Source of the DNA: Winogradskyella tangerina
Lineage (GTDB): Bacteria; Bacteroidota; Bacteroidia; Flavobacteriales; Flavobacteriaceae
Assembly (NCBI RefSeq): GCF_003260205.1
Contig: NZ_QERF01000002.1
Location: 124,001 to 188,000, forward strand
DNA: 64,000 nucleotides
Direction of reading: 5' to 3'
The position numbers were made by a program, and so were the translations under genes. Positions within the stretch are counted from its first letter, which is position 1; every line of letters starts with the position of its first letter. Below, one piece after another: positions 1 to 64,000 of the stretch. Below the pieces are notes generated by a model. The model had not been told where the DNA came from. It saw only the letters and a program-made list of their open reading frames with translations, and made no database searches.

Positions 1-665
1 GCCGCATCGGCCTTTCCGTCTTTAAAGGTATCAACAAAATGCTGCACAGTCCCTGCGCCACCTGAAGCAATAATTGGAATGTTGACTAATTCCGATAATC
101 TTGCCAATGCCTCATTTGCAAAACCAGATTTTGTACCATCGTGATTCATGGAAGTAAAGAGAATTTCGCCTGCGCCACGCTCTTCAACCTCTTTTGCCCA
201 TTCAAAAAGTTTAATTTCAGTTGGAATTGTTCCTCCTGCCAAATGTACAAACCACTCACCATTGATTTCTTTAGCATCAATAGCTACCACCACACATTGG
301 CTTCCAAATTTTTCTGATAGTTCATTGATGAGTTCAGGACGTTTTACTGCGGAAGAGTTTATAGATACCTTATCGGCACCGCAATGTAACAAATCATCAA
401 CATCTTCAACAGTTGAAATTCCACCTCCTACTGTAAATGGTATATTCACTTGTTCAGCAACTTTTAAAACCATATCGTGCATAGTTCGGCGTTTTTCTTG
501 AGTTGCACTAATATCTAAAAACACCAATTCATCGGCACCCATTTCAGCATATTGTCTTCCTAAAGCCACTGGATCACCAGCATCCCTGAGATCAACAAAA
601 TTCACACCTTTTACGGTGCGTCCGTCTTTAATATCTAAACAAGGAACTATACGTTTTGTGAGCAT
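1..665 (-). CDS. hisF: Imidazole glycerol phosphate synthase cyclase subunit HisF (partial, C-terminus beyond window)
   Basis: Reading the minus strand from an ATG at 663-665 gives [16 protein letters not shown], the standard HisF N-terminus with the catalytic Asp in CLDIKDG. It continues without a stop to the window edge (about 221 residues of a family of roughly 250). Further HisF landmarks are [18 protein letters not shown], and a second catalytic Asp in the VVVAIDAKE segment. HisF uses ammonia supplied by HisH to convert PRFAR into imidazole glycerol phosphate and AICAR. The gene starts 2 bp after the hisA stop, so it is the distal visible member of the his operon; hisI/hisIE probably lies beyond the left edge. 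Confidence 0.95.
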
Positions 666-667
666 AA

Positions 668-1411
668 CTAATTGTTAATTATAAACTGTTCAAGTTGTTT
701 AAGTGAGATCTTATTCTCGTAAATAGCCTTTCCAATAATAACGCCTTCGCAGCCTAACTCTTGTAACTTAGGTAATTCCTCAAGTTTTGAAATTCCACCA
801 GAAGCAATTAGCTTCAAAGAGTCTTCGCTTTGCTCTAATTGACACAGCTTTAAAATCTTGTCGTACAAACTAAATGAAGGTCCTTGAAGCATACCATCTT
901 TTGAAATATCTGTGCATATCACGTATGATATTCCCTTAGACTGATAATCTTTAATAAAAGGAACAACCTCTAGGTCGCTTTCCTCCTGCCAGCCAGAAAT
1001 AGCGATCTTTTCATTAGTACAATCGGCACCCAAAATGATCTTTTCTGAGCCGTATTTTGAAATCCAATTTTGAAAAACTTCAGGGTTTTTAACAGCGATA
1101 CTTCCTCCGGTAATCTGATGTGCACCAGATTCGAAGGCTATTCTCAGATCGTCATCAGACTTAAGTCCACCACCAAAATCGATTTTCAAATTAGTTTTGG
1201 TAGCAATGGCATCTAACACCTTGTAATTAACAATATGACTGGCCTTCGCACCATCAAGGTCAACGACATGGAGGTACTGAATTCCGGCATCTTCAAAGGC
1301 TTTGGCCACTTCAACCGGGTTTTCGTTATAGACTTTTTTCGTGTCGTAATCGCCCTTGGTGAGACGAACACATTGTCCATTTATTATATCTATTGCAGGA
1401 ATGATTCTCAT
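668..1411 (-). CDS. hisA: Phosphoribosylformimino-5-aminoimidazole carboxamide ribotide isomerase HisA
   Basis: Cytosolic histidine-biosynthesis enzyme that isomerises ProFAR to PRFAR by an Amadori rearrangement. The 247-residue length fits the family's (beta/alpha)8 barrel. Visible motifs are the N-terminal [18 protein letters not shown] with catalytic Asp8, the phosphate-binding DFGGGLKS at about residue 80, the second catalytic Asp in [10 protein letters not shown], and the C-terminal phosphate loop IASGGIS with [10 protein letters not shown]. It lies 2 bp downstream of hisH and 2 bp upstream of hisF on the same strand, so the three are almost certainly co-transcribed. Confidence 0.97.
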
Positions 1412-1413
1412 TT

Positions 1414-1995
1414 CTATAATTCTAAAAAGTTTTGTAACAAACGCTCACCAACCTTACTACTCTTTTCAGGGTGAAACTGAACACCGAAAAAATTGTCATT
1501 TTCTAAAGCAGAAGCATATTCAATCTCGTAATCCGTTGTGGCAATGGCTTCCTCACAGGTTTCAGCATAATAACTATGCACTAAATACATATAATCACCT
1601 TCATTAATACCTTTAAACAAGTCAGACTTTAGATTTCTAACAATATTCCAGCCCATTTGTGGAACTTTGACTTGGTTTGAAAAACGTTTTACATCAGCAT
1701 CAAAAATGCCTAATCCTTTGGTATCGCCTTCTTCAGTATGTTTACACATCAATTGCATGCCTAAGCAAATACCAAGAACAGGTTGCTTTAATTCTGGAAT
1801 AATGGTATCTAATCCACTTTCCCTCAACTTTGCCATTGCTGAGCTAGCTTCACCAACACCAGGAAAAATAACCTTATCCGCTTTTATTAAAGCGTTTGGA
1901 TCATTGGTGAGAACCGCATTATATCCTAAGCGTTGAAAAGCAAATTGAATGCTTTTAATATTACCGGCACCGTAATTAACGATTTTTAAGTCCAT
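1414..1995 (-). CDS. hisH: Imidazole glycerol phosphate synthase glutaminase subunit HisH
   Basis: Class I glutamine amidotransferase that hydrolyses glutamine and channels ammonia to HisF. The 193-residue protein has the nucleophile elbow LGICLGMQL with Cys77 and the His/Glu pair in [10 protein letters not shown] near the C-terminus. The N-terminal [10 protein letters not shown] is typical of HisH. Its start shares one base with the hisB stop, and hisA follows after 2 bp, placing the glutaminase with its cyclase partner in one transcript. Confidence 0.97.
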
Positions 1996-3128
1996 TAGAG
2001 CATTCCTTTTGTTGATGGTAAAATCATCTTTTCTACATCTTGTTTAACCGCCATTTTAATTGCTTTGGCAAATGCCTTGAAAATAGCTTCGATCTTATGG
2101 TGCTCGTTAGTACCTTCAACCTTAATATTCAGATTACATTTAGCACCATCAGTAAACGACTTAAAAAAGTGGTAAAACATTTCGGTTGGCATTTTACCAA
2201 TCATTTCGCGCTTGAATTCAGCGTCCCAAACTAACCAGTTTCTACCTCCAAAATCAATTACTACCTGAGCTAGACAATCGTCCATTGGTAAACAGAAACC
2301 ATAGCGTTCAATACCTAATTTGTTACCTAATGTTTTTGCAAATACCTCACCTAGTGCTATTGCTGTATCTTCGATAGTATGATGTTCATCCACTTCGAGG
2401 TCACCATCTACTTTAATATTCAGATCCATTTGTCCATGGCGTGCAATTTGATCTAACATATGATCAAAAAATGCTATGCCTGTATCTATATTGCTCTTTC
2501 CTGTACCGTCTAAATTGAGGTCGATCTTGATTTTCGTTTCATTGGTGTTACGCTCAATAGAACCAACACGTTCTGTAGTTTTTAAAAATCGATAAATAAC
2601 CTCCCAATCGTTTGATTCTAATGCAATAAAGTCTTGTAATTCAGAATTACTAACAGTTACTTCATCGGTACCTAGATTGGTGTTGTCATTTATAAAAATA
2701 CCTTTTGCTCCTAAATTCTTGGCCAATTCAATATCTGTGAGTCGGTCTCCGATCACAAAAGAATTCGCCAAATCGTAATCCTCAGAGAAATACTTGGTTA
2801 ATAAGCCTGTGTTAGGTTTGCGCGTAGGCGCATTGTCCTTAGCAAAAGTTCTATCAATAAATTGTTCTTGAAACACTACTCCTTCTTGTTCGAAGGTTTT
2901 GATCACAAAATTATGTACTGGCCAGAACGTGTTTTCTGGGTAGACTTCGGTACCCAAGCCATCTTGATTAGTGATCATCACGATCTCAAAATTCAATTCT
3001 TTAGCTATTTTGCTCAAATATTGAAACACCTTTGGGTAGAATTCCAGTTTTTCAAATGAATCGATTTGTTCATCCGCTGGCTCTTTGATGAGGGTTCCGT
3101 CTCTGTCTATGAATAATACAGGTTTCAT
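1995..3128 (-). CDS. hisB: Bifunctional histidinol-phosphatase / imidazoleglycerol-phosphate dehydratase HisB
   Basis: Fusion enzyme catalysing two steps of histidine synthesis. Residues about 1-165 form a HAD-type phosphatase ([10 protein letters not shown] with the Asp8/Asp10 pair, then MITNQDG and [14 protein letters not shown]). Residues about 190-377 form the imidazoleglycerol-phosphate dehydratase with two manganese-binding repeats, [15 protein letters not shown] and [16 protein letters not shown]. The length of 377 is somewhat above the enterobacterial bifunctional HisB. It overlaps hisC by 4 bp upstream and touches hisH downstream, consistent with translational coupling. Confidence 0.97.
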
Positions 3129-4162
3129 GAGAGTTCTTTTAAAGTCTTAATTAGGTTTTTATTTTCAGCTTCAGTCCCAACTGTAAATCGCAGGCAATTT
3201 TCGCAAAGTGGCTGTGTGGTTCTGTTTCGTACCACAATACCCTTGTCAATCAATTCTGAATAGCGCTTAGAGGCATCATCAACGCGCACCAAAATGAAAT
3301 TTGCATCTGAGGAAAATACAGTTTCAATAAAGGAAATTGAATTCAAGGCTTTTTCTAATATCTGTCTTTGCTCTAATATTTTTGAAACTTCAAGAGTTAC
3401 TTCATCTGTTCGATTTAGTCGTTCTAGAGCCCTTTCTTGTGTCAGTTGATTAACATTATAAGGCGGTTTGATCTTATTCAAAATTGAAATAATAAATTCT
3501 GAAGCATAACAAACACCTAATCTTATCCCAGCTAAACCATAGGCTTTAGAAAGCGTTTGCGTAATTATAAGATTTGGAAATTCGTCTAAGCGACTCAACC
3601 AACTTTCCTGTTCAGAAAAATCAATATAAGCTTCGTCTATGACCACAATACCTCTAAAATTCTTAATCAGTTTTTCGACTTTCTGTGCTTCAAAACTATT
3701 GGCAGTTGGATTATTAGGTGAGCAAATAAACAATAACTTAGAATTGTCATTCTGAAGTGCTAGAACCTCCTCTACTTTAGGTTGAAAAGTTTTATCTAAT
3801 TCAACTTTTACAATTTCAACGGCATTGAGATCCGCTAAAACACTATACATTCCGTAGGTTGGCGGTAATGTAATGACATGGTCTAAATTAGGTTCACAGA
3901 AGGCCCTGAAAATAAGATCTAAAACTTCATCACTGCCATTACCCAGTAAGATTTGTGATGTTGGCACTTTCTTAATTTCGGAAAGTTTAGTTTTTACTTT
4001 GGTCTGCTGTGGATCTGGATAACGATTCACATTGGTTTGATAGGGGTTTTCATTAGCATCAATGAACACCATATCGGCCGATGCGTCCTTATACTCATCC
4101 CTCGCAGATGAATACGCTTTTATCGTTTTAATATTTTCTCTTAAAAGATTCTCTATATTCAT
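3125..4162 (-). CDS. hisC: Histidinol-phosphate aminotransferase HisC
   Basis: PLP-dependent class I/II aminotransferase converting imidazole acetol phosphate to histidinol phosphate. The sequence shows [37 protein letters not shown], and the PLP-lysine motif [16 protein letters not shown] at about residue 205, plus a C-terminal substrate Arg in LRFTVGT. At 345 residues it has normal HisC length. The ATG overlaps the hisD stop by 4 bp and the stop overlaps hisB by 4 bp. Confidence 0.97.
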
Positions 4163-5445
4163 GATTTCAAATCTTTTAAGCGCAATGTTACTGCATTTTT
4201 GTGTGCATGAAGACCTTCAGCTTCGGCCATAAGCTCTATGGCCGGACCAATTTTCTTTATGCCTTTTGGACTTAATTTTTGAAAGGTCATGCTCTTTTGA
4301 AAGCTATCTAAATTAACACCTGAATACGCCTTTGAATACCCATTGGTTGGCAAGGTATGGTTGGTGCCCGAAGCATAATCTCCGGCACTTTCAGGCGTGT
4401 AATTTCCTATAAACACTGAACCTGCATTTCCAATATTATCTACGAAATAATCGTCATCCTTTGTTGCAACTATGAAATGTTCTGGGCCATAAGCATCAAT
4501 GAGTTCTAAAGCAATTTCAAAATCTTCAACTACAATAATTCTTGAATTATTGATAGCGTCTGCGGCCATGCTTCGTCTCGGAAGTTCTTCTAATTGCCTA
4601 CCAACCGCATTACTTACGTTTGCAGCAAAATCTTTTGAAGTTGTTACTAGAATCACCTGACTATCTGAGCCATGTTCTGCCTGACTTAAAAGGTCTGAAG
4701 CCACATACTCGGCATTCGCAGTCTCATCTGCCATAACTAATAACTCACTAGGACCTGCAGGCATATCTATTGCCACACCGTATTTTGTTGCAATTTGTTT
4801 TGCTACGGTGACATACTGATTTCCTGGTCCGAAAATCTTATATACTTGTGGGATCGATGCTGTGCCAAATGTGAGTCCAGCAATAGCTTGTATACCTCCA
4901 ACTTTGCATATTTTGGTAACCCCACATAATTTAGCAGCGTATAATATTTCATCGGCTATTTTTCCTTCAGTATTTGGCGGAGAACATAGCACGATATCCT
5001 TGCATCCTGCAATCTTGGCTGGTATGGCCAGCATTAATACCGTTGAAAATAAAGGTGCAGTTCCGCCAGGAATATACAATCCAACTTTTTGAATTGGTCT
5101 CTTTTCTTGCCAGCATTTTACACCTTTCATGGTTTTTAAAAAAACCTTTTCAGTCTTCTGTGCCTCGTGGAACTTTTTAATATTGTTCTTTGCCAATTTT
5201 ATGGCTGACTTAAGTTCTTTTGAAACTCGATTTGAAGCGGCCTCAATTTCTTCGTCGGATACTGTGATATCAGTAAGATCGACTTTATCAAACTTTGACG
5301 TGTAGGTATTTACCGCTTCATTACCTTGACTCTCAACATCTGAAAATACCGTATTCACTATAGCTTCAATATCATCAACTGTTTTGGTTGGTCTTCTCAA
5401 TAGTTCTGACCAATCTTCTCGCTTAGGATTTTCTATTAGCTTCAT
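4159..5445 (-). CDS. hisD: Histidinol dehydrogenase HisD
   Basis: Zinc-dependent NAD enzyme oxidising histidinol to histidine in two steps. The 428-residue length and the motifs GLYIPGGTAPLFSTVLM, GNQYVTVAKQ, DMPAGPSELLVMAD, SQAEHGSDSQ (zinc and substrate ligands), YGPEHFIVAT and GTNHTLPTNGYSKA are diagnostic. It follows hisG after a single base and overlaps hisC by 4 bp. No broken motifs were seen. Confidence 0.98.
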   Translation of the reverse strand: MKLIENPKREDWSELLRRPTKTVDDIEAIVNTVFSDVESQGNEAVNTYTSKFDKVDLTDITVSDEEIEAASNRVSKELKSAIKLAKNNIKKFHEAQKTEKVFLKTMKGVKCWQEKRPIQKVGLYIPGGTAPLFSTVLMLAIPAKIAGCKDIVLCSPPNTEGKIADEILYAAKLCGVTKICKVGGIQAIAGLTFGTASIPQVYKIFGPGNQYVTVAKQIATKYGVAIDMPAGPSELLVMADETANAEYVASDLLSQAEHGSDSQVILVTTSKDFAANVSNAVGRQLEELPRRSMAADAINNSRIIVVEDFEIALELIDAYGPEHFIVATKDDDYFVDNIGNAGSVFIGNYTPESAGDYASGTNHTLPTNGYSKAYSGVNLDSFQKSMTFQKLSPKGIKKIGPAIELMAEAEGLHAHKNAVTLRLKDLKS

Positions 5446-5446
5446 A

Positions 5447-6304
5447 TTACAATACCATATTTTCGATTGGACACACTAAAATACCTTCGGCACCATTCGC
5501 TTTTAATTCATCTATCACATTCCAAAAATCATTTTTATTGATCACAGAGTGCAATGAACTCCAACCTTCTTTTGCTAGTGGCAAAATCGTAGGACTGTTC
5601 ATTCCTGGTAGAATGGCACAGATCTTATCGAGTTTGTCGTTAGGTGCATTTAAGAGTACATATTTATTTTCTCTACCTCGTAAAACGGATTTCAATCTAA
5701 ACTGAATCTTATCAATTAGAGCCTGATTGTCTTCAGAAATCTGAGGCGAAGTCGCTAAAACGGCTTCAGATTTAAGTAGCACTTCGATCTCTTTTAATCC
5801 ATTTTTGAATAAGGTACTTCCACTTGAAACAATATCACAGATACCATCGGCCAATCCTATGTTTGGCGCAATTTCAACAGATCCATTAATAATGTGAAGA
5901 TTTGCAGACACACCAGAATTTTTCAAAAACTGGTTTACGGTGTTTGGATAGGATGTAGCAATACGTTTTCCTTCAAGATCTTTCAAACTCTTAGCGCTCG
6001 AAGATTTAGGAACCGCAATAGATACACGACATTTTGAAAAGCCTAATTTTTCAACTACAGTAATGTCATGTCCTTTTTCAATTAGTACATTTTCGCCTAT
6101 TATGGCTGCATCTACAACACCATCGCGCAAGTATTGAGGTATATCACCATTTCGAAGATAAAATACTTCCAGAGGGAAATTTCGTGCTGAAGCTTTTAGT
6201 TGATCCTTTCCATTGTCGATAGAAATACCGATTTGTTTTAGTATCCTAAGCGAATCTTCATTTAATCGTCCAGATTTCTGAACTGCAATTTTTAAAGTAC
6301 TCAT
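5447..6304 (-). CDS. hisG: ATP phosphoribosyltransferase HisG (long form)
   Basis: First committed enzyme of histidine synthesis, joining ATP and PRPP; normally feedback-inhibited by histidine. I start it at the ATG at 6302-6304 (MSTLKIAVQKSGRL), giving 285 residues. The frame stays open to 6367, but the extra 21 residues come from the attenuator hairpin and are not HisG-like. Motifs are the N-terminal IAVQKSGRLNEDS, the PRPP-loop region DIVSSGSTLFKNGL, and a C-terminal regulatory domain (residues about 210-285, ending GAEGILVCPIENMVL), which marks the self-sufficient long form without HisZ. It is the first structural gene after the leader. Confidence 0.96.
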   Translation of the reverse strand: MSTLKIAVQKSGRLNEDSLRILKQIGISIDNGKDQLKASARNFPLEVFYLRNGDIPQYLRDGVVDAAIIGENVLIEKGHDITVVEKLGFSKCRVSIAVPKSSSAKSLKDLEGKRIATSYPNTVNQFLKNSGVSANLHIINGSVEIAPNIGLADGICDIVSSGSTLFKNGLKEIEVLLKSEAVLATSPQISEDNQALIDKIQFRLKSVLRGRENKYVLLNAPNDKLDKICAILPGMNSPTILPLAKEGWSSLHSVINKNDFWNVIDELKANGAEGILVCPIENMVL

Positions 6305-6342
6305 TCTAGTTTTAGTTAGTTGAGAATATGCATGAGTTCCAT

Positions 6343-6375
6343 AAAAAAACCCATTTGATATTCTCAAACGGGTTT
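6343..6375 (-). terminator. his operon attenuator (Rho-independent terminator before hisG)
   Basis: The minus-strand RNA has a 12-bp stem, AAACCCGUUUGA pairing with UCAAAUGGGUUU (one G-U pair), closed by a 5-nt loop and run out by a U tract (A tract at 6343-6349). It lies between the His-rich leader peptide (ends 6408) and hisG (starts 6304), so it would stop transcription before the structural genes unless an alternative fold forms. A clear antiterminator partner upstream was not found by eye. Confidence 0.75.
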
Positions 6376-6407
6376 AAAATTATATGTTGAAATTAATCAA
6401 TACATCT

Positions 6408-6461
6408 TCACCTCGCTTGAGCGATTACCTGAAAATGATGATGTAATTGATTGTTATTCAT
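6408..6461 (-). CDS. Putative his operon leader peptide with three consecutive His codons
   Basis: On the minus strand an ATG at 6459-6461 opens an 18-codon frame reading MNNNQLHHHFQVIAQAR followed by TGA at 6408-6410. The three adjacent CAT His codons (6435-6443) sit upstream of a strong terminator hairpin and hisG. This is the layout of ribosome-mediated attenuation in other his operons: when charged tRNA-His is scarce, a ribosome stalls on the His codons and favours read-through. The frame and codons are seen directly; the function is inferred from position and from known his leaders. Confidence 0.75.
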   Translation of the reverse strand: MNNNQLHHHFQVIAQAR

Positions 6462-6484
6462 GTCTTATTTTGATAAATAAAGTT

Positions 6485-6503
6485 TTGTAAAATTATTTTA
6501 CAA
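6485..6503. repeat. 19-bp near-perfect palindrome upstream of his leader
   Basis: TTGTAAAAT, one base, then ATTTTACAA: 9-bp arms about 24 bp before the leader ATG and just downstream of the SPFH gene stop. It may be a protein-binding site in the his promoter or a weak AU-only terminator of the upstream transcript. There is no U tract beyond the arm. Confidence 0.4.
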
Positions 6504-6525
6504 TTCCAAGTGTTTAACAAATTTT

Positions 6526-7341
6526 TTATTGGTTGCCTAAAATTATTGGCATTCCTGTGTCCCCAGAACCGATAATCACCACCTTACTATTAGGTGATTC
6601 AGCCAACTTATTAGTGGCTTCAATTCCTTTATCCTGAAGGATCTTATCTGTTAAAGACGCGCTTAAAATTTTGTTGGCATCTGCTTTACCTTGCGCCTCG
6701 ATTCGTTGACGTTCTGCTTCTTTTTGAGCTGTAACTAAACGGAATTCATACTCAAGAGACTCTTGCTCCTGCTTTAATTTACGTTCAATAGCATCTTTAA
6801 TTGTTGGTGGTAAGGTTACATCTCTAATTAAAACACTGTTTAATTGGATATATTGACTTTCAACAATTTTTTTGGTCTCTTCAAAAATTTCTGTTTGAAT
6901 AGCATCACGCTTGCTTGAATACAATTGCTCTGGTGTATAACGCCCTACAACGCTTCGCGCAGCAGAACGAATTGCAGGCTGTAAAACTCTACTAAGATAG
7001 TTTTCGCCTTTTTCATTGTGCAGCTTACCTAAGTTCTTTTCATCTGGCTCGTAAAGCACAGATGCATCAAGTTTGATATCAAGTCCATTTGATGATAGAA
7101 CAGACATTTTTTCTGGAATTTCTTGTTGACGAGTTTCATAATCGATCACTCTATTCCATGGTGCTATAATGTGAAAACCTGGACCAAGAGGTGGTTTCTC
7201 TGAGTCTACACCATCTTTTAAAGTTTCGTACAATACAGCCGCATGACCAGCATCTATAGTTACCGCTGATTTAAAAAGGATAATTAAAAAAATAATTATT
7301 CCTATTAAAATAGGTAGTCCTATTTTAGGTAATTTCTCCAT
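6526..7341 (-). CDS. SPFH/Band 7 (prohibitin-like) membrane protein
   Basis: The 271-residue protein has one N-terminal membrane helix (residues about 8-25, PILIGIIIFLIILF). An SPFH domain follows, from VTIDAGHAAVLYETLKDG to about residue 190, with the prohibitin-like segment PAIRSAARSVVGRYTPEQLYSSKRDAI. A Glu/Arg-rich coiled-coil region comes next (EQESLEYEFRLVTAQKEAERQRIEAQGKADANKI). Family members assemble into large ring-shaped membrane scaffolds. The gene follows the VWA gene by 11 bp and probably shares its transcript. Its partner proteins cannot be told from sequence. Confidence 0.9.
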   Translation of the reverse strand: MEKLPKIGLPILIGIIIFLIILFKSAVTIDAGHAAVLYETLKDGVDSEKPPLGPGFHIIAPWNRVIDYETRQQEIPEKMSVLSSNGLDIKLDASVLYEPDEKNLGKLHNEKGENYLSRVLQPAIRSAARSVVGRYTPEQLYSSKRDAIQTEIFEETKKIVESQYIQLNSVLIRDVTLPPTIKDAIERKLKQEQESLEYEFRLVTAQKEAERQRIEAQGKADANKILSASLTDKILQDKGIEATNKLAESPNSKVVIIGSGDTGMPIILGNQ

Positions 7342-7352
7342 GTTATTTTCTT

Positions 7353-9386
7353 TTAAATTAAACCGTTATATTTTCTAATAAACCATTCTGAAAATAGGCT
7401 TAGGGCTATGATTCCCAGCAAGTATTTCCAGTCGATCAAAGGTACGACATTTTTAGTGCTTTTTTGTATTGTAGCATAGCGATTATCGGTGATAAGATCA
7501 TTAATTAGATCTGAATAATTAGAACCGAAAAACGCTTTACCTGCACTGCTACTAGCTAGGGATTGTAATTTATCGAGGTCGGCATTTAAGAATTGCTGCT
7601 CAACATTATATTCTAAGATTTCAAAACTGCCTGACGCCGCGATAGATTCAGTGTTATGCTTAACAGTGAAATCGTACGATCCGGCTGAAATACCGCTAAG
7701 GTCAACTCGGTAATTTCCATTATTCAAAAGCAATGGTACCTCTCTAACACTGTCATCTTCCTTGTTTCTGATGATTATCGTTAATGCTGCAGAATCATCA
7801 AATTCAAAATTCTTATTGAAATACTGTGCCGAAATGATCACATCGTCATTACCGTTGTAAAACGACTTATAGTCTATATTTAATCGATTGCGCTTCTTAT
7901 TAGAACTTAAATACTGCACAAGCTTTCCCATAAAGTTATCGAAATCATTAAAGCTTTCCGTTTCTAAAAAAGACTGTGCTCGCCATCGCCATATGCCTTC
8001 TCCTGATAAAAAAGCGTGCTTGGAACTATTGATCTCAAAAGTTGAAAGCATCACCTGGTCTGTTAAAAACCCATTAACCGTTTTATAAAGAATAACATCA
8101 TTTGGTACTAAGAATTCTGTGTTGCCAAATTCTGATTTTAACGGAGGATAATCACTAAAATCGAGATTATCGATAATAAAAGTGCTATAATTTCGATTTA
8201 TGTTTGGCTGAAAGTCTTCAGTCTGATTTGTTATGACTTGATTGAAATATCCTTGCGTATTGTTGAGTAAACTCCAGTTTGTACTGGCTCCTGAAATCGT
8301 AAATGTATTTAGATTCTGCTTGCGAACCTCATTTAGAACCGAATTAAAGCTATTATTTGGCTGGTATAATATAACTAATTGATAATCATTAATTTTTGAT
8401 AAATACTCTTGCGGCTTCAATATTGAAACACTTCGCTGCTCGTTGCTCTCGATTGACTTTTTTATTGCTCCAAGATCGGGATGCAAAATATCTGAGACCA
8501 GAGCTATATTGGTTTTTTGATCGATGACCTCTACTCCAAAATTCTTCGAATTGTTTACCGTATTTTTTTCGTTGTTCAGTGGAGACAACTCAACACGATA
8601 AGTTTTAACACCAACACTATTAGCTGCTAAAGTTGTTGAAATGATCTCAGAGGTTTTAGAGGCGTTAAATTGAATTGGTTTTCTAAATATAACCGAATTA
8701 CCTGACCAAATTAAAAGTTCTGTATTAACGACTTCTGTGCCATTATAATTGGCGATAATTTCAACTGGAAATCTATTCTTTAGAAACACATAGCGATTTA
8801 CATTAAGCTGTTTGATATTCAAATCTGAATATACTGTTGAATCCCCAAGAATTATAGGATAAATCGGTTGTTTAATTGAGTTTGAAAGGAAACTGTAATC
8901 GGAACCATATGTTTGATTGCCGTCGGTTAACATTACTATTGGCGCCGTCGTATTGGCAAATACTTCACCAAGTTGTTTTAATACTTGTGAAATATTGGAT
9001 TGCCGATCGGTAAAATTCAAACTATCAAGGCTATTCACAGATCTGCCAAAACTGTAGGTTTGGATATCAAAGCGTTCATTTAAATCAGAATTATCGCGAA
9101 TGGCATTAAGAGCAGTATTGGCTGTGCTATCTTGCCCTAAGTATTTTACCGATTCAGAATTATCAACAGCTACGACGAGCGTTGGTTTTTTATCGTAGTA
9201 TGTATTTGATTCGAATTTTGGGTTTATAAGCAGCAGTAATATTCCAAAGATGGCTAAAGTCCGAAGAATGATTAAGCCATAGCGAAGCTTAGATTTTAGT
9301 TTCGATCTGTATATATACTGAAACAGCGCTAATGAAAGCGCTGCTATTCCAGCAATAATAATATATACGATCGTTTCTGTTTGCAT
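7353..9386 (-). CDS. Membrane-anchored von Willebrand factor A-like protein
   Basis: This 677-residue protein has two N-terminal membrane helices (about residues 5-22 and 36-56, LIILRTLAIFGILLLLI) and one near the C-terminus (LLGIIALSLFSEWFI). Between them lies a VWA-like domain with an intact MIDAS signature: DNSES (DxSxS) at about residue 75 and LTDG at about residue 155. The remaining periplasmic part looks like Ig/CARDB-type beta domains (SAGSYDFTVKH). The topology resembles large flavobacterial proteins found near BatA/BatB families, but no ATPase partner lies next to it. It sits 7 bp after fabG and 11 bp before the SPFH gene. Function unknown. Confidence 0.8.
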   Translation of the reverse strand: MQTETIVYIIIAGIAALSLALFQYIYRSKLKSKLRYGLIILRTLAIFGILLLLINPKFESNTYYDKKPTLVVAVDNSESVKYLGQDSTANTALNAIRDNSDLNERFDIQTYSFGRSVNSLDSLNFTDRQSNISQVLKQLGEVFANTTAPIVMLTDGNQTYGSDYSFLSNSIKQPIYPIILGDSTVYSDLNIKQLNVNRYVFLKNRFPVEIIANYNGTEVVNTELLIWSGNSVIFRKPIQFNASKTSEIISTTLAANSVGVKTYRVELSPLNNEKNTVNNSKNFGVEVIDQKTNIALVSDILHPDLGAIKKSIESNEQRSVSILKPQEYLSKINDYQLVILYQPNNSFNSVLNEVRKQNLNTFTISGASTNWSLLNNTQGYFNQVITNQTEDFQPNINRNYSTFIIDNLDFSDYPPLKSEFGNTEFLVPNDVILYKTVNGFLTDQVMLSTFEINSSKHAFLSGEGIWRWRAQSFLETESFNDFDNFMGKLVQYLSSNKKRNRLNIDYKSFYNGNDDVIISAQYFNKNFEFDDSAALTIIIRNKEDDSVREVPLLLNNGNYRVDLSGISAGSYDFTVKHNTESIAASGSFEILEYNVEQQFLNADLDKLQSLASSSAGKAFFGSNYSDLINDLITDNRYATIQKSTKNVVPLIDWKYLLGIIALSLFSEWFIRKYNGLI

Positions 9387-9393
9387 TTATAAT

Positions 9394-10140
9394 TTATGTC
9401 AACATCCCGCCGTCAACGTTTATTGTTTGTCCGGTTACATAAGCACTCATATCACTCGCTAAAAACACGCAGGCGTTTGCTATATCTTCAGGTGTACCGC
9501 CGCGTTTTAAAGGTATAGCAGCTCTCCACCCTTTTACGGTTTCTTCATCGAGCTTAGCGGTCATTTCAGTTTCAATAAAACCTGGAGCAATCACATTACT
9601 TCTAATGTTTCTCGAGCCTAATTCTAAAGCGACCGATTTAGAAAAACCTATGATTCCTGCCTTAGATGCAGCGTAGTTTGTTTGTCCGGCATTACCCTTC
9701 ACACCTACTACAGAGCTCATATTGATAATTGATCCTTTACGTTGTTTAAGCATCGTACGCTGAACAGCTTTGGTCATATTAAAAACAGACTTAAGGTTAA
9801 CTTCTATAACCTTATCGAAATCCTCTTCACCCATACGCATTAAAAGATTGTCTTTAGTAATCCCTGCATTATTTACGAGTATATCAATAGATCCAAACTC
9901 GGCTAACACATCTTCTGCAAGTTTCTGAGCTTCTTCAAAACTAGCTGCATTACTTTGATAGCCAACAGCTTTAACGCCTAGTTCATTTAATTCCTTTTCT
10001 AAGGCCTTTGCAGCATCTACAGACGAACTGAATGTAAAAGCTACGTTAGCACCATGCTGAGCAAAAACTTCAGCAATTCCTTTACCTATACCACGACTAG
10101 CTCCAGTAACTATGGCCGTTTTACCTTCTAATAGTTTCAT
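9394..10140 (-). CDS. fabG: 3-oxoacyl-[acyl-carrier-protein] reductase FabG
   Basis: Short-chain dehydrogenase of fatty acid elongation reducing 3-ketoacyl-ACP with NADPH. The 248-residue sequence carries TGASRGIG (residues 12-19), NNAGIT, the catalytic Asn in EVNLKS (115), Ser at 142-143 in NMSSVVG, and YAASK (Tyr156, Lys160), ending with the typical TGQTINVDGGM. The match to housekeeping FabG is strong, though other SDR family members can look similar. A TATATTTG box lies 45 bp upstream, and a terminator separates it from sucD. Confidence 0.93.
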   Translation of the reverse strand: MKLLEGKTAIVTGASRGIGKGIAEVFAQHGANVAFTFSSSVDAAKALEKELNELGVKAVGYQSNAASFEEAQKLAEDVLAEFGSIDILVNNAGITKDNLLMRMGEEDFDKVIEVNLKSVFNMTKAVQRTMLKQRKGSIINMSSVVGVKGNAGQTNYAASKAGIIGFSKSVALELGSRNIRSNVIAPGFIETEMTAKLDEETVKGWRAAIPLKRGGTPEDIANACVFLASDMSAYVTGQTINVDGGMLT

Positions 10141-10184
10141 AATTTATGTGTTGGTTTAGTTAGTTTATTTATTTGATTAATACT

Positions 10185-10192
10185 CAAATATA
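10185..10192 (-). promoter_or_regulatory. Putative -7 promoter box for fabG (TATATTTG)
   Basis: The minus strand carries TATATTTG, an exact match to the Bacteroidota -7 consensus TAnnTTTG, placed so that a transcript would start about 35-40 bp before the fabG ATG. The -33 element is weak. Confidence 0.5.
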
Positions 10193-10212
10193 GCAATTAC
10201 AAGTTGCAAGAA

Positions 10213-10246
10213 ATAAAAAAACCTCACAACATTTTGTAAGGTTTTT
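10213..10246 (-). terminator. Rho-independent terminator after sucD
   Basis: On the minus strand AAAACCTTACAA pairs with TTGTGAGGTTTT (one wobble) around a 4-nt loop and is followed by a T-rich run. It lies about 20 bp after the sucD stop and ends the lipid A/sucD transcript before fabG. Confidence 0.75.
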
Positions 10247-10266
10247 AACAGTTTTATAGAAAGCGA

Positions 10267-11139
10267 TTAGCCTAATACTTCTGCGACTTTCTTTCCTATT
10301 TCCGCAGGTGAATCCACAACATGAATACCACATGCTTTCATAATTTTCTTTTTAGCCTGAGCTGTATCATCACTACCACCTACGATTGCACCAGCATGCC
10401 CCATAGTTCTACCAGCCGGAGCAGTTTCTCCTGCTATAAATCCAACGATTGGCTTAGTACTTCCACTCGCCTGATACCAATTAGCAGCATCAGCTTCAAG
10501 TTGCCCACCGATTTCACCGATCATAACTACAGCTTCAGTTTCTGGGTCATTGATCAATAATTCAACAGCTTCTTTTGTAGTTGTACCAATAATTGGGTCA
10601 CCACCGATACCTATAGCTGTTGTTATTCCTAATCCTTGTTTCACTACCTGATCTGCAGCTTCATAAGTTAATGTACCAGATTTTGAAACGATACCAACTT
10701 TACCTGATTTGAAAACAAAGCCTGGCATGATACCAACTTTAGCTTCACCTGGAGTGATAACTCCTGGACAGTTTGGTCCTACCAATCGGCAATCTCTATC
10801 TCTAATGTAATCTGCAGCTTTAATCATATCAGCAACAGGAATTCCTTCTGTAATGGTAATGATAACTTTAATACCTGCATCCGCAGCTTCCATAATAGCA
10901 TCCGCAGCAAACGCTGGCGGTACGAATATAATAGTAGTATCAGCACCTACTTTTTCTACGGCTTCTGATACCGTATTAAATACAGGTCTATCAAGATGAG
11001 TTTGCCCACCTTTTCCTGGTGTTACGCCACCAACTACATTTGTACCATATTCGATCATTTGACCTGCATGAAATGTTCCTTCACTACCTGTGAAACCTTG
11101 TACTATGATTTTAGAATTCTTGTTAACTAAAACGCTCAT
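10267..11139 (-). CDS. sucD: Succinyl-CoA synthetase alpha subunit SucD
   Basis: TCA-cycle enzyme subunit that binds CoA and carries the phosphohistidine intermediate. The 290-residue protein contains the CoA-binding [44 protein letters not shown], and the phospho-His motif [11 protein letters not shown] with His248. The beta subunit sucC is not in the window, so the two genes are unlinked here. It lies downstream of the lipid A genes, is preceded by its own TATTTTTG box, and is followed by a terminator. Confidence 0.97.
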
Positions 11140-11176
11140 GTGATAGTATTGTTTTTAATTTTTAAAAATTTCAGTG

Positions 11177-11184
11177 CAAAAATA
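11177..11184 (-). promoter_or_regulatory. Putative -7 promoter box for sucD (TATTTTTG)
   Basis: The minus strand has TATTTTTG, an exact TAnnTTTG match about 38 bp before the sucD ATG, in the 80-bp gap after the NTF2-like gene. It suggests sucD can be transcribed independently of the lpx operon. Confidence 0.5.
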
Positions 11185-11219
11185 AGGGATTTGATACGTA
11201 TAAACGAGCCCTTTTAAAT

Positions 11220-11624
11220 TTATTTTTTTGAATAGGAAGCCATGCTTTTTGAGTTACTTTCATCTGCTGGCTGACTGATCTCATAGCCACGGTACAACTT
11301 ACCATCTTTGACTTCCCAAATTGTTGAAAAATGGCCAAGGGCAGTTTCATTTTTTGAGTCTTCTATGGCAGAGCCAAATAAAGTATGTCTGGTAACGACG
11401 GTTGAATTAGACTCAATCAAATGGGTGAATTCGAATCTTAAGTTTTCGAAGGCTTTTCGAGTTTCAGAAAAGAAGGATTCCAAGTCATTGTGATTTAAAA
11501 CTCTAAATCCTTGACTGCTCGTCCAGTGCAACTCAGCATCTTCATGAAAAAATTTAGAAATGACATCAGCATCATTTGCTACATCAGAAGCATAAAATGC
11601 TTTTACAATTTCTAGTGGAGACAT
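11220..11624 (-). CDS. NTF2-like / SnoaL-type small protein
   Basis: The 134-residue protein shows the cone-fold pattern of nuclear transport factor 2-like proteins: N-terminal helix with IVKAFYASDVANDADVISKFFHEDAELHW, then strands ESNSTVVTRHTLFGSAIE and FSTIWEVKDGKLYRGYEISQPAD. Such proteins can be enzymes (ketosteroid isomerase, SnoaL) or ligand binders. The core is intact but no substrate can be assigned. It starts one base after the lpxD-like gene stop and so belongs to that operon's tail. Confidence 0.75.
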   Translation of the reverse strand: MSPLEIVKAFYASDVANDADVISKFFHEDAELHWTSSQGFRVLNHNDLESFFSETRKAFENLRFEFTHLIESNSTVVTRHTLFGSAIEDSKNETALGHFSTIWEVKDGKLYRGYEISQPADESNSKSMASYSKK

Positions 11625-12560
11625 TTATAGATCTTTTAATTTTTCGAGGATTTCAGGAATTTTACGGATGGAAGCAATTTCTTTATACTTAGATCTGAAA
11701 TCGTCGGCAGGTATTCCGAAGTAGTGCTTCCCTCCTTCTAGAGACTTACTTACACCAGCCTTGGCAGAAATGACAGTTTTTGCGCCAATCGTTATACCAC
11801 TTGTTATCCCAACTTGACCCCAAATTGTAACTTCGTCTTCTACAATTACACAACCTGCAATTCCAACCTGTGAAGCAATAAGACATTTTTTGCCAATAAC
11901 GGTGTCGTGCCCTATTTGCACCTGATTGTCAATTTTAGCACCTTCTTTTATAGTTGTATCGCCCGTTACTCCTCTATCGATCGTACATGCAGCACCAATA
12001 TCAACATTATCTTCTATGACAACTCTACCACCAGATAACAACTGATCAAATCCTTCAGGTCGCTTTTTGTAATAAAATGCACTTGCACCTAAAATGGTTC
12101 CGGCATGGATAATCACATTATCACCTATGACTGCGTCGTCGTAGATACTAACATTTGAATGTATGACGCAATTCTTTCCGATAGTAACATTATTACCAAT
12201 AAAACAATTTGGTTGAATTATGGTTCCTTCACCGATTTTCGCATCATCAGCAATAGCAACATGAGACGATTTAAACGGTTTGAAATAGGTTGTTAGTTTA
12301 TTAAAATCTCTAAACGGATCATCTGATATCAGTAAAGCCTTGCCTTCAGGGCACTCAACTTCCTTATTAATAAGTATTATGGTTGCTGCAGATTGAAGTG
12401 CTTTATCATAGTATTTTGGGTGATCTACAAAGACAATATCTCCGGGTTCTACAACATGAATTTCATTCATGCCGAGCACAGGAAAGTCATCAGCACCGAC
12501 ATATTCAGTACTTATTATATCCGCGATCTCTTTTAAAGTATGTGGCTTTGGAAATTTCAT
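11625..12560 (-). CDS. lpxD: Second LpxD-like UDP-3-O-acylglucosamine N-acyltransferase
   Basis: Left-handed beta-helix acyltransferase (hexapeptide repeats such as [38 protein letters not shown]) with an LpxD-type N-terminal domain. It retains the region around the catalytic His, [14 protein letters not shown]. At 311 residues it is shorter than the canonical LpxD copy at 15330 (342) and only moderately similar to it; its C-terminus ([21 protein letters not shown]) keeps the short terminal helix. The gene is packed between efp (touching) and the NTF2-like gene. It may N-acylate a lipid A precursor with a different chain, or act on another sugar nucleotide; specificity cannot be read from sequence. 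Confidence 0.8.
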
Positions 12561-13127
12561 TTATTCCTTAATACGTTCTTTATACGTACCTTTTTCTGTT
12601 TCGATTTTTATCTTATCGCCTTCATTAATAAACAAAGGAACATTAACCGTTGCACCTGTCTCTACAGTTGCAGGTTTAGTAGCGTTTGTTGCCGTATTGC
12701 CCTTAACTCCAGGTTCAGTGTGAGTTACTTCTAAAATAACACTTGCAGGCATATCGACAGAAAGTGGCATGTTGTCTTCAGTATTAATTAGAACTGTTAC
12801 AACTTCACCTTCTTTCATTAAATCTGGACGGTCTAGTGCGTTTTCAGTGAGTTGAATTTGTGTGTAATCAGACTCATTCATAAAATGATAGTATTCACCA
12901 TCATTGTATAAATATTGAAACTTGTGAGTTTCTACACGAACATCATCAATCTTGTGTCCGGCAGAAAAGGTATTATCTATTACCTTTCCGGTAGTAACAC
13001 TTTTAAGTTTTGTTCTCACAAAAGCAGGTCCTTTACCTGGTTTAACATGAAGAAATTCAATGATTTTGTATATATCGTGGTTGTATTTTATGCATAAACC
13101 ATTTCGTATATCTGAAGTACTTGCCAT
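12561..13127 (-). CDS. efp: Elongation factor P
   Basis: Translation factor that relieves ribosome stalling at polyproline. The 188-residue protein begins MASTSDIRNG and contains the tip-loop KPGKGPAFVRTKLK with Lys32 at the position modified in other EF-Ps, then DNTFSAGHKIDDVRVE, the OB domain, and the EF-P signature KGNTATNATKPATVETGATVNVPLFI. It lies within the lipid A gene cluster, 20 bp after lpxA. Confidence 0.98.
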   Translation of the reverse strand: MASTSDIRNGLCIKYNHDIYKIIEFLHVKPGKGPAFVRTKLKSVTTGKVIDNTFSAGHKIDDVRVETHKFQYLYNDGEYYHFMNESDYTQIQLTENALDRPDLMKEGEVVTVLINTEDNMPLSVDMPASVILEVTHTEPGVKGNTATNATKPATVETGATVNVPLFINEGDKIKIETEKGTYKERIKE

Positions 13128-13147
13128 TATTGTGTTTTGTTTATTTA

Positions 13148-13933
13148 TTAATTTGATTTGAAATAACCTTTCATGATACCACGATGAGAATTCTTAATGA
13201 ATTGCAGAATTTCATCACGCTCAGGAGTGGCTTGCATTTCGGCTTCAATAATCTCTGAAGCTTGGGTATTATTGTAATTCTTTTGATAAAGTATTCTATA
13301 AATATCTTGAATTTCACGAATTTTCTCAGTTGTAAAACCTCTTCGTCTTAGACCAACGGAATTAATTCCAACGTATGACAAGGGTTCTCTAGCAGCCTTC
13401 ACATAAGGTGGTACATCTTTACGCACCAATGAACCTCCGGTTACGAAAGCATGGTTACCAACTGAACAGAATTGATGTACAGCAGTCATCCCAGCCAAAA
13501 CCACATAATCACCTACTGTGATATGGCCGGCCAATGTGCTGTTATTAGAAAAAATACAGTTATTACCAACGATGCAATCGTGTGCAATATGGCAATAAGC
13601 CATAATTAAGCAATTGTTACCGATTACGGTTTTCATTTTATCTGTAGTTCCTCTGTTGATAGTAACACATTCTCTAATGGTAACATTATCACCGATCTCT
13701 ACTGTAGTATCTTCATCGTTGTATTTAAGATCTTGAGGTACGGCTGAAATTACTGCGCCAGGAAAGATGTTGCAATTCTTACCAATACGCGCACCTTCCA
13801 TTATGGTCACATTACTTCCTATCCAGGTTCCTTCACCGATCTTTACATTATTATGAATGGTTGTAAATGGTTCAATTACAACATTCTTGGCGATCTTGGC
13901 GCCTGGATGTACATATGCTAAAGGTTGATTCAT
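13148..13933 (-). CDS. lpxA: UDP-N-acetylglucosamine O-acyltransferase LpxA
   Basis: First enzyme of lipid A synthesis, transferring 3-hydroxyacyl from ACP to UDP-GlcNAc. The 261-residue protein has an N-terminal left-handed beta-helix with many IG-x-hexapeptide turns, the catalytic-His segment AYCHIAHDCIVGNNC, HQFCSVGNHAFVTGGSLV, and the C-terminal helical domain starting GINSVGLRRRGFT. It is 3 bp after lpxC/fabZ, so LpxA, LpxC and LpxD are made from one transcript. Confidence 0.97.
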   Translation of the reverse strand: MNQPLAYVHPGAKIAKNVVIEPFTTIHNNVKIGEGTWIGSNVTIMEGARIGKNCNIFPGAVISAVPQDLKYNDEDTTVEIGDNVTIRECVTINRGTTDKMKTVIGNNCLIMAYCHIAHDCIVGNNCIFSNNSTLAGHITVGDYVVLAGMTAVHQFCSVGNHAFVTGGSLVRKDVPPYVKAAREPLSYVGINSVGLRRRGFTTEKIREIQDIYRILYQKNYNNTQASEIIEAEMQATPERDEILQFIKNSHRGIMKGYFKSN

Positions 13934-13936
13934 TGT

Positions 13937-15343
13937 TTACTTTACTTTTGAAATTTGTGCCATTAACTCAGCCTCAGCGCATAACTTTCCGTTGGCGTAG
14001 GCATACCCTTGCATATGGCAAATACCTCTTCTTATAGGAGTGATTAATGTACATTTAAATATTAAGGTGTCACCCGGAACGACTTTCTGTTTGAATTTCA
14101 CATTGTCGATCTTCATGAAAAACGTGAGGTAATTCTCTGGATCAGGAACAGTACTCAACACCAATATTCCACCAGTCTGAGCCATGGCTTCAACAATTAA
14201 AACACCCGGCATAACTGGTGCTCCAGGGAAATGCCCTCGGAAAAACTCTTCGTTCATCGTCACATTCTTCATACCAGTTACAGAACTATCAGTGAGCTCG
14301 TAAACTTTATCAAGTAACAAGAATGGTTGTCTATGCGGAAGCATATTCATAATTTGATTTACATCCATTAATGGCGGTGCATTCAAATCTATTTGAGGTA
14401 CATTATTTCGTCTTTCATTCTTAATGATCTTAGACATCTTCTTTGCAAACTGGGTGTTTACAAAATGGCCTGGTTTATTGGCAATGACTTTTCCGCGAAT
14501 GCGAGTGCCTATTAATGCCAAATCACCGACAACATCCAACAGCTTATGACGTGCTGCTTCATTTGGGTGATGTAAGGTTAGATTATCTAAAATGCCATTA
14601 GGCTTAACTGCAATATTGTCTTTCTTGAAAGCTGTTCTTAAACGATCCATGGTTTCAGGAGATAGCTCTTTATCCACATAAACAATGGCATTATTCAGAT
14701 CACCGCCTTTAATGAGGCCGTGTTCAAGAAGCATTTCTAATTCGTGTAAGAAACTAAATGTTCTGGCATCTGCTATTTCCGTTTTGAATTCATCTACTGA
14801 ATTCATCGTAGCATTTTGCGTACCTAAAACCTTGGTACCAAAATCTACCATCGTCGTAACCTTGTAGTCATCCGAAGGCATAAGAATGATCTCACTTCCG
14901 GTAGTCTCATCTGCATAAGACACCACCTCTTTTATGACATATTCTTCTCTGAATGCCTCTTGCTCAATGATTCCGGCTTTTTCAAGTGCTTCTACAAAAA
15001 ACTTTGACGACCCGTCCATTATTGGTGGCTCGGATGCATTGAGTTCAATAATGGCATTGTCAATATCTAGTCCGACTAAAGCTGCCAATACATGCTCGCA
15101 CGTTTGAATGGTTACCCCATTTTTCTCAAGACAAGTTCCTCTTTGTGTATTTGTTACATAGTTGGCATCTGCTTCGATCTTAGGGTTTCCTTCTAAATCA
15201 ACACGTTCAAATAGAAAACCGGAGTTCTCAACACCTGGTTTAAAAACTAAGGTGACATCCGCCCCTGTATGAAGTCCGACGCCCTTTAGCGTCACTTCTT
15301 TTTCAATGGTCTTTTGTTTTATTTCAGTTTTAACTATTGCCAT
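13937..15343 (-). CDS. lpxC: Bifunctional LpxC deacetylase / FabZ 3-hydroxyacyl-ACP dehydratase
   Basis: A natural fusion typical of Bacteroidota. Residues about 1-305 are the zinc deacetylase LpxC, with [12 protein letters not shown], the zinc-ligand segment [17 protein letters not shown], and [22 protein letters not shown] (His and Asp ligands). Residues about 325-468 are FabZ, with [14 protein letters not shown] and [23 protein letters not shown] containing the catalytic His and Glu. LpxC commits to lipid A while FabZ feeds fatty acid elongation, so fusion ties the two levels together. It overlaps lpxD by 14 bp. Confidence 0.97.
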
Positions 15344-16358
15344 CTACTTTCTTTTCAATTTCACTAATATTTTTAATGATCTTAGGTAAGTTTTTAAAGT
15401 ATACATAAGATTTATTGTAATCGCCATAGGCTAAAGCTGGTGAACCTTGAAGTACTTCATTATCTTTCACATGTCTTCCGATACCCGATTGTGCCTGAAT
15501 CTTAACGTTGTTGCCTATAGTAATATGCCCTACGATTCCTACTTGCCCACCAATCTGACAATTCTCTCCAATTTTGGTGGAGCCTGCAATCCCTGCTTGA
15601 GCCGCAATAACAGTATTGCGTCCTATTTCAACATTATGAGCGATCTGAATTTGGTTATCGAGTTTTACACCACGTCTTATAATAGTTGAACCTAAAGTTG
15701 CTCTATCGATTGTGGTTCCTGCACCGATGTCTACAAAATCCTCTATGATAACATTTCCTATTTGAGGGACTTTAGAGTATTCGCCTTTTTCATCTGGCTT
15801 GAATCCAAATCCATCGGCACCAATAATAGCACCTGAATTAATGACACAATTAGCACCAATAACACATTCCGAATAAATCTTTCCACCTGAAAACACAACT
15901 GTGCTATCTCCAATTACCACATTGTCTCCAATATATGAGTTGGGAAATATCTTTACATTATCCCCTAAGGTGACATTATCACCTATATAGGTGAACGCTC
16001 CGACATAAACATTTTCGCCAAGCTTGGCTGAATCAGAAATAAAACTTGGTTGTTCTATACCTGTTTTATTTAGTTTGATCTGATTGTAATATTCTAGTAG
16101 CTTAGTGAACGCCCCATAGGCATCTTCTACTTTTATGAGTGTTGTTTCTAAGGTGTCTTCAGGTTCAAAATCTGAATTAACGATAGTAATGGATGCTTTA
16201 GTGGTGTATATATAAGGCTTGTATTTTGGATTCGCTAAAAACGTTAGCGATCCTACTGTACCTTCTTCAATTTTAGCAAGCTTTGAAACTTGTGTATTTG
16301 GATCACCAACGACAGTACCTTCTAAAATACCTGCGATTTGTTCTGCTGTAAATTCCAA
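15330..16358 (-). CDS. lpxD: UDP-3-O-acylglucosamine N-acyltransferase LpxD
   Basis: Third lipid A enzyme. The 342-residue protein has the LpxD N-terminal uridine-binding domain ([20 protein letters not shown]), a hexapeptide-repeat beta-helix from about residue 105, the catalytic-His segment [19 protein letters not shown], and a C-terminal helix ([21 protein letters not shown]). It is the first gene of the lipid A operon and overlaps lpxC/fabZ by 14 bp. A TATTTTTG promoter box lies about 30 bp upstream. Confidence 0.96.
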
Positions 16359-16388
16359 TTAAATGATTTTAATAAATGTTGGTTTCCG

Positions 16389-16396
16389 CAAAAATA
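16389..16396 (-). promoter_or_regulatory. Putative -7 promoter box for the lpxD-lpxC/fabZ-lpxA operon (TATTTTTG)
   Basis: Exact TAnnTTTG match on the minus strand in the 49-bp gap between the HD gene stop and lpxD ATG. Confidence 0.55.
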
Positions 16397-16407
16397 GAAA
16401 AAATGTA

Positions 16408-17637
16408 TTACATTTTGTTTTTAGGATAGCACATATAATACTTCGTTACCGGTTTGCTCAGGGCTTTAAGATTTAACTGATCCGATGCTTTAACGATATC
16501 CTTTATTTTACCATTTTTTAAAAGGATATTAATGTGCTTGTTTTTATTCTGATAGGCAACATTGGTAATTTCCCCATTGAAAACAAAGTAATCCGCTTCA
16601 TCCTTAGAAATTGAATATTTGGCCATTAGTGCCTCGACATGTGCAACCAGCTCTGACTTTTTTATAGGCTTGTTCTTAATTTTGATCTTTAATAAATCTC
16701 TATTAATGATCATTTCACAAAGATTACGCAATACAAAATCATCATGATATTGCCATTGCTTCATCGCTGCAACAATATCGTAATCATCAAGTTTTGAAAA
16801 TATATTCAGCGTTTCCTCATTGAAGCTTTCGGCATTTACTTCAGAATTCAGAAAATAAAATAATGGTGCACTGCAATCTAATTGTACTTTATTTTGAACA
16901 AGCTCTTTCGCCCTTTTTAAGGTGCGCGTAAGTAGTTGTTCTGCAACCACTCCTGTTTTGTGCAAATACACTTGCCAATACATAAAGCGTCTTGCTACTA
17001 AAAACTTTTCAACGCTGTAAATTCCCTTTTCTTCAACTACAAGATGATCATCAACAACATTCAACATGGTGATCAATCGTTCACTATTAATATTTCCTTC
17101 GGCAACACCAGTATAAAAACTGTCGCGTTTCAGGTAGTCAGCTCTATCCATGTCTAATTGACTAGAAATAAGCTCGCACATGAATTTTCGCTGATATTCA
17201 CCTTTAAAAATTGATATCGCTAACGTTAAACTTCCGTTAAACTCTTCGTTAAGTGCTTCCATAAAACGCAATGAAATCTCTTCGTGAGACACATCATTAA
17301 CAAGGCTGTGCTCCATAGCATGCGAGAAAGGTCCGTGACCAATATCGTGCAAAAGGATGGCAATAAGTAAACCATTTTCTTCCTCTTCGGAAATGCTAAT
17401 GCCCTTAAAACGAAGTACATTGATAGCATTTTGCATTAAGTGCATACTCCCTAAGGCATGATGGAAACGCGTGTGATGCGCTCCTGGGTAGACTAAATAG
17501 GAAAGCCCCATCTGGCTAATTCGTCGTAATCGTTGGAAGTATTTATGCTGAATAAGGTCGAAAATTAACGAATTCGGAATCGTAATAAATCCGTAAATTG
17601 GATCGTTAAATATTTTAAGTTTATTACTAGACTTCAA
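16408..17637 (-). CDS. HD-domain phosphohydrolase (dGTPase-like)
   Basis: The 409-residue cytosolic protein has the conserved metal-binding set of HD phosphohydrolases: RFHHALGSMHLM (His59/60), LLHDIGHGPFSHAMEH (HD at 97-98) and a downstream Asp in SQLDMDRADYLKRDSF. The opening NDPIYGFITIP and HTRFHHALGSM match the COG1078 group related to dNTP triphosphohydrolases such as SAMHD1. The substrate is likely a nucleotide but unproven. It is divergent from porX with only 34 bp between the starts. Confidence 0.88.
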   Translation of the reverse strand: MKSSNKLKIFNDPIYGFITIPNSLIFDLIQHKYFQRLRRISQMGLSYLVYPGAHHTRFHHALGSMHLMQNAINVLRFKGISISEEEENGLLIAILLHDIGHGPFSHAMEHSLVNDVSHEEISLRFMEALNEEFNGSLTLAISIFKGEYQRKFMCELISSQLDMDRADYLKRDSFYTGVAEGNINSERLITMLNVVDDHLVVEEKGIYSVEKFLVARRFMYWQVYLHKTGVVAEQLLTRTLKRAKELVQNKVQLDCSAPLFYFLNSEVNAESFNEETLNIFSKLDDYDIVAAMKQWQYHDDFVLRNLCEMIINRDLLKIKIKNKPIKKSELVAHVEALMAKYSISKDEADYFVFNGEITNVAYQNKNKHINILLKNGKIKDIVKASDQLNLKALSKPVTKYYMCYPKNKM

Positions 17638-17662
17638 TTAGAATAATTCATTAATTAGAAAA

Positions 17663-17670
17663 CAAATATA
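17663..17670 (-). promoter_or_regulatory. Putative -7 promoter box for the HD gene (TATATTTG)
   Basis: Exact TAnnTTTG match on the minus strand, 26 bp before the HD start and directly abutting the porX ATG (17672), so the two divergent genes share their control region. The porX promoter would have to lie inside the HD coding region. Confidence 0.5.
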
Positions 17671-17671
17671 C

Positions 17672-19225
17672 ATGAACAACATAAATATTCTCTGGGTAGA
17701 TGACGAAATTGATTTATTGAAGCCTCATATTCTTTTTTTAGAACAGAAACAATATGATGTTACGACCTGTCAAAGTGGAACTGAAGCCTTAGAAATTATT
17801 GACGATACCAATTTTGATATCGTTTTCTTAGATGAGAATATGCCAGGTCTTACCGGACTAGAAACACTAAATGAAATTAAGGAGCGACGTGCTAATCTTC
17901 CTGTGGTTATGATCACCAAAAGTGAAGAGGAATATATTATGGAAGAAGCCATTGGGAGCAAAATCGCAGATTACCTTATTAAACCTGTAAACCCAAATCA
18001 GATCTTATTAAGTTTGAAAAAGAACTTGGATCACTCAAGATTGGTGTCTGAGAAAACGACTTCTAATTATCAGCAAGAATTTAGGAAGATTGCAATGGAT
18101 CTTTCCATGGTGAACTCTTATGAAGAATGGGTAGACCTTTATCAGAAGCTTATTTATTGGGAACTCCAATTAGAGGATATTGAAGATGTTGGCATGACCG
18201 ATATCCTTGAATCACAAAAGACCGAAGCTAACTTGCAATTCGGAAAATTTATAGAAAAGAATTATGCAGATTGGTTTGAGCCTAATGCTGATGCTCCAAT
18301 TATGTCTCATACCCTTTTTAAAGAAAAAGTGGTCCCTGAACTAAGTGATAAGCAACCTACTTTAATGGTGGTTATTGATAATTTGCGTTACGATCAATGG
18401 AAAGCCTTTGAACCCACAGTGATCAACTACTATAAAAAAACGTCAGAACTGTCATTTTATAGTATCCTTCCAACGGCAACACAATATGCGCGTAATGCCA
18501 TATTTTCTGGTCTTATGCCTGCAGATATGGAGAAACTATATCCGCAATACTGGAAAAACGACACCGATGAAGGCGGTAAAAACCTTCACGAGGATGATTT
18601 CTTAAGAGAACAAATTAAGCGATTAGGGCTTAATCATTTAAAGTACGAATATCATAAAATTACCAATCTTAGATCAGGAAAAAAACTTGTAGAGAATTTC
18701 AGAACACTAAAAGACAATGATCTTACTGTTGTAGTTTACAACTTTGTTGATATGCTATCGCATTCAAAAACTGAAATGGAAGTCGTTAAAGAGTTGGCAT
18801 CAAATGATAAGGCATACCGATCATTGACACAAAGTTGGTTTAAGAATTCACCGTTACTTGAAATGATTCAGTTATCACAGCAGCTTGGCTTCAAGCTTAT
18901 CCTTACTACAGATCACGGTACCATTAATGTTAAAGCACCTACTAAAGTTATTGGTGATAGAGACACAAGTCTCAACTTACGTTATAAAACGGGTCGAAGT
19001 TTAACTTATCAGGATAAGGATGTAATTGCTGTAAAGAATCCAAAATCAGTGCATTTGCCGGCGCTGACGATGAGCAGCTCCTTTATTTTCGCTAAAGGCG
19101 ATTTGTTTTTGGCATATCCAAATAATTTCAACCATTATGTGAGTTACTACCGAAATACCTACCAACATGGAGGTGTTTCATTAGAAGAAATGATAATTCC
19201 ATTCGTGGTTTTGGACCCTAAATAA
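17672..19225 (+). CDS. porX: PorX: response regulator with PglZ/alkaline-phosphatase-like domain (T9SS regulator)
   Basis: The 517-residue protein has an N-terminal receiver domain (residues about 1-120: acidic pair VDDE at 9-12, phospho-acceptor Asp54 in FLDENMPG, conserved ITK at 81-83, Lys104). A helical linker follows, then a PglZ/alkaline-phosphatase-superfamily domain from about residue 225 (LMVVIDNLRYDQW, PTATQYARNAIFSG, ILTTDHGTINVKAP). This architecture is PorX, which in Porphyromonas and Flavobacteriia controls type IX secretion together with PorY. No PorY kinase is nearby, as is usual. It is divergent from the HD gene and tsaE follows after about 100 bp. Confidence 0.95.
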   Translation: MNNINILWVDDEIDLLKPHILFLEQKQYDVTTCQSGTEALEIIDDTNFDIVFLDENMPGLTGLETLNEIKERRANLPVVMITKSEEEYIMEEAIGSKIADYLIKPVNPNQILLSLKKNLDHSRLVSEKTTSNYQQEFRKIAMDLSMVNSYEEWVDLYQKLIYWELQLEDIEDVGMTDILESQKTEANLQFGKFIEKNYADWFEPNADAPIMSHTLFKEKVVPELSDKQPTLMVVIDNLRYDQWKAFEPTVINYYKKTSELSFYSILPTATQYARNAIFSGLMPADMEKLYPQYWKNDTDEGGKNLHEDDFLREQIKRLGLNHLKYEYHKITNLRSGKKLVENFRTLKDNDLTVVVYNFVDMLSHSKTEMEVVKELASNDKAYRSLTQSWFKNSPLLEMIQLSQQLGFKLILTTDHGTINVKAPTKVIGDRDTSLNLRYKTGRSLTYQDKDVIAVKNPKSVHLPALTMSSSFIFAKGDLFLAYPNNFNHYVSYYRNTYQHGGVSLEEMIIPFVVLDPK

Positions 19226-19322
19226 ATCCTTTAAAAGCATAAAAATCCGATGAAATGCATAATTTTCTAGGTTTTTCCAATATTAATTCCTATAATTGTA
19301 GTCTATTTTACAGTAGATTACG

Positions 19323-19787
19323 GTGAATATTATTGAGTTTACATACAACTTAAGAGATATTGATGCTATGGCTCATAGGGTTTTGGATCATTTAGATACT
19401 AAAACCATATTGTTCTATGGTGAAATGGGTAGTGGTAAAACAACATTCATTAATGCTTTATTGCGAGCAATGAATAGTAGTGACATAGCCACAAGTCCAA
19501 CATTCTCTATTGTGAACGAATATATATTGCCAAATGATAAAATTTATCATTTTGACTTTTACCGTATCGAAAGTATAGAAGAAGCTTATAATTTTGGAGT
19601 TGAAGATTACTTCAACAGCGATCATTGGTTATTTATTGAATGGCCAGATCGCGTAAATGATTTGCTTCCAAAAGAAGCGCAATCCATCACTATTACTAGT
19701 GTGGACAATAGTACAAGATCCCTCAAATTAACTATAAACAATAAATTATTAACCGAACAGAACGCTATGACAGAACCAAAATTTTGA
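19323..19787 (+). CDS. tsaE: tRNA threonylcarbamoyladenosine biosynthesis ATPase TsaE
   Basis: Partner of TsaB/TsaD in making t6A at tRNA position 37. The 154-residue protein shows the P-loop FYGEMGSGKTTF (residues 31-42), ATSPTFSIVNEY, HFDFYRIES and the C-terminal LFIEWPDRV signature. The start taken is GTG at 19323, because no ATG precedes the conserved N-terminus. It lies about 100 bp after porX and may have its own weak promoter. Confidence 0.95.
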   Translation: MNIIEFTYNLRDIDAMAHRVLDHLDTKTILFYGEMGSGKTTFINALLRAMNSSDIATSPTFSIVNEYILPNDKIYHFDFYRIESIEEAYNFGVEDYFNSDHWLFIEWPDRVNDLLPKEAQSITITSVDNSTRSLKLTINNKLLTEQNAMTEPKF

Positions 19788-19825
19788 TCTAAATTTTGAT
19801 CGCATCCCACTGAAGTAAGTATTAG

Positions 19826-19846
19826 AGTTACGGGAAAACCGTAACT
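19826..19846 (+). other. 8-bp hairpin after tsaE
   Basis: AGTTACGG, a 5-nt loop GAAAA, then CCGTAACT form a perfect 8-bp stem 38 bp after the tsaE stop and 100 bp before the next start. The following bases are not U-rich, so it is an imperfect terminator at best; it could stabilise the 3' end or be a leader element. Confidence 0.4.
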
Positions 19847-19946
19847 AAAACCTTCAAATTTCTCGGATTTTAACACCAATTGATTTTAGCAGGCTGCTTA
19901 TACGCCATAAATTTGCTGTAATTAATTAATTAAATCCCTTGAAATT

Positions 19947-20090
19947 ATGAAAGCTAAAAAACTAGTATTGGCAATTGCAATCTTCGGAGGAATGTTATTT
20001 ACGGTTCAAGCGACTAACATTATCGACTTAGATGGACAAGCAACAACGAAAATCGAAAAGAAGAAGTTTAAAGTTCCAACCAACGGTTAA
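19947..20090 (+). CDS. Small secreted/membrane peptide (47 aa), unknown
   Basis: An ATG at 19947 opens a 47-codon frame. It encodes a lysine-start signal-peptide-like segment (MKAKKLVLAIAIFGGMLFTV, then QATN) and a short tail ending KKKFKVPTNG. The hydrophobic core and the Val-Gln-Ala stretch suggest a Sec signal peptide with processing after about residue 22, leaving a roughly 25-residue peptide. It overlaps the next gene by 59 bp in another frame. I do not recognise a function. Confidence 0.6.
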   Translation: MKAKKLVLAIAIFGGMLFTVQATNIIDLDGQATTKIEKKKFKVPTNG

Positions 20091-20574
20091 GACGAGCTTA
20101 AAACAAGGTACAATTGTCGCTATTTTATTGGCAATTATTCCTTACTTATTTTCATTATATCAAAGTGTTCCGAGAAGTAAGACTTGGAACACTTTTTTAT
20201 TTACTTACGATAGTCAGGTATGGGAAGATGCGAACCTTGCAATGTGGATTCTGACAGGTAAGGCTATTCCTTTACTCATTTTATTCCTTTGGTTTTTTAC
20301 AAACCGTCACTGGTGGTATCACGCGTTATTGGTACCAATCGTTATGTATATTTATCAAATTTTCAGTCTATTCAACGAAGACCAAGGAAATCTTGACGAA
20401 TCACAGATCATTTACTTATTACCGATCATGGCAGTTGTAATCCCATCAATCTATTTAGTTAGAGCAAAGATCTTTAACAAAATTAATGAAGCCGATAAAA
20501 CGATGGAAGAGCTCGAAAAAGAATTCATGATTAGGCCAAAATCGTTTTTTGGGAAGGTGAAACAGTATTTTTAG
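20032..20574 (+). CDS. Integral membrane protein, unknown function
   Basis: The 180-residue protein has a basic N-terminal tail (about residues 1-24, rich in Lys/Arg) and about four membrane helices: TIVAILLAIIPYLFSLY, ILTGKAIPLLILFLWFF, WYHALLVPIVMYIYQIF and IIYLLPIMAVVIPSIYLV. A charged C-terminus follows (EADKTMEELEKEFM). Only the ATG at 20032 precedes the first helix in frame, which forces a 59-bp overlap with the small-peptide gene. It appears to be a conserved flavobacterial membrane protein without assigned function. Confidence 0.75.
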   Translation: MDKQQRKSKRRSLKFQPTVKTSLKQGTIVAILLAIIPYLFSLYQSVPRSKTWNTFLFTYDSQVWEDANLAMWILTGKAIPLLILFLWFFTNRHWWYHALLVPIVMYIYQIFSLFNEDQGNLDESQIIYLLPIMAVVIPSIYLVRAKIFNKINEADKTMEELEKEFMIRPKSFFGKVKQYF

Positions 20575-20684
20575 GACTCTTTTTTATTCATTGAGATATT
20601 ATTCGTAATTTGAAGTTAGATAACTTTAGTCTTGCTTGATTCTGATTTATTATCTTGCAGCGACTAAGTCAATGCACTAACTTA

Positions 20685-21884
20685 ATGAGTAAGTCTTTAT
20701 CACCATTTACTAAAGCCCAATTATTACCACAAGAAGAAACCTTAGAGATCCTTAAACAAAAAGGTGAACTCTTCATTGGCATACCGAAAGAAACCCATTT
20801 TCAGGAAAGACGTGTCTGTTTAACACCCGATGCTGTTTCTGCTTTAACAGCTAACGGACATCGTGTATTATTAGAATCTGGCGCAGGTGAAGGCGCAAAT
20901 TTTAAAGACAAAGATTACAGTGAGGCTGGTGCTGAAGTATCGAAGGATACAGCAAAGGTGTACTCCTGCCCTATAATTCTTAAAGTTGAACCACCTTCGT
21001 TAGATGAAATAGCGCTTATAAATCCGCAAACAATAATTATTTCAGCTCTTCAAATTAAGACCCAAAGTAAGGCCTATTTTGAAGCTTTGGCTAAAAAACG
21101 TGTCACTGCCCTAGCATTTGAATATATTAAAGATGAAGACGGTGCCTATCCCGCCGTGAGATCCTTGAGTGAAATCGCAGGGACAGCATCGATCTTGATT
21201 GCTTCAGAGCTATTATCAAATGTTAATGGCGGTAATGGGTTAATGATGGGTAATATTAATGGTGTACCTCCTACCGAAGTACTCATTTTAGGAGCAGGAA
21301 CTGTGGGTGAATTTGCCGCCCGTTCTGCAATTGGACTGGGTGCCAATGTGAAAGTGTTCGATAGTTCTATAACCAAGCTTAGATGTATTCAGAATAATCT
21401 AGGCCGCACAATCTATACCTCGACGATGCAGCCTAAAAATCTTTTAAAGGCATTGAAACGTTGCGACGTAGCTATTGGTGCCGTAAGAGGTACTAATCGA
21501 TCACCAATCGTTGTTACTGAAACTATGGTAGAACATATGAAAGTTGGTTCGGTAATAATTGATGTTAGTATCGATATGGGTGGCTGTTTTGAAACTAGCG
21601 AAGTAACAACTCACGATCATCCAACCTTCGAATATAAAGGCGTAACTCACTATTGTGTGCCTAATATTCCGGCAAGATATTCAAGAACCGCTTCAGTGTC
21701 AATAAGTAATATCTTTACTCCTTATTTATTAGAAATTGGCGAGTATGGTGGCTTAGAAAATGCCCTTCGATTTGATAGAGGTTTGAAAAATGGGTTGTAT
21801 TTTTACCACGGCATTTTAACCAATAAATCAGTTGCAGAATGGTTTGGTTTAGATTATAATGATGCCAACTTACTGATATTTTAA
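20685..21884 (+). CDS. ald: Alanine dehydrogenase
   Basis: NAD-dependent enzyme interconverting alanine and pyruvate plus ammonia. I start at the ATG at 20685 (MSKSLSPFTKAQ), giving 399 residues; a TTG 30 bp upstream extends the frame but adds nothing conserved. Domains: AlaDh/PNT N-terminal (IGIPKETHFQERRVCLTPDAVSAL, residues about 31-53), Rossmann domain with ILGAGTVGEFAARSAIGLGA, and the C-terminal IDVSIDMGGCFETS and VPNIPARYSRTASVSISN. AlaDh and transhydrogenase alpha look alike, but the full-length catalytic C-terminus favours AlaDh. Confidence 0.92.
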   Translation: MSKSLSPFTKAQLLPQEETLEILKQKGELFIGIPKETHFQERRVCLTPDAVSALTANGHRVLLESGAGEGANFKDKDYSEAGAEVSKDTAKVYSCPIILKVEPPSLDEIALINPQTIIISALQIKTQSKAYFEALAKKRVTALAFEYIKDEDGAYPAVRSLSEIAGTASILIASELLSNVNGGNGLMMGNINGVPPTEVLILGAGTVGEFAARSAIGLGANVKVFDSSITKLRCIQNNLGRTIYTSTMQPKNLLKALKRCDVAIGAVRGTNRSPIVVTETMVEHMKVGSVIIDVSIDMGGCFETSEVTTHDHPTFEYKGVTHYCVPNIPARYSRTASVSISNIFTPYLLEIGEYGGLENALRFDRGLKNGLYFYHGILTNKSVAEWFGLDYNDANLLIF

Positions 21885-21897
21885 TTAGCTTATAAGT

Positions 21898-22272
21898 ATG
21901 AAATTTACTCAGCGTCTGGCTTATTACCTCAGTGGTTTTGCCATAGGTCTTGTTATATTAATGTTTTTTCTAAACGGTAAAGACGCCTCTTGCGACTATG
22001 GCCCTAATGCCAGAACCGTAAAAAATATTAGCTCTAAGCCTATCGCCTATTCTGATGAAGTTTCAGACTTTATAACAAATTATAATTTAGACTCAACTAC
22101 CGTTAAAAACCTTATAAAATTTGGTAATGTAGACTTTTCTAAGAGCAATATAGAGTTAGATTCTTGTAAGGTTTATCATATCGATAACAGCTATAAAGAT
22201 AGAGCTATTGAACTGAAGGTAGAAAATTGCGATTCTTTATCGTCTATTCTGAAAATTAACTACCTCAAGTAG
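21898..22272 (+). CDS. Small membrane-anchored protein (possibly DUF4258)
   Basis: The 124-residue protein has one N-terminal hydrophobic segment (LAYYLSGFAIGLVILMFFL) and a periplasmic part resembling the alpha/beta DUF4258 fold, ending in VENCDSLSSILKINYL. It follows ald by 13 bp and is convergent with the pectate-lyase-like gene, with 4 bp between the stops. Family assignment is from recall of this neighbourhood in Flavobacteriia and is tentative; no catalytic motif is evident. Confidence 0.65.
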   Translation: MKFTQRLAYYLSGFAIGLVILMFFLNGKDASCDYGPNARTVKNISSKPIAYSDEVSDFITNYNLDSTTVKNLIKFGNVDFSKSNIELDSCKVYHIDNSYKDRAIELKVENCDSLSSILKINYLK

Positions 22273-22276
22273 CGTA

Positions 22277-25200
22277 CTACTTAATAATTAGCTTCTTTGA
22301 AATATCTCTATTGATATCAACCATTTTTACATAGTAGATGCCAGGAACCAGATTACTCACATCGATTTGTCTTGTAGCAGATACGCTAAGATTTTCGTTA
22401 GATATCATATCTGAAAATATCAGCTTTCCGGTAATATCATATAGATAAATTCTACTCAAGGCCATTGTACCCTGAAGTCTTATATTAACTTGATCTGTCG
22501 CTGGATTAGGATATACCGTAAAATCGAAATCTAATTCTGATCCATCAGTTGGTCCTGGCGGATCATTATTTTCGTCACATTCATCATCAACAAATACTAT
22601 TACCGAATCCTCGTCGTAATCGAGTTCGTTGAATACGGTAACTGTATATTCGGTTGTTTCTTCAGGTGAAACCTCAATAGATTGTGTTGTTTCACCAGTA
22701 CTCCATAAATATTCGTCTCCACCTGTCGCAAAAAGTGTTACAAATTCACCTTCACAAATTTCTTTATCATCACCTGCAGAGGCAATTACCGCCGGGATTA
22801 CATTAACTGTTACTTGTTTCTCGTCGTAACAATCATTTATATAACCTCTTACCTCATAAGTAGTAGTTACTGTAGGACTAACAGCAATATTAGGTTGTGT
22901 TGCACCGTTGTTCCATAGGTAAGAATTAGCACCTTCAGCCGAAAGCGTTACGAAATCACCACTCATAATATCAACACTGTCACCATTTAATATAACTACG
23001 TTCGGATTAGGATCAACATACACTGTTACATCATCTGTATCCTGTTGACTACCCTGAGTAACAGTAACTGTATATGTACTTGTAGAGATTGGACTCACTG
23101 TAATACTCTGTGTGGTTGCACCAGTATTCCATAGATATGAATCTCCTGGCGTAGCAGTTAAAACGATCTCATAGTTATCATTCTCGCATACACGTTCATC
23201 TTCACCTGCAGAAACTACTAATACTTCTTCAACTGTAATGGTTACCTGAGCTTGCTCAATACAACTTCCATTTGAAGCTGTTACCGTATAAGTCGTAGTC
23301 ACCGTTGGACTCACAACGATACTTTCAGTAGTTTCTCCAGTATTCCACACAATCGATTCTGCTGCAATGGTGGTAGCTGTTAAAGTAATACTATCACCAT
23401 TAAGAATGGTTGTGTCTTCAGTTAAAGTCAGTTCTGGAGATGCTGTAACATCTACAATTACAGAATCTGAATCGGTATATCCGTATGCATCTTCTACGGT
23501 TACAGTATAAGTTGTCGTGTTTGATGGTGACACCTCTATTTGAGCGGTTGTTTCACCAGTATTCCAAAGGTAATTTACACCACCTGACGCTGTTAAAGTA
23601 ATTACTTCACCACTACATATAAATTCATCTGATCCTGCATCAGCAACAACTTCAGGAATGATGGTTACAACAACTTGTTCTATATCTGCACAACCACCAA
23701 CAGCTGTGGAAATAACTGTATATGTTGTGGTTGCTGTTGGAGTTACAGTTATTGATGATGTTGTTTCACCAGTGCTCCATAAATAGTTATCACCTCCAGT
23801 AGCTGTAAGAGTTACAGTTTCTCCCTCTAAGATCGCTACATCAGCGCTGACAGAAATATCAGGGGTTTCGTTTACTGTAACAGTTACACTATCAGTATCC
23901 GTATAACCATAGGCATCTTCTACTGTTACTGTGTATGTTGTAGTAACTGTTGGTGATACAATAATTTCTGCTGTTGTTTCACCGTTATCCCATGAGTAGG
24001 TGTTCCCACCGGTAGCTATCAAAGTAACATTCTCACCTGCACAAATAGTTACATCATTACCAGCATCGGCAACAACTTCAGGAATTACTGTTACTGTTAC
24101 TTCTTGTGTATTTGAACAACCATTAGCATTGGTCGATGTTACGGTATACGTTGTTGTTACTAAAGGCGAAACTGTAATGAAAGGTGTAGTCTCTCCTGTA
24201 CTCCACAAGAAATTATCGCTTCCAGAAACACCAAGCGTTGTTGAATTTCCTTCTACTAGAACAACATCGTCACTTACAATTATTGATGGTATCTCTTCTA
24301 CTATTACTGTAACGTTATCAGTACTTGAACAATTATTCGAAATGGCTTCAACAGTATAGATAGTATCTTCATTAGGACTTACTTGAATCGATTCGGTAGT
24401 TTCGCCATTACTCCACAAATACGTTGTACCACCACTTGCTGTTAGTGTAACTGTTTCTCCTTCACATATAGTTTGATCATCGCCAGCCTCTGCAACTGGA
24501 ATTGCATTTACAGTCACTATTACACTATCTTCATCAAAGTTACCTTCGTTGTCAAAAACTGTCACTGAATAGGTAGTAGTCGTTGTTGGACTTACTTCAA
24601 TCGAAGCTGTTGTTTCTCCAGTATCCCATAAAAAGTTTGGTCCACCAGAAGCAGTCAGTGTTATGGTATCGCCCTCGCAGATATCTTGGTCTGGACCAGC
24701 ATTCGCAACTGGTAAAGTGCTGAAAAAAAAAGTTAATGAAAAATTATCTACTGCTACAACATCGCCAGATGCGCCATTATTGCTATAATAGGTCACTGTA
24801 AAATTATAGGTGCCTTCTTCAACGGCATAGGGTTCAAAATCATTACCTACGTGTCCGTTTGGTAAACCTGCATAAATAGCACCGCTTTCAACCCAGATAC
24901 CACTCGTTGGGCCTGTCCAGATTACTTCAACACTTTCTACATCAGGGTTATTATCTCCACCTTGAGGAATACATCTAAAATTGATATTACTACTTTCATC
25001 CGCCAGATTGATTGAATCATCACCTACGATATCTTGAATAATAATATCCGTGTCTGCGTTGAAAAGTTGGTATGTTCCGAAGAAGGTATCAACAACAGTA
25101 ACTAAAGAACTGGCTGTAAATCCGCCATCATTTGCTGTGAATGTGATTGTAGCTTCGCCTTCATCAATCGCCGAAACTAAACCAGTTGCACTAACTACTG

Positions 25201-27073
25201 CAATAGATTCATCACTACTCGTCCAGATACCCGTTGTATCCGTTGTGTTAAGAGGAACAAAAGCTGTATTTAATTGGAAATTTTCTCCAAGATCTAAGGT
25301 TACAGCATTTGGAGTTAAACTTACTGATTCTAAAGGAATTACAACATTAGTTACTGTTATAAGTGCAGAATCACTTAATCCGCCATCGCTTGTTGTAAAT
25401 GTGATTGTAGCAGTTCCTTCGGCAACAGGTGTAACTAAACCAGTGTTGTCTACAGTTGCAATAGCTTCATCACTACTGCTCCATGTGCCAGTTTGAAAAG
25501 TTGCATTATTTGGAAGAACTTGAGCCGTTAATTGAACTGTATCAGGAATATTTATTGTTGCAGTTTCAGGAGTTACGTCAACACCAGCCACATCAATGAT
25601 CTGTGCTGAATTAAGATCGATCTCATTTAAGTATTCTTCAACACCTACATATCCACTTGGCCAAACATAACTTGATAGGTCATCATCAGGCTGAAACCCT
25701 CTAGAGATCTTCCAAACATCCGGCATTCCATCATTATTAGTATCAAAATCGGCAGGCCTTACATTTTCAGGGATAGTAGGATACGTTAAATTCGCCAAAG
25801 GTTCATAAAATGAACCATCGTAAGAATCATTGATGATCATATTTAAATGCTCGGTATCATAGCTATCTCGCATTATATTAATAGAACCATCAGCATTTAA
25901 TGTCTGAAAAGCACCTACATTTCCGTTGATAATAAGTTCGTTGTAATAATCCTCTGCAGAATTTACTGGGAAACTCGCTCCTAGAAGTGGAAATGGATTT
26001 GCCTGAAAAAAACTAGCAGGCACAGGGTCTCCAATAGAATACCCAGATAAATTCGTTCCTGCGAATAATGCCCACATATCACTATCATCAGCCTGTGGAA
26101 CTTCGCGCTGACCTACAATATAACTACCTGAACTATGTATAGTTCCTGTACTCGTGTTATTGACCTGTAATTGGTGTAGTCTGGCAATTGGCACATTATA
26201 ATTAGAAAACCAACCAGGTCTGTGTAGTCCTGCTGCAGATCCTTTATAATAATTATTTATGACGTTCGTCTGACCGTCATAAGACCCAATATCTCCTAGT
26301 CTAACGAGACGCTGTTTCCAGTTGTAAACCACATTACCAATAATATCTGCTCTTCCATCTCCTTTATAATTAGGGAATCTGTGGGAGATATTACTAAATA
26401 CGTTATTTATAAAGCTGAAATCACCTTCTTCACCTTTAATACCTATGATTGACCCGGTTTTACTATCCTGAAAGAAGCAATTCTGAATGGTAATATCATC
26501 CATTGTATTCACACTGGATGCAAAAGAAGCTGATTCATCATTTCCATGACTAAATGCACAATGATCTATAATGAAATCATTATTTTCCATCATCCAAACG
26601 GCATCCTGAGAATATGGCCCTCCTGGTAAGGCTGTATTAACTCTTCTAAAACTGATATAACGTATTATTACATTGTCTACATTTCTAAAACGAAATTCTG
26701 AAGTAAGTATCGTAATACCTCCTGGAGGTGCAGTCTGACCTGCGATAGTAATATTATCGAAATTTGGCCCATTAATTACATTGCTAAAACCACCTTGACC
26801 AGTAGCGTCAATAACTCCACTAACATCAAACACGATTATTCTTGGTCCTGGTGTTTGAATCGCTTCCTTTAATCCACCTGGTGCATCCCAGTCTAAAGTA
26901 GTAACATGGATTACCTGACCTCCTCTACCACCAGTTGAATAGGCTCCAGCACCTTTTGCTGATGGAAAGGCCAATTGTTGCGCACTAATTTGAAATGAAA
27001 CAAAGAGTGCTAAGAAAATATATAAAAAAGTATTTTTACTAAATAACTTAGTTTTAGGGTTTGGGGCTTTCAT
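22277..27073 (-). CDS. Secreted pectate-lyase-like protein with Ig-like repeats and T9SS sorting domain
   Basis: Start chosen at 27073 (MKAPNPK), 10 codons inside the longest frame, because the signal peptide (SKNTFLYIFLALFVSFQISAQ) fits it best. The order, numbered on the longest 1608-residue frame, is: right-handed beta-helix pectate-lyase-like domain at about 43-500 (AFPSAKGAGAYSTGGRGG, RIIVFDVSGVI, ITIAGQTAPPGGITI, RYISFRRVN); two Big_2-like Ig domains at about 505-675; one unclassified beta domain at about 675-795; ten ~70-residue Ig/PKD-like repeats (consensus SYLWSTGETT, SPTVTTTYTVTV) at about 796-1505; and a type A T9SS sorting domain at about 1520-1608 (VYPNPATDQVNI, YDITGKLI, GIYYVKM). 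It is probably cell-surface and polysaccharide-degrading or -binding; catalytic residues were not verified. Confidence 0.85.
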   Translation of the reverse strand: MKAPNPKTKLFSKNTFLYIFLALFVSFQISAQQLAFPSAKGAGAYSTGGRGGQVIHVTTLDWDAPGGLKEAIQTPGPRIIVFDVSGVIDATGQGGFSNVINGPNFDNITIAGQTAPPGGITILTSEFRFRNVDNVIIRYISFRRVNTALPGGPYSQDAVWMMENNDFIIDHCAFSHGNDESASFASSVNTMDDITIQNCFFQDSKTGSIIGIKGEEGDFSFINNVFSNISHRFPNYKGDGRADIIGNVVYNWKQRLVRLGDIGSYDGQTNVINNYYKGSAAGLHRPGWFSNYNVPIARLHQLQVNNTSTGTIHSSGSYIVGQREVPQADDSDMWALFAGTNLSGYSIGDPVPASFFQANPFPLLGASFPVNSAEDYYNELIINGNVGAFQTLNADGSINIMRDSYDTEHLNMIINDSYDGSFYEPLANLTYPTIPENVRPADFDTNNDGMPDVWKISRGFQPDDDLSSYVWPSGYVGVEEYLNEIDLNSAQIIDVAGVDVTPETATINIPDTVQLTAQVLPNNATFQTGTWSSSDEAIATVDNTGLVTPVAEGTATITFTTSDGGLSDSALITVTNVVIPLESVSLTPNAVTLDLGENFQLNTAFVPLNTTDTTGIWTSSDESIAVVSATGLVSAIDEGEATITFTANDGGFTASSLVTVVDTFFGTYQLFNADTDIIIQDIVGDDSINLADESSNINFRCIPQGGDNNPDVESVEVIWTGPTSGIWVESGAIYAGLPNGHVGNDFEPYAVEEGTYNFTVTYYSNNGASGDVVAVDNFSLTFFFSTLPVANAGPDQDICEGDTITLTASGGPNFLWDTGETTASIEVSPTTTTTYSVTVFDNEGNFDEDSVIVTVNAIPVAEAGDDQTICEGETVTLTASGGTTYLWSNGETTESIQVSPNEDTIYTVEAISNNCSSTDNVTVIVEEIPSIIVSDDVVLVEGNSTTLGVSGSDNFLWSTGETTPFITVSPLVTTTYTVTSTNANGCSNTQEVTVTVIPEVVADAGNDVTICAGENVTLIATGGNTYSWDNGETTAEIIVSPTVTTTYTVTVEDAYGYTDTDSVTVTVNETPDISVSADVAILEGETVTLTATGGDNYLWSTGETTSSITVTPTATTTYTVISTAVGGCADIEQVVVTIIPEVVADAGSDEFICSGEVITLTASGGVNYLWNTGETTAQIEVSPSNTTTYTVTVEDAYGYTDSDSVIVDVTASPELTLTEDTTILNGDSITLTATTIAAESIVWNTGETTESIVVSPTVTTTYTVTASNGSCIEQAQVTITVEEVLVVSAGEDERVCENDNYEIVLTATPGDSYLWNTGATTQSITVSPISTSTYTVTVTQGSQQDTDDVTVYVDPNPNVVILNGDSVDIMSGDFVTLSAEGANSYLWNNGATQPNIAVSPTVTTTYEVRGYINDCYDEKQVTVNVIPAVIASAGDDKEICEGEFVTLFATGGDEYLWSTGETTQSIEVSPEETTEYTVTVFNELDYDEDSVIVFVDDECDENNDPPGPTDGSELDFDFTVYPNPATDQVNIRLQGTMALSRIYLYDITGKLIFSDMISNENLSVSATRQIDVSNLVPGIYYVKMVDINRDISKKLIIK
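22588..24718 (-). repeat. Ten tandem ~70-residue Ig/PKD-like coding repeats
   Basis: Ten units lie within the pectate-lyase-like protein, each with a [Y/F/V]LW[S/N/D][T/N]GETT-type core and a TTTYTVT strand. From the second unit on, two subtypes alternate: one has Cys in an [I/V]C[E/A/S]G motif near the unit start, the other has ILEG- or ILNG-type sequence there and a Cys late in the unit (for example NGCSNTQ, GGCADIE, NDCYDEK). Confidence 0.8.
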
Positions 27074-27527
27074 AAAATCTTTCTTGCAATTTTTTTGCAA
27101 CACAAGGCGAATCTAAAAAATAAATTTTCCAAATATTGCTAAAATACCTAATTATTCGATAAAATGCATTTATTTGTAAGTATATATTTACCTTAATGTA
27201 TTATTAATCAAAAAACAACCTATATACGTACAAAAACTCCGATTAGACGTCGTATTTTAGAAAAAATGACCATTCATCGATATAAAGTGCAAAAATATCT
27301 ATGAAAAAGCGCTATTTGAAAAAATTAAGGAAGCTTTTATCAACAAGTTATCATTACAGAAAACCATTACAAGAATAAAATTACCTTCTTCTAATCTTAA
27401 AGGAAAAAACAGTCATAATGGTATAAAAGAAATATTAGCAGTGTTTTGTGGAAGAATATTATTAAAATTGCATCCATGAATAGAATGCCAAATATATATT
27501 CAATCTAAATTTTTTCAAACGGAAATA
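27074..27527. other. Intergenic region, 454 bp, between pectate-lyase-like gene and polysaccharide locus
   Basis: AT-rich divergent region. It holds the upstream sequences of both genes. No exact TAnnTTTG box is placed convincingly for either. A plus-strand frame without any ATG stays open at 27270-27479 (69 codons ending in VFCGRILLKLHP) and may be a gene remnant. A 25-codon ATG frame at 27301-27378 overlaps it and shows no recognisable domain. Confidence 0.4.
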
Positions 27528-29144
27528 ATGAAGGATAACACAAGAATCTTAAAAGTTGCTATTACAATTGATAGACGATCTTTCTTTAGTTGGCAAAAGG
27601 AGGTTGTTGAGCAGATTCAAAAAACCCCTAATATTCAACTCGCTTATGCAATTAGCGACTTAAGTCAAGATCCACCTCAAAAGAATCCTTTATTCTGGAA
27701 ACTTATTTCAAAATTAGACAATAAGTTATTCAATCCTCATCCATATGCATTAGTAAGTCGAGATTTTGCAAATGAATTTTCTGAATTACCAATTATTGAA
27801 TTTACAGAGGACGGAACCTCAAAGCAGATTACTGAGCAAGATCTTGATGTGCTTATAGATCTAACAGATTCTGTTGCTTCTAAGAAACTTGCTAAATATG
27901 CTAAGTATGGTGTATGGTTCTTAACGCATTGTGATCTCGAAAACGTTAATAAAAAACCAATTGGGATTTGGGAGATGATACAGAAACATCCAAAATCCGT
28001 GGCCGTATTAAGATATATCAAAGACGGCATGGATTTCCCTCTAACTATAGACACAACAAGTAGTTGTACTGATATTCTCAGTTTTAAGCGTAATATCAAT
28101 AGTTTACTTTGGCAATCTCACCTTCTCATTATTAATAATTTACGTCTTCTTTCTATAAATGAGGCTCTTTTTCAAAAAAAGCTAACTTCATTCGAGAGTA
28201 TATTTTCAAACAAAAATATTACGGTTGAATACGAACCTCCAAAAAATGGTACCATTGTTAAATATGCCTTATCACTATATAGTAAAAAACTGATTCAGCA
28301 AATAAGAAGCATTTTTTATTTTAATCAGTGGGCACTTATTTTTTTAAATACGGAGGGTACAAAAGATCCGTTTAATTTAAGCTCGTATATTAAGATTTTA
28401 CCGCCAAAGGATAGATTTTGGGCTGATCCATTTCTTATTAAAGAAAAGGACAAGTATTATTTATTCATTGAAGAATTAATCTATAAAAATAAACTAGGTC
28501 ATTTATCAGTTATGGAAATTGCGGCTGATGGTAGTTATAAACAACCGAAGACCATTCTCGTTAAAGACTATCACCTCTCCTATCCCTTTGTCTTTAAGGA
28601 TAACGGTGATTATTATATGATTCCTGAAACCAGCGGAAATAAGGATATTCAGTTATATAAAGCTAAAAACTTTCCTTTGGAATGGGAACTACATCAAACC
28701 TTAATGACAGATGTCGTTGCTGTAGATACCACCATTTACAAAGAAAATGATACCTATTGGATGTTTACCAGTCAAAAAAATCATAAAGGCACCTCAAAGA
28801 ATGCCGAACTGTTTCTGTATTCGTCAAATACACTTAATTCAACAAATTGGAAGCCTCATCCATTAAATCCAATAGTTAGAAATATTGAAACAGCACGACC
28901 TGCAGGAGCTATTTTTCAAAAGGATGGTCAGCTATTTAGGTCATCACAGGTCTGTTCTCATCATTATGGGTATGGTTTAAATATAATTGAGATAACTCAA
29001 CTTTCATCAACTGAATATGAAGAAAATGTTGAGTTAAGACTCTTGCCAAATTGGGATCAAAAGATCAATGCTGTTCATACCTTTAATAAAGCTGATGATC
29101 TTTATATAAGCGATATAAAACTTAAAAGATCACGCTTCTTATAG
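27528..29144 (+). CDS. GINT1-like glycosyltransferase / five-bladed beta-propeller protein
   Basis: First gene of the polysaccharide locus, 538 residues. The C-terminal half (about 285-538) matches the beta-propeller region of plant glucosamine inositolphosphorylceramide transferase 1 and its bacterial relatives: RFWADPFLIKEKDKYYLFIEE, YHLSYPFVFKDNGDYYMIPET, IYKENDTYWMFTSQ, ARPAGAIFQKDGQLFRSSQ. Each blade starts with a W/Y-ADP or P-motif as in arabinanase-like folds. The N-terminal half (IDRRSFFSWQKEVVEQI) resembles the formyltransferase-like domain often joined to it. Role in the locus: probably sugar transfer or modification, unproven. Confidence 0.7.
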   Translation: MKDNTRILKVAITIDRRSFFSWQKEVVEQIQKTPNIQLAYAISDLSQDPPQKNPLFWKLISKLDNKLFNPHPYALVSRDFANEFSELPIIEFTEDGTSKQITEQDLDVLIDLTDSVASKKLAKYAKYGVWFLTHCDLENVNKKPIGIWEMIQKHPKSVAVLRYIKDGMDFPLTIDTTSSCTDILSFKRNINSLLWQSHLLIINNLRLLSINEALFQKKLTSFESIFSNKNITVEYEPPKNGTIVKYALSLYSKKLIQQIRSIFYFNQWALIFLNTEGTKDPFNLSSYIKILPPKDRFWADPFLIKEKDKYYLFIEELIYKNKLGHLSVMEIAADGSYKQPKTILVKDYHLSYPFVFKDNGDYYMIPETSGNKDIQLYKAKNFPLEWELHQTLMTDVVAVDTTIYKENDTYWMFTSQKNHKGTSKNAELFLYSSNTLNSTNWKPHPLNPIVRNIETARPAGAIFQKDGQLFRSSQVCSHHYGYGLNIIEITQLSSTEYEENVELRLLPNWDQKINAVHTFNKADDLYISDIKLKRSRFL

Positions 29145-29243
29145 TTCAATTTTCATAAAAATTAAGGCATTTTAGAGCGTTCATCCTAAAAATGAGACGT
29201 TGATATAATAATGGAATCATTTTAATTTATTTTTATCATATTT

Positions 29244-29262
29244 GTCCAATTCATCATTGGAC
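29244..29262 (+). repeat. 7-bp inverted repeat before small ORF
   Basis: GTCCAAT, loop TCATC, ATTGGAC, ending 9 bp before the ATG at 29272. It lies in the leader of the flippase-coupled small frame and could be an operator or RNA hairpin. Confidence 0.35.
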
Positions 29263-29271
29263 CCAAATCTC

Positions 29272-29394
29272 ATGATTGTTAAGCAATTAAGAACTTTCTA
29301 TAAAGCATTTAAGTTAACTCCTTCTTTTCTAATGATTAAAGTGAAAAGAGTTAACCGTGTTTGTTATACTCATATAAATCCCCTGTATTGCTGA
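29272..29394 (+). CDS. Small basic ORF (40 aa) translationally coupled to the flippase gene
   Basis: ATG at 29272 opens 40 codons (begins MIVKQLRTFYKAFKLTP, ends THINPLYC). Its TGA stop overlaps the ATG of the flippase gene in a TGATG junction at 29392-29396. That junction is the usual arrangement of translational coupling, so the frame may be a real leader or a remnant. The peptide is Lys/Arg-rich with no transmembrane segment and no recognised family. Confidence 0.45.
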   Translation: MIVKQLRTFYKAFKLTPSFLMIKVKRVNRVCYTHINPLYC

Positions 29395-30737
29395 TGCGTG
29401 CTTTTAAAATAGATTACATATCTCAGAATATTAAAAAAGCCTCAAGGAATCCTTTGGTCAGAAATATGATGATCGTTGGTACGGTCACCATGATTATTAA
29501 GGCTGTCGCTTTTTACAAGGAGACCATGATTGCAGGCGCATTTGGTCTGTCTGAAATTCTAGATACGTTTTTAATAGCAATGCTAGTGCCTTCATTTATT
29601 CAGAGCATATTTATCAATTCTCTGAAAAATATTTTCATACCGAATTATATATCGGATATGAAAAGTGGCGGTCCAAAATCTAGTTTCCAATCAGTTATTT
29701 TTCTTATTGCTTTCGGAATTTGTGCTATTTCAGTACTCATAGCATTTTTATCTACAGATGTATTCATCCATTTAATATATCCTGGGCATACGCCCGAATT
29801 CTATCAACTGATAAAAGATCAATTGTTCTATGTATTACCATGTTTATTTTTATGGGGATTATCGTCCGTATTGCATGGTCTTCTTGAAATTGAGAATCGA
29901 TTTCTCGTAGCAACGATACCAGATTTCTTCTCTATTTTAACAATGATTCTCTTTCTTATTTTCTTAAGAGATGAACTCGGTCATATGGTCCTTGCACTAG
30001 GAACACTCGCAGGAAGCACGCTTTCTTTTTCAATATTATTGTTTTTCACCATAAAGTATAAGGACTTGTCTTTAAGTAGGCCTGTATTAAATAGTAATGT
30101 GAAATTAATGATACGGCAATTACCAGCAAAAGTATCAGCTAGTTTCTTATCAGCCATAAATAATTATGTCGATCAATTTTTTGCAGCTCAATTAATTGCA
30201 GGTTCAATTACAGCCATTAGTTACGGTATTAGAATTCCATATTTTGGGATTGCCATTGTCACTATGGCTCTCGGAAGTGTTTTGCTACCACATTTCTCCA
30301 GAATGGTTAATGAAGACGTTAAAAGTGCTTATAAGCATCTATTTAAAACCTTAAAAGTTGTATTTATCTCATCGAGTATTTTCGTGATTATTGCCATTTT
30401 TATGTCGGATTGGTTGATTGAAGTACTTTTTGAACGCGGTAAATTTACTCATGATGACACATTGAAGGTATCACTAATTCAGAAGATCATTTTTGTACAT
30501 GTACCATTCTATCTCTGTACATTAATCATAGTGAAATTCTTAACCAGTATCAATAAAAACAGCTTTATGGCATGGATCTCACTTGCAAATTTGATTATTA
30601 ATCTAGTGCTCAATATAATATTTGTGAAATTCTATGGGGTATATGGTTTAGCAGTCAGTACATCCCTTGTGTTAATTATTAGTAGTTGTTTTTACTTTTG
30701 GTATACTAACAACCAATATAAAAAGTTGAAAGGATGA
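29394..30737 (+). CDS. MurJ/MviN-type lipid-linked saccharide flippase (probable Wzx of this locus)
   Basis: Integral membrane protein with about 12-14 helices and a MurJ-like pattern (NMMIVGTVTMIIKAVAFYKETMIAGAFGLSEILDTFLIAMLVPSF; FIPNYI; GIRIPYFGIAIVTMALGSVLLPHFSRM; LFERGKFTHDD). I start at ATG 29394; the frame extends upstream to a TTG at 29361 but the TGATG overlap argues for 29394 (447 residues). In a polysaccharide locus it most likely flips the undecaprenyl-linked repeat unit; a housekeeping MurJ is normally elsewhere. It overlaps the next GT gene by 4 bp. Confidence 0.8.
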   Translation: MRAFKIDYISQNIKKASRNPLVRNMMIVGTVTMIIKAVAFYKETMIAGAFGLSEILDTFLIAMLVPSFIQSIFINSLKNIFIPNYISDMKSGGPKSSFQSVIFLIAFGICAISVLIAFLSTDVFIHLIYPGHTPEFYQLIKDQLFYVLPCLFLWGLSSVLHGLLEIENRFLVATIPDFFSILTMILFLIFLRDELGHMVLALGTLAGSTLSFSILLFFTIKYKDLSLSRPVLNSNVKLMIRQLPAKVSASFLSAINNYVDQFFAAQLIAGSITAISYGIRIPYFGIAIVTMALGSVLLPHFSRMVNEDVKSAYKHLFKTLKVVFISSSIFVIIAIFMSDWLIEVLFERGKFTHDDTLKVSLIQKIIFVHVPFYLCTLIIVKFLTSINKNSFMAWISLANLIINLVLNIIFVKFYGVYGLAVSTSLVLIISSCFYFWYTNNQYKKLKG

Positions 30738-31804
30738 AAATAGATTTTTTAGTCAATTCATTGGTTGCTGGAGGCGCAGAACGTGTCCTTATTCTATTGG
30801 CAAATCATTTTGATCAGCAAGGACATGACGTTACAATTATAACTTTTAATGAACCAGAAGTGTTCTCTGCCAATTCAACTGTAAAACGTATTAAATTACA
30901 TGGTGGCAAGCTTAAAAATCACACATTGAGAAGTATCAGGAATCTGATAAAACTCTATGGTAAAAAAGAAAATAGACCAGATATATTAATGCCTTTTATG
31001 ACTCAAACTAATTTCATAGGAGGATTAATAGGAAAGATTTATGGTATAAAGGTCGTTTCAGCTGAACATAATAATCACGTCAGAGAGACTGATTTTATTG
31101 GTAAATTAGCACGAAAGTATATGTATAGGGTTTCGGATGCCTTAACTGTTTTAACGGCATTTGATTACGAACATTACAAGAAAAAAGGTGTTAACGTGCA
31201 TATAATGCCAAATCCATGTACGTTTGAAGTATATACTGAAAATGAACGTAATAGGAAGAAAATAATTCTTACTGTTGGTGATCTTAACAGGTATTATCAC
31301 AAAGGATTCGATAACTTAATTCCGCTTATTGCTCCTGTTCTGAAAAAGAACCCTGAATGGACATTGAAATTTGTTGGCGGTGGCGATGACGGAACAAAAC
31401 TGTTGAAAGATTTGACCAAAGAATATCAAATTGAGGATCAGGTAGTTTTTGAAGGGTATTCAACAAGAGTTGGAGAATTGATGATCGAATCTGAAATCTA
31501 TGTGATGCCATCTCGAACGGAAGGTCTTCCAATGGTACTGATTGAGGCATTTTGTAAAGGAATGGCATGTATAGCCTTCGATTGTGTTACAGGACCATCT
31601 GAAATTATTGATCACAATGTAAATGGATTACTTATTGAAGATCAGAATTTTGATGCAATGGCCGAAGGATTAGATCAACTGATGAATGATGAAGATTTGA
31701 GAATACGTCTTTCAAAAGAAGGTGTAAATTCCTTAGATAGATTCAAAATTGAAACCATTTATAAAAATTACTTAGATATTTTTGACGGTATATTAAAAAA
31801 ATGA
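30734..31804 (+). CDS. Glycosyltransferase family 4
   Basis: The 356-residue GT-B enzyme has an N-terminal acceptor domain with LVAGGAERVL at about residues 10-19. The C-terminal donor domain has LTVGDLNRYYHKGFDNLI, LKFVGGGDDGTKL and the EX7E-type motif in SRTEGLPMVLIEAFCKGMACIAFDCVTGPSEII. The GGAERV start groups it with bacterial capsule and LPS GT4 enzymes; donor and acceptor are unknown. It overlaps the flippase and the polymerase by 4 bp each. Confidence 0.88.
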   Translation: MKIDFLVNSLVAGGAERVLILLANHFDQQGHDVTIITFNEPEVFSANSTVKRIKLHGGKLKNHTLRSIRNLIKLYGKKENRPDILMPFMTQTNFIGGLIGKIYGIKVVSAEHNNHVRETDFIGKLARKYMYRVSDALTVLTAFDYEHYKKKGVNVHIMPNPCTFEVYTENERNRKKIILTVGDLNRYYHKGFDNLIPLIAPVLKKNPEWTLKFVGGGDDGTKLLKDLTKEYQIEDQVVFEGYSTRVGELMIESEIYVMPSRTEGLPMVLIEAFCKGMACIAFDCVTGPSEIIDHNVNGLLIEDQNFDAMAEGLDQLMNDEDLRIRLSKEGVNSLDRFKIETIYKNYLDIFDGILKK

Positions 31805-33021
31805 AATTAAAGGTATTAACACATATTTGCTTTCTATTACCTTTTGCTATTACGGTTTTTAATTTTCAAGTAATAGTAACAAAAACCGTTTCTTTCGTAT
31901 TAGCACAGTTAATTGCGTACGGAAATCTTGCACTTATTTTTCTTGGTATTGCCCTCATAATGAAGAAAAGAGGTAGCTTTTCTAGTACCGCAAAACTTTG
32001 GATCATTTTTTACATCATGTATTTTGTGATTGCCATGGTAGCGAGTGTAATTCATTATAACCCGGCTGTAATCCTTGAAAATATAATTCCGCTTTTATAT
32101 GTAATTGGATTCTATATTTATTTAAGTGTTCCTGAAAACAGAAAGGTTTTCAAAATAACCGCCATATGGGCTTTTACCTTTTCGGTATTTTTAGGTATTC
32201 ATTTTTATAACACCAATTTCGATCTAGATCGTGGTGGATTTTATGCTTATATCGATAGAGCCGGAGGTGTTTATGGTGATGCAAATAATGCAGCATTAGC
32301 AGCAATTATTGCCTTTATTTTGGTTTATAAATTATACAATCCAAAAACTTTATTATTTAAAGGCATAAAGATCATTTTCTTAGCCATAATCCTGAATGGT
32401 TTGTTTATTACCTTTTCTAATACAGGCTTTATGGTTTTTATCGTCTGTTTTGTATCAATCAATTACAAATTTTTTAAAGGTCTTAGATTGGTATTAGGTG
32501 TGGCACTTATTCCAGTTCTTTGGGTCATAATGGCAAATCTCAATACCATAACTGCGGATATGAATCTTGTTGGACAACAACGCGACAAGATCAATAATCT
32601 TGTAAATATAGCCACGTTTAATACCGATAAAGTAGACGATTCAGGTCGAAATGAGTTGGTTACCAATTTGTTGCATAATTACGTTTACAAAAATCCAATA
32701 TTTGGAAACGGTATTAACTTTGCCGCTTCTCAAAGAGGACATAATACAATTATTGGAGTTTGGGCTGACGCCGGAATATTTGCCTTGTTATTCTTCTTAT
32801 TTATGCTTTTGCGATATTTCATTCAAGCATTTCGAAGTCCTCCCGAGATACGGTTTTTTGTACTTCCCATTTTACTTACCATGTGTATTTTTATGCTCAG
32901 TTTACAAAGTGTAATTAACCAACCATATTTGATGGCCATGTTCATCTATTTAGGCTATTTAATTGATTTTAAAGATGTATCAGAAGTGTCTAAAGAAGAG
33001 TTGACACCAGCTATCGAATAA
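31801..33021 (+). CDS. O-antigen polymerase/ligase-like membrane protein (Wzy candidate)
   Basis: 406 residues, strongly hydrophobic with about 11-12 helices and one large periplasmic loop (about residues 245-300) containing DSGRNELVTNLLHNYVYKNPIFGNGINF. The GRNELW/xxNPIFGNG pattern and following RGHNTIIGVWADAGIFALLFFL are typical of the Wzy/WaaL O-antigen ligase superfamily (here the Asn-His pair is RGHNT). In this context polymerisation of repeat units is more likely than ligation. ATG overlaps the GT4 stop by 4 bp. Confidence 0.8.
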   Translation: MKLKVLTHICFLLPFAITVFNFQVIVTKTVSFVLAQLIAYGNLALIFLGIALIMKKRGSFSSTAKLWIIFYIMYFVIAMVASVIHYNPAVILENIIPLLYVIGFYIYLSVPENRKVFKITAIWAFTFSVFLGIHFYNTNFDLDRGGFYAYIDRAGGVYGDANNAALAAIIAFILVYKLYNPKTLLFKGIKIIFLAIILNGLFITFSNTGFMVFIVCFVSINYKFFKGLRLVLGVALIPVLWVIMANLNTITADMNLVGQQRDKINNLVNIATFNTDKVDDSGRNELVTNLLHNYVYKNPIFGNGINFAASQRGHNTIIGVWADAGIFALLFFLFMLLRYFIQAFRSPPEIRFFVLPILLTMCIFMLSLQSVINQPYLMAMFIYLGYLIDFKDVSEVSKEELTPAIE

Positions 33022-33236
33022 AAATACTTTGATTAATTTACTGTTTTGATTATGTGCTGATTAAAGGAATAGATTAACTCAAAACTAGATCAATTTTTAA
33101 TTTAAAATCGCAATACTGCAGATAGAAGTAATAAAATACCACTTTAAAGAATAATTTTGATTTTTTAGTTTAGTTAAAACATATTTACGGTTCGAAATTG
33201 TGAGTAATCACGATAGCGACCCAAATTTAACCATAT
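33022..33236. other. Intergenic leader before MBOAT gene
   Basis: AT-rich 215-bp spacer between the Wzy-like and MBOAT genes. It contains GACCCAAAT about 10 bp before the start, also seen before the 29272 frame, but no exact TAnnTTTG box. It may hold a weak internal promoter for the O-acetylation part of the locus. Confidence 0.3.
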
Positions 33237-34670
33237 ATGCTATTTAATTCGTTAGAATTTTTTGTATTTCTTCCAATAGTCTTCGCACTATATTGGCTTA
33301 TTGGTAGCAAAAACATTAAGGCGCAGAATCTTCTTATTGCCATATCCAGTTATGTCTTTTATGGTTGGTGGGATTGGCGCTTTCTCTCACTCATTTTATT
33401 TAGCTCCTTAGTTGATTATTCCATCGGAAGAGCCCTAGGTAAAACTGACGTAAAAGCCAAACGAAAAACACTATTATGGATAAGTATTGGTGTAAACCTC
33501 GGATTTTTAGGTTTTTTTAAATACTACAACTTTTTCATCGATAGTTTAGTAAATTCATTTACTTTCTTCGGTCAAGAATTAAGTATAAACACTCTTAATA
33601 TTATTCTTCCGGTAGGTATTAGTTTCTATACCTTCCAGACCTTGAGTTACACCATTGATGTGTACAATAAGAAATTAGAGCCTACCAAAAACTTTGTTGG
33701 TTTTATGGCGTTTGTGAGTTTCTTTCCGCAGTTAGTTGCTGGTCCAATTGAAAGAGCCACTAACCTACTACCTCAGTTTTCAGTACAACGTAATTTTGAT
33801 TATGCCAGAGCTGTAGATGGGCTGCGTCAAGTACTTTGGGGACTATTCAAAAAAGTAGTCATTGCCGATAACTGTGCTAAGTATGCCAACATGATCTTTA
33901 ACAATCATACCGAATATAACGGAAGCACCTTACTATTGGGAGCATTTTTCTTTGCGTTCCAAATCTATGGGGATTTCTCAGGGTATTCTGATATTGCGAT
34001 TGGAATTTCAAGATTGTTTGGCTTTAACCTAAAACGAAATTTTGCTTTTCCATACTTCTCAAGAGACATTGCCGAGTTCTGGAGACGCTGGCATATTTCA
34101 CTCTCAACATGGTTTAGAGACTACTTATATATCCCACTTGGCGGAAGTCGTGGAGGTACAAAAATGAAGGTGCGCAATACCTTTATTATATTTATTGTTA
34201 GTGGTTTTTGGCATGGAGCTAACTGGACATTCATAGTCTGGGGTGCCTTAAACGCTATATATTTCCTTCCCTTATTGCTAGCCAATAAGAATAGAGTAAA
34301 CACCAACCTGGTAGCTGAGGGTCGCTATTTACCAAACCTAAAAGAACTAGGCCAAATGGCCATTACCTTCTTTATTACGCTTATTGCATGGGTGTTCTTT
34401 AGAGCCGATAACGTTGGGCATGCTATTGATTATCTCGGAGGAACTTTTAACGCCTCATTATTTAGTTGGGTGGAGATTTTCCCAACTACCATATTAGCAC
34501 TATTAGCCTTGTTCCTCGTAATTGAATGGCTAGGAAGAAGTTATGAATATGCTATTGAAAATTTAGACTTTATGAAACGCCCTGTACGCTGGAGTTTTTA
34601 TATTGCATTAATTGTACTCATGTTTGCTTTCACTGGTGAAGAGCAAGAATTTATATATTTCCAATTCTAA
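33237..34670 (+). CDS. MBOAT-family O-acyltransferase (AlgI-like)
   Basis: 477 residues with about 10-12 membrane helices. MBOAT landmarks are LPVGISFYTFQTLSYTIDVY, FFPQLVAGPIERATNLLPQF, DFSGYSDIAIGISRLFGF, FAFPYFSRDIAEFWRRWHISLSTWFRDYLYIPLGG, and the catalytic-His segment IVSGFWHGANWTFIVWG. AlgI-type proteins pass acetyl groups across the membrane for polysaccharide O-acetylation. The SGNH-type protein begins 2 bp downstream and is the likely periplasmic acetyl acceptor-side partner. Confidence 0.93.
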   Translation: MLFNSLEFFVFLPIVFALYWLIGSKNIKAQNLLIAISSYVFYGWWDWRFLSLILFSSLVDYSIGRALGKTDVKAKRKTLLWISIGVNLGFLGFFKYYNFFIDSLVNSFTFFGQELSINTLNIILPVGISFYTFQTLSYTIDVYNKKLEPTKNFVGFMAFVSFFPQLVAGPIERATNLLPQFSVQRNFDYARAVDGLRQVLWGLFKKVVIADNCAKYANMIFNNHTEYNGSTLLLGAFFFAFQIYGDFSGYSDIAIGISRLFGFNLKRNFAFPYFSRDIAEFWRRWHISLSTWFRDYLYIPLGGSRGGTKMKVRNTFIIFIVSGFWHGANWTFIVWGALNAIYFLPLLLANKNRVNTNLVAEGRYLPNLKELGQMAITFFITLIAWVFFRADNVGHAIDYLGGTFNASLFSWVEIFPTTILALLALFLVIEWLGRSYEYAIENLDFMKRPVRWSFYIALIVLMFAFTGEEQEFIYFQF

Positions 34671-34672
34671 GC

Positions 34673-35602
34673 ATGAAACGATTTATAAAACATATCACCA
34701 TTTTTTCCTTTCTTGCGCTAATTGCAGGAGAAATCGTTGTGCGATTAACGCATGCAATGTCTGATATTCCTCAACGTACAATTGACAACTACGGTATTCA
34801 AAAATACATTCCTAATCAAGACGGATACTGGAAAGGTGGCGACCATAAGTGGCTAATTAATGAAATGGGTTGGCCTGGAGAATTACCAGAACGTTTTGAC
34901 GACCTTATATTGGTCATTGGCGATTCATATATTGAAAACTTCATGAATCCTAATGAATGTCATCAATCAGTATATTTGAAAGAGCAAATTCCCGATCATA
35001 ACTTTATGGAGGCCGCACGTTCTGGTGTATCCTTGATTGAGGCTATGGAAATTCATAAGCAATTAGATTCTCTACAACCAAAGCATACCCTCATCTATGT
35101 GAATGATTTCGATTTTTTTGAGAGTATTGTCGAAGTAAAGCCTATGAGTGACATTACGCAAATGAGTCTCACAAACAACGAAATAGTATATGGTAAAATG
35201 AAGGCACCAGTGTCTAAAAAAATACTATATAATTGGAAACTCTTGTATTATTTCTATAATCGATTCCCTATTAATTTATCTTTCGGAAAAGAGAAACCCA
35301 AAAAAATAGAAAATGAAAAGTCCGATTCTTCTGAATTACAATCAAAGGATGAAGTTTTTAAACTAATAGACCATATTGCTGCCAATTATAACCTTGAAGG
35401 GAAATCTCTTGTATTTCACCCCAATTCAAATCAACTCATAATTGAAAAATGCATGGCGGCCGGATTTGATACCATAATACTCGATTCGAGCAATGATAAG
35501 GATTGGACCTTTGATTACGATAGTCACTGGACTTGCTACGGACACAAAAAAGTTGCAGAACAAGTTTCTAAAGCATTAAAAGATAATATATTACTCAATT
35601 AA
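34673..35602 (+). CDS. SGNH-type (AlgJ/AlgX-like) periplasmic acetyltransferase partner
   Basis: 309 residues with an N-terminal membrane anchor/signal (ITIFSFLALIAGEIVV). The nucleophile block is LVIGDSYIENFM (GDSY) at about residue 83, and the C-terminal Asp-His pair is FDYDSHWTCYGHKKVAEQV. Together these suggest an intact Ser-Asp-His triad. Only 2 bp separates it from the MBOAT gene, so the pair probably O-acetylates the exported polysaccharide. Confidence 0.8.
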   Translation: MKRFIKHITIFSFLALIAGEIVVRLTHAMSDIPQRTIDNYGIQKYIPNQDGYWKGGDHKWLINEMGWPGELPERFDDLILVIGDSYIENFMNPNECHQSVYLKEQIPDHNFMEAARSGVSLIEAMEIHKQLDSLQPKHTLIYVNDFDFFESIVEVKPMSDITQMSLTNNEIVYGKMKAPVSKKILYNWKLLYYFYNRFPINLSFGKEKPKKIENEKSDSSELQSKDEVFKLIDHIAANYNLEGKSLVFHPNSNQLIIEKCMAAGFDTIILDSSNDKDWTFDYDSHWTCYGHKKVAEQVSKALKDNILLN

Positions 35603-35607
35603 AAATA

Positions 35608-36681
35608 ATGAGTAAGCCATCCAAGATAAAGATATTATTCATTTTGCCCTCATTAAGTGCTGGCGGTGCAGAACGCGTAATATCGTTTGTTTCACAAAAT
35701 ATAGATGCAGAGAAATTTCACCCTAAATTATTAGTTGCCGGATTTGAAAAAGACTCTGTTTATGAGGTGACAAATGTAGATGTTGAATATTTGAATAAGC
35801 CCAGAATAATATCTGCACTTCCTTCAATTGTTAAGCAAATTAGGGCCTTTAAACCTGACATAGTGGTAAGTTCAATCGCTCATGTCAATCAGGCCATGGC
35901 TTTACTATCACCATTTTTTAGAAGAACAAAATTCATAGGACGTGAAGCCACGGTTTTAGGGAAGCGTAAAAACGAGAAAAAATCCAGAAAATGGTCTTTA
36001 GCGCATTTGCTACCTAATGGATTTGAGAAATTAGACGCTATTATTTGTCAATCCCGTGATATGGCCGACGACATGGCTGAAAATTTCAATATTTCACGTG
36101 AAAAACTTCATGTAATTAATAATCCTATTTCAAATCTTCCTAAAGTTAAAATTAAATCAGAACAAAGTGAACCAAAAAAGTTTATTACTGTAGGAAGACT
36201 AACGGAAGTTAAGGGGCATTTAAGACTTTTAGATATCCTTTCAAAATTCAAGAAGCCATTCACCTATACGATCATAGGCGACGGGCAATTGAAAGATAAA
36301 ATATTTCAAAGAGCAGAAGAGTTAGGAATAATAAATCAAATAAAACATATTCCATTTACTAATAAAGTGAATGATTACTTAGCCGAACATGATGTGTTTT
36401 TACAAGGATCTTACGTAGAAGGCTTTCCTAATGCACTGCTAGAAAGCTGTGTGGTCGGAACGCCAGTATTAGCATTTGAAGCCCCAGGAGGGACAAAAGA
36501 AATTGTAGAAAACTCTGTAAATGGTTATATGGTTAAGACTGAAGACGAATATTTAAACACACTGAAAACAGATTTTAATATGAATCCTGAAGATGTCAGG
36601 GAATCCGTTTATAAGAAATTCAACAAGGAAATGATCATTCATCAATATGAGGCATTATTTCAAAACATCTTGAATAATTAA
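35608..36681 (+). CDS. Glycosyltransferase family 4
   Basis: 357-residue GT-B enzyme: N-terminal KILFILPSLSAGGAERVISF, central TVGRLTEVKGHLRLLDIL, TIIGDGQLKDKI, and donor-binding FLQGSYVEGFPNALLESCVVGTPVLAFEAPGGTKEIVE. It starts 5 bp after the SGNH gene and is followed by another GT4 after 2 bp. Donor sugar is unknown. Confidence 0.9.
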   Translation: MSKPSKIKILFILPSLSAGGAERVISFVSQNIDAEKFHPKLLVAGFEKDSVYEVTNVDVEYLNKPRIISALPSIVKQIRAFKPDIVVSSIAHVNQAMALLSPFFRRTKFIGREATVLGKRKNEKKSRKWSLAHLLPNGFEKLDAIICQSRDMADDMAENFNISREKLHVINNPISNLPKVKIKSEQSEPKKFITVGRLTEVKGHLRLLDILSKFKKPFTYTIIGDGQLKDKIFQRAEELGIINQIKHIPFTNKVNDYLAEHDVFLQGSYVEGFPNALLESCVVGTPVLAFEAPGGTKEIVENSVNGYMVKTEDEYLNTLKTDFNMNPEDVRESVYKKFNKEMIIHQYEALFQNILNN

Positions 36682-36683
36682 TA

Positions 36684-37823
36684 ATGAGACTTGGTATACT
36701 TATATACTCTCTATCTGGTGGTGGCGCTGAACGCGTGGTGTCTTATCTGGTTACCTATTGTATTCAGAACAATATTGATGTGCATTTGATATTAATGAAT
36801 CCAGGGATTAAGTATGATATCCCTGAAGAAACTAAAATTCACTACATCGAGAAGTCAAATCCACAAGAAAGCGGTATAATTAAGGCTTTAAAAATTCCGT
36901 TCTTAGCCTATAAATATGCCAAATTGGTAAAGAAGCTCGAACTGACACATAGCCTAAGCTTTCTAACACGCCCTTCATTTGTAAATGTACTTTCAAGAAA
37001 ATTCACCAAACACAATTATAAAGTTATAACTAATGAGCGTGCTTTTCCTAGCCTACAATACAGTTATAAAGGATTCCAATCGACTTTCAACAAAAAGATG
37101 ATCAAATCCCTTTATAAAAAATCGGAAATGGTAATTTCTAATTCCTATGGAAATGCTGGTGATTTGGTGAATAATTTCGAAGTCCCTTCGCAAAAAATGC
37201 ACGTGATTCATAACCCGATTGATTTAGAAAAGATCAATGATATAGCGCCAGTTGAGGACTTCTTTGATTCTTCAAAATTTAACATGGTCACCTTGGGGCG
37301 ATTAGATATTGGAAAGAATCACACTATGTTGATCAAGGCATTACATAAGCTTCAGAATCCACAGCTTAGACTATACATTTTAGGTTCTGGTGATATGCAA
37401 GATGAACTTGAAAATCTAGTTAATAAACTTGATGTTAATTCGCAAGTAAGGTTCCTTGGATTTGATCCTAATCCCTATAAATACTTAAAGTCAGCTGATC
37501 TATTTGTGTTTGGCTCTAATCATGAAGGCTTTCCAAATGTATTATTAGAAGCCATGGCTTGTGGTCTTCCAATATTATCAACGAATTGCCAATCCGGGCC
37601 TAGTGAAATTATGGAGCTCAAGCAACCAAAGGACAATGACATAATGCTTACGGATTATGGGATTTTGACGCCTATAAAACATGTCGATTCCATGGCTAAA
37701 GGAATGGACTATTTTATTAAAAACAAACGCTTTGTTGAGGCATGCATTAAGAACGGGCAAAACCGAATTAAAGACTTCGAAAAGAACAGTATTTTAAAAG
37801 AATATATAGACTTAATTTCTTAA
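36684..37823 (+). CDS. Glycosyltransferase family 4
   Basis: 379 residues with LGILIYSLSGGGAERVVSYL, MVTLGRLDIGKNHTMLIKAL, LYILGSGDMQDEL and FGSNHEGFPNVLLEAMACGLPILSTNCQSGPSEIM. The neighbouring copy at 35608 is related but not near-identical. It ends 17 bp from the convergent GT2 gene, so the transcript running from 27.5 kb stops about here. Confidence 0.9.
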   Translation: MRLGILIYSLSGGGAERVVSYLVTYCIQNNIDVHLILMNPGIKYDIPEETKIHYIEKSNPQESGIIKALKIPFLAYKYAKLVKKLELTHSLSFLTRPSFVNVLSRKFTKHNYKVITNERAFPSLQYSYKGFQSTFNKKMIKSLYKKSEMVISNSYGNAGDLVNNFEVPSQKMHVIHNPIDLEKINDIAPVEDFFDSSKFNMVTLGRLDIGKNHTMLIKALHKLQNPQLRLYILGSGDMQDELENLVNKLDVNSQVRFLGFDPNPYKYLKSADLFVFGSNHEGFPNVLLEAMACGLPILSTNCQSGPSEIMELKQPKDNDIMLTDYGILTPIKHVDSMAKGMDYFIKNKRFVEACIKNGQNRIKDFEKNSILKEYIDLIS

Positions 37824-37840
37824 GTTATACTGTTTTCATA

Positions 37841-38803
37841 CTACCTCAATAATCCTCTAAAAGGCCACAAAAAGAATACAATTAGTTTAACAAAAAATGG
37901 CTTGATCGATTTGAGGTATGCACTTAATGGTATTTTCAAAAATTTAGACGATCTAAGCATTACGTAGATCATTTTTAAAAAAAACACTGGGGCCGTGAAA
38001 AAATATTTGTTGAAGAACCAATTTAAATGTCCTATGCCGTTTAATACTGTACCATGAGCACTTCTCGAAGTCATAGGTGTATTCATAATAGAACCTTCTA
38101 CATCAACATGATAAATTCTAAGAATTTTATTAGTACATTTTGTAATAAATCCACTTCGGGCAACTGTACTCCAAATTATACTTTCAGGTGTAAAGCCAAT
38201 GTTTAGCATTTCAGGATTAATTTCAATATCTCTTAAAACATCGGTTTTGGTCCAACCCCACTTCTCACCTATAATCTGATTCTTTATTTTAGCTTCGAAC
38301 GTATGGCAATAAAATGGATCTTCAGGAAATTCTGTACCTACTAAATTACCATGCTGATCTTCGCATAATGCTGTTACAGCGGCAACTTTTTGCTTCATAT
38401 TATCGTCAAGACTTTCGTACTCATCATTAAATACTTGCAATGCATGAGGATAACACTGGTCATCACCATCGAATGTTAGTAAGAATTCGCCTTGAGCTAA
38501 ACCTATCGATTGAATGAAACAACTCATTTTGTGTTTATTCACCTTGTTGTTTACATAATTAATGTTCAATGGTGAGGTCTCTACAATTTTACTAATAACC
38601 TCATGAGAATTATCTGTAGACGCATCGTTAATGACTAGCCATTCAAAATCCTTGTAGGTCTGGTTCAATAGAGATTCGTGTACTTTACCTATTGAGTTTT
38701 CACAATTAAAAACAGGAGTAAAAACAGTAAATCTGTACTTGTAGTCTCTAGGTCCCTTCGCTTTATAAACGGGCAATAAATCCTTGAAAATGAGAGTATT
38801 CAT
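37841..38803 (-). CDS. Glycosyltransferase family 2
   Basis: 320-residue GT-A enzyme on the opposite strand to its neighbours. It shows FTVFTPVFNCENSIGKVHESLLNQTYKDFEWLVINDASTDNS at about residues 25-66, a DDQ metal-binding motif (TFDGDDQCYPHAL), and basic hydrophobic C-terminal segments (FFLKMIYVML; KLIVFFLWPFRGLLR) that suggest membrane association. The reversed orientation breaks the locus into units. Acceptor unknown. Confidence 0.85.
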   Translation of the reverse strand: MNTLIFKDLLPVYKAKGPRDYKYRFTVFTPVFNCENSIGKVHESLLNQTYKDFEWLVINDASTDNSHEVISKIVETSPLNINYVNNKVNKHKMSCFIQSIGLAQGEFLLTFDGDDQCYPHALQVFNDEYESLDDNMKQKVAAVTALCEDQHGNLVGTEFPEDPFYCHTFEAKIKNQIIGEKWGWTKTDVLRDIEINPEMLNIGFTPESIIWSTVARSGFITKCTNKILRIYHVDVEGSIMNTPMTSRSAHGTVLNGIGHLNWFFNKYFFTAPVFFLKMIYVMLRSSKFLKIPLSAYLKSIKPFFVKLIVFFLWPFRGLLR

Positions 38804-39339
38804 AGTAGTGAATTATAATAGATTTAAGGTTATCAAGTTGAAAAATATCTGTTCGAACGCTAATTCCCAATAAAAATAGATGAAATAATAAAAAAACAGT
38901 TAGCTGGCTTATTTTCAGAATTGAATTCCACTAAAAAACCAGGTTGATTTAAATCCAGTAATTGAAAAATTCATATAGAATATATTTAGATATTAACAAC
39001 GTGAATAAATGCTTTTAATCGTCTTTATTTGGGCAGTCACTAAATATTGATGCATATTTAACCCGTTGATAATGTGTCCCAAACTCTATAAGACATTAAA
39101 TTGAAACTGTAATTTTATTACTTTACAATTTTTGCCTATGAAACCTAAATTATGGTCAACTGCACTAAGTAAATTTTGTGTGCACTTTTCTCTGCAAAAA
39201 TGTACGTGGTTATCTTTAAGTGAAAAAAGTAGCCTTAGATCTTGCAACGATTACTCAATTTTTTTCTTATTTATAACGGGGACTTTTATCACTGGGTATT
39301 ATTATATAGGAATGCCTCAAATTAAATATATATTAGATT
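38804..39339. other. 536-bp region before asnB: upstream direct repeat copy and degenerate frame
   Basis: Upstream part: divergent region for the GT2 gene. From 38997 to 39156 it is clearly related to 46966-47129 (see repeat entries). After the shared ATGAAACCTAAA codons, a 71-codon frame from 39138 runs on (MKPKLWSTALSK..., hydrophobic middle SIFFLFITGTFITGYYYI) and ends 14 bp inside asnB. It is probably a recombination scar that now serves as the asnB leader. Confidence 0.55.
38997..39156 (+). repeat. Direct repeat copy A (leader plus first codons of the aminotransferase gene)
   Basis: Shares with 46966-47129 the exact blocks ATCGTCTTTATTTG, GTGTCCCAAA, AAATTGAAA, TATTACTT, ACAATTT and TATGAAACCTAAA, in the same order and nearly the same spacing. 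The similarity begins at CAACGT and stops about 18 bp after the ATG, exactly where the coding sequence would start to matter. Confidence 0.8.
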
Positions 39340-41244
39340 ATGTGCGGAATTAATGGCATAATTACAAAGACCAATAAAAAAGAGAACGAAATATCTTCTC
39401 TCCTTAACAACATGAATGACCTTATCATTCATCGCGGACCAGATGAGGATGGTGTATTTTCAGAAGAAAATAAGGACTTCTCTGTTGGTATGGCTATGAG
39501 AAGACTTTCGATCATTGATTTATCCTCTGGGCAACAACCGATTTTCACAGATGATAAACAGATCGTTATCGTATTTAATGGTGAGATTTACAATTACAGA
39601 CAATTAAAGGCAAAACTAGAGAACGAAGGCGTTACTTTCAATACCTCTAGTGATACAGAAGTGATTTTGAAAGCCTACGAAAAATATGGTGTGGAGTCCT
39701 TTGAATGGCTAGATGGTATGTATGGCTTCAGTATTTATGATAAAAAGATAAACAAGCTGTTTATTGCTCGTGATTTCTTCGGTGAAAAGCCCTTGTATTA
39801 CATGGATACGGAGAAAGCGTTTATATGGGCCTCAGAATTGAAGTCTATCATTAAAACCATCGATTTTACGCCAAATATTTCGAAAAAAGGATTAAATCTG
39901 TATTTCAGACTTACCTACATTCCTGCACCACACACCATTTACGAAGGTATCCGCAAGCTTGAGGCAAATCATTACATAGAATATGATCTGAGTACACATC
40001 AGACACAAATTCACAAGATCAACGCTGAACCCAAACCAAAAACCGTAAATATCTCTTTTGAAGATGCTAAGGCAAAAACCAAGGATATGGTTTATAATAG
40101 TGTGGATAGTAGATCTATTGCTGATGTAGGGTTAGGTACATTTTTATCTGGAGGTGTAGATTCATCCATTATTTCTCTGTGTTTATCGCAGACAACAGAT
40201 AAAAAGATCGATACCTTCTCCATCGGATTTAAAAAGGCATCCTATGACGAAACGGATAAATCGCGCGTGGTTGCGGACATGATTAACAGTAACCATCACG
40301 AATTTGTTATAGATGAAGACGACCTAAAAAATAATATCCATGATATTCTGGTAAATTTTGATGAGCCATTCTCTGATAGTGCTGCTTTACCTACTCACCT
40401 CCTATCTGAAAAGACTAGAGAGCACGTAACCGTTGCACTAACTGGTGATGGTGGTGATGAAGTTTTCGGTGGATATAACAAATACTACATTGGTAAAATG
40501 AACAAACGCTATAAGAGCATTGTTCCTAAGGCCATTCATAACTCTGTTTTAAAATTGAGTCAGAAATTCTTAGTGGATAAAGATGATGCCAGAGGACGAA
40601 AGTTTCAAGTAAATCGATTGCTTCATGCCATAAATTATGACGGTGATTTTTACTGGGACATCATCTCACTTGCTAATACAAGTAAGCAACTTTCTGAAAT
40701 AATGCAGCCAGAATATTTTGAATCGAACATATTTCAAGAATACAAAGACATTATCGGCAAACAAAAGATTGAATCACTTACCGATTATAGATTAGTAGAT
40801 AAAATATGTAGTCTTGAAGGTGGTATGCTAGCAAAAGTAGATAGAACCAGTATGATGACATCTCTAGAATGTAGAGCGCCATTCTTGAATAGAGAGCTCT
40901 GGGAATTCACTAACACCTTACCTGAAAGTTATTTGATGAAAGGTTGGAATAAAAAGCACATTCTAAAAGAAGCCTTTAAAGATCAGTTTCCTGATGAATT
41001 TTTAGAGAAAAGCAAGAGTGGATTTGGCAGCCCTACTGGCGATTGGCTAAGACAAAGCTTAAGAAAAGAACTTGAAAGTTATATAGAACCCGAAATGCTA
41101 AAAACGCAAGGAATTTTTAATGTTGAGGTAATTACCAAACTTGTAAAGGATCATTTAGATAGCAAGAAAGACAGCACCTTTAGGGTGTGGTCGTATTACT
41201 GCTTTCAAAAATGGTACAAATACAATTTCCTTAAACAGAACTAA
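39340..41244 (+). CDS. asnB: Asparagine synthetase (glutamine-hydrolysing)
   Basis: 634 residues. N-terminal class II glutaminase with Cys2 nucleophile (MCGINGIIT, RGPDEDGVF, FNGEIYNYRQL), then the ATP-pyrophosphatase synthetase domain with PP-loop FLSGGVDSSIISL at about residue 268, plus SFDEPFSDSAALPTHLL-like motifs and TGDGGDEVFGGYNKY. Polysaccharide-locus AsnB paralogues commonly amidate uronic acids or other carboxyls rather than make free asparagine. Opens the module between the direct repeats; the next GT starts 6 bp later. Confidence 0.93.
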   Translation: MCGINGIITKTNKKENEISSLLNNMNDLIIHRGPDEDGVFSEENKDFSVGMAMRRLSIIDLSSGQQPIFTDDKQIVIVFNGEIYNYRQLKAKLENEGVTFNTSSDTEVILKAYEKYGVESFEWLDGMYGFSIYDKKINKLFIARDFFGEKPLYYMDTEKAFIWASELKSIIKTIDFTPNISKKGLNLYFRLTYIPAPHTIYEGIRKLEANHYIEYDLSTHQTQIHKINAEPKPKTVNISFEDAKAKTKDMVYNSVDSRSIADVGLGTFLSGGVDSSIISLCLSQTTDKKIDTFSIGFKKASYDETDKSRVVADMINSNHHEFVIDEDDLKNNIHDILVNFDEPFSDSAALPTHLLSEKTREHVTVALTGDGGDEVFGGYNKYYIGKMNKRYKSIVPKAIHNSVLKLSQKFLVDKDDARGRKFQVNRLLHAINYDGDFYWDIISLANTSKQLSEIMQPEYFESNIFQEYKDIIGKQKIESLTDYRLVDKICSLEGGMLAKVDRTSMMTSLECRAPFLNRELWEFTNTLPESYLMKGWNKKHILKEAFKDQFPDEFLEKSKSGFGSPTGDWLRQSLRKELESYIEPEMLKTQGIFNVEVITKLVKDHLDSKKDSTFRVWSYYCFQKWYKYNFLKQN

Positions 41245-41250
41245 ACAATT

Positions 41251-42384
41251 ATGGATAAAAAGCGAATATTAATTATAGCATCATTTGATGGATCCTTAAT
41301 TAGGTTTAGAGGAGATTTTATTAAAAGTCTCATCAGTAATGGTTTTGAGGTCTTTGCTGCTGCGCCAAGTTATGCAGACCAGCATCGTAAGGAGATCGAA
41401 GAAATGGGTGCCACTCCAATTGAATTTAACCTTCAGAGAACAGGCTTAAATCCAATGAAGGATATGGACTCCATAAAAGAATTGAAGAAAATTATCAAAG
41501 ACCATAATATCGATTTGGTTTTTCCATATACCGTAAAACCTGTAATCTATGGTTCTATGGCAGCTAATAGCTGTAAAGTCCCTGTTATTTCGTTGATTAC
41601 GGGCTTGGGATATACCTTCACGGGTGCTTCTAAAAAAGCTAAATTGCTTCAAAAGTTTAATGAACGCTTATACAAGCTATCTATTCGAAAAAATAGAGTT
41701 ATTGTATTTCAAAATAAAGATGATCATCAATTATTGGTAGACCGAAAGGTCATTTCAAAAGATCAAAAAGTGGCCTTCGTAAGTGGATCTGGAGTTAATC
41801 TGAATCAGTTCACATTTAAAGAAAAAGATCCTAAAGATAAGGTGAGTTTCTTATTTATTGCTAGGCTGATCAAGGAAAAAGGTGTGGCTTTATACTTGGA
41901 AGCATCAAAGGTTCTGAAGGAAAAATATCCTGAGGCTGAATTCCATTTGATTGGTGCAACCGAAACCTCGCCCTCTGCTATCAGCGAAGAAGAATTAAAG
42001 GAATTGCACGAGAAAGGAACGATCATTTTTCATGGTAAACAGAAAAATGTTGAAGAGCATTTACATAAAACATCAGTATTTGTATTACCAAGCTATTATC
42101 GCGAAGGTTTACCCAGAACAACCTTAGAAGCTTGTGCTTGTGGAAATCCTATAATCACTACAGATTCTGTAGGATGTAGAGAATCTGTAAAAGAAGGTTA
42201 TAATGGCTTTTTAATTGAACCAAAAAATCTTGAAGCTCTAGTTAAAGCCATGGAATATTTCATTCTAAATCCTCAAAAGGTGAAAGAAATGGGTAAAAAT
42301 AGTAGAACGTACGCCGAAGAGCGCTTCGATGTGAATATAATTAATAGAGATTTAGTTAATATCATAAATCAAGAATTGAATTGA
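41251..42384 (+). CDS. Glycosyltransferase family 4 (PglA/WcfI-like)
   Basis: 377 residues: RILIIASFDGSLIRFRGDFIKSLISNGFEVFAAAP, PYTVKPVIYGSMAA, SLITGLGYTFTG, FIARLIKEKGVALYLEAS and LPSYYREGLPRTTLEACACGNPIITTDSVGCRE. The SLITGLGY(x)FT motif is typical of the GT4 enzymes that follow the initiating sugar-1-P transferase, such as PglA. Partner PglC-like gene lies 1 kb downstream. It overlaps the next gene by 4 bp. Confidence 0.9.
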   Translation: MDKKRILIIASFDGSLIRFRGDFIKSLISNGFEVFAAAPSYADQHRKEIEEMGATPIEFNLQRTGLNPMKDMDSIKELKKIIKDHNIDLVFPYTVKPVIYGSMAANSCKVPVISLITGLGYTFTGASKKAKLLQKFNERLYKLSIRKNRVIVFQNKDDHQLLVDRKVISKDQKVAFVSGSGVNLNQFTFKEKDPKDKVSFLFIARLIKEKGVALYLEASKVLKEKYPEAEFHLIGATETSPSAISEEELKELHEKGTIIFHGKQKNVEEHLHKTSVFVLPSYYREGLPRTTLEACACGNPIITTDSVGCRESVKEGYNGFLIEPKNLEALVKAMEYFILNPQKVKEMGKNSRTYAEERFDVNIINRDLVNIINQELN

Positions 42385-43355
42385 GATTGATTCAAGAACA
42401 TACAGATAAATTAATCATTGCCTTGGTCTTATTACTGATCACTGGCATTGTCAGCACTTATCTCAATTTAGGCGCTATATCTGTTGTTGCTAGTGTCGTA
42501 TTACCTTTATTATTTGTTCTGAATGTATTGGTGGCAATTTATGCCATCTTTAAGCGAAGGTATATCTACTGTATTGGTATAATCGCCTTCTTGTTTTGCT
42601 TTAAATTCTTTTTTCAAATTTCCTCAAATGAAACCGCTGAGGATTCTATAAGCCTATTATCGTATAACGTTAGATCTTTCGACAATGAAGATAAAGCTGT
42701 AGCAGGTGGTATTTTAAGGTTTATTGATTCTATAAATCCAGATATTTTATTGCTGCAAGAATCTGCCTATAAAGTAGCAAGAAACATAGATGGTTTCGAT
42801 CATCATTTCTTGGGTTTTAGAGAAGGAATTGAAAAAACCCTTTTAGATATTTATTCTAAATACCCTATCGTCAATAAAGGCTTTGTAGATTTTCCTGAAT
42901 CAAAGAACAATGCGATCTATACAGATCTTAAAATAGAGAATGACACTATTAGAGTTTATAATATTCATTTGCAATCTTTCGCCTTTACCTTCGGAAATAC
43001 TGATGATATATCAGGAAAATTTTCAAATACCTTAAACAAGCAGATTGAACAAGCTCAAATTATAAAGGAACATTCAGAAAATTGGAATGGTAAGGTAATT
43101 ATTGGCGGTGACCTAAACGCAACGCAATTCGGGAAACCTTACCGAATAATTGCACAATCGCTTAATGATTCATTTATAAAAAAAGGGAATGGACTTGGCA
43201 CTACTTTTAGTCTGAAGGGCTATCCATTACGCTTAGACTATGCCTTTACAGACAAGACATTAAACATTAATCAACATAAGAATATAAATTTAGATCTATC
43301 AGATCATCAACCCATATTAATTAAATTTAAGATTCCCAAAATATCAAGATCTTAA
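42381..43355 (+). CDS. Membrane-anchored endonuclease/exonuclease/phosphatase family protein
   Basis: 324 residues. Up to three N-terminal helices (about residues 12-80: LIIALVLLLITGIVSTYLNL, VVLPLLFVLNVLVAIYAIF, IYCIGIIAFLFCF) precede the EEP domain, with LLSYNVRSFDN, DILLLQES, IGGDLNATQFGKPYR and the terminal SDHQPILIKF. The start is TTG at 42381, overlapping the GT4 stop by 4 bp; no ATG fits the first helix. EEP enzymes hydrolyse phosphodiesters in DNA, lipids or nucleotides; its role in a sugar locus is unknown. Confidence 0.8.
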   Translation: MRLIQEHTDKLIIALVLLLITGIVSTYLNLGAISVVASVVLPLLFVLNVLVAIYAIFKRRYIYCIGIIAFLFCFKFFFQISSNETAEDSISLLSYNVRSFDNEDKAVAGGILRFIDSINPDILLLQESAYKVARNIDGFDHHFLGFREGIEKTLLDIYSKYPIVNKGFVDFPESKNNAIYTDLKIENDTIRVYNIHLQSFAFTFGNTDDISGKFSNTLNKQIEQAQIIKEHSENWNGKVIIGGDLNATQFGKPYRIIAQSLNDSFIKKGNGLGTTFSLKGYPLRLDYAFTDKTLNINQHKNINLDLSDHQPILIKFKIPKISRS

Positions 43356-43373
43356 TGTGTAAAACCTACCGTT

Positions 43374-43988
43374 ATGAAAAGTTTATATAAAATATTTAAA
43401 CGATTAGCTGACTTCTTTGCAAGTCTTATAGGTTTAATAATAATTTCTCCATTATTAATCACCCTGATTATAATTCTGGCCATTTCGAATAATGGTAAAC
43501 CATTCTTTTATCAAAACCGTGCCGGATTAAAAGGAAAACCATTCACGATCATTAAGTTGAAAACCATGAATGATAAAACAGATAGTAATGGTGAGTTACT
43601 TCCTGCCGTGCAACGAATTACCAAAGTTGGTCGATTTTGTAGAAATTATTCACTAGATGAACTTCCTCAACTTATCAATGTACTTAAAGGTGACATGAGT
43701 TTAATTGGCCCAAGACCATTGTTAGTATTGTACTTAGAATATTACAATGAAGAACAAATAAAGCGTCAAGACGTTTTACCAGGAATTTCTGGTTGGGCTC
43801 AAGTAAATGGTAGAAATGCCATTAGCTGGGAAGAAAAATTCGAATACGATGTCTATTACGTAGAGAATCTGTCGTTTTCATTAGATATGAAAATTCTATT
43901 CAAAACCATTGAAAAAGTAATTGCACCTAAAGACATCAATAATTCAGAAGAGATGGATATGCCTAGATTTACAGGTACTAAAAATTAA
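43374..43988 (+). CDS. Undecaprenyl-phosphate sugar-1-phosphate transferase (PglC-like)
   Basis: 204-residue monotopic phosphoglycosyltransferase that starts repeat-unit assembly. One N-terminal re-entrant helix (LADFFASLIGLIIISPLLITLIIILA) is followed by QNRAGLKGKPFTIIKLKTM, the catalytic Asp-Glu pair in NYSLDELPQLINVLKGDMSLIGPRP and PGISGWAQVNGRNAISWEEKFEYDVYYVENLS. Donor sugar is probably the UDP-4-amino-6-deoxy sugar (or its N-acetyl form) made by the aminotransferase and dehydratase at 47-50 kb. Confidence 0.93.
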   Translation: MKSLYKIFKRLADFFASLIGLIIISPLLITLIIILAISNNGKPFFYQNRAGLKGKPFTIIKLKTMNDKTDSNGELLPAVQRITKVGRFCRNYSLDELPQLINVLKGDMSLIGPRPLLVLYLEYYNEEQIKRQDVLPGISGWAQVNGRNAISWEEKFEYDVYYVENLSFSLDMKILFKTIEKVIAPKDINNSEEMDMPRFTGTKN

Positions 43989-44011
43989 TCTTTAACTATA
44001 ACTTTCCCCAA

Positions 44012-45085
44012 ATGTTTTTCAAAATTAAAGAAGGGAAATCTAGTACAACTAAAGTTTCCCGATCTGCACCTCAAAAGATAACTGAAATTACAGATAAGCA
44101 ACAATGGAAATCTATACTACGAAAAATAAGTAGTCATGATTTTTATCATACCTACGATTATCATGTCATTTCTGCAAATGAAAATGAGCAACCCATTTTA
44201 TTGGTTTATCAGGATGGTCAAAATTTAATTGCGCTACCTCTGATCCTAAGAAATATCGAGAATACAAATTATTCTGATTTCACCTCTGTTTATGGGTATT
44301 GCGGACCAATAACGAATATCAAGGACACCTCTTTTAATTTCTTAAACTTTCAATTATGCTTGAAGGATTATCTTAAACAAAAAGGAGTTGTTTCGCTATT
44401 TAGTCGACTGCATCCATTTTTAAACCAAAATCCTATAATTGAAGGACTCGGTAATGTTGAAGAACTAGGCAAGGTTATAAATATTGATGTTTCTAAAACC
44501 ATTGAAGAATCTAGAGCTGTCTATTCAAAGTCTAATAAAAATCAAATCAATAAATTAAGACGAAAATGTGAAGTCGTATTAGCAAAGACCGAAGAAGAAA
44601 TTTTAGAGTTTGTTGATATTTATCACGAAAATATGCGTCGTCTAAATGCTAAAGAACATTATTTTTTCGATAAAGAATACTTCTTGAACTTTCTAAAAGT
44701 TGAAGATTTTCAAACCGACATTATTCTGATTAGAGATATCGAAACGAAAAAGTTTATCGCTGGTTCAATGTTTGTAAAAACTGGTAAAATTGTTCAATTT
44801 CATTTATCCGGAACAAGAACTGAATTTTTGAAACTACATCCTTCAAAATTATTCTTAGATGAGATGCGCCTTAGAGCAACTGAGGAAGGCTATACATTTT
44901 TTAATCTTGGTGGAGGTTTAGCGGGTGAAGAAGATTCACTTTTCGATTTTAAAGCTTCATTTTCTAAAGATTTTAGGCTTTTCAAAGTATGGAAATGCGT
45001 TGTGGATGAGGAGGCTTACAATCAATTATCCTCAGGAAAGGAAGAATCAAACTTCTTCCCTAAGTATCGAGAGTTCATCAAATAA
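44012..45085 (+). CDS. FemAB/BioF2-like GNAT-superfamily acyltransferase
   Basis: 357 residues with two GNAT-like halves as in Fem transferases and the BioF2-like family: DFYHTYDYHVISANENEQPILLVYQDGQNLIALPLILR, then KSNKNQINKLRRKCEV and FIAGSMFVKTGKIVQFHLSGTRTEFLKLHPSKLFLDEM, with GGGLAGEEDSLFDFKASFSKDF at the C-terminus. Family members transfer an amino acid from aminoacyl-tRNA or an acyl group from CoA to an amine. It sits where loci of this type often carry a PglD acetyltransferase, and no PglD is found. Its stop overlaps the convergent HAD gene by 8 bp. Confidence 0.75.
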   Translation: MFFKIKEGKSSTTKVSRSAPQKITEITDKQQWKSILRKISSHDFYHTYDYHVISANENEQPILLVYQDGQNLIALPLILRNIENTNYSDFTSVYGYCGPITNIKDTSFNFLNFQLCLKDYLKQKGVVSLFSRLHPFLNQNPIIEGLGNVEELGKVINIDVSKTIEESRAVYSKSNKNQINKLRRKCEVVLAKTEEEILEFVDIYHENMRRLNAKEHYFFDKEYFLNFLKVEDFQTDIILIRDIETKKFIAGSMFVKTGKIVQFHLSGTRTEFLKLHPSKLFLDEMRLRATEEGYTFFNLGGGLAGEEDSLFDFKASFSKDFRLFKVWKCVVDEEAYNQLSSGKEESNFFPKYREFIK

Positions 45086-45734
45086 TATTTACCTCCTTAA
45101 AAGACGCAATAAAATTGTGTGGTAAATAATTTTCTGAAACTTGTGAGGCTAGAGCTACGTGAATATTCTGCCCATTATCAATAAGGCCAATGGTTTTCCA
45201 ACCTAATGAATTAGGTGTCACAAAGTCTTTTTTAATATTATCCGCAATGTAGTAATACTGCTTTGCTGATAAGGCATCTTCTACAAGTTTAAAATTGCGT
45301 TCATTTGGTTTTTCACTACCTATGGCTTCAGAAATAACAGTTTTGCTTAAGTAATTCGTAATTCCTAATGCTTCTAATTTTGCTGATTGGGTTTTGACTC
45401 TACCGTCGGTAATAAGTGCAATTCTTCCTTCTTTTTTAAGTATCGCCTTGAAAAGATCAAGTACGCCTTCAAACAAGGTAATATTAGGTTTATGGTTACG
45501 GTACAACTGAACCAAATCTTGCTTTTTAACTCCATAGCTATCCGACAGGTACTGAAATACATCCTTACCCATTCGGTACATGGCAAACATTTCCCGGTAT
45601 AAATTCTTGCTGTTATCTGGATCAATTTGAACTGAGATATCTCGATACGCTGATTTCAAATAATCAATTTCGTTGTAGAGCGTATCGTCCAGATCAAAAA
45701 CGATGACCGTATGTTTATCAATCTTTATATCCAT
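45078..45734 (-). CDS. HAD-family hydrolase
   Basis: 218 residues with the HAD phosphatase set: DLDDTLYNEIDYL (catalytic Asp pair), ITDGRVKTQSAKL, the Lys in GSEKPNERNF, and ADNIKKDFVTPNSLGWKTIGL. The cap is a class I helical type. It is encoded on the opposite strand together with an ATP-grasp gene (17-bp overlap), a frequent pair in sugar loci. It may remove phosphate from a sugar or acyl-phosphate intermediate. Confidence 0.85.
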   Translation of the reverse strand: MDIKIDKHTVIVFDLDDTLYNEIDYLKSAYRDISVQIDPDNSKNLYREMFAMYRMGKDVFQYLSDSYGVKKQDLVQLYRNHKPNITLFEGVLDLFKAILKKEGRIALITDGRVKTQSAKLEALGITNYLSKTVISEAIGSEKPNERNFKLVEDALSAKQYYYIADNIKKDFVTPNSLGWKTIGLIDNGQNIHVALASQVSENYLPHNFIASFKEVNII

Positions 45735-46689
45735 GTACTAATATCTCATCGTCGTAGCGAATCATAAGGAGATCAGATTCCCATACATCAAATTTATCCT
45801 CAATGCTTTTGCTTAACAAATATTCTTCGATAATCCATTTCGGAAAATTGGCACCTGCCAGATAAGAAAGTGGAAAACCTCCACCAAATCTCGGATTTAC
45901 CTCGATTCCATAGATCTTAGATGCATCTGATTTATGAATAAAAAGCTGCAAGGTTAAACAACCAACGGCACCTTCTATGCGCTTTAAATTTTTTGTGATA
46001 AAGTCTACTAAACCGTTGCGCTTTGTAAGTGCCTTGTACACTTCGCCATCTCTAACCTCTAATCGCTTTCTTGGTACAGCACACTTTAAATCACCTTCTT
46101 TTGAATAATACAAATCGCAGGTAAATTCATCGTAATCATTATGGTCTAAATAATCTAAAAACATGAGTTTATCATTACTGAAATGATAGTCTGTTAGGTC
46201 TTCTTCAGATTCAACTATATATGTATCTACACTCCTACTGCCATCGACAGGCTTTATAAATAAAGGTAATTGATAATTAGATTTAGAATACTCCTTGGCA
46301 ACAGCAATATTATGCGTTTCAAAAAACTCGTGAATAGCACGTTTATCTCTGCACTTTTTTATGAAGCTTACTTTAGAAATTACTATTTGAACGCCGATGG
46401 CTTCAAATTGAGCTTTGTGTTTCGAGAGGCTTAAAAGTTCTGTATCTATTGTAGGAATAATTAATCCTATGTCATGGTCGTCACAAAGCTTTAGAAGGCT
46501 GTTAATATACTGATGATTATCTAATCTAGGAACATCGAAATACGCATCAGCCACATGGCAGGCTGCCGACAAAACTGGTTCAGAATCCGAAGCAAACACT
46601 TTGGCTTCGGGAAAAATAGTTTTCAATTCTTTTTGAAAAGCTCTTATTAACGATACCCGTCTACCAGCTGAAGTAATTAGAATGTTCAT
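45718..46689 (-). CDS. ATP-grasp domain protein (carbamoyl-phosphate-synthase/PylC-like)
   Basis: 323 residues. N-terminal Rossmann-like preATP domain (MNILITSAGRRVSLIRAFQKEL, IIPTIDTELL), ATP-grasp core (LPLFIKPVDGSRSVDTYIV with the ATP-binding Lys; FTCDLYYSKEGDLKCAVPRKRLEV) and the metal-binding end YGIEVNPRFGGGFPLSYLAGA. Such enzymes make amide or peptide bonds through an acyl phosphate. Substrate not known; with AsnB and the FemAB-like protein it hints at aminoacyl or amide decoration of the polysaccharide. Confidence 0.85.
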   Translation of the reverse strand: MNILITSAGRRVSLIRAFQKELKTIFPEAKVFASDSEPVLSAACHVADAYFDVPRLDNHQYINSLLKLCDDHDIGLIIPTIDTELLSLSKHKAQFEAIGVQIVISKVSFIKKCRDKRAIHEFFETHNIAVAKEYSKSNYQLPLFIKPVDGSRSVDTYIVESEEDLTDYHFSNDKLMFLDYLDHNDYDEFTCDLYYSKEGDLKCAVPRKRLEVRDGEVYKALTKRNGLVDFITKNLKRIEGAVGCLTLQLFIHKSDASKIYGIEVNPRFGGGFPLSYLAGANFPKWIIEEYLLSKSIEDKFDVWESDLLMIRYDDEILVHGYKD

Positions 46690-47110
46690 TTTATAAAATT
46701 AAGGCTTCTAATATGGTAATCCATAATTAAGGTCCTAAATATAGCTACCGCAATAGAAAGCTAAAAAAAGAACCTATGATTGGTAAATTAATTGGATTAG
46801 GGTAACGATTTGATACAATAAACACATTTTCATTTTCAAAAGCAAATCACGAGGTCATACTCATGGCAATTCTATGGCCAACTTAAAAACCGTAAAACGG
46901 CCAATATCAATACTTTTTTATCGTAGGAAAATCTTGCAACTTAAATTATAGTAAGGTTTTGGTGACAACGTAAATATTTACCTTTTATCGTCTTTATTTG
47001 TTGAGTCTCATATTATTAATGCATCTTTAAATCGATTTAATAATCGTGTCCCAAATCCCTCTAAGGCATGAAATTGAAAAGGTAATGTCTATTACTTAAC
47101 AATTTGACTT
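46690..47110. other. 421-bp divergent region between ATP-grasp gene and aminotransferase gene
   Basis: AT-rich. Its right half (46966-47110) is the leader part of direct repeat copy B. Left part: upstream of the minus-strand ATP-grasp gene; no exact TAnnTTTG box seen, although TTTATTTG occurs in both repeat copies at 46990-47000 and 39020-39032. No coding sequence of useful length. Confidence 0.4.
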
Positions 47111-47129
47111 ATGAAACCTAAAATATGGT
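46966..47129 (+). repeat. Direct repeat copy B (leader plus start of the aminotransferase gene)
   Basis: Intact-looking copy: leader followed by the real aminotransferase start MKPKIW. Partner of 38997-39156; the two copies bound about 8 kb that carries asnB through the ATP-grasp gene. Confidence 0.8.
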
Positions 47130-48235
47130 TGTCTTCACCACACATGAGTGGTTTAGAACAAACTTACATAAAAGAAGCATTTGATACCAATTGGGTTGCT
47201 CCTTTAGGACCCAACGTAAATGGTTTTGAAAAAGACCTACAAGATTATCTTAAAGAAGATAGACATGTAGCAGCTCTTGCTTCCGGTACAGCAGCTCTTC
47301 ATTTAAGCCTTATTCTACTTGGTGTTAGCCAGGGAGATGAAGTTATTTGCCAAAGCAAAACCTTCTCTGCTTCAGCTAATCCTATAGTATATCAAGGCGC
47401 AACACCTGTTTTTGTGGATAGTGAAACCGACACTTGGAATATGTGTCCGGATTTGCTAGAAGAAGCCATTAAGGACAGAATTTTGAAAGGCAAAACACCT
47501 AAAGCTATTATTGCGGTACACCTCTATGGAATGCCTTATAAGGCAGACGAAATTCATGCTGTAGCTAAATCCTATAATATCCCTGTGATCGAAGACAGTG
47601 CAGAATCTTTAGGAAGCCATTATAAAGGTCAAAATTGCGGAACCTTTGGAGATCTTGCCATATTATCATTTAATGGTAATAAGATCATTACAACCTCAGG
47701 AGGTGGTGCCATTGTGACAAAAACAGCTGAAGAAAAAGAAAAGGCTGTGTTCCTTTCAACACAAGCTAGAGACAATGCGCCACACTACCAACATTCGCAC
47801 ATTGGGTACAATTACAGAATGTCTAATATCGTTGCCGGAATTGGTAGAGGACAAATGACCATTTTAGATAGTCATGTTGCTAAGCGTCGTGCTAATCATG
47901 AGTTATATCGTAGCACCTTTGAAAATATTTCGAATATCACCTTTTTAAATGAACCCGAAGGTCATTTTTCAAACCGTTGGTTGTCTTGTATTCTGTTAGA
48001 TTCCAAGGAAACTCGTGAAGGTTTAAGGTTGGCTTTAGAAAAAGAAAATATCGAATCTAGACCATTATGGAAACCTATGCACCAGCAACCAATATTTAAG
48101 GATGCACCAAGTTATTTAAATGGAGTTTCTGATGATCTTTTTGACAGAGGACTCTGTTTACCAAGTGGTTCCAATCTAAGTGATGAAGAACTCAATAGAG
48201 TTATTTCTGCTATAAATATGTATTTTGCAGTATGA
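47111..48235 (+). CDS. DegT/DnrJ/EryC1/StrS sugar aminotransferase (PglE-like)
   Basis: 374-residue PLP enzyme: MSGLEQTYIKEAFDTNWVAPLGPNVNGFE, ALASGTAALHLSLILLGV, VIEDSAESLGSHYKGQ (PLP-contacting), the Lys motif SFNGNKIITTSGGG, and HIGYNYRMSNIVAGIGRGQM. It transfers amino from glutamate to a 4-keto-6-deoxy sugar nucleotide, matching the product of the adjacent PglF-type dehydratase. It overlaps that gene by 4 bp. An N-acetyltransferase (PglD) is not adjacent. Confidence 0.92.
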   Translation: MKPKIWLSSPHMSGLEQTYIKEAFDTNWVAPLGPNVNGFEKDLQDYLKEDRHVAALASGTAALHLSLILLGVSQGDEVICQSKTFSASANPIVYQGATPVFVDSETDTWNMCPDLLEEAIKDRILKGKTPKAIIAVHLYGMPYKADEIHAVAKSYNIPVIEDSAESLGSHYKGQNCGTFGDLAILSFNGNKIITTSGGGAIVTKTAEEKEKAVFLSTQARDNAPHYQHSHIGYNYRMSNIVAGIGRGQMTILDSHVAKRRANHELYRSTFENISNITFLNEPEGHFSNRWLSCILLDSKETREGLRLALEKENIESRPLWKPMHQQPIFKDAPSYLNGVSDDLFDRGLCLPSGSNLSDEELNRVISAINMYFAV

Positions 48236-50139
48236 TAGTTAGGTTTTTAAATAAAATATCACAGCGTTATGCTTCAAAATGGTTAGTGTTACTATTTGAT
48301 GTTTCCATCGTAGTAGCGACTTTCTTTTTAGCCTATCTCATACGATTTAATTTCCAGATCGATTTCGACTTTTATACCCTGGTCAAACAGCTACCATATG
48401 TTAGTGCTGTTGCAGCAATAAGTTTAGTAGCGGTTGGTACCTACAAGGGTGTTGTTAGATTTACAGGTTTTAAAGACATTGTAAATGTGATCATTGGTAC
48501 TAATATTTTAGCGACCATTTTAATATGTTGTACATTTTTAAGCAGAAAATTTTTAGGTGAAGACAGCATCTTCAATATCTCAGGATCAATAATTTATATT
48601 CATTTATTATTGAATATTCTGTTCTTAATTGGTGCCAAACTTTTCATTAAATCGCTTTATAATCAAATTACACAAGATGTAAATACAACCGCCAATGTTC
48701 TCATATTTGGTGCCGGTAATTCTGGAATGCTAACCTATGATGCCATTCAGAATGATACCAAAAATGGTTTTGAAGTTGTTGGTTTTATCGATGATGATGA
48801 GCGCAAAATTGGCAAGAAGATCAATCTGCTAAAAGTATATAGCATCTCTTCTATTGATGAAGAATTCATAAAGAAATATAAGGTTGAAGACGTTATTATT
48901 TCTATTCAGAATATAGATCCTTCAAGATTATTACAGATCACTGGAAACTTGTTTTCACTTGGACTTAAAGTGAAAATTGTTCCGCCAGTTCAAAGCTGGA
49001 TTGATGGTGATCTTAGCGTAGGACAGATCAAGGAAGTTAAAATTGAAGACTTATTAGGAAGAGATCCAATTAACATTAAAAATCCTGATCTCGAAGACCA
49101 ATACGATAATAAAGTTATTCTAATTACTGGTGCAGCTGGTTCTATTGGTAGCGAAATTTGTCGTAAAGTCAGCCTGTACAATTATAAGAAGCTGATCTTG
49201 GTTGATAATGCTGAGTCTGCGCTTTATGATATCCAACAGGAATTCAAACAATTAGGACTTTCAAATATCGATGCCATTGTAGCCGATGTTCGAAATAAAA
49301 CCAGAATAGATCAGATCTTTAATCTTTATAAGCCAAAGATCGTTTTTCATGCGGCAGCCTACAAGCATGTCCCTTTAATGGAGAATAATCCTTATGAAGC
49401 GGTGAGTGTAAATATTGGCGGAACTAAAAATGTAGCTGATATCGCTGTAAAACACAGTGTAGATAAGTTTGTTTTGATTTCTACCGATAAGGCAGTTAAC
49501 CCTACAAATGTTATGGGTGCCACAAAACGTATTGCCGAACTATACGTGACTTGTCTTAAAGGTAAAGGACATACAAAATTCATAACCACACGCTTCGGAA
49601 ATGTACTCGGTTCTAATGGATCTGTGATCCCATTATTCAAAAAACAAATTGAAAAAGGTGGTCCTTTAACTGTTACCCATAAAGAAATCACACGTTATTT
49701 TATGACTATCCCAGAAGCTTGCCAGCTTGTATTAGAAGCAGCTGCAATGGGTAATGGTGGCGAGATCTTTGTGTTTGATATGGGAGAGCCCATTAAGATT
49801 TTCAATTTAGCTAAGAACATGATCATACTTTCAGGTTTACGTTTCCCTGAAGACATCGACATTAAGATCACCGGACTCAGGCCAGGTGAGAAAATATACG
49901 AGGAACTTTTAGCTGATGGTGAAAACACTAAAAAAACCTATCACGAAAAAATAATGATTGCTAAATCGAGATTTGTCGATATTGAAAATACAGAGAAAGG
50001 CATCAATAAGTTAACCTCAATTAATTCGTTAACGCAACCATTAGAAATTGTATCCTCTATAAAATCATTAATACCAGAGTACATCTCTAATAATTCAACC
50101 TACGAGGTTTTAGACACAAAAAATAATACTAACTTATAA
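48232..50139 (+). CDS. UDP-GlcNAc 4,6-dehydratase, membrane form (PglF/FlaA1/CapD type)
   Basis: 635 residues. Four N-terminal membrane helices (residues about 15-150: WLVLLFDVSIVVATFFLAYL onward), a CoA-binding-like domain (ANVLIFGAGNSGMLTYDAI), then the SDR dehydratase with VILITGAAGSIGSEICRKV, KHVPLMENNPYEA, FVLISTDKAVNPTNVMGATKR and TRYFMTIPEA. This is the first step of UDP-4-amino-6-deoxy sugar synthesis. Positions downstream of the aminotransferase and upstream of wza/wzc fit a conserved export/precursor end of the locus. Confidence 0.95.
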   Translation: MIVRFLNKISQRYASKWLVLLFDVSIVVATFFLAYLIRFNFQIDFDFYTLVKQLPYVSAVAAISLVAVGTYKGVVRFTGFKDIVNVIIGTNILATILICCTFLSRKFLGEDSIFNISGSIIYIHLLLNILFLIGAKLFIKSLYNQITQDVNTTANVLIFGAGNSGMLTYDAIQNDTKNGFEVVGFIDDDERKIGKKINLLKVYSISSIDEEFIKKYKVEDVIISIQNIDPSRLLQITGNLFSLGLKVKIVPPVQSWIDGDLSVGQIKEVKIEDLLGRDPINIKNPDLEDQYDNKVILITGAAGSIGSEICRKVSLYNYKKLILVDNAESALYDIQQEFKQLGLSNIDAIVADVRNKTRIDQIFNLYKPKIVFHAAAYKHVPLMENNPYEAVSVNIGGTKNVADIAVKHSVDKFVLISTDKAVNPTNVMGATKRIAELYVTCLKGKGHTKFITTRFGNVLGSNGSVIPLFKKQIEKGGPLTVTHKEITRYFMTIPEACQLVLEAAAMGNGGEIFVFDMGEPIKIFNLAKNMIILSGLRFPEDIDIKITGLRPGEKIYEELLADGENTKKTYHEKIMIAKSRFVDIENTEKGINKLTSINSLTQPLEIVSSIKSLIPEYISNNSTYEVLDTKNNTNL

Positions 50140-50160
50140 ATAATAATCATAAAACGTAAC

Positions 50161-50946
50161 ATGAAAACTCGCAACTTTATACTTCCATTATTAGCAATTG
50201 TTATGCTAACTTCATGTGGATCAAGAAAGAATATAGTTTATTTTCAGGATGAACCGATTTCAGATGTCATCACATCAGAACCAAAACAACTGATCTATAA
50301 ACCAGACGATATTATTACTATTAATGTTTCGGCTTTAGACCCTGAAACTGTAAGACCATTTAATCTGACGCTTGTTGCCGGTGGTGCACCTGCAAATAAC
50401 CCACTTAATGCCCAGGCTGGTTTACAACAACAATCTTATTTAGTAGATTATGACGGAAATATTGAGTTTCCTGTATTAGGAACCTTAAAAGTTGCAGGTT
50501 TAACACGAACAGAGTTGACTGATATGCTCACAGAGATGATCTCTGAGTATGCGAAAGATCCTATCGTAAATATTAGATTGGCCAACTTTACAGTGACTAT
50601 TCTTGGTGAAGTTAGAAATCCAGGAACGTTTACAATACAAGATGAAAGAATAACAGTATTGGAGGCCTTAGGTCTTGCTGATGACCTTACTATCTTTGGT
50701 AAGCGAAAGAATGTACTTTTAATTCGTGAAGTTGACGGTAAGAAAAAGTTTGCCAAAATCGATCTCACCTCTATCAATAGTGTGAATTCTCCAGTGTATT
50801 ATTTACAACAGAATGACGTTATTTATGTGGAGCCAAATACGGCGAAAGTAAGAGCTTCTACCTATAACCAGAATAACGCAATTTTAATCTCAGCTATCGG
50901 AACATTAACCACTATTATTACTGTTTTCCTAGTTAATAATAATTAA
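50161..50946 (+). CDS. wza: Polysaccharide export lipoprotein Wza-like
   Basis: 261 residues with a lipoprotein signal (LPLLAIVMLTSCGSRKN, Cys19), the poly_export domain (KPDDIITINVSALDPETVRPF, LVDYDGNIEFPVLGTLKVAGLT), one SLBB domain (VTILGEVRNPGTFTI, ITVLEALGLADDLTIFGKR), and a short hydrophobic C-terminus (ISAIGTLTTIITVFLV). It forms the outer-membrane or periplasmic exit of the exporter together with Wzc 23 bp downstream. Confidence 0.92.
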   Translation: MKTRNFILPLLAIVMLTSCGSRKNIVYFQDEPISDVITSEPKQLIYKPDDIITINVSALDPETVRPFNLTLVAGGAPANNPLNAQAGLQQQSYLVDYDGNIEFPVLGTLKVAGLTRTELTDMLTEMISEYAKDPIVNIRLANFTVTILGEVRNPGTFTIQDERITVLEALGLADDLTIFGKRKNVLLIREVDGKKKFAKIDLTSINSVNSPVYYLQQNDVIYVEPNTAKVRASTYNQNNAILISAIGTLTTIITVFLVNNN

Positions 50947-50969
50947 AATAGTTTTTTTATTTTCACTAA

Positions 50970-53339
50970 ATGGAATCTAAACCAGTCTCTACTACAAATG
51001 AAATAAGACAGAGTGTAGAATTATTTCTCGCACAATGGAAGATGTTATTATTATGTGCTGTAATTGGTATTGCACTTGGGGTGACCTATTTGAGGTACGC
51101 TACAAATGAATACAATGCAAGCGCCACTATTAAAATTAGAGATGAGAAACAATCGCAAAAGATTCCTACCATGGATGAAATTGCAAGTGAAGGTTTATTT
51201 TCTGATGGAACCAATAAGATCAAAGATGAAATTGAAACCATCAAATCAAGGTCCTTATTACGTAAAGTTGTAAAAAGTCTAGGGCTTAATATTAGTGTTT
51301 ACGCAGAAGGAAACATTAAAGAAAGAGAGATTTACAGAAATGCTCCAGTGAGTATTAATTTCTTTGAAAACGACTCTATCATAGATCGTGTTGGTGCAGA
51401 TATCCATATTAAAGTGACATCGCAAACCGATTTTCTACTTTTCGACGAAAAGGTTAAATCATTAATAGATAATGGCGATGAAGGTGGTACACCATACGCA
51501 TTTGGTGATAGAATTGAAATGGGTTTCGGTGATGTTGTAATTACACCAAATATTGGTAAACACGCACCAACAATAGGAAGTAATCTAAAAATTGCAATCT
51601 CTCCTGTTGACCGCATAGTCAATAAGTATCAAGCTGCAATTAACATCACAACTGATGTGGGCTCGAGTGTTATTAGGCTAGAACTTAACGATACCAATTC
51701 ATATAAGGCAGTTGACATTTTAAATCAGATCATTGCAGAATACAACAACGATGTGCTTCTTGATAAAGAGGAAGTTGTTAAAGTGACTTCAGATTTTATT
51801 AATAACAGATTACAAGAAGTTGCAGCGGAATTAGGAGAAGTTGAATCTAGTGCCGAATTATTAGCACAGCAAAACAATCTTACAGCATTAGGATCACAAT
51901 CTGATCTTAATTTACAGAGTAAGAAGCAAATCCAGTCGCAAATATCATCAACAGCGACTAATATTCAAATGATTGCCTATTTACAGGAAGAAATTGCTGA
52001 TGAAAACAAAATTAGCGACATGCTTCCAGCCAATATCGGAATTGGAGATAGTAATACTGCTCAGGTGATTAAAAGTCATAATGAATTAGTTGCGCAGCGC
52101 GATCGTATTCTAAAGAATTCAACAGAAAAGAACCCTGTAGTTATTCAGTTAAATAATCAGATTGAAGCTTTAAAAACAAATCTTCAAAACTCGTTAACAT
52201 CGATTAAACGAACCTCCGAGCTCACCCTCGAAAACCTAAATGCAGAAAGCAATAGAATCAGTGGTCAGCTGTATACAGCGCCAACAAGAGCGCGTCAATT
52301 AAGAGGTATTAAAAGACAACAGGATATAAAAGAATCTCTGTTTTTGTATCTATTACAAAAACGAGAAGAATCTGCCATAAGATTAGGTATGTATACACCA
52401 AGTGCGAAGATCGTTGACAAAGCTTATTCTTCACACCGACCTGTAGCACCTAACCCAATGATGGTTTACCTCGCCTCATTAATTTTCGGTTTAGGTATTC
52501 CAGTTGGTTTAATTTATATTTCAGACCTTATAGATACTAAAATTTATACGAAAGAAGATCTTGCGAAACTAGTAGACATTCCTTTTTTAGGTGATATTCC
52601 AAAAACTTCTAAAAAGCAGAAGCTCGTTAAAAAAACGGATTACTCACCAAAAGCCGAAGCCTTTAGAATTGTGCGTTCTAATATCGATTTTATGCTGAGG
52701 GATCTCACAGGAAGGTCTAAAAAATTATTTGTAACATCAACTAAGGCACAAGAAGGTAAATCGCATACCAGTACTAATTTAGCTACCTCTATATCATTCT
52801 CTGAAAAATCAGTTTTACTAATTGAAATGGATATCAGAGTACCGAAAATATTGAAGTACCTCGAAATAGATGAAAAACCTGCCAAGGGATTATCAGACTA
52901 CATCGCAGATACAAGTATCAAACCTCAAGATGTTGTTGTGAAGCATCCTGAAAATAAGTTCTTAGATATTATCCCTTCTGGAAGTATTCCACCGAATCCT
53001 TCAGAATTATTAATGAGTGAGAGAGTTACACAGTTGTTCAAATTTTATGAAAATAAATACGACTATATTATCGCAGATACTTCTGCGGTTGGATTAGTAA
53101 GTGATACGCTTCTTATCTCAGATCATGCAGATATTTTCATTTATGTGGTAAGTGCTGATAATGTTGATAGTAGACGACTTGTAAGTGTTGTTCAACCGCT
53201 TTATGAGAACAAAAGACTTCCTAATATAACCATGCTTCTTAACGGTGTTAAACCTGGTAAAAAAGGATATGGTTACGGTTACGGTTATGGTAATAACCCG
53301 TCGAAAAAGAAGAAGTGGTATCAATTTGGTAAAAAATAG
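50970..53339 (+). CDS. wzc: Polysaccharide co-polymerase / tyrosine autokinase Wzc-like
   Basis: 789 residues: Wzz domain with first membrane helix at about 25-45, large periplasmic coiled coil (about 270-430), GNVR-type segment, second helix (MMVYLASLIFGLGIPVGLIYI), then the BY-kinase from about 555 with Walker A TSTKAQEGKSHTSTNLA, Walker A' VLLIEMDIRVPKIL and Walker B DYIIADTSAVGLVSDT. The C-terminal tail is Tyr-rich (GYGYGYGYG, then WYQF), the likely autophosphorylation cluster. It controls chain length and export together with Wza. Confidence 0.93.
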   Translation: MESKPVSTTNEIRQSVELFLAQWKMLLLCAVIGIALGVTYLRYATNEYNASATIKIRDEKQSQKIPTMDEIASEGLFSDGTNKIKDEIETIKSRSLLRKVVKSLGLNISVYAEGNIKEREIYRNAPVSINFFENDSIIDRVGADIHIKVTSQTDFLLFDEKVKSLIDNGDEGGTPYAFGDRIEMGFGDVVITPNIGKHAPTIGSNLKIAISPVDRIVNKYQAAINITTDVGSSVIRLELNDTNSYKAVDILNQIIAEYNNDVLLDKEEVVKVTSDFINNRLQEVAAELGEVESSAELLAQQNNLTALGSQSDLNLQSKKQIQSQISSTATNIQMIAYLQEEIADENKISDMLPANIGIGDSNTAQVIKSHNELVAQRDRILKNSTEKNPVVIQLNNQIEALKTNLQNSLTSIKRTSELTLENLNAESNRISGQLYTAPTRARQLRGIKRQQDIKESLFLYLLQKREESAIRLGMYTPSAKIVDKAYSSHRPVAPNPMMVYLASLIFGLGIPVGLIYISDLIDTKIYTKEDLAKLVDIPFLGDIPKTSKKQKLVKKTDYSPKAEAFRIVRSNIDFMLRDLTGRSKKLFVTSTKAQEGKSHTSTNLATSISFSEKSVLLIEMDIRVPKILKYLEIDEKPAKGLSDYIADTSIKPQDVVVKHPENKFLDIIPSGSIPPNPSELLMSERVTQLFKFYENKYDYIIADTSAVGLVSDTLLISDHADIFIYVVSADNVDSRRLVSVVQPLYENKRLPNITMLLNGVKPGKKGYGYGYGYGNNPSKKKKWYQFGKK

Positions 53340-53370
53340 AGCTTCCCTTAAACCTATTTTTTTTTAAAGA

Positions 53371-54543
53371 CTATAACTTTCGTCGGCGTTTTTCAGTTTT
53401 TAACAACTCTAATTCTCTATTCGTTTGTCCGGCTACTGAAGTATTCTCCTCTGCCCTTCTAATTAAATATGGCATAACATCTTTTACAGGACCAAAAGGA
53501 ATATATTTTGCAACGTTATAGCCAACAGCAGCAAGATTATAACTGATATGATCACTCATACCATATAATTGCCCAAACCATACATTGTTATCATCCTTGC
53601 TAATATTATACTTCTCCATGAGTTCCATGGCTAAATAGCAGCTTTCTTCATTATGCGTCCCAATGAATAATGAAATATCACTGATATGCTCAAGAATATA
53701 AGACAATGCATTATTGAAATTATCGTCTGAAGCTTGTTTATTTTCACAAATTGGTGATTTGTAGCCATGTTCTGAAGCTCTTTGACGCTCTTTTTCCATA
53801 TAAGCGCCACGGACTATTTTCATCCCAACTTTAAACCCACCAGCCTTAGCTCGCTTGTGCAGTTCTTTTAAATAATCTAAACGATCCCAACGATAGCACT
53901 GAAGTGTATTGTAGACGATTGTTTGATCGGTGTTGTAAATGCGCATCATTTCCTCTACGAGATCGTCAGCGGCATCTTGCATCCAGCTTTCTTCGCCATC
54001 GATTAAAACTTCCACATCTTTTTCCTTCGCCAATTTACAGACAGCATCAAATCTAGCTACAACCCTATTCCATTCCTCCTGTTCAGGTTCATTAAAGGCA
54101 ATACCTTCTGATTTCTTTTGATAAAGCGCAAATCGCCCAAATCCTGTAGGCTTGAATACTACAATTGGCATCGCTTCTCTCTCATCACAAAAATGAATGA
54201 TCTTCAAAATCTTTTCTAATGCACTATCAAACTGTTCTTCTGTTTCTTTGCCTTCTACAGAGTAGTCTAAAACAGAGCTAACACCCTTAATAAATAACTT
54301 GTCGATAACTGGTAAACAGTCTTCTTCATTTACACCACCACAAAAATGGTCGAATACAGTAGACCTAATTAAACCTTCCACAGGTAAATTAGCCTTTAGC
54401 GCAAAATTAGTTGCTGCCGTACCAATACGCACAAGAGGTTGCGAAGAAATCATTTTAAAAAGAAAATAGGCACGTTCTAATTCAGAATCAGATTTTAATG
54501 CAAAGGCCGTACCTGTATTTTCAAAGAGTGAGCGATTTATCAT
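53371..54543 (-). CDS. Proline dehydrogenase
   Basis: 390-residue FAD enzyme oxidising proline to pyrroline-5-carboxylate. The PRODH barrel is visible in VVFKPTGFGRFALYQ, VEVLIDGEESWMQDAADDLVEEMM, NTLQCYRWDRLDYL, the FAD- and proline-contacting KIVRGAYMEKER, and IGTHNEESCYLAMEL with LAAVGYNVAKYIPFGPVKDVMPYLIRRAEEN near the end. It is a stand-alone flavobacterial PRODH, without the aldehyde dehydrogenase half of PutA. Convergent with wzc and divergent from aroB. Confidence 0.92.
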   Translation of the reverse strand: MINRSLFENTGTAFALKSDSELERAYFLFKMISSQPLVRIGTAATNFALKANLPVEGLIRSTVFDHFCGGVNEEDCLPVIDKLFIKGVSSVLDYSVEGKETEEQFDSALEKILKIIHFCDEREAMPIVVFKPTGFGRFALYQKKSEGIAFNEPEQEEWNRVVARFDAVCKLAKEKDVEVLIDGEESWMQDAADDLVEEMMRIYNTDQTIVYNTLQCYRWDRLDYLKELHKRAKAGGFKVGMKIVRGAYMEKERQRASEHGYKSPICENKQASDDNFNNALSYILEHISDISLFIGTHNEESCYLAMELMEKYNISKDDNNVWFGQLYGMSDHISYNLAAVGYNVAKYIPFGPVKDVMPYLIRRAEENTSVAGQTNRELELLKTEKRRRKL

Positions 54544-54641
54544 AGGTTAGAGAATAATTAATGCAAATATATTTAATCCATTGCTTATTTTTTTCTAAAA
54601 AAAGGGAGTATTTTCACAGTCCGAAAAAAGGAATATTGAAA

Positions 54642-55712
54642 ATGACATCCATTACAACAAAAAATGCTGTAGTTCATTTTAATGAGCAGGTTTATGAAGA
54701 ATTGAATGCTTATATCAAATCTTCGAGTCCTTCTAAAATTTTCATATTGGTAGACACAAATACGCACGAGTATTGTCTTCCGCAGTTTTTAGCAAAGCTT
54801 GAGAATGGTGATATTGTCGTTGAAGTTATGGAAATGCCTGAAGGCGAGGATCATAAAACCATAGACATTTGCACAGGTGTCTGGGAAGCACTTTCAGAAT
54901 ATCATGCCGATCGAAAAAGTCTACTTATAAACCTTGGTGGCGGCGTTGTAACGGACCTTGGTGGATTTGTGGCAAGTACCTATATGAGAGGAATCGATTA
55001 TATTAATGTCCCTACCTCTCTATTAGCTATGGTTGATGCCTCAGTCGGTGGAAAAACAGGTGTAGATCTCGGTGCGCTCAAAAATCAAATTGGTGTTATT
55101 AGCGAAGGAAGCATGGTTTTAGTAGATACATCATATCTCGAAACATTACCACAAAATCACATGGTTTCGGGCTATGCTGAAATGCTGAAACATGGACTCA
55201 TTGCAGATAAAGCCTATTGGGAGCGACTAGTAAACCTTCAGGATTTAGATATTTCAGATCTCGATAAATTAATATACGATTCGGTGGTTATTAAAAATAA
55301 AGTGGTTACCGAAGATCCCACAGAGCAAGGGCTGAGGAAAATTCTGAATTTCGGGCATACACTAGGCCATGCCATTGAGAGCTACTTTTTAGGTAATGCA
55401 GATAAAACACCATTACTTCATGGTGAAGCTATCGCTTTGGGAATGCTTCTAGAAGCCTACCTTTCAGTAAAAAGTACCGGATTATCAACTTCTGAATACG
55501 AAGAAATTAAAACAGGTATACTCAATACCTTTTCAAAAGTTGAAATTACTGAAGCCGATCAGAAAATAATAATCAACTTACTGATGCACGACAAGAAAAA
55601 CAGTCATGGTAAGGTGAAATTTGTTCTTTTAGAAGCAATCGGCCAGCCAAAGATCAACTGTGAAGTAAGCAATGATTTAATTCTAGAGGCTTTCGCTGAC
55701 TTTAATTCTTAG
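54642..55712 (+). CDS. aroB: 3-dehydroquinate synthase AroB
   Basis: Second shikimate-pathway enzyme. I start at ATG 54642 (MTSITTKNAVVHF), 356 residues; an upstream ATG at 54561 adds 27 residues rich in Phe and Lys with no family similarity. Motifs: LLINLGGGVVTDLGGFVASTYMRGIDYINVPTSLLAMVDASVGGKTGVDLG, SGYAEMLKHGL, and zinc/NAD-site LNFGHTLGHAIES and LLHGEAIALGM. The stop overlaps the convergent DinB-like gene by 4 bp. Confidence 0.97.
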   Translation: MTSITTKNAVVHFNEQVYEELNAYIKSSSPSKIFILVDTNTHEYCLPQFLAKLENGDIVVEVMEMPEGEDHKTIDICTGVWEALSEYHADRKSLLINLGGGVVTDLGGFVASTYMRGIDYINVPTSLLAMVDASVGGKTGVDLGALKNQIGVISEGSMVLVDTSYLETLPQNHMVSGYAEMLKHGLIADKAYWERLVNLQDLDISDLDKLIYDSVVIKNKVVTEDPTEQGLRKILNFGHTLGHAIESYFLGNADKTPLLHGEAIALGMLLEAYLSVKSTGLSTSEYEEIKTGILNTFSKVEITEADQKIIINLLMHDKKNSHGKVKFVLLEAIGQPKINCEVSNDLILEAFADFNS

Positions 55713-56224
55713 AGGTAACGTGTTTTTATAACCTCAATGTGATGGTTTTCATGTCCGGTTATGATATACCCTAATGCCCTTACAGAAATTGGTGCACCGC
55801 TAGCCTCACCAACTCGCTGTTGAGACGTTCTGTCAAAACTATCGAATAAAGAGATTGTCGCTTTTCTAACACTTTCATATTCTTGAACAAGACTTTCGAA
55901 CGATCGATTAGAGGCATTTGATTTAATCACATAATCATTTTGTTCAAAACCAGCTAATGGCGTTTGATCTCCTCTGGCAATCCGCAAGGCTCTATAGGCA
56001 AAAATCCGCTCGGTATCAATGATATGAAGTAATACCTCCTTAATCGTCCACTTTCCTTCAGCATAGGCATAATTGTGTTTGCGCTTTGGAATTTCAGACA
56101 GAAAATCGCTAACGGTTTGAAGATTACTTTTTAGACCTTCAACAATAACTGTGCCTGTAGCTTTATCTATGTATGCCTTATAATATGGGTGATACTCTGA
56201 TGCATCTAATTGGTTTGAAATCAT
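55709..56224 (-). CDS. DinB-superfamily four-helix protein
   Basis: 171 residues with the metal-binding His pattern of DinB/YfiT-like proteins: KWTIKEVLLHIIDTERIFAYRALRIARGD and YIITGHENHHIEVIKTRY at the end. Members act as thiol-dependent transferases or are of unknown function; no substrate can be assigned. A terminator of the upstream lrp-like gene lies just before it. Confidence 0.85.
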   Translation of the reverse strand: MISNQLDASEYHPYYKAYIDKATGTVIVEGLKSNLQTVSDFLSEIPKRKHNYAYAEGKWTIKEVLLHIIDTERIFAYRALRIARGDQTPLAGFEQNDYVIKSNASNRSFESLVQEYESVRKATISLFDSFDRTSQQRVGEASGAPISVRALGYIITGHENHHIEVIKTRYL

Positions 56225-56239
56225 AATCCTTTGGGAAAT

Positions 56240-56270
56240 AAAAAACCCTTAACAAAATTGCTAAGGGTTT
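56240..56270 (-). terminator. Rho-independent terminator after the Lrp/AsnC gene
   Basis: On the minus strand AAACCCTTA pairs with TAAGGGTTT around a 10-nt loop, followed by TTTATT. It sits 18 bp after the regulator stop and only 16 bp before the DinB-like start, so DinB needs its own promoter or read-through. Confidence 0.75.
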
Positions 56271-56288
56271 AAATATATCGACTTTTAC

Positions 56289-56768
56289 TTATAGTTCGTT
56301 AAAAATGGTATGCATTAGGCGTTTTTTGTCGTTAATGCTTTCTTCAAGCGATATCATGGTCTCAGTTCTGTAAACACCTTCAATATCATCTAGCATAAAA
56401 ATTATGTCCTTTGCATGCATGGTATCGCGTGCGCGAATTTTACAGAAAATATTGAATTTTCCTGTGGTAATATGAGCAACTGTTACATATGGTATACTTT
56501 CAATGCGCTCTAAAACAAATTTTGTTTGTGATGTATTCTGAAGAAAAACACCAACATAAGCGATAAATGAATATCCTAATTTTTTATAATCTAAAGTTAG
56601 AGAAGAACCTTTAATAATTCCTGCTTCTTCCATCTTCTTAACTCGAACGTGAACTGTACCTGCAGAAATCAATAATTTTTTTGCAATATCCGTAAATGGA
56701 ATACGCGTATTATCGATAAGCATGTCTAGGATTTGGTGGTCAACTTCGTCTAATTTAAACTTTGCCAT
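56289..56768 (-). CDS. Lrp/AsnC-family transcriptional regulator
   Basis: 159 residues from the ATG at 56766-56768 (MAKFKLDEVDHQILDMLIDN); the longer frame to 56819 is unlikely because it crosses the promoter box. N-terminal HTH (TRIPFTDIAKKLLISAGTVHVRVKKMEEAGIIKG) and a RAM ligand-binding domain (TVAHITTGKFNIFCKIRARDTMHAKDII) are present. Family members sense amino acids and form octamers. Its targets are unknown. Confidence 0.93.
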   Translation of the reverse strand: MAKFKLDEVDHQILDMLIDNTRIPFTDIAKKLLISAGTVHVRVKKMEEAGIIKGSSLTLDYKKLGYSFIAYVGVFLQNTSQTKFVLERIESIPYVTVAHITTGKFNIFCKIRARDTMHAKDIIFMLDDIEGVYRTETMISLEESINDKKRLMHTIFNEL

Positions 56769-56793
56769 AATTGTATAATCTTTAAACTTTATG

Positions 56794-56801
56794 CAAAAAT
56801 A
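56794..56801 (-). promoter_or_regulatory. Putative -7 promoter box for the Lrp/AsnC gene (TATTTTTG)
   Basis: Exact TAnnTTTG on the minus strand, 25 bp before the regulator ATG. It supports the shorter start. Confidence 0.55.
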
Positions 56802-56842
56802 AAGGATTTTTATTAGCAATTACGCATTGAAAAAGAGTTTTT

Positions 56843-57988
56843 TTAGGGTTTTAGTACGATTTTTTCATTATTTATCAATACGAAATCGTTTTCGTTAGTA
56901 ACTTTTATCTCTGAATTATTTTGAGATTTTACAAGTTGACCACGCGCATTAATTTCTCTATGACCAAAAAATTCATCAAGTTTTGAAATTTTTTCAACCG
57001 TTGGAACAAATTCAATTTTACCATTCTTTAATAGTTCTACATATTGAATTGCAATGTCTACAACATCAGATTCACTTTCAGATATGCGGGCGTTTCTAAT
57101 TATGATATCATAAAACTGTTTGCCGTTTTCTGGAATTTTAAAATAATCCTCGTGGTTGAGATTATTCATGCCTTCAGAAATAACACCTAAACCTTTTAAA
57201 ATAGCCATAAACATGAAGTAGCGCACTTCTTCCCTATCGTAATCGTTAGGTAAATGTCCAGCTTCAAATAAAATGGTTGGAATTCCAAAACTCTGAAATG
57301 TATCCCCAACACAGTTTAAATTAAATCCATCATTGTATCTCGCTACTCCATTCGGAATCTCCTCCTGAAGTAATTGGTTGATCCCAATAATGATCTGCAT
57401 TGCAACCTTTCGATTAGGCGTTATGCTACGTGCTTCATCTTGAGCTGGTGATAAAAACGAAACTGTTGATGATATGTTTGTGTTTCCGACATTATAAATG
57501 GTGCGTTGGCCATGTAAATTAAAACAATAATCAGGCTTAAATTTATCATAAACAGCCCTTAAAACCTTACTCTCCGCCTGTGAGAGCTCTTGGGCGTCTC
57601 TATTAAGATCAATAGCATTTGCGTTTAAACGTGTGTAGCGCTCAGCCCCATCAGGATTTAATATAGGTATTACCAACAGCGTACAGGCCTCTAAAATAGA
57701 ATTTGGAACAGTGTTATTAGTGAGAAATAGATTAAAACAATCAAATAATGCCTTGGTTGTCGTTGATTCGTTACCATGCATCTGAGACCATAAAAGTACT
57801 TTTCTTGGTCCGTTTCCAAATCTTAAACTATAGATGGGACGTTTTTCTTCGGAATTACCAACGACAGAAACTAGAGACTTCGGAAATTCTAATAAGCAGT
57901 TTTCAATATCAGAATTGGTAATATATCGGCCTTTTAATTGGGCTTCTTTTACCAACGAATACAAACTTTTGAGATGACTGATTTTCAT
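56843..57988 (-). CDS. M14-family zinc carboxypeptidase
   Basis: 381 residues. Zinc ligands appear in WSQMHGNESTTTKAL (HxxE at about residue 70) and NLHGQR (His at about 160); substrate-binding LNPDGAERYTRLNANAIDLNRDAQ follows the M14 pattern, and FEAGHLPNDYDREEV resembles the catalytic-Glu region. No signal peptide is evident, so it is probably cytoplasmic. Its start lies next to palindromic sites shared with the divergent XRE regulator. Confidence 0.88.
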   Translation of the reverse strand: MKISHLKSLYSLVKEAQLKGRYITNSDIENCLLEFPKSLVSVVGNSEEKRPIYSLRFGNGPRKVLLWSQMHGNESTTTKALFDCFNLFLTNNTVPNSILEACTLLVIPILNPDGAERYTRLNANAIDLNRDAQELSQAESKVLRAVYDKFKPDYCFNLHGQRTIYNVGNTNISSTVSFLSPAQDEARSITPNRKVAMQIIIGINQLLQEEIPNGVARYNDGFNLNCVGDTFQSFGIPTILFEAGHLPNDYDREEVRYFMFMAILKGLGVISEGMNNLNHEDYFKIPENGKQFYDIIIRNARISESESDVVDIAIQYVELLKNGKIEFVPTVEKISKLDEFFGHREINARGQLVKSQNNSEIKVTNENDFVLINNEKIVLKP

Positions 57989-58007
57989 TTAGAAATTTTA
58001 GCTGTTA

Positions 58008-58015
58008 CAAATGTA
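58008..58015 (-). promoter_or_regulatory. Putative -7 box for the M14 gene, inside a palindrome (TACATTTG)
   Basis: Exact TAnnTTTG on the minus strand 20 bp before the carboxypeptidase start, embedded in palindrome 58004-58017, so a repressor bound there would block this promoter. Confidence 0.5.
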
Positions 58016-58229
58016 ACTATTTGATTATTTACAATTGTAAACAGTCAATTGTGATTCTAGTGTTACATAAGTATACAGATGAGTCACAATTGTAGCTAAG
58101 GTATAATGTTGGCTTTGAATTATTTTCAATAGGTTTATTTTATTTTTTATATAATATTGTATTTCAGTTTATTATATAATTTTAATAAAGTATTAATTTA
58201 ATTATATTGGACGTTTCAAACCTTTATTA

Positions 58230-58260
58230 TTGTCTTTTGAAATACTATTGTTTATTTTTG
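58230..58260 (+). promoter_or_regulatory. Putative promoter of the XRE regulator (TTG-N20-TATTTTTG)
   Basis: -33 TTG at 58230-58232 and -7 TATTTTTG at 58253-58260 with the spacing expected for the Bacteroidota primary sigma factor, 31 bp before the ATG. Confidence 0.6.
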
Positions 58261-58291
58261 TAACGTTATTTATAAGGATAACCTGTTTACA

Positions 58292-58657
58292 ATGATAAAC
58301 TCTGCCGATTTTACTATTCGACTTCAAAAAGTCATTGATTTTTACGACGAGACCGCCTCAAGTTTTGCCGAAAAAATTGGTGTGCAGCGCTCTAGTATTT
58401 CACATATTCTTTCAGGCCGAAATAAGCCAAGTTTAGATTTTGTGATGAAGGTGCTACACTCCTATCCAGAAGTAGAATTATACTGGTTACTAAATGGCAA
58501 GGGCAGTTTCCCTAAAATAGATTCTGCTCCGAGTACTGAACATTCAACGACAAATTTTTCTGAAGACCTACCCGATAATCCGTCTACTACAGATTCAGAA
58601 ATTGAAAAAATCGTGATCTTTTATAAGGACGGTACTTTTAAAAGTTACAAGCCTTAA
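58292..58657 (+). CDS. XRE-family helix-turn-helix regulator
   Basis: 121 residues: N-terminal HTH_3 domain (ETASSFAEKIGVQRSSISHILSGRNKPSLDFVMKVLHSYPEVELYWLLNGKGS, residues about 19-72), then a Ser/Thr-rich linker and a short C-terminal strand (KIVIFYKDGTFKSYKP). It resembles regulators that bind palindromes as dimers. It probably represses itself and perhaps the divergent M14 gene through the palindromes in the shared region; this is inferred. Confidence 0.9.
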   Translation: MINSADFTIRLQKVIDFYDETASSFAEKIGVQRSSISHILSGRNKPSLDFVMKVLHSYPEVELYWLLNGKGSFPKIDSAPSTEHSTTNFSEDLPDNPSTTDSEIEKIVIFYKDGTFKSYKP

Positions 58658-58674
58658 TATTCAATTTACTAGAG

Positions 58675-58682
58675 TATCTTTG
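58675..58682 (+). promoter_or_regulatory. Putative -7 promoter box for the small lipoprotein gene (TATCTTTG)
   Basis: Exact TAnnTTTG match 15 bp before the lipoprotein ATG. Confidence 0.55.
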
Positions 58683-58696
58683 CACAAACTGTAAGG

Positions 58697-59086
58697 ATGA
58701 AGCGTTTAATTATACTCTATTTTTTTCTATCATTAACCAGCTGTTACGAGGTAGAACGAAACTGCAATGACTTTAAAACTGGGGAGTTTGAGTTTAAATA
58801 CATACTCGACGGTGAGGAGAAAACCGGGCGATTTGTAAGAACAGACTCTCTAAATATAGACTACTACGAAGACACCATTGACACCTCTTCTGTGCGTTGG
58901 ATTAATGATTGCGAGTTTATCCTTAAAAAAATTAATCCCAAAACCAATGCTGAAAAAGAGGCTATACATATGAAGATTTTGTCAACAGATGGTATGTCCT
59001 CATACACCTTTGAATATAAATTAGCAGTGAAAAAACCTAATCGCCCATCGAGAGTGGAAAAAGGTGTTGCTTACAAGATTAACTAG
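58697..59086 (+). CDS. Small lipoprotein, unknown (often mislabelled as DNA topoisomerase IV)
   Basis: 129 residues with a lipoprotein signal (RLIILYFFLSLTSCYE, lipobox Cys16). The mature part has about six strands (TGEFEFKYILDGEEKTGRFVRTD, SSVRWINDCEFILKKINPK, AIHMKILSTDGMSSYTFEYKL). Homologues in Flavobacteriia are, from recall, sometimes named topoisomerase IV, apparently because they lie near parC; the sequence has no topoisomerase feature. TerC starts 5 bp downstream. Confidence 0.8.
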   Translation: MKRLIILYFFLSLTSCYEVERNCNDFKTGEFEFKYILDGEEKTGRFVRTDSLNIDYYEDTIDTSSVRWINDCEFILKKINPKTNAEKEAIHMKILSTDGMSSYTFEYKLAVKKPNRPSRVEKGVAYKIN

Positions 59087-59091
59087 AGACT

Positions 59092-59892
59092 ATGTTAGAC
59101 TTTTTACTTTCGTCAGACGCAATACTGGCATTACTGACATTAACCTTTTTAGAGATTATCCTCGGAATAGATAATATCGTTTTTATTTCTATTGCAGCCA
59201 ACAAACTCCCAGAAAATCAACGAAGCAAGGCCACCAACATTGGTTTAATACTAGCAATGGTACAACGTATTGTACTACTGTTCTTTGTCTCCTTCTTAAT
59301 TGGATTAAGCGAACCTTTTTACACCTACAAATCAAATTGGTTGAACGTAGCTCTGAGCTGGCAATCCATTATACTATTTGCTGGTGGTTTATTTCTACTA
59401 TATAAAAGTACCGTCGAAATCAGGGAAAAAGTCGAAGAGCCCAGTCATGGAGAAGACACTCTTAAATCAAAAACGTTTAGATCGCTTTCTCATGCTATTA
59501 CTCAGATCTTAATTATCGACTTTATTTTCTCTGTAGATTCTATTTTAACGGCTGTTGGTATGACTAACGGTCTTCATCCCAACTCTAACTACACTTTGGT
59601 ATTAATGATTATTGCTGTGGTTATTTCAATTATCGTTATGATAGCATTTGCTAACCCAATACGGAAATTCATCGATAAGAATCCAAGTATGCAAATTTTG
59701 GGTCTCGCCTTCTTAATTCTGATCGGTTTTATGCTTATCACAGAGGCAGCACACCTTTCACATACAGAGTTCTTTGGCAAAACTGTAGGTGCCATTCCGA
59801 AAGGCTATTTATATTTTGCGATTGCCTTTTCTCTATTTGTAGAATTCTTAAATCTGAAAACGGTACGAAAAAGACGAGCTAAAAAGCAATAG
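59092..59892 (+). CDS. TerC-family integral membrane protein
   Basis: 266 residues and about seven helices with the TerC signature: LLSSDAILALLTLTFLEIILGIDNIVFISI (Asp-rich metal site) and HAITQILIIDFIFSVDSILTAVGMT. TerC proteins are thought to export manganese or supply metal to exoenzymes at the membrane. Gene starts 5 bp after the lipoprotein, so both probably share a transcript. Convergent with parC. Confidence 0.9.
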   Translation: MLDFLLSSDAILALLTLTFLEIILGIDNIVFISIAANKLPENQRSKATNIGLILAMVQRIVLLFFVSFLIGLSEPFYTYKSNWLNVALSWQSIILFAGGLFLLYKSTVEIREKVEEPSHGEDTLKSKTFRSLSHAITQILIIDFIFSVDSILTAVGMTNGLHPNSNYTLVLMIIAVVISIIVMIAFANPIRKFIDKNPSMQILGLAFLILIGFMLITEAAHLSHTEFFGKTVGAIPKGYLYFAIAFSLFVEFLNLKTVRKRRAKKQ

Positions 59893-59958
59893 AACATTTT
59901 ATTTATTCCGCAGGACTGAAATTTTAAGTTATTTTGAGCTAAGTGTAACAAATTTCTA

Positions 59959-62646
59959 CTAGAAGAGCGTCACCTGACCCGAATCGTCAACATCGAGATC
60001 TTCGTCATCTTGACTATTTGATGCCTCATCTTTAGTTGTCGATTTCTGCTGCTCCGCATCACTATTTTTTTCCACATTTAAATCTACAGTTACCGTTTCT
60101 TCATCAACAACTTCTAGTTCGTCAGCGTGCACTTCTTCGGGAGCTTCAAAAGGCAATGGATCTAATTGATTTATCTGATTTATTTTTTCTTTAGTTAGTT
60201 GATTTCCAAGTGCATTAATCCCTTTTACTGCAATAAATTCTTCAAGATTAACCTCCATGTTAGGCTTACGATCTTTTCCTCTAGATTTGGTAAATTCTAC
60301 CTCAACCATTGGGCGCCATTCGGTTGAAACAATTTCTAGCTGAGAATCGGGATGACTAGAAATAAAAGACTCTTCTCGCCCTTCATTTTCAATCAAGAAT
60401 CGCTTGACATAATAACGTTCTTTTTCACCGTCGTAATAAATGGCCGAAATTGGTTTTTTTGGAAGCCACTTTTCAAGGACGATCATATCGCTATCAAAAT
60501 GCGTGGTCAATTCAGGAATAATAGTTTTTACAATACCCGATTGCGTTATCACCAACAAGCGGTCTTCACCTCTAAATTCTCCAATTAACTCGCCGCGCTC
60601 ATCAACATTAAGGCGTTGCACTGCATCATCGAACCAAATCTTACGAGGTTTTAATGTAGAAACTCCCTTTTCTTTTAATTCAATACGCTTAACTGAGTAT
60701 TTGGTTACCAAATTTCCTTTAGACGTCCGGCCTTTAATAAGGATATCGGCAAAATTGAGATCCCATTTCAGTTTCTTAATACTTCCTACCTGGCGAAGCA
60801 AAACCGTCACTACTTCAGCCTCACCATTTGGATTTGCTGAGAAATACCAGACCACAGAACCCTTGTTTCCATTTGTGAGGTCGTACTCCCGATCGCGGGT
60901 AATGCTAGTAACAGCAAAACGTTTCACATAAGACGGACCACCCTTACCATCGCGATAGATCATGTTGTAAATGGTACGCTTGTCTTTCTTTTTAAATACC
61001 GCTACATGAATGATATTCTTACCAACAAAGGTTTTAGAATCCACCTTAGTCACCATCATTTTACCTTCCTTGGTAAAGACAATTATATCATCGATATCAC
61101 TACAATCCGCCACGTACTCATCGCGTCGCAAAGAAGTTCCTATAAAGCCTTCCTCTCTATTGACGTAAAGTTTTGTGTTTCTGATAACCACTTTGGTAGC
61201 ATCAACATCATCAAACACGCGCAGTTCGGTTTTACGCTCTTTGCCTTCGCCATAATCTTTTTTAAGTCTTTCGAAATAGGCAATTGCATATGCAATGAGG
61301 TTGGCTAAATGATGCTTAACCTCAGCGATTTGATCTTCTAAAGCATCGATTTTTTGTTGAGCCTTATCAATATCGAATTTAGAAATACGCTTAATTCTTA
61401 TTTCTGTAAGCCTAACGATATCGTCTTCAGTCACCTTGCGTTTTAAATGCTTAATATGTGGTTGAAGCCCTTTATCTATTGCGCTTATTACACCTTCCCA
61501 GGTTTCTTCTTCTTCAATATCGCGATAGATTCGGTTTTCGATAAAGATGCGTTCTAAAGATGCAAAGTGCCATTGTTCTTCGTATTCACCGAGTTTTATT
61601 TCTAACTCTTGTTTTAAAAGCTGTACCGTATTATCTGTTGAACGACGTAACATTTCAGAAACACCAACAAAAAATGGCTTGTTCTCTTCGATAACACAAC
61701 CTAAGGGTGAAATTGATGTTTCACAATTTGTAAAGGCGTATAGTGCATCAATGGTCTTATCTGGCGATAACCCGGAAGGTAAATGAATTAATATCTCAAC
61801 CTCAGCTGCCGTATTATCTTCAATACGTTTAATCTTGATCTTCCCTTTATCATTGGCCTTCAAGATCGAATCGATAAGAGATGATGTTGTTGTTCCGAAA
61901 GGAATTTCAGTGATTGCTAGCGTATTTTTATTGATTTGAGAAATCTTTGCGCGCACTCTCACTTTTCCACCTCGCATTCCATCATTATAATTTGAAATAT
62001 CAGCAATTCCGGCCGTTGGAAAGTCTGGTAACAAAGTGAATCGCTTGCCTTTCAAATGCTTAATGGATGCATCTATAAGCTCTAAGAAATTGTGTGGAAG
62101 TATTTTTGTCGAAAGTCCGACCGCAATCCCTTCACCACCTTGTGCCAAAAGCAAAGGAAACATTACAGGTAAATTTATTGGCTCTTTTCGTCTGCCATCA
62201 TAAGAAGCTTGCCACTCCGTGATTTTCGGATTGTAGACTACATCTAAAGCAAACTTAGACAATCGTGCTTCAATGTAACGCGAAGCCGCTGCTCTATCAC
62301 CTGTGAGAATGTTTCCCCAGTTCCCCTGGGTATCAATAAGAAGATCTTTCTGACCTAATTGCACCATAGCATCGGCAATACTAGCATCACCATGCGGATG
62401 GTATTGCATGGTATGCCCAACAATGTTGGCCACCTTATTATAGCGCCCATCATCTAGGTCTTTCATGGAATGCATTATACGTCGCTGCACAGGTTTAAAA
62501 CCGTCTTCGATTGCAGGTACCGCACGTTCTAAGATTACATACGAGGCATAATCCAAGAACCAGTCTTTGTACATTCCGGTAACTTTGGTGATAGTCTCTT
62601 GGTTGCCGTTGTCTTCGTTTAACAACTCATCATGTTCTTCTGTCAT
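59959..62646 (-). CDS. parC: DNA topoisomerase IV subunit A ParC
   Basis: 895 residues. Breakage-reunion domain with YASYVILERAVPAIEDGFKPVQRRIMHSM, YHPHGDASIADAMVQLGQ, the active-site Tyr in AAASRYIEARLS, and ILPHNFLELIDA. It is followed by a coiled coil and a C-terminal domain with beta-pinwheel-like strands (FVGKNIIHVAVFKKKDKRTIYNMIYRDG, GEFRGEDRLLVITQSGIVKT). The GyrA-box QRRGGRG is not seen, so ParC rather than GyrA is supported. An acidic tail ends in DDSGQVTLF. It touches the small membrane protein gene upstream. Confidence 0.92.
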   Translation of the reverse strand: MTEEHDELLNEDNGNQETITKVTGMYKDWFLDYASYVILERAVPAIEDGFKPVQRRIMHSMKDLDDGRYNKVANIVGHTMQYHPHGDASIADAMVQLGQKDLLIDTQGNWGNILTGDRAAASRYIEARLSKFALDVVYNPKITEWQASYDGRRKEPINLPVMFPLLLAQGGEGIAVGLSTKILPHNFLELIDASIKHLKGKRFTLLPDFPTAGIADISNYNDGMRGGKVRVRAKISQINKNTLAITEIPFGTTTSSLIDSILKANDKGKIKIKRIEDNTAAEVEILIHLPSGLSPDKTIDALYAFTNCETSISPLGCVIEENKPFFVGVSEMLRRSTDNTVQLLKQELEIKLGEYEEQWHFASLERIFIENRIYRDIEEEETWEGVISAIDKGLQPHIKHLKRKVTEDDIVRLTEIRIKRISKFDIDKAQQKIDALEDQIAEVKHHLANLIAYAIAYFERLKKDYGEGKERKTELRVFDDVDATKVVIRNTKLYVNREEGFIGTSLRRDEYVADCSDIDDIIVFTKEGKMMVTKVDSKTFVGKNIIHVAVFKKKDKRTIYNMIYRDGKGGPSYVKRFAVTSITRDREYDLTNGNKGSVVWYFSANPNGEAEVVTVLLRQVGSIKKLKWDLNFADILIKGRTSKGNLVTKYSVKRIELKEKGVSTLKPRKIWFDDAVQRLNVDERGELIGEFRGEDRLLVITQSGIVKTIIPELTTHFDSDMIVLEKWLPKKPISAIYYDGEKERYYVKRFLIENEGREESFISSHPDSQLEIVSTEWRPMVEVEFTKSRGKDRKPNMEVNLEEFIAVKGINALGNQLTKEKINQINQLDPLPFEAPEEVHADELEVVDEETVTVDLNVEKNSDAEQQKSTTKDEASNSQDDEDLDVDDSGQVTLF

Positions 62647-63120
62647 CTATCCTTCTTTAAGCTTTCTATTTGCTTTTATTGTTTTTCTTAGCGATTGTCG
62701 TACGTACTTCAATTTCTTAGGTTTGAGAAGTGTGACGTTAAATCGCTCTTTAATTTTTGTTCCGTCATAATTCTTTATGAGAACCACTAAAGATTTATAA
62801 ACGATATAATTTTTTATTTTGAAACCTTCGAGTTGTTGTCTCGAAAATTCTAATTTGTTTTCTCTGTAATTTATATACTCGGTTAAAATTAATCCTTTAT
62901 TGAGTATTACAATTTTTGCACCATCACTATCATATTCGAAATAACCCGCAATCGAATGAAACAGGACTAATATTACAAACAGCCCAAGAATAATGAAGAA
63001 TGTACTATCAACAAAAAAATCGAGGGATTTAAAAACGGTTATCATCAGAATCCCAAAAACTATCAAAACGAAATAGATAGAAACAACCGTATTCTTTACC
63101 TTTCGATTGTCTGTTCTCAT
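62647..63120 (-). CDS. Small membrane protein between parE and parC, unknown
   Basis: 157 residues with two N-terminal helices ([19 protein letters not shown] and [23 protein letters not shown]) and a cytoplasmic beta-rich, basic domain ([47 protein letters not shown]) that looks like a bacterial PH-type fold, a weak impression. It overlaps parE by 4 bp and abuts parC, so it is co-translated with topoisomerase IV. No function is recognised. Confidence 0.7.
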
Positions 63121-64000
63121 GGAGTTTCTTCTACTATATCAAGTTCAACCTTAAGGTTTTCGATGATAAATTCTTGTCTTGATGGTGTGTTTTTACCCAT
63201 GTAGAACGACAGTAGTTCTTCAATAGACATGTCTTTATCTAACATTACCGGATCTAACCGAATATCATCTCCAATAAAGTGCTTAAACTCGTCTGGAGAA
63301 ATTTCACCTAACCCTTTAAATCGAGTAATCTCTGGCTTAGGCTTTAATTTTTCAATGGCATTTTTGCGCTCTTCTTCAGAATAGCAATAAATGGTTTCTT
63401 TTTTATTTCGAACTCTGAACAGTGGCGTTTGTAAGATGTATAAATGTCCTTCCTTAATCACTTCAGGAAAGAATTGCAAGAAGAACGTAATTAATAACAA
63501 ACGTATATGCATTCCATCCACATCAGCATCTGTGGCAATAACAATGTTATTATATCTGAGATCCTCTATAGATTCTTCAATATTTAAAGCAGCTTGTAAA
63601 AGATTGAATTCTTCATTTTCGTACACTATCTTTTTACTTAATCCATAAGAGTTTAATGGCTTCCCTTTTAGACTGAATACAGCTTGAGTATTAACATCTC
63701 TTGACTTTGTGATACTTCCAGATGCTGAATCACCCTCCGTTATAAAAAGTGTGGTTTCTAAACTTCGCTCACTTTTGGTGTCTCCAAAGTGAATACGGCA
63801 ATCGCGCAACTTCTTGTTATGTAAGCTTGCTTTTTTAGCACGTTCTTTAGCCAGCTTTCGAATACCCGATAGTTCCTTACGTTCGCGTTCAGCTTGAAGG
63901 ATTTTACGTTGTAATTTTTCAGCGGTATCTGGATTCTTATGAAGATAATTATCGAGATTACGCTTTACAAAATCGTTGATATACGTTCTTACCGTTGGTA
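63117..64000 (-). CDS. parE: DNA topoisomerase IV subunit B ParE (partial, N-terminus beyond window)
   Basis: The minus-strand frame is open from the window edge through [15 protein letters not shown] and [31 protein letters not shown]. It reaches the Toprim metal/DNA motif [12 protein letters not shown], then [31 protein letters not shown] and [13 protein letters not shown], and stops at 63117. This is the C-terminal part of GyrB/ParE; the pairing with parC indicates ParE. The ATPase domain is off the right edge. Confidence 0.95.

Follow-up and report, generated by a model that had tools for sequence, protein, structure and literature searches.

A putative his operon attenuator with a histidine-rich leader upstream of hisG in Winogradskyella tangerina and other Bacteroidia

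Organisation of the his locus

The window, that is the whole stretch of 64,000 nucleotides of W. tangerina DNA that was analysed, carries on its minus strand, in the order of reading, a short leader frame, a predicted terminator hairpin and the genes hisGDCBHA (Table 1). The first-pass annotation of this DNA had described a 17-residue leader with three adjacent CAT codons, a 12-bp hairpin with a T tract and hisG, and both its coordinates and its list of parts proved correct when the minus strand was read again; the antiterminator strand (6421-6414) and a segment termed D (6329-6320) were missing from that list. The hairpin, AAACCCGTTTGA/GAATA/TCAAATGGGTTT, extends from 6375 to 6347 and has 12 bp with one G.U pair, with seven T at 6349-6343. 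The predicted fold of 6470-6335 has an energy of -35.2 kcal/mol, compared with -19.3 kcal/mol for shuffled sequences (z = -5.3), and none of 200 shuffles equalled it.

The next gene upstream on the same strand (6526-7341, minus strand) ends 64 nt before the leader ATG; it gave no NCBIfam match at 1e-10 and is, by its appearance, presumably a prohibitin/SPFH-type protein. Elsewhere in the window, a frame of 1608 aa at 22277-27103 on the minus strand has repeated Ig-like blocks in its translation, and its C-terminal end is taken by us to be a secretion sorting domain.

Table 1 Features of the his locus in the window, with positions counted from its first letter
Feature	Position	Strand	Evidence
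hisD, hisC, hisB, hisH, hisA, close-packed or overlapping	668..5445	(-)	NCBIfam models above cut-off for each gene
hisG (ATP phosphoribosyltransferase), first gene of the operon	5447..6304	(-)	TIGR00070 and TIGR03455 above cut-off; ATG at 6304
Segment D, ATATTCTCAA, ending 15 nt before the hisG ATG	6320..6329	(-)	10 Watson-Crick pairs with 6367-6358; shuffle p 0.005
Segment C (3' arm, 6358-6347) and U tract (6349-6343)	6343..6358	(-)	Sequence and fold
Terminator loop, with B the partner of D	6359..6363	(-)	Pairing, covariation
Segment B, 5' arm of terminator	6364..6375	(-)	Sequence and fold
Leader helix, 3' strand, pairing with about 6452-6434	6395..6412	(-)	Predicted fold
Leader peptide ORF, MNNNQLHHHFQVIAQAR, A-rich start context	6408..6461	(-)	ATG 6461-6459, 17 codons, TGA 6410-6408
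Segment A, CTCAAGCG, candidate antiterminator strand within the last leader codons	6414..6421	(-)	8 bp with 6370-6363
Putative His sensor, three tandem CAT codons	6435..6443	(-)	Read in the leader ORF
Promoter-like element, TTGG 6509-6506 and TTTA 6481-6478	6478..6509	(-)	Genus loci by eye

Promoter-like element and start of leader translation

Most loci of the genus have TTGG- or TTAGG-...TTTG just upstream of the leader ATG, and the window has TTTA where most of its relatives have TTTG. Among 200 leaders, 189 have TTTG within 55 nt upstream of the leader start, compared with 28 % of mononucleotide shuffles. This looser test was adopted after a strict TAnnTTTG promoter box was found in only 93 of the 200 leaders and was absent in the window. 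In 28 of the 93 boxed leaders (e.g. L172, L193, L198) no more than 4-9 nt separate the end of the box from the start codon of the leader, so that the RNA from which these 28 ORFs are translated may be leaderless or nearly so. An excerpt of PMC6847099 gives 4-5 nt between the -7 element and the transcription start in F. johnsoniae, a rule by which transcription in the window would start at about 6474 and leave a 5' UTR of about 12 nt. According to the same excerpt, Shine-Dalgarno sequences are lacking, A is preferred at -3 and A-rich motifs are favoured, and pairing is reduced between about -20 and +20.

Conservation of the leader

Flavobacteriaceae were sampled at approximately one genome per genus (199 genomes, with HisG in 166), and the upstream DNA was read for 150 hisG genes, the window's included. 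A leader was defined as a frame of 8-40 codons with at least three His within five codons. Such a frame was present in 144 of the 150 regions, and one same-family genome from the class search brings the family figure to 145/151. The His cluster occurred in 0.9 % of dinucleotide-shuffled Flavobacteriaceae upstream regions (1-2 % across shuffle sets) and on none of the 151 reverse strands; the same cluster criterion applied to leucine, the most frequent of the other residues in this AT-rich DNA, gave 82/151. Of the six regions of the family that lacked a leader, L052 is cut off by the end of its contig; inspection by eye showed a two-His frame and a terminator in each of the other five.

Alignment of related upstream regions had been proposed as a check in the first-pass annotation, and at the level of sequence it bore the annotation out, since the His run and the hairpin are conserved in relatives, with the leader in 29/29 regions examined in the window's genus (where hisG was found in 37 other genomes), in the 145/151 of the family, and in 55/62 regions of other Bacteroidia families. 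Four more Bacteroidia loci came from the phylum search and are outside the last count; all four have the leader. Outside the class Bacteroidia it was found in 6 of 23 regions examined, from three sampled families (f68, f75 and f76). The peptides are alike in many genera of Flavobacteriaceae (M.FIQ.HHHHFH..QA), and beyond that family the leaders keep little except the His run and its position.

A hairpin that serves only to terminate the upstream gene, next to a frame that is His-rich by chance, would suit the end of a same-strand gene at 6526, but this explanation is extremely improbable in view of the His cluster in 145/151 regions against 1 % of shuffles, the promoter-like element that separates that gene from the leader, and the covariation of A with B described below. 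A T-box, or a repressor of the HisR type, is equally improbable as the regulator of hisG here: both control his genes in other phyla according to the part of PMC9413887 consulted, but the 13 Rfam matches obtained for 5500-7500 at E up to 10 include no T-box, and the T-box model had no match at its gathering score in 20 further loci, which gave no Rfam gathering match of any kind.

Terminator and candidate antiterminator

A permissive finder, run without shuffle control, placed an intrinsic terminator between leader and hisG for 145/145 leaders of the family and 48/55 of other families, and a few of these 48 are doubtful (e.g. L173, L208, L212). Many other families have terminators of unrelated sequence, e.g. 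GGCTTACC, often AAGGCTTACC...GGTAAGCCTT. The search gave no terminator for the His leaders L210, L211 and L213 (f39), L189 and L195 (f16), L154 (f13) and L176 (f5). Those of L154 and L176 were possibly missed, because close relatives carry terminators, and the leaders of f39 and f16 are perhaps under translational or Rho-based control. A small hairpin at the leader stop codon was seen by eye in L195, L212 and some others.

In the window, A (6421-6414) can form 8 bp with the upper part of the terminator 5' arm, that is with CGTTTGAG of B (6370-6363). When partners were swapped between loci, the A:B score of the own partner exceeded the swap mean in 140/145 family and 39/48 other-family loci. 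The mean score in the family (n = 145) was 18.4 with the own partner and 12.1 with partners from other families; for the other families (n = 48) it was 16.5 and 13.2 with swapped partners, only 26 of these 48 loci lying above the 90th percentile of swaps. Against shuffles, A:B pairing was individually significant (p<=0.05) in 111/145 family and 24/55 other-family leaders, leaving 34/145 and 31/55 that were not, seven of the 31 being leaders without a terminator by the search. Where the terminator is unrelated, A is often altered to match, the leader then ending in GGTAAGTC or similar.

The leader might instead encode a functional His-rich small protein, for example a metal-binding one, with attenuation secondary or absent. 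The similarity of the peptide across many Flavobacteriaceae genera would agree with this, but A is mostly encoded there by the conserved C-terminal ...QA[RSKN], so that the end of the peptide looks conserved because the RNA strand is. The leader ends of other families differ, often along with the terminator, and outside Flavobacteriaceae it is the His run and position that are kept and little else; a small protein is accordingly very unlikely to be the main function.

The position of A within the leader was recorded for the Flavobacteriaceae loci (n = 145). A starts 12-14 nt past the His run in 126 of them and ends 3 nt (one codon) before the stop in 112, a spacing by which A should be accessible when the ribosome stalls and covered when it finishes. 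Many leaders of the family have one further His after the run (e.g. HHHHFH), and a stall there would cover part of A. As far as pairing and spacing can tell, a predicted antiterminator that is exclusive with the terminator and placed for control by the ribosome is present and covaries.

Outside the class, the leader ends of L273-L275 (f68), e.g. GCCGGG in L273, look by eye complementary to a CCCCGG-type terminator, and these loci possibly follow the same A:B logic in another sequence type. Long His-rich frames precede hisG in L280 and L281 (f75) and in L282 (f76); a terminator was looked for by eye in the two f75 loci and none was seen.

Folding of the leader with and without a ribosome

The ribosome footprint was assumed to end 9 nt (truncated folds) or 11 nt (full-length folds) past the A-site codon. 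Estimated mean energies are -12.7 kcal/mol for the A:B duplex and -16.9 kcal/mol for the B:C hairpin, and the window values are -15.0 and -14.7 kcal/mol. At equilibrium, full leaders averaged over 144 loci favoured B:C in every ribosome state, with a mean p(A:B) of 0.04 under stalling; the model therefore needs co-transcriptional capture of B by A, and the switch was tested on truncated transcripts, in which the RNA ends before C is made. In the truncated folds, a ribosome placed on either the first or the last codon of the His run gave a p(A:B) of 0.95-0.96. The value of 0 for a ribosome at the stop codon is built into the model, as the assumed footprint covers A. Without a ribosome, mean p(A:B) was 0.50 and exceeded 0.5 in 71/144 loci (window 0.36). 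The full-length fold of the window with a stalled ribosome gave A:B 0.38, B:C 0.19 and B:D 0.68, and otherwise B:C 0.94-0.99.

Segment D upstream of hisG

About half of the Flavobacteriaceae, with the window among them, have between terminator and hisG a segment D that is the complement of the upper arm of B, the terminator loop and about two more bases. By the shuffle test, D was significant at p<=0.05 in 81/135 family loci and at p<=0.01 in 66/135. In the swap control, the own pairing was above 95 % of swaps in 47/135 loci, a weaker result that is expected because the arm is nearly constant. These first tests were biased, because the register had been chosen by pairing, and in a repeat D was placed by the arm part only, the six loop positions being unused for placing. 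The strict arm anchor was found in 122/175 loci of the family and genus together (97 in the 151 family loci), and at the loop positions these gave 562 pairs, compared with a permutation mean of 412 (sd 11, maximum of 2000 permutations 449). Counting each combination of loop and D once, which removes relatedness only partly, gave 337 pairs against 254.5 (sd 9.2, maximum of 5000 permutations 290). The window's own D fails the strict arm anchor and passes the shuffle test.

At least five of the six loop positions pair with D in 66/151 family loci. Of the 77 loci in which five or six loop positions pair, 52 have a D whose 3' end is 13-17 nt upstream of the hisG AUG, and in the rest this distance reaches up to 48 nt. 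In L013, L056 and L083 short repeat-like hairpins (e.g. CCCGCTTTCTCGGG, CCTGCATTCGCAGG) lie between D and the hisG start, and D is 33-47 nt upstream and still pairs with B.

D could also be a half-site of a DNA operator, or a by-product of sequence turnover, with no role as an RNA strand. Several points agree with such an origin: a few tens of bases separate B from D, which together make an inverted repeat; roughly half of the family lacks D; in the 77 better-paired loci the distance between D and hisG is anything from 13 to 48 nt; and only the 47 loci stood out in the first swap test. Against it, a D placed by its arm still matches its own loop, in all loci (562 against 412) and in unique combinations (337 against 254.5). 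At one position G.U pairs are frequent (48/122), as would suit RNA, though a C-to-T change alone could yield them. On balance an origin in DNA or by turnover is unlikely, and it is the strongest of the competing explanations.

D does not appear to be a general feature of Bacteroidota attenuators, judged by the trp leaders and by the his leaders of other families. The trp test set comprised 30 loci from 43 genomes with a match, L313 having been excluded beforehand as its terminator differs, and in the remaining 29 leaders D-type pairing was not beyond chance (3/29 at p<=0.05, none at p<=0.01). Among the 48 other-family his leaders with a terminator, 36 were long enough to test, and D was found in three of them (L160, L167, L184), all with a GTTTGAG/GTCTGAG-type terminator.

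B:D is predicted to be stronger than A:B in 58/64 loci and on average weaker than B:C (-15.3 vs -16.6), so that in cis D would pair mainly where A has already kept B from C. D is transcribed after the termination decision and so cannot decide the fate of that polymerase. A simple anti-start element was considered and rejected, complementarity to the hisG start having p<=0.05 in only 28/125 loci, namely 25/80 with D and 3/45 without it; the window value, p 0.13, is not significant. In loci with D whose hisG starts ATGAGT (n = 64) the mean z of this complementarity was 1.67 (se 0.21), compared with -0.04 for other starts (n = 24), and being confined to ATGAGT loci it is not the general function of D and is at best a lineage-specific addition.

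D borders the region of translation initiation, which points to a control of hisG translation; the covariation agrees just as well with an action in trans, in which the terminated leader RNA would pair with D. A real role of either kind, translational or in trans, is possible rather than probable.

Proposed attenuation mechanism

The window element is very probably a ribosome-mediated transcription attenuator of the his operon, a reading that was put forward in the first-pass annotation and is now supported by the conservation of the leader, the predicted antiterminator, exclusive with the terminator and covarying, and its spacing. We infer stalling, termination and a response to histidine as follows. 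Transcription would start just upstream of the leader ORF. When His-tRNA is scarce, the first ribosome would stall on the CAT run, A would stay free beyond its footprint and would pair with B as soon as B emerges, B:C would be blocked, and RNA polymerase would read into hisGDCBHA. When His-tRNA is plentiful, the ribosome would reach the stop codon and cover A, B:C would form, and transcription would end at the U tract. In an untranslated leader, the leader helix might perhaps enclose A and favour termination.

A two-level switch can tentatively be proposed on top of this, in which B has three partners, A for antitermination, C for termination, and D, which lies shortly before the hisG start. 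In starvation transcripts, A would take B first, and D could then gain a toehold on the free loop and keep B from pairing with C; in leaky transcripts, B would remain in B:C and leave D free. The pairing state of D would then set the translation of hisG, in some genera through pairing of D with the start codon itself. Alternatively, terminated leader RNA would pair with D in trans and repress residual hisG mRNA. The Bacillus subtilis trp leader and the S. meliloti rnTrpL are precedents for leaders that act both at termination and on translation, or in trans; they are TRAP-dependent or have other targets, and a like role of D is only hypothetical.

Comparison with known systems

The Rfam His_leader model (RF00514) scored 22.8 bits in the window against a gathering score of 49 and had no match in the 20 further loci. 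With the enterobacterial his leader that it describes, the window element shares a short ORF with tandem His codons and alternative antiterminator and terminator structures upstream of hisG (see also the excerpt of PMC9413887), and it differs in having A inside the last leader codons, no Shine-Dalgarno-type start to be expected, and the extra D in many loci. By mechanism it thus appears from its sequence to be an attenuator of the enterobacterial his kind, and it falls outside the Rfam family His_leader.

The nearest described relative in the phylum is the Bacteroid-trp RNA (RF01692), which is named in the consulted parts of PMC2864571 and PMC6414381. It has a match in 43/60 family genomes, the window's own genome included, and was absent from the 13 matches with E up to 10 in 5500-7500. 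Like the his leader, it has a peptide rich in the cognate residue followed by a terminator (30 loci by eye) and a similar promoter-like TATATTTG upstream; it differs in having Trp instead of His codons and in lacking D-type pairing beyond chance.

For F. psychrophilum, the available part of PMC9723704 reports a structured 5' element of hisG that is conserved in other Flavobacteriaceae genera and has no Rfam match, and mentions clues to leader-peptide attenuation of amino-acid operons in the transcriptome work. This is very probably the same element as that of the window, and the core idea is to that extent anticipated there. As described in that part, the element comes without a leader sequence, an antiterminator, D or a phylum-wide distribution, and the covarying segment D is what is new here beyond the published element. 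Some histidine attenuators of Firmicutes share three to five consecutive His codons, a terminator and an antiterminator (PMC9413887, in part); they belong to a different phylum, and the word start 'bacteroid' is absent from the main text of that paper. Leader-peptide-like sORFs in Bacteroides 5' UTRs are reported in an excerpt of PMC7366714 in which his is not named, and for the his genes of this superphylum an excerpt of PMC8305728 describes attenuation for enterobacteria only. A literature search over titles and the starts of abstracts, with subscription journals mostly outside its coverage, found no other paper that describes a his attenuator in Bacteroidota.

Significance

A model of this leader would fill a gap in Rfam, in which the trp leader of Bacteroidota has a model and the his leader went unrecognised in the window and 20 further loci. 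The unrelated terminator sequences that keep the same logic offer a natural series for the study of early ribosome loading on leaders in Bacteroidota, and D, should it prove to have a function, would add a second layer to a leader-peptide attenuator. The elements described here would place the textbook enterobacterial mode of tRNA-sensing by leader translation widely in a phylum that is reported, in the excerpt of PMC6847099, to be without Shine-Dalgarno sequences.
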